Shown here piece by piece: positions 1 to 10,492 of a DNA stretch of 10,492 nucleotides. A program made the position numbers and the translations under genes. The stretch is from Rhodospirillaceae bacterium (GTDB taxonomy: Bacteria; Pseudomonadota; Alphaproteobacteria; UBA9219), in the NCBI GenBank assembly GCA_003486725.1, contig DNGD01000162.1, positions 1 through 10,492 of the forward strand. Direction: 5' to 3'. The stretch's first letter is position 1. Every line of letters begins with the position of its first letter. The notes below the pieces were generated by a model that searched no databases, was not told the DNA's origin, and saw nothing but the letters and a program-made list of their open reading frames with translations.

Positions 1-2201
1 CGCTGGATATCATCGTGGCGCAGGAGCCGGCGGCGATCCCCGACAACATCGCGCGCTATAAGCTGCTCCGCTGGGGCGAAAAGAACCTGTCGAACGTCAG
101 GATTGCCCCGCCGCAACAAGGCGGTATGGCGGACAGCACGCTCGCCTCCCTTTGCTCCATCGTCCAAATCATTCCCGCTGCCGATGGCGGAAACGACATG
201 GTTGTGCCCGAAACGGTTCTGGGATCGCAGCGCCATATCCCGTCCCTTAGCCACAAAGGCATTCTGGGCTGGCAGACGGATACGCTTGAGATCGAAAGCC
301 TGATGCTGGGCAACCCGCTCTCGTTCCCCATTCCGCCCCTTGTCGGCGTCAAAGTGACGGGCAAGCCGCGCAAAGGCGTCGGGTTCACCGACCTCGCCTT
401 GACGATTATGCTTCTGCTGCAACGGCATGAAGCGAAAGGCAAGATCGTGGAGTTCTTCGGCTCCGGCCTTGATGCCTTCAGCGCCGCGGATCGCGCCGCG
501 ATCGCGCAGATGGCGCATCACCACGAAGGCGTGCTGACGACGCTTTTCCCGATCGATGCGACGACGATCACGCATTTGCGGCAAACCAAGACCCCGCCAC
601 ACACCGTGGCTCTCGTCGAAGCCTACGCCAAGGCGCAAGGGCTGTGGCGCGAAGGCTGGCCACATGAATCCGCGCAAGACCCGACCTATAACACGGTGAT
701 CGAGCTTGGGCTTGATACGATCCGCGCCGTCGTCGGCTATGGCGGCATGGCGGGCACCGTCATCCAGCTCAGCGAAGCGGCAAGCTACTTCACCAAAAAC
801 AATCCGCCGCAAACAGCGGAAGGTGATCCCCTTGCCACGATCCGGCATGGTGACGTGCTGCTCGCGCAGCTGGGCAGCGAAACGACGCCCCCCCACCCGA
901 CCGAGATGATCATCGCGGGGCTTGTCGCCCGCGAGGCGCGCAAGAATGGCCTGAAGCTCAAGCCGTGGGTGCGCGCGACCATGCCGCCGCTGCCGACGCG
1001 TCTTGCCGCCTACATGAAAAAGGCTGGCCTGCTGGATGATCTGGACGCGTTGGGTTTCCGCCAAAGCGCTGCCGCCGCGAAAAGTCAGGAGCCCCTTCCC
1101 TTTGCAGCGCCGATTCAGAAAGCGCTTCAAGAAAACAAGCTAACACTTTGTTCTGTCGGCACAGACGACGACGTTTTTGACGGGCCGCTTCAAGAAGCCT
1201 GCAAGATTCATGTTCTGGCCTCGCCCGCCACCGTGATCGTCTATGCGATTGCGGGCAATGTCGCGCAAGACGTCTTCCTCAAGCCGATTGGCCTGAATGC
1301 GGAAGGCAAACCGATCAACATCCGCGATCTTTGGCCCGGTGTGGCGGACGTCCTCGCCCTCACCGAAGACACGCCCCCTCACCTTCTGACGGAATCCCGT
1401 CCGGACGACATCTTCCGTGCGCAACCCGACTGGCAAGCCATCACCGCGCCGACATCGACCGACGCCTTGTGGAAGGAACTCGCGCCCGTTGTCATCCGCC
1501 CCCCGCTGTTGGAGTCCTTCGCGCCTGAGCAACCGAAGAAAGAGAATATCCATAATGCGCGTATTCTGGCGATTTTGGAGAATGACGTGCAAGCCGGATG
1601 GATTCAGGCCGATCTCTTCCATCCGCCCGCCATTGCCCCGACAGGCAACTATGAGCAAATGCTCCAAGGTGCCCTTCAAAACGCGGCGTTGAAAAACGCG
1701 ATGGTCGAAGACCCTGCGGCGGTCGGTGTCACGAAACATCACCCGTCCGGCCTGACTATGCCCTACGCCGAGGCGATCAGCCGCTATCAGCGCGAGAAAA
1801 CGCCGATGGTTCTTGTCGCCGGCCATAATCTGGGCGGCGGGCGCGGACAGGAATGGGGCGCAAAAACCCTGCGCTATCTCGGCGTCAGGGCCGTCATCGC
1901 CCAAAGCTATGATCCGGCCTTCCGCCATAATCTCGTGCGCGTCGGAATCTTGCCGCTCCAACTGAAAAGCACGCTTTCGCTGGCCGACCTCAATCTCACC
2001 GGCACCGAGACGCTTAACCTGATCGGCATTCCCGATCTTGGTGCCCCACCGGGAGAAATCATGGTCACGCTGGAAGGTCACGAGGACATTGAGCGTTACA
2101 TGCTCCATTGCCGCCTTGATACGCCCGAGGAACACGCGATGTTCAACCAAGGCTCGCTCTGGGCAACAACGGCCAGATCCTTGATTCCAGTAGCCGTTTA
2201 A
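1..2201 (+). CDS. Degenerate aconitase-family protein (AcnA-like pseudoenzyme), 5' partial
   Basis: The frame is open from the left edge (first complete codon at 3) to TAA at 2199-2201, about 732 codons. The GTG at 15 is probably internal, because AcnA proteins are near 890 residues and about 100 N-terminal residues would lie outside. The fold is recognisable along the whole length: RYKLLRWGEKN, the GVGFTDLALT region, KGKIVEFFGSGL, KLKPWVRATMPP, LASPATVIVYAIAG, and a C-terminal swivel domain with GNYEQMLQGAL and HNLVRVGILPLQL. The catalytic parts are gone. TDSH of the family is SQRH (225-236). The first cluster cysteine (SCTNTSNP) is Glu (879-881). The GCTTC block with the other two cysteines is replaced by an Ala/Lys/Ser stretch (1053-1100). 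NRNFEGR is DDVFDGP (1167-1187) and SSR is RGQ (1842-1850). Seen: losses in an otherwise intact frame. Inferred: it cannot bind a [4Fe-4S] cluster or act as aconitase. A structural or RNA-binding role is conceivable but unsupported. Confidence 0.85.
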   Translation, partial: LDIIVAQEPAAIPDNIARYKLLRWGEKNLSNVRIAPPQQGGMADSTLASLCSIVQIIPAADGGNDMVVPETVLGSQRHIPSLSHKGILGWQTDTLEIESLMLGNPLSFPIPPLVGVKVTGKPRKGVGFTDLALTIMLLLQRHEAKGKIVEFFGSGLDAFSAADRAAIAQMAHHHEGVLTTLFPIDATTITHLRQTKTPPHTVALVEAYAKAQGLWREGWPHESAQDPTYNTVIELGLDTIRAVVGYGGMAGTVIQLSEAASYFTKNNPPQTAEGDPLATIRHGDVLLAQLGSETTPPHPTEMIIAGLVAREARKNGLKLKPWVRATMPPLPTRLAAYMKKAGLLDDLDALGFRQSAAAAKSQEPLPFAAPIQKALQENKLTLCSVGTDDDVFDGPLQEACKIHVLASPATVIVYAIAGNVAQDVFLKPIGLNAEGKPINIRDLWPGVADVLALTEDTPPHLLTESRPDDIFRAQPDWQAITAPTSTDALWKELAPVVIRPPLLESFAPEQPKKENIHNARILAILENDVQAGWIQADLFHPPAIAPTGNYEQMLQGALQNAALKNAMVEDPAAVGVTKHHPSGLTMPYAEAISRYQREKTPMVLVAGHNLGGGRGQEWGAKTLRYLGVRAVIAQSYDPAFRHNLVRVGILPLQLKSTLSLADLNLTGTETLNLIGIPDLGAPPGEIMVTLEGHEDIERYMLHCRLDTPEEHAMFNQGSLWATTARSLIPVAV

Positions 2202-2234
2202 CGTTTTTCGTGACATGATCGCGGCTTAAGTGAT

Positions 2235-2276
2235 TCAGAAGTCAGAGATCAGAGGTCAGAGATTAGGGGTTAGGAG
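2235..2276 (+). repeat. Six tandem 7-bp repeats (TCAGAGN-like)
   Basis: Six consecutive heptads are read here: TCAGAAG, TCAGAGA, TCAGAGG, TCAGAGA, TTAGGGG, TTAGGAG. The array begins 33 bases after the stop of the aconitase-like gene and ends 22 bases before the large palindrome. A related array lies in opposite orientation on the far side of the palindrome (2507-2534). The pair could extend the palindrome as an imperfect purine/pyrimidine stem. It resembles the short tandemly repeated heptamers known from some bacterial genomes, but I cannot assign a named family. Confidence 0.75.
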
Positions 2277-2298
2277 AACTTGCGTCGCGATTTCTCCC

Positions 2299-2483
2299 TT
2301 ATCGTCATCCCAGAAAACTTTCTCTTCGTGGCGAATGCCACGAAAGAAAGTTGATCTGGGACCCAGTTGCCCTATCCGTAAGCGACGTTGGCTCGCATTT
2401 CATAGCGGAGAGGCCAACTGGATCCCTCGTCCATTTTCTTTCGCGCTATCGCGCGAAGAGAAAATGTCGTGGGATGACGATAA
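2299..2483. repeat. 185-bp nested palindromic element, copy 1
   Basis: The ends are perfect 14-bp inverted repeats (TTATCGTCATCCCA at 2299-2312 and its complement at 2470-2483). Three hairpins lie inside. The left one pairs TCCCAG with CTGGGA, AACTTTC with GAAAGTT and TTCGTGGC with GCCACGAA. The middle one pairs CCAGTTG (about 2363-2369) with CAACTGG (about 2414-2420). The right one pairs CATTTTCT/AGAAAATG and TTCGCGC/GCGCGAA around a TATC loop, with one bulged G. A 33-base block (2296-2328) and a 28-base block (2340-2367) recur identically in copy 2. No transposase is present. It is most likely a non-autonomous intergenic repeat of the GTCATCCC type common in alphaproteobacteria. A frame of 98 codons across it is not considered coding. 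Confidence 0.8.
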
Positions 2484-2506
2484 AGGAAACCTTACTCAAG
2501 TCTTTT

Positions 2507-2534
2507 CTCTGAACTCTGAACTCTAACCTCTGCC
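2507..2534 (-). repeat. Four tandem 7-bp repeats, inverted relative to 2235-2276
   Basis: On the plus strand the heptads are CTCTGAA, CTCTGAA, CTCTAAC and CTCTGCC. On the minus strand they read as CAGAG/TAGAG units like those at 2235-2276. The array ends 29 bases before the start codon of the AAA+ ATPase gene, so it would lie in its 5' leader if transcription begins upstream. Confidence 0.7.
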
Positions 2535-2563
2535 TTCCACCAACCCAAACGGTAAGAACCGCC

Positions 2564-3442
2564 ATGACCACCGCTCCCTTTGTTATCAGCGACGACGAAC
2601 TCAACGGCCTGATCGCCCGCTATACGCGCGACTTCACCGCACAAGACCGCGAGGGAAAGTTCGATCCCATCTCTGGCCGCGATTCCGAGCTTCAAAACCT
2701 CGTCCTCATCCTGTTGCAACGCCTGCGCAAGAACGTGATGCTGCTCGGGCCGGCGGGCGTCGGCAAGACCGCCCTTTTCGTCGGCCTCTCCCAGTTGATC
2801 AACGCGGGGAAAGTCCCCAAACAGCTGCAAAACGCCCGCGTCATCGAACTGGAAATGTCGATGATCGGTGCCGGCTCCTCCACCCGCGCCGACCTTGAAG
2901 GCCGCCTGATCCCCATCGTCAAAGGCGTGGCGGAACGCAACGCGTCGGGTTTGTTTCCGCCCATCATCTTCTGCATCGATGAAATCCATCAGCTGATGAT
3001 CTCCTTCAAAGCCTCCAGCTACAGCGGCATCGCCGATCTTCTTAAGCCCTATCTGACGAACGGCGATCTATACGTCGTCGGCGCGACGACGGCAGAAGAA
3101 TATGACGATTACGTCAAGCAGGAACCCGCCATCGACCGCCGCTTCCAAAAGGTCAACCTTGACGTGCCCGATCTGGCAATGACGGCCAGCATCCTGCGCT
3201 ATCTGCGTCCCAATTTTGAAAAGCACTACGGCTTCAAAATCACCGACGAGACGATCGAGCGCCTCGTGAAACTCACGGATCGCTACATCCGCAACCGCAA
3301 CAACCCCGACAAATCGATCATCATGATGGATCAGGCCTGCGCGCATGCCACGATGAGGGGCATCACGGACGAACTCGACAACGATTCCATCGCCGCCGCC
3401 ATCGGCGCGGAGACGGGAATCAACAAGCTGGCCGTCGGATGA
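2564..3442 (+). CDS. Stand-alone AAA+ ATPase, single ClpA/ClpB D1-type module
   Basis: This 292-residue protein matches the first nucleotide-binding module of ClpA/ClpB and little else. It has Walker A GPAGVGKT at 62-69, Walker B FCIDE with D139/E140, sensor-1 GATT at 173-176, an arginine-finger segment IDRRFQKV at 190-197, and a small helical domain with RYIRNRNNPDKSI. There is no N-domain, coiled-coil M-domain or second AAA+ module, so it is about one third of ClpB. The aromatic pore-loop motif (AKYRG in ClpB D1) reads SSTRA (105-109), with Thr107 where the substrate-gripping Tyr should be. It should bind and hydrolyse ATP and probably oligomerise. Classical protein threading through a pore looks doubtful (inference). 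The start has no strong Shine-Dalgarno. The stop overlaps the next start (ATGA), indicating translational coupling. Its substrate is unknown. Confidence 0.85.
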   Translation: MTTAPFVISDDELNGLIARYTRDFTAQDREGKFDPISGRDSELQNLVLILLQRLRKNVMLLGPAGVGKTALFVGLSQLINAGKVPKQLQNARVIELEMSMIGAGSSTRADLEGRLIPIVKGVAERNASGLFPPIIFCIDEIHQLMISFKASSYSGIADLLKPYLTNGDLYVVGATTAEEYDDYVKQEPAIDRRFQKVNLDVPDLAMTASILRYLRPNFEKHYGFKITDETIERLVKLTDRYIRNRNNPDKSIIMMDQACAHATMRGITDELDNDSIAAAIGAETGINKLAVG

Positions 3443-4497
3443 TCCGAGCGGTGCCTCTCCGCGTTGCCATTGTCGGACTAGGGTGGGTCGCGCTTCATCG
3501 GCATCTGCCCTCGCTGATGCGCTCGCATGGTTTCCAGCTTGTCGGCGTCATCGACCTCCACGAAGGTCTGGCTGCACGCACCGCGAAAAAATACGGCCTT
3601 CCTTTTCATGCGCAAACCGAAAACCTGTGCGATGTGCCGTGGCTGGATCAAGTCGACGCCCTTACGATCGCCGCGCCGCCCGCCGCCCACGCCCCGCTTG
3701 TCCTTGCCGCCTTGGCCAAAGGCAAACATGTGCTGACCGAAAAGCCCTTTGCCACCAGCGTGAGCGATGGCGAAGCGATGGTTGCCGCCGCGCAAAACGC
3801 CAACAAGACCTTGTGCGTCGTTCACAATTTTCAATTCAGCCGCGCCGCGAAGAAGTTGCAAAACGATCTTCAAAAAAATCGCCTTGGCGCGGTGAAACGC
3901 ATCACCGCCACGCAGCTGGGCAACCCGAAGCGCCGCCTTCCCAGCTGGTATGAAACCCTGCCGCTTGGCCTGTTTTATGATGAAAGTCCGCATTTCTTTT
4001 ACCTCCTTCATGGGTTAGCCGCCGGTGCGCTAAAACTGCGCCACGCCTATGGCGTGCATGATCCGTCGGGTATGAACACGCCATCTTCGATCAATCTGCT
4101 TTACAGCGATGACCGCAACATCCCCCTCACCGTCTCGTGCCAGTTCGACAGCGCGCTCAGCGAGTGGCACGTTATGGTGACGGGCGAGAAAGCCACGGGC
4201 CTTCTCGATATTTTCCGCGATATCTATATCCGTCTCCCGAATGATGGCAGGCACAACGCCTTGCAAATCCTGCGCACCAGCGTTTGCGCCTTTGCCGCTC
4301 ATTTCTGGCAGCATATCCCGAACGGCCTCGCGCTTTTGCGTGGTCGCCTCGATTATGGTAATGACGAGATCATGCGCCGCTTTGCCGCCGCGATCCGCAC
4401 GGGCAAACCCGATGACAAAATCGATGCCGCCCACGCGCTCGCCGTTTTAAAGCTGCAACACGAAGCGACAACCGCCCTTCAATCCAACATGTTTTAG
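3439..4497 (+). CDS. Gfo/Idh/MocA-family NAD(P)-dependent oxidoreductase
   Basis: A 352-residue protein with the two-domain layout of this sugar dehydrogenase family. The N-terminal Rossmann fold has the dinucleotide-binding GLGWVA at 13-18 after a hydrophobic strand. The diagnostic EKP motif is at 101-103 (LTEKPFATS). The second domain has D181xxxH185 (YDESPHFF), matching the usual catalytic Asp/His spacing. Family members oxidise or reduce hydroxyls on sugars, often nucleotide sugars, or inositols. The substrate cannot be read from sequence. The ATG at 3439 overlaps the TGA of the ATPase gene, and the glycosyltransferase follows after 9 bases, so the three genes are almost certainly co-transcribed. 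With the glycosyltransferase next door, a role in making a modified sugar for a surface glycan is the simplest inference. Confidence 0.87.
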   Translation: MIRAVPLRVAIVGLGWVALHRHLPSLMRSHGFQLVGVIDLHEGLAARTAKKYGLPFHAQTENLCDVPWLDQVDALTIAAPPAAHAPLVLAALAKGKHVLTEKPFATSVSDGEAMVAAAQNANKTLCVVHNFQFSRAAKKLQNDLQKNRLGAVKRITATQLGNPKRRLPSWYETLPLGLFYDESPHFFYLLHGLAAGALKLRHAYGVHDPSGMNTPSSINLLYSDDRNIPLTVSCQFDSALSEWHVMVTGEKATGLLDIFRDIYIRLPNDGRHNALQILRTSVCAFAAHFWQHIPNGLALLRGRLDYGNDEIMRRFAAAIRTGKPDDKIDAAHALAVLKLQHEATTALQSNMF

Positions 4498-4506
4498 TGA
4501 ACCCGT

Positions 4507-5712
4507 ATGACCGCCGCCATCAAGCGCCCTGATAAAACCGCCCCCACAGATCACGCCGTCAAACCCGTCGAGGTTGCGGTCGTCACGCACTATTACGGCG
4601 GCCATGGCGGTGGCATCGAACAAGTGGCCGAGCGCCTGATCCGTGAGCTTTCCGCCAAAGACGGCTACCACTTCACATGGATGGCCAGCGATTGCGACCC
4701 TGCGCCGCTGATCGAAGGGCAACGCCTGCAACCCATGTGTACCTGCAACGCGATCGAAAAATTTCTTGGCTTGCCGATGCCGCTGTGGGGTCTTAAAAGC
4801 CTTCGCGCGATGCTGGAGTCCATCCGCAAAGCCGATGTCCTGTGGCTGCACGACACGCTTTACATCGGTAACATGATCGCTTTTTGGGCGGCGCGACGCG
4901 CCCGCAAACCGATCATGATCACCCAGCATATCGCGCCGATCCCCTATCGCAATCCGGTAACCCGCGCCTTGATGCGTTTCGCCGATAAGTTCATCACCGC
5001 ACGCATGCTGCGCCTTGCCGAAGAAGTTACCTTTATCAGCGACCGCGTGGCCGAGGATTATTATCACCGCGTCGCCTTTACCCGCCCGATCAAAGTCATC
5101 CCGAACGGCGTGGATGTGCGTCTGTTCCATGTGCCGATACCGGAAAACCGCCGTTTCCTGCGCCAGCAATTCGCGCTGAAAGGCGATCAACCCGTCTTGC
5201 TTTTCGTTGGTCGCTTCGTCGAAAAGAAAGGCCTTGAAGTCATCCGTCGTCTGGCCATCCTTCTACCCGAATGGCGCTTTTGGCTGGCGGGCGGCGGTGC
5301 CATCGACCCGACTTCATGGTTGCTGCCCAACGTCCATGTGTTTACAGGTCGCAAAGGCCAAAGCCTCGCCGATCTCTACCAAGCCGCCGATCTGCTGTTG
5401 ATGCCCAGCTATGGCGAGGGGTTCCCGCTCGTCATTCAAGAAGCGATGGCCTGCGGCATTCCCGCTTTGTGCGGCCCCGAAACCGCGCAAGGCTGCGTGC
5501 CCGCCATTCCGCATCTCTATCTTTCCGACGTGTGGCCGGATAATCCGGAGCGCACCGCCGCCGTGTGGTTCGAGAAACTCAAAAACTTCCCGATTCCCCT
5601 GCCGCTTGAGCAGCCTGTCGAAAGCATCGCCGAGTTCGCGCTTCTTTCATGGGACTGGGCACCCATCGCCCGCGTCTATGGCGACCTGCTGCGCAAACTG
5701 TGCCGGCGGTAA
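4507..5712 (+). CDS. Glycosyltransferase family 4 (GT-B fold)
   Basis: A 401-residue protein with the GT4 landmarks. There is a glycine-rich N-terminal loop GGGIE at 34-38. PNGVD at 199-203 starts the C-terminal Rossmann domain, followed by FVGRFVEKKG around 233-242. The donor-binding E-x7-E pair is E304/E312 in GEGFPLVIQEAMACGIPAL. Family members move a sugar from a nucleotide donor to a lipid-linked or growing glycan at the cytoplasmic face of the membrane. No signal peptide or clear membrane segment is visible. The ATG lies 9 bases after the preceding stop with no good Shine-Dalgarno, so coupling to the oxidoreductase gene is likely. Only these two sugar-related genes are adjacent, so it is not a full polysaccharide cluster within this window. 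Donor and acceptor are unknown. Confidence 0.9.
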   Translation: MTAAIKRPDKTAPTDHAVKPVEVAVVTHYYGGHGGGIEQVAERLIRELSAKDGYHFTWMASDCDPAPLIEGQRLQPMCTCNAIEKFLGLPMPLWGLKSLRAMLESIRKADVLWLHDTLYIGNMIAFWAARRARKPIMITQHIAPIPYRNPVTRALMRFADKFITARMLRLAEEVTFISDRVAEDYYHRVAFTRPIKVIPNGVDVRLFHVPIPENRRFLRQQFALKGDQPVLLFVGRFVEKKGLEVIRRLAILLPEWRFWLAGGGAIDPTSWLLPNVHVFTGRKGQSLADLYQAADLLLMPSYGEGFPLVIQEAMACGIPALCGPETAQGCVPAIPHLYLSDVWPDNPERTAAVWFEKLKNFPIPLPLEQPVESIAEFALLSWDWAPIARVYGDLLRKLCRR

Positions 5713-5720
5713 ACCGATCC

Positions 5721-5801
5721 GTCATCCCGCACACTTGTCGCGTCATAGCTGCGTAGCAGCGAAGACGGAAGCGTCACGGAAGTGACGCGCTGATGCGGGA
5801 T
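5721..5801. repeat. Cloverleaf-like small palindromic element
   Basis: An outer stem ATCCCGCA (5724-5731) with TGCGGGAT (5794-5801) encloses two hairpins. One is CGTC (5741-5744) with GACG (5764-5767), capped by GCTGC-GTA-GCAGC (5748-5760). The other is a perfect GCGTCAC-GGAA-GTGACGC (5771-5788). It begins 8 bases after the glycosyltransferase stop. It shares the GTCATCCC edge and the outer-stem-plus-hairpins plan of the larger elements but not their internal sequence. It has no T-tract, so it is not called as a terminator. Confidence 0.7.
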
Positions 5802-5838
5802 CCAGAGATCGTTACAGTGCATCACCCTCGGCACCCCC

Positions 5839-6014
5839 TTATCGTCATCCCAGAAAACTTTCTCTTCGGCTCGCTTCAGCGAGACGAAAGAAAGTTGATC
5901 TGGGACCCAGTGGCCCCCTCAGCTCGAAACGCGACCCACCCGCTCGTAACTGGTAATAACGCTGGGTCCCGGATCTGCGCCACGCCTGCGGCGCGGCTTG
6001 TCCGGGATGACGAA
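5839..6014. repeat. Nested palindromic element, copy 2
   Basis: The outer stem CGTCATCCC (5843-5851) pairs with GGGATGACG (6004-6012). The left hairpin pairs AACTTTC (5856-5862) with GAAAGTT (5890-5896). It shares 33-base (5836-5868) and 28-base (5884-5911) blocks with copy 1, but its tip is a different self-complementary sequence (CTCGCT-TC-AGCGAG). The middle stem is a perfect GGGACCCAG (5902-5910) with CTGGGTCCC (5962-5970). The right hairpin pairs CCGGA/TCCGG and GCGCC/GGCGC. Only the left third is sequence-identical to copy 1, while the overall fold is the same. The frame crossing it at 5793-6095 is not considered a gene. Confidence 0.78.
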
Positions 6015-6027
6015 GAAGGCGCGCAAC

Positions 6028-6057
6028 AAAAAAGGCCTTCCCCTATGGCAAAGCCTT
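6028..6057 (-). terminator. Rho-independent terminator-like hairpin (minus strand)
   Basis: Read on the minus strand, AAGGCTTTGCC - ATA - GGGGAAGGCCTT forms a stem with one G-U pair and one mismatch, followed by a run of T (AAAAAA at 6028-6033 on plus). It would end minus-strand transcripts coming from the right. Its sequence resembles the hairpin at 6146-6174, as if both derive from one terminator family. Confidence 0.5.
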
Positions 6058-6073
6058 ATCCCTCCCTACCCCT

Positions 6074-6101
6074 GTCTCCCGAAGCTTTAGCGTAGGGAGA
6101 C
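6074..6101. repeat. Hairpin with a competing alternative stem
   Basis: GTCTCCC (6074-6080) pairs with GGGAGAC (6095-6101), with an inner GCT/AGC pair. The same GGGAG bases can instead pair with CTCCCTAC at 6062-6069 (partner GTAGGGAG, 6092-6099). The two stems cannot form together. Whether this matters is unknown. Confidence 0.4.
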
Positions 6102-6145
6102 CCTCACCCTATGCAACGACTCTCACCTACGACTCGATAGCCCAT

Positions 6146-6174
6146 AAAAAAAGGGCTTACCCTGCGGTAAACCC
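6146..6174 (-). terminator. Rho-independent terminator (minus strand), likely for yqgE
   Basis: On the minus strand GGGTTTACC - GCAG - GGTAAGCCC forms a 9-bp stem with one non-Watson-Crick pair, followed by seven T (AAAAAAA at 6146-6152 on plus). It lies about 120 bases beyond the yqgE stop, the nearest minus-strand gene. It could equally end a short RNA started from the TATAAT at 6208-6213. Confidence 0.6.
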
Positions 6175-6207
6175 TGACCCCATGCCCCTCAATTTCGGGG
6201 TCGCTTG

Positions 6208-6213
6208 ATTATA
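6208..6213 (-). promoter_or_regulatory. Perfect -10 box (TATAAT), minus strand
   Basis: TATAAT read on the minus strand lies between the end of yqgE and the terminator hairpins. No good -35 is present at 16-18 bases. A TTGAAA lies 20 bases upstream and a TTGACT 27 bases upstream, so the call rests mainly on the -10 box. Confidence 0.3.
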
Positions 6214-6292
6214 ACGAACCGTATCACAAAAATTTTCAAAAGTCAAGCAAAAAGTGAATTTCAAGACCGTCTTTTTCGTTAACGTAACGTTG

Positions 6293-6901
6293 TTAGGCGT
6301 GCCCCACATCAGTGGACAACATCGTCGGACTCACACCGAGTGTGGCCAACGCACGCGACCATTTGTTTTCGGTTTGCTCGTCGAAAATGATGCTGAGATC
6401 GGCGGGCGCGTTGAGCCATCCGTTGCTTTGTATCTCCGCCTCCAATTGCCCCGGTGCCCAACCGGCATAGCCCAGTACCAGCAGCGATTGACGCGGCCCT
6501 TGATTATCGGCGAGCGCCTGCAAAATCTCGACCGTCGCGGTCAAATGAAGCGTAGGCGAGATAATTGTGGTGGATTCGCGCACAAAATCCGCCGAATGCA
6601 GCACAAACCCGCGCACAGGCTCTACAGGGCCGCCATAGTAAACATGGCGTTCCTGCAAATCAGGCGGCATGGCGATATCAAACTGATTCAACAGACCACG
6701 AAAGTTCAACTCGCCGAACAAACGGTTGATCACCAGCCCCATGGCACCTTCGGGCCCGTGCGAGCACATCAGCACAACCGTTTTTTCAAAGCGTGGATCG
6801 AGCATCGCGGGCATGGCGATCAGCATCTGACCGGTCAGCCACGTTTCAACTTCCTGCGTTTTCGTGCTATGTTCCGCTTTTCTTCCCAAAGCCGGCTCCA
6901 T
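6293..6901 (-). CDS. yqgE: YqgE/AlgH family protein (UPF0301)
   Basis: A 202-residue protein that matches the family over its length: MLIAMPAMLDPRFEKTVV, the MGLVINR strand, YYGGPVEPVRGFVLHS, GYAGWAPGQLEAEI with NGWL, and the typical C-terminus LSTDVGHA. The family is widespread in proteobacteria and cytoplasmic, with no signal or membrane segments. Its biochemical role is unsettled; the name AlgH comes from an alginate-regulation link in Pseudomonas. About 25 residues precede the conserved LTGQMLIAMP start, a little longer than the E. coli protein, so the true start could be slightly downstream. A GGAAAC stretch about 10 bases before the ATG may serve as ribosome binding site. The gene is divergent from the DsbD-family gene across 54 bases, which must hold both promoters. 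Confidence 0.95.
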   Translation of the reverse strand: MEPALGRKAEHSTKTQEVETWLTGQMLIAMPAMLDPRFEKTVVLMCSHGPEGAMGLVINRLFGELNFRGLLNQFDIAMPPDLQERHVYYGGPVEPVRGFVLHSADFVRESTTIISPTLHLTATVEILQALADNQGPRQSLLVLGYAGWAPGQLEAEIQSNGWLNAPADLSIIFDEQTENKWSRALATLGVSPTMLSTDVGHA

Positions 6902-6955
6902 TTTTACCGTTTCCAGTCAGGATAGTTTATTGCATCATGTTCGAAACGCAAAGAA

Positions 6956-9046
6956 ATGAATCGAAAGACCGGAAATATCATGAACCACCTGATTTCATTT
7001 TTCATTCTTCTTCTCGCCCTTTTCGCGCCCCTACCGGCGCAGGCCTTGGCGACCGATTGGCAGAGCGCCGAAGGCGTCACCGTCCGACTCATCACCGCAC
7101 ACGACAAAGCTGGCGCTAAGGAACCACTATTGATGGGGCTGGATGTTCAGTTGCAAAACGACTGGCACACCTATTGGCGCAGTCCGGGCGATGCGGGCAC
7201 GCCGCCCATCCTCAAAATCGACGGCTCGACCAACATCCAGAAAATCGACCTCCTCTATCCCACGCCGCGCCGTTACAGCCTGATGGGAATCGACACCATC
7301 GGCTATAGCGGGAATGTCGTGTTCCCGCTGCGCGTCACGCGCCAAGACGCCGACGAAGACGCCACTCTCAAGGCCAGCGTAGATCTTCTGATCTGCGGCA
7401 CGCTGTGCGTCCCTCAACATTTCGATTTTACCCTCACCCTCCCCGCAGGGCGGGCGAAGGACAGCGCGGAAAAACCGCTGATCGATGCGGCGTTGGCGAA
7501 GCTTCCCGCCAACAAAAACACCCCTCACCTCTCCCTTCTCGATACGCAAATCGGCATTGATACCGTTACTGTGAAAATCAAAACCGAAAACGGCGCAACC
7601 GATCCCGACCTGTTTATCGAAAGCAAAGACAATCTTGCGTTTTCAAAACCTGAGGTTTCCGCACCTTCCGACACCCTCACCCTCACCGCGAAACTGCTGA
7701 GCACGTTGCCGGAGGGAAAACCCCTTGCCGCCACGCCGCTCACCATCACCATCGTCAACGGCGATACTGCGCTGGAAAATACAAAAAATCCCGAACCCGT
7801 TATTTCCGCACCAGCGCCGCATCCTTCGACAAAGGCTACCCCGCCCCTGCCGCTTTGGATCATCCTTCTCCTCGCGTTGCTGGGCGGCTTTATCCTCAAC
7901 CTGATGCCGTGCGTGCTGCCCGTGCTCTCGCTGAAAATCCTGTCCGTCATGAAACACGCAGGCGGCGAGAAGCGCGCAATCCGCCATTCTTTCCTGTCCT
8001 CTGCTGGCGGCATCGTGTTTTCCTTTTTGCTGTTGGCGCTGGCGACCATCGGACTGAAACTCTCCGGCCAAGCCTTTGGCTGGGGCGTGCAATTCCAACA
8101 ACCCGTCTTCCTCGTCTTCATGATAGCCCTGCTCACTTTTTTCGCCGCGAACCTTTGGGACTTCTTCGACGTCGGCTTGCCGCGCTTCCTGATGAACTCG
8201 CTCGATGCCTCTCATCATCCGAAACTGGCGGGCGATTTTGCGACGGGCATGTTGGCAACGCTGCTGGCCACGCCCTGCTCTGCGCCGTTTCTGGGCACCG
8301 CCATCGGCTTTGCGCTGGCGGCAGGCGCGTTCGAAATCATCCTCGTGTTTCTCGCACTGGGGATTGGCATGGCGCTTCCCTATCTGTCCATCGCGCAATG
8401 GCCGCATCTGGCGAACAAACTGCCCAAGGCGGGATCATGGATGATGATCCTCAAACACATTCTGGGCTATGGCATGGGCGGCACCGCCGTTTGGTTGTTG
8501 CTGGTTATCAGCGCGCAGGTCGGGCGGCAGCTCACCATGGTCATCGCGGCGGCGATGATCGCGATCCTGATCGCGCTTTATCTGCGCCACAAACGGGTGC
8601 TGCGCTGGCTGGTGATCCCCACCATTCTCGCGGCGTTGGCGGGATCGTTCTTTATCGCACTCGCGGCCAGCGTGCCGGAATCTTTAGCCAAGGAATCCGG
8701 CGTGTGGGAGCGTTTTGAGGAACGCAAAATCCCCGCCGCCCTCGCGCAAGGCAAGATCGTATTTGTGGATGTGACCGCCGATTGGTGCATCACCTGCAAA
8801 TTCAACAAACGCTTTATCCTGTCGCAAGACGATGTCTCCGCGCACCTCTTCGACAAAAACAAAGTCGTCGCGCTGCAAGCGGATTGGACAAACCCCGACC
8901 CCGCCATCACCGCGTTCCTGCAAAAGTACGGTAACTACGGCGTGCCCTTCAACATCGTCTTCGGCCCGCAAGCCCCGCAGGGCATCCCCTTGCCGGAGCT
9001 GCTCACCTCATCGGCGGTGCTGGACGCGTTGGAAAAGGCGAAATAA
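6956..9046 (+). CDS. dsbD: DsbD/ScsB-family transmembrane thiol-disulfide interchange protein
   Basis: A 696-residue protein with three parts. After a signal peptide comes a periplasmic domain of the type in ScsB and long DsbD proteins (DWHTYWRSPGDAG, then a CGTLC cysteine pair, C147/C151). The membrane domain has about eight segments with the two buried cysteines in NLMPCVLPVLSLK (C319) and ATPCSAPFLG (C441). A C-terminal thioredoxin-like domain carries WCITC (C611/C614). All six redox cysteines are present. The protein would pass electrons from cytoplasmic thioredoxin through the membrane to periplasmic partners such as disulfide isomerases. The large N-terminal domain favours the ScsB subgroup over E. 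coli DsbD. The ATG at 6980 (MNHLISFFILLL...) gives a more typical signal peptide than the ATG at 6956, and neither has a strong Shine-Dalgarno. No partner gene (ScsC/ScsD, DsbC) is in the window, so the substrate is open. Confidence 0.93.
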   Translation: MNRKTGNIMNHLISFFILLLALFAPLPAQALATDWQSAEGVTVRLITAHDKAGAKEPLLMGLDVQLQNDWHTYWRSPGDAGTPPILKIDGSTNIQKIDLLYPTPRRYSLMGIDTIGYSGNVVFPLRVTRQDADEDATLKASVDLLICGTLCVPQHFDFTLTLPAGRAKDSAEKPLIDAALAKLPANKNTPHLSLLDTQIGIDTVTVKIKTENGATDPDLFIESKDNLAFSKPEVSAPSDTLTLTAKLLSTLPEGKPLAATPLTITIVNGDTALENTKNPEPVISAPAPHPSTKATPPLPLWIILLLALLGGFILNLMPCVLPVLSLKILSVMKHAGGEKRAIRHSFLSSAGGIVFSFLLLALATIGLKLSGQAFGWGVQFQQPVFLVFMIALLTFFAANLWDFFDVGLPRFLMNSLDASHHPKLAGDFATGMLATLLATPCSAPFLGTAIGFALAAGAFEIILVFLALGIGMALPYLSIAQWPHLANKLPKAGSWMMILKHILGYGMGGTAVWLLLVISAQVGRQLTMVIAAAMIAILIALYLRHKRVLRWLVIPTILAALAGSFFIALAASVPESLAKESGVWERFEERKIPAALAQGKIVFVDVTADWCITCKFNKRFILSQDDVSAHLFDKNKVVALQADWTNPDPAITAFLQKYGNYGVPFNIVFGPQAPQGIPLPELLTSSAVLDALEKAK

Positions 9047-9121
9047 TCCGGAACGTCAAGGGCACACCCCATTTATCGTTGTAAAACAATTGGTTGGTAG
9101 CATCATTTTTGGACAACGCCC

Positions 9122-9152
9122 ATTAATTACTTTCAGACTTTTGTGATATAAT
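9122..9152 (+). promoter_or_regulatory. Extended -10 promoter for the 120-codon gene
   Basis: TGATATAAT at 9144-9152 is a perfect extended -10 (TG, one base, TATAAT). The -35 region is poor (TTAATT-like about 18 bases upstream), as is usual for extended -10 promoters. Transcription would start near 9159, about 60 bases before the ATG at 9220. Confidence 0.55.
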
Positions 9153-9153
9153 C

Positions 9154-9168
9154 CGTACAGACAGTACG
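9154..9168. promoter_or_regulatory. Inverted repeat at the predicted transcription start
   Basis: CGTAC-AGACA-GTACG is a perfect 5-bp dyad that covers the expected start site just after the extended -10. It could be an operator or a 5' leader hairpin. The arms are short enough to be chance. Confidence 0.3.
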
Positions 9169-9219
9169 AACCAATTTTTTTAAAGAAACTCCGTCTCTTT
9201 TTACCCGAGGAAACATTTA

Positions 9220-9582
9220 ATGAAGAAAATACTTTATACAGAACAACATATCACGTTCTTAGGCAGCAAAGAATCCAAGAACAATGATCGCGGCGCTGTG
9301 CTGAAAAACGGCGAAACACTTTATTATCGAATGAGGTTTACTGCAGCAACCCCACAAGAGTCGATCGAACCCGCGCAGAATCTTGCGAAGAAATATTCAG
9401 GCATTTACTTCATCATCGCAACGCTTCCAGAGTCTTCGATTGTAAATTATATTTCCGTTAAAACAGAAAAATCCAACGACCTCGTACTAAAACCAAAAAA
9501 CGACCCGACGCCCTTGAGAGGTAACCCTCATGCACGACCGAGGCCAATTCTTCGTGAGACAATGCGTTTGGGCAAGGACTAG
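9220..9582 (+). CDS. Orphan small protein of unknown function, 120 aa
   Basis: I do not recognise a family. The start is well supported: GAGGAAAC lies 8 bases before the ATG and an extended -10 promoter lies about 70 bases upstream. The protein is basic and lysine-rich. It has a hydrophobic strand-like stretch IYFIIATL near 66-73 and a proline/arginine-rich tail (TPLRGNPHARPRPILRE) after about residue 96. There is no signal peptide, membrane segment or cysteine pattern. Base composition is more AT-rich than the flanking genes and codon choice differs (AAA, TTA, ATA used freely), which suggests a recently acquired or fast-evolving gene. It stands alone between dsbD and the tRNA-His region. Confidence 0.65.
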   Translation: MKKILYTEQHITFLGSKESKNNDRGAVLKNGETLYYRMRFTAATPQESIEPAQNLAKKYSGIYFIIATLPESSIVNYISVKTEKSNDLVLKPKNDPTPLRGNPHARPRPILRETMRLGKD

Positions 9583-9775
9583 CGTAAATTTCCTTCTCTT
9601 CTTCCTACCCTTTAGTGTCTTCCTGCATCCGCGCATCGCGCTCCGCGCAATGCTTGTGCAGGAAGTCGATTATGTATGATTGGGGAAAGGAAGGCCTGCC
9701 ACCCGAAGGATCGTAGGCTGTCCGCCTTCGCGCGAGGCGCTTCGGCGCGACATTTTTCAGGCTTCGCCTGAAAAA
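9583..9775. other. Palindrome-rich spacer between the orphan gene and tRNA-His
   Basis: No credible gene is seen. CTTCCTGCA (9619-9627) pairs with TGCAGGAAG (9657-9665) around a GCGC-rich core. GCGC-TTCG-GCGC lies near 9737-9748. GTCCGCC at 9719-9725 is complementary to GGCGGAC at 9779-9785 in the tRNA acceptor region. None is followed by a T-tract, so none is called as a terminator. Confidence 0.5.
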
Positions 9776-9777
9776 TG
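9751..9777. repeat. Perfect 12-bp hairpin overlapping the tRNA-His 3' end
   Basis: CATTTTTCAGGC - TTC - GCCTGAAAAATG is a perfect palindrome with a 3-base loop. Its right edge covers the last two bases of tRNA-His. On the minus strand it immediately follows the encoded CCA. It could act in 3'-end processing or stop the transcript, but there is no T-run after the stem, so it is not a standard Rho-independent terminator. Confidence 0.6.
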
Positions 9778-9852
9778 GGGCGGACGACGGGACTCGAACC
9801 CGCGACAACTCGGACCACAACCGAGGGCTCTACCAACTGAGCTACGACCGCC
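9776..9852 (-). tRNA. tRNA-His (anticodon GTG)
   Basis: Read on the minus strand, a full cloverleaf forms. It has a D arm GCTC-AGTTGGTA-GAGC, an anticodon stem CTCGG-TTGTGGT-CCGAG with anticodon GTG, a T arm GCGGG-TTCGAGT-CCCGT, and an encoded CCA. The extra 5' G (G-1, at 9852) faces C73, the classic bacterial tRNA-His identity element. Acceptor pairs are G1-C72, C2-G71, G3-C70, G4-C69, C6-G67 and G7-C66, but position 5-68 is a U-U mismatch. It is transcribed divergently from glnA. The possible promoter (TTGGGT, 17 bases, TGTAAG upstream) is weak. Confidence 0.95.
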
Positions 9853-10078
9853 ACACATGTCTTACAAGCGGCTGTCTTTTAGCACCCAAAACAACGCTCG
9901 GGCAATAAAAACGCCCGCTCCTTGGGGAAGCAGGCCGTGACAGCACTTCATAACACGATGTTTATCCAAACTCGTCAAAGTTGTCAAGTGCTTAGAATTA
10001 GGCTTAGGCTTACTCAACAACATAAAAGGGCGATTCGTTTTTCCGTTACTTTTCAACCATTCAGGCAAGGAGTTAACC
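9853..10078. other. Intergenic leader between tRNA-His and glnA
   Basis: This stretch must carry the promoters of both divergent genes. I see no convincing sigma-54 (TGGCAC-N5-TTGC) or NtrC-like site before glnA. A TAGAAT at 9993-9998 is the best -10 candidate but lacks a good -35. A short dyad CGGGC-AATAAAAAC-GCCCG lies at 9899-9917. The glnA ribosome binding site AAGGAG (10069-10074 region) sits about 6 bases before the ATG. Confidence 0.4.
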
Positions 10079-10492
10079 ATGGCGACTGCAAAAACCGTTC
10101 TCGATTTCATGAAAAAGAATGACGTCAAACACGTCGACCTCCGCTTCACCGATCCGCGCGGCAAGTTGCAGCACCTCACCTATCACAGCTCGGCCATCGA
10201 CGAGACGATGTTCAAGGAAGGCATCATGTTTGATGGTTCCTCCATCGCCGGCTGGAAAGAAATCAACGAGAGCGACATGGCGCTGATCCCCGATGTGTCC
10301 ACCGCCGTGATCGATCCGTTTTACACCGAGCCGACCCTCACGCTCATTTGCGATGTGATGGATCCGGAAACCGGCAAGCTTTATTCGAGCTGCCCGCGCT
10401 CCATCGCACGCAAGGCGGAAGAATATTTGAAGAAATCCGGCGTGGGCGACACCGCCTATTTCGGCCCCGAAGCCGAGTTCTTCATTTTCGAC
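10079..10492 (+). CDS. glnA: Glutamine synthetase type I, 3' partial
   Basis: The first 138 codons of a GS-I run to the right edge without a stop; the complete enzyme is about 470 residues. The N-terminal beta-grasp domain is standard (VDLRFTDPRGKLQHLTY, then FDGSSIAGWKEINESDM with the Asp and Ser that complete the neighbouring subunit's active site). The fragment ends in FGPEAEFFIFD, carrying the first two metal-binding glutamates (E131 and E133 counting Met). The enzyme makes glutamine from glutamate, ammonia and ATP and is the main ammonia-assimilation step. The ATG at 10079 follows a good AAGGAG. In many alphaproteobacteria glnB lies directly upstream of glnA; here it is replaced by a divergent tRNA-His gene. 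Whether the adenylylation-site Tyr is present lies outside the window. Confidence 0.97.
   Translation, partial: MATAKTVLDFMKKNDVKHVDLRFTDPRGKLQHLTYHSSAIDETMFKEGIMFDGSSIAGWKEINESDMALIPDVSTAVIDPFYTEPTLTLICDVMDPETGKLYSSCPRSIARKAEEYLKKSGVGDTAYFGPEAEFFIFD

Follow-up and report, generated by a model that had tools for sequence, protein, structure and literature searches.

A probable pseudoenzyme derived from the aconitase AcnA in an uncultured bacterial genus and its relatives

The AcnA homologue described here is probably a fixed pseudoenzyme: we suppose that its catalysis was lost after the loss of the oxidative branch of the TCA cycle, and that the folded protein has been kept for a non-catalytic job. 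We use the term pseudoenzyme because the catalytic residues are lost and the fold is under purifying selection. The window, i.e., the whole stretch of DNA analysed (10,492 nucleotides), corresponds to bases 1-10492 of contig C61 of G000, a metagenome-assembled genome (MAG; 1.65 Mb, 79% complete) of an uncultured bacterium, and the gene in question opens it:

3 to 2201, + strand: pseudo-aconitase (dead homologue of AcnA/IRP1), 5' end cut by the contig start; N-terminus on contig C168 of G000, locus L147

The gene and its former active site

The open reading frame at 3-2201 holds 732 sense codons, in agreement with the uninterrupted frame of more than 730 codons described in the initial annotation, and is open at its 5' end because contig C61 begins there. 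The same annotation called the homologue full-length, which is not the case for the window copy, as about 124 N-terminal residues are absent from it and are encoded on C168; the last 25 bases of that contig are the same as the first 25 of the window. A true break of the gene at this place was therefore rejected in favor of a contig end. Two of the seven assemblies with a dead acn break inside this gene (G000 at the start of C61, G003 at the ends of C57 and C143), and an apparent internal stop in a G003 piece turned out to be that piece's own terminal stop. At the other end of the window, a tRNA-His (GTG) occupies positions 9776-9851 (-), and the ORFs overlapping it, 9612-9854 (-) and 9680-9940 (+), are probably not genes.

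Matches to PF00330 (183.9 bits, cut-off 28.7) and PF00694 (76.8 bits, cut-off 22.8), both above the curated cut-offs, place the product in the aconitase superfamily, and the dead protein is predicted to have the four-domain aconitase fold. Its assignment to the AcnA/IRP1 type is based on the Pfam and NCBIfam profiles and on sequence matches to IRP1 and IRP2 in the PDB. The NCBIfam cut-offs for AcnA (686-945) are missed both by the window protein (413-469 bits) and by a full-length member of the group, P0001 (437-494 bits). The former active site, in which the positions are named by what we take to be the mitochondrial-aconitase numbering, is altered as follows:

222 to 236, + strand: GSQRH in place of GTDSH (D165, S166, H167)
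504 to 530, + strand: AQMAHHHEG in place of ANMAPEYG, with N258 and E262 lost
861 to 893, + strand: first cluster-ligand site, TSCTNTS changed to GSETTPP, with Cys replaced by Glu at residue 293 (nucleotides 879-881)
1053 to 1100, + strand: former CTTCIGN cluster loop, shortened and free of Cys; pLDDT below 50 at residues 356-364
1161 to 1187, + strand: TDDDVFDGP in place of SGNRNFEGR (N446, R447, R452)
1584 to 1613, + strand: DVQAGWIQAD in place of the SVTTDHISPAG-type linker motif (DH to GW)
1833 to 1862, + strand: GGGRGQEWGA in place of GTGSSRDWAA (SSR to RGQ)

Thus all three cluster cysteines are gone, as had been noticed initially: one is replaced by Glu, and two are lost with the shortened CTTCIGN loop, where the alignment has Ala in one Cys column and a gap in the other. 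The other replacements reported at that time (TDSH to SQRH, SSR to RGQ, NRNFEGR to DDVFDGP, and DH to GW in the linker) are all present in the window as well, and the losses of D100/H101, H147, and N258/E262 can be added to them.

Recurrence of the losses, selection and fold

The dead form was found in all six examined genomes of the genus (G000-G005), in G013, which belongs to another genus of the same family, and in 12 further proteins. In G001-G005 and G013, the sole AcnA-like gene of each genome carries the same kind of losses. A profile search of 5.8 billion proteins, in which the best 120 of 2739 matches were inspected and 7998 candidates were scored, yielded 13 more dead sequences; one of these is the G005 protein, hence the total of 19 distinct dead sequences. 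The search for orthologues, proposed in the initial annotation, revealed losses of the same kind in all 19. An alignment-free search in the seven genomes, whose dead copies occupy eight loci, detected none of the six normal motifs there, while it detected all six in 12 of 12 further acn loci tested. Chance is excluded by the recurrence of the same kind of losses in 19 distinct sequences together with this absence of the motifs. An assembly or frame artefact was ruled out by the agreement of seven genomes and 12 further proteins.

The motif table comprises 142 rows, of which 120 have every canonical motif, 20 are dead (19 distinct), and two, both representing one protein of G012, are in between. 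It includes 23 of the 30 acn loci of the genome search, and the remaining seven have all six canonical motifs according to the alignment-free search. Of the 33 genomes of the order included in the search, the dead form is present in seven, the in-between form in G012, and a canonical form in 18 (two of them partial); the other seven are without AcnA. A separate contig search across genomes retained 80 loci with 31-35% identity to the window protein, none of them near the dead clade.

For the tree and the conservation analysis we used a set picked by hand, consisting of 19 dead rows, one row of G012, and 38 canonical rows, with G000 and G003 represented without their N-terminal pieces. In this set, 20 positions belonging to the cluster site, the substrate and catalytic residues, and the linker show no variation among the 38 canonical rows; the dead sequences retain them in 29 of 380 cells (8%; eight cells are missing data), and 310 other columns, conserved in at least 97% of the canonical rows, are kept in 47%. 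The cluster cysteines survive in one of 57 cells, the catalytic serines S642/S643 in one of 38, and the residues D165, S166, H167, N446, R447, R452, S642, S643, and R644 taken together in 11 of 171 (3 of 171 are missing data). As for alternative cysteine ligands, no column of the dead set has Cys in more than 15 of the 19 sequences, and the columns that reach this number are not at ligand positions. In alignment column 682, Cys is found in 15 of the 19 dead sequences, and the canonical rows have mostly Ala (20) or Cys (9).

The dN/dS ratio, calculated by the simple NG86 method for the closest pair, G004 and G005 (857 codons, 82% identity), which is the one pair with unsaturated dS, equals 0.172 (bootstrap 0.138-0.213), and so is not near 1. 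The neighbouring genes gave 0.170 (MocA), 0.140 (GT4), 0.107 (DUF1036-type cl2), 0.106 (acyltransferase), 0.081 (MiaB), and 0.025 (AAA+). Within three residues of the former active-site positions (87 codons) the ratio for acn is 0.223, and elsewhere it is 0.166. No internal stops are present in acn of the seven dead genomes, those of G000 and G003 each being in two pieces at contig ends. A decaying copy was rejected on account of the dN/dS ratio and of the losses shared by the orthologues. Identity between dead acn products is 32-41% in 11 pairs with AAA+ identity of 71-77%; among ten canonical pairs with AAA+ identity of 66-74%, eight reach 71-77%, and the remaining two, which include G018, have 62-63%. 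The dead acn therefore diverges fast, and the constraint on it is looser than on normal aconitase, yet far from neutral. The dN/dS values of canonical aconitases (NG86, 0.13-0.32 in the 14 lowest-dS of 66 pairs) were set aside as a yardstick, since their dS looks saturated or biased, which makes them unreliable.

AlphaFold predicts a complete aconitase fold for the dead protein, which is consistent with the initial impression of a preserved structural core. The best-kept parts are domain 4 and the stretch from TDSH to the first Cys site (0.47 and 0.45, respectively). The shared losses, the dN/dS of 0.17, and the predicted intact fold speak for selection for something other than aconitase activity, as had been suggested from the window alone.

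Undetected TCA enzymes and the conserved gene neighbourhood

Citrate synthase, present in 25 of the 39 genomes searched, gave no match in G000-G005, G012, and G013, the search being for PF00285. This and the other absences are read from MAGs, whose completeness is 100% for G002, 96% for G005, and 62-80% for three of the seven dead genomes. PF00180 has one match each in G001, G002, and G012 (442-445 bits) and no others among these eight genomes; the score points to the LeuB class, and the matches of G002 and G012 share a contig with LeuC/LeuD matches. LeuC was found in G001 and G002. The PF00180 matches of about 200-230 bits in G009, G010, and G016 would represent ICDH if the scores are divided into classes in this way, although a few genomes outside these score in between. 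Monomeric IDH was found in none of 15 genomes, and isocitrate lyase gave no match above the cut-off in 15 genomes. The C-terminus of 2-OGDH was detected in three of 15 genomes, again G009, G010, and G016, all of them with normal acn; TCA-complete relatives have normal aconitase. A search with PF00330 revealed, apart from the dead gene, no AcnA or AcnB in the seven dead genomes, which disagrees with the earlier suggestion of a partner of an active aconitase. As the neighbouring TCA enzymes were not detected in the genus, the loss of catalysis would be explicable.

A large subunit of the hacA type (3-isopropylmalate/homoaconitate family) is encoded in G012 (L134:1141-2529) and in G020 (L128:1009-2475), two genomes without a citrate synthase match. 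Both subunits score above the cut-offs of NF001614 and TIGR01343, and that of G012 is located on a different contig from LeuC.

Downstream of acn, the window contains a series of genes on the same strand:

2564 to 3442, + strand: stand-alone AAA+ ATPase of 292 aa, ClpA/ClpB/ClpV first-domain type, the next recognisable same-strand gene and the candidate partner
3439 to 4497, + strand: GFO_IDH_MocA oxidoreductase, overlapping the AAA+ gene by 4 nt
4507 to 5712, + strand: family-4 glycosyltransferase, the last gene of the conserved series

A same-strand AAA+ gene follows acn in all seven dead genomes, MocA comes next in the six whose contig extends to it, and GT4 in the five with a long enough contig (G000, G002, G003, G004, and G005). 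The same acn-AAA+-MocA-GT4 series is present in G012. The acn and AAA+ genes are separated by 11-71 nt in five dead genomes, and by about 0.36-0.4 kb in the other two (the window and G003). On the other side of acn, in the six dead genomes with contig coverage, there are, in divergent orientation, a small gene (DUF1036 according to Pfam in G005) and miaB, separated in five of these genomes by an acyltransferase gene. This conserved order may reflect shared transcription only.

With true Clp proteins excluded, a search for the AAA+ ATPase was positive for 30 of the 32 genomes belonging to the order (the exceptions are G008 and G019), and the 29 proteins besides that of the window share 54-86% identity with it. 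The seven genomes outside the order gave no such protein. The AAA+ gene directly follows a canonical acn in G010, G026, G028, and G030, is separated from it by one small ORF in G009 and by 1.7 kb in G024, and lies on a different contig in G011, G014, G015, G016, G017, G018, G021, G022, G023, G025, G029, and G031, a placement that says little for the more fragmented assemblies. It is present also where acn was not found (G006, G007, G020, and G027); the AAA+ ATPase therefore does not need acn, and its interpretation as an acn-dependent gene was rejected. In the genus g3, where the AAA+ gene is apart from acn, acn is absent from three genomes that lack citrate synthase, while in G012 and the dead clade, where the two genes adjoin, acn is retained; considering the small number of independent events, this contrast is a hint only. 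In the window ATPase, Walker A (GPAGVGKT) and Walker B (IIFCIDEIH) are retained, as is AIDRRF, which resembles an arginine finger. At the site of AGAKYRGEFEERL, which we take to be the ClpB pore loop, it has GAGSSTRADLEGRL, so that the aromatic residue is gone; the variant is the same in 7 of 11 genomes, namely those where a simple pattern matched. Judging from these motifs, the protein may not be a threading translocase.

In the acn tree, which is affected by long branches, all 19 dead rows are on one side of a branch with SH-aLRT support of 100. The dead clade probably arose once, in view of this branch and of the shared replacements (R646 in 19/19, Q616 and E301 in 18/19 each). In the AAA+ tree (16 rows, G001 partial), the dead genomes were not recovered as one group: the TCA-complete G010 falls among them as the neighbour of the dead G013, a placement that is weakly supported (83/79). 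The AcnA of G012 (L009 / L146) has the cluster cysteines and DSH intact, with SSR changed to TPR and the linker DH to DQ, and no citrate synthase, ICDH, or 2-OGDH was found in this genome. In the acn tree, the row of G012 adjoins the dead clade. With its damaged SSR and linker next to intact cysteines, and without a detected citrate synthase, G012 resembles an early stage of this loss, reached either along the path of the dead clade or in parallel to it. The AAA+ tree places it outside the group of dead genomes (99/97), and thus it may be a parallel case.

Possible roles of the protein and their meaning

According to the explanation that we consider probable, the oxidative TCA branch was lost first, which would have ended the selection on AcnA catalysis; the [4Fe-4S] ligands and the substrate-binding and catalytic residues would then have been erased and the fold kept. 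The dead protein could act by protein-protein contact, as a scaffold or a regulator, and this contact role of AcnA may predate the loss of catalysis. Among the roles proposed in the initial annotation, a scaffold or another non-catalytic role remains the best option, and the retention of the fold, strongest in domain 4 and the TDSH-to-first-Cys stretch, would fit a protein retained because of its contacts. As a possible partner, the co-directional AAA+ ATPase is the best candidate, because it is encoded together with acn in the dead and in some normal lineages. More tentatively, the AcnA of the whole order could have a second, cluster-independent and non-catalytic function with this ATPase, uncovered by the TCA loss; in this case the dead clade would be a natural separation-of-function mutant.

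A new cluster-free enzyme, with the cleft rebuilt around other residues for another substrate, we regard as unlikely. It would be in line with purifying selection on the whole fold and with the residues conserved specifically in the clade (Q616-E617, R646, E301, and R698-Y699-M700, numbered as in the window), three of which are located in the following segments:

894 to 908, + strand: HPTEM, with Glu at residue 301 in 18/19 dead sequences and Val in the 38 canonical rows
1929 to 1946, + strand: NLVRVG, with Arg at residue 646 in 19/19 dead sequences and Gly in the 38 canonical rows
2094 to 2105, + strand: RYML, of which the first three residues (RYM) form a C-terminal motif conserved in the dead clade and found in G012 too

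However, conserved replacements in the cleft are scarce, which disfavors this explanation: at the 20 former active-site positions, the only ones reaching at least 14 of 19 sequences are R644 to Gln (18/19, within the conserved QE at residues 616-617) and the deletion of the second CTTC cysteine (19/19), while R452 is replaced by Pro in 13/19 and the other positions have many different residues. Moreover, the drop in constraint is largest in the segment of the cluster and NRNFEGR, the opposite of what would be expected from a new catalytic centre in that segment, and the former cluster loop is modelled with a pLDDT below 50.

It is unlikely that the gene is a functionless relic, slowly decaying or kept for the sake of downstream expression or translation. 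Its fast divergence and its place as the first gene of a co-directional series, close to the AAA+ gene in five of seven genomes, are compatible with such a relic; on the other hand, the upper bound of dN/dS is 0.21, the seven genomes have no internal stop, a fold is predicted over the whole length, and the needs of gene expression do not demand a fold of 860 residues. Besides, G007, G019, and G020, family members also without a citrate synthase match, have no AcnA match at all.

A permanently apo, IRP-like RNA-binding regulator, also proposed in the initial annotation, seems improbable. The arginines R447, R452, and R644, presumably common to substrate and IRE binding, are kept in none of the 19 dead sequences (0 of 57 cells), and the dead proteins are acidic and no more basic than the canonical ones (mean pI 5.77 vs. 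6.03, mean net charge about -16 vs. -12), for which reasons RNA binding via the known surface is disfavored. The closest solved relatives by sequence are nevertheless IRP1 and IRP2, mycobacterial apo-AcnA is reported to bind the cwlM mRNA (PMC7527780), and loss of the cluster enables mRNA binding in IRP1 (PMC7435893). That the protein is still an aconitase, or a subunit helping an active one, can be practically dismissed in spite of its family membership by fold and Pfam, considering the near-complete loss of cluster cysteines and catalytic serines, the low AcnA profile scores even of a full-length member, and the lack of another AcnA/AcnB or a detected citrate synthase in the same genomes.

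The pseudoenzyme of the preferred explanation can be compared with several known proteins. With bacterial AcnA (NF006757, TIGR01341) it shares homology over the whole length and all four domains, as well as the position of acn directly before the AAA+ gene of some canonical relatives; it differs in having no cluster ligands and nearly no catalytic residues, and in its occurrence in genomes without detected citrate synthase, ICDH, and 2-OGDH. IRP1 retains the cluster cysteines and switches between an enzyme and an RNA binder; in contrast to this cytosolic aconitase (2b3x, 3snp), the dead form has neither the cluster site nor the arginines shared by substrate and RNA. IRP2, an iron regulator of eukaryotes, is an aconitase-fold protein without aconitase activity, and the dead protein matches it by sequence and fold; IRP2 is, however, eukaryotic, and its RNA-binding role and its cysteines have no shown counterpart in the dead form. 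The mycobacterial AcnA likewise has a non-catalytic role, which this intact enzyme is reported to take on when the cluster is lost (PMC7527780), whereas in the dead form the loss is fixed in the gene. In other families, delta1-crystallin and alpha-lactalbumin are pseudoenzymes in which an enzyme fold was kept, catalysis lost, and a new or second role retained (PMC7435893). In searches of the open-licence PMC literature (CC0, CC BY, and CC BY-SA), judged by titles and abstract beginnings, no precedent for a dead AcnA clade was found.

For one dead homologue, P0003, JGI gives the name "aconitate hydratase" and NCBI "aconitase family protein [Bdellovibrionales bacterium]"; this taxon disagrees with "Alphaproteobacteria bacterium", the name attached to P0016 (from G012) and P0020 (from G009), so that the class is no more than probable. 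The name "aconitate hydratase" should be taken as an annotation warning, as the active site is gone.

Aconitase is a textbook moonlighting protein, but as metabolism depends on the enzyme, its other roles are difficult to investigate. In the present clade, where neighbouring TCA enzymes were not detected, it seems that evolution took away the enzymatic function and spared the whole fold. The binding partner of the dead protein would reveal a function of aconitase that is independent of both catalysis and the cluster, and the same partner search would show whether the normal AcnA of the relatives shares this function.
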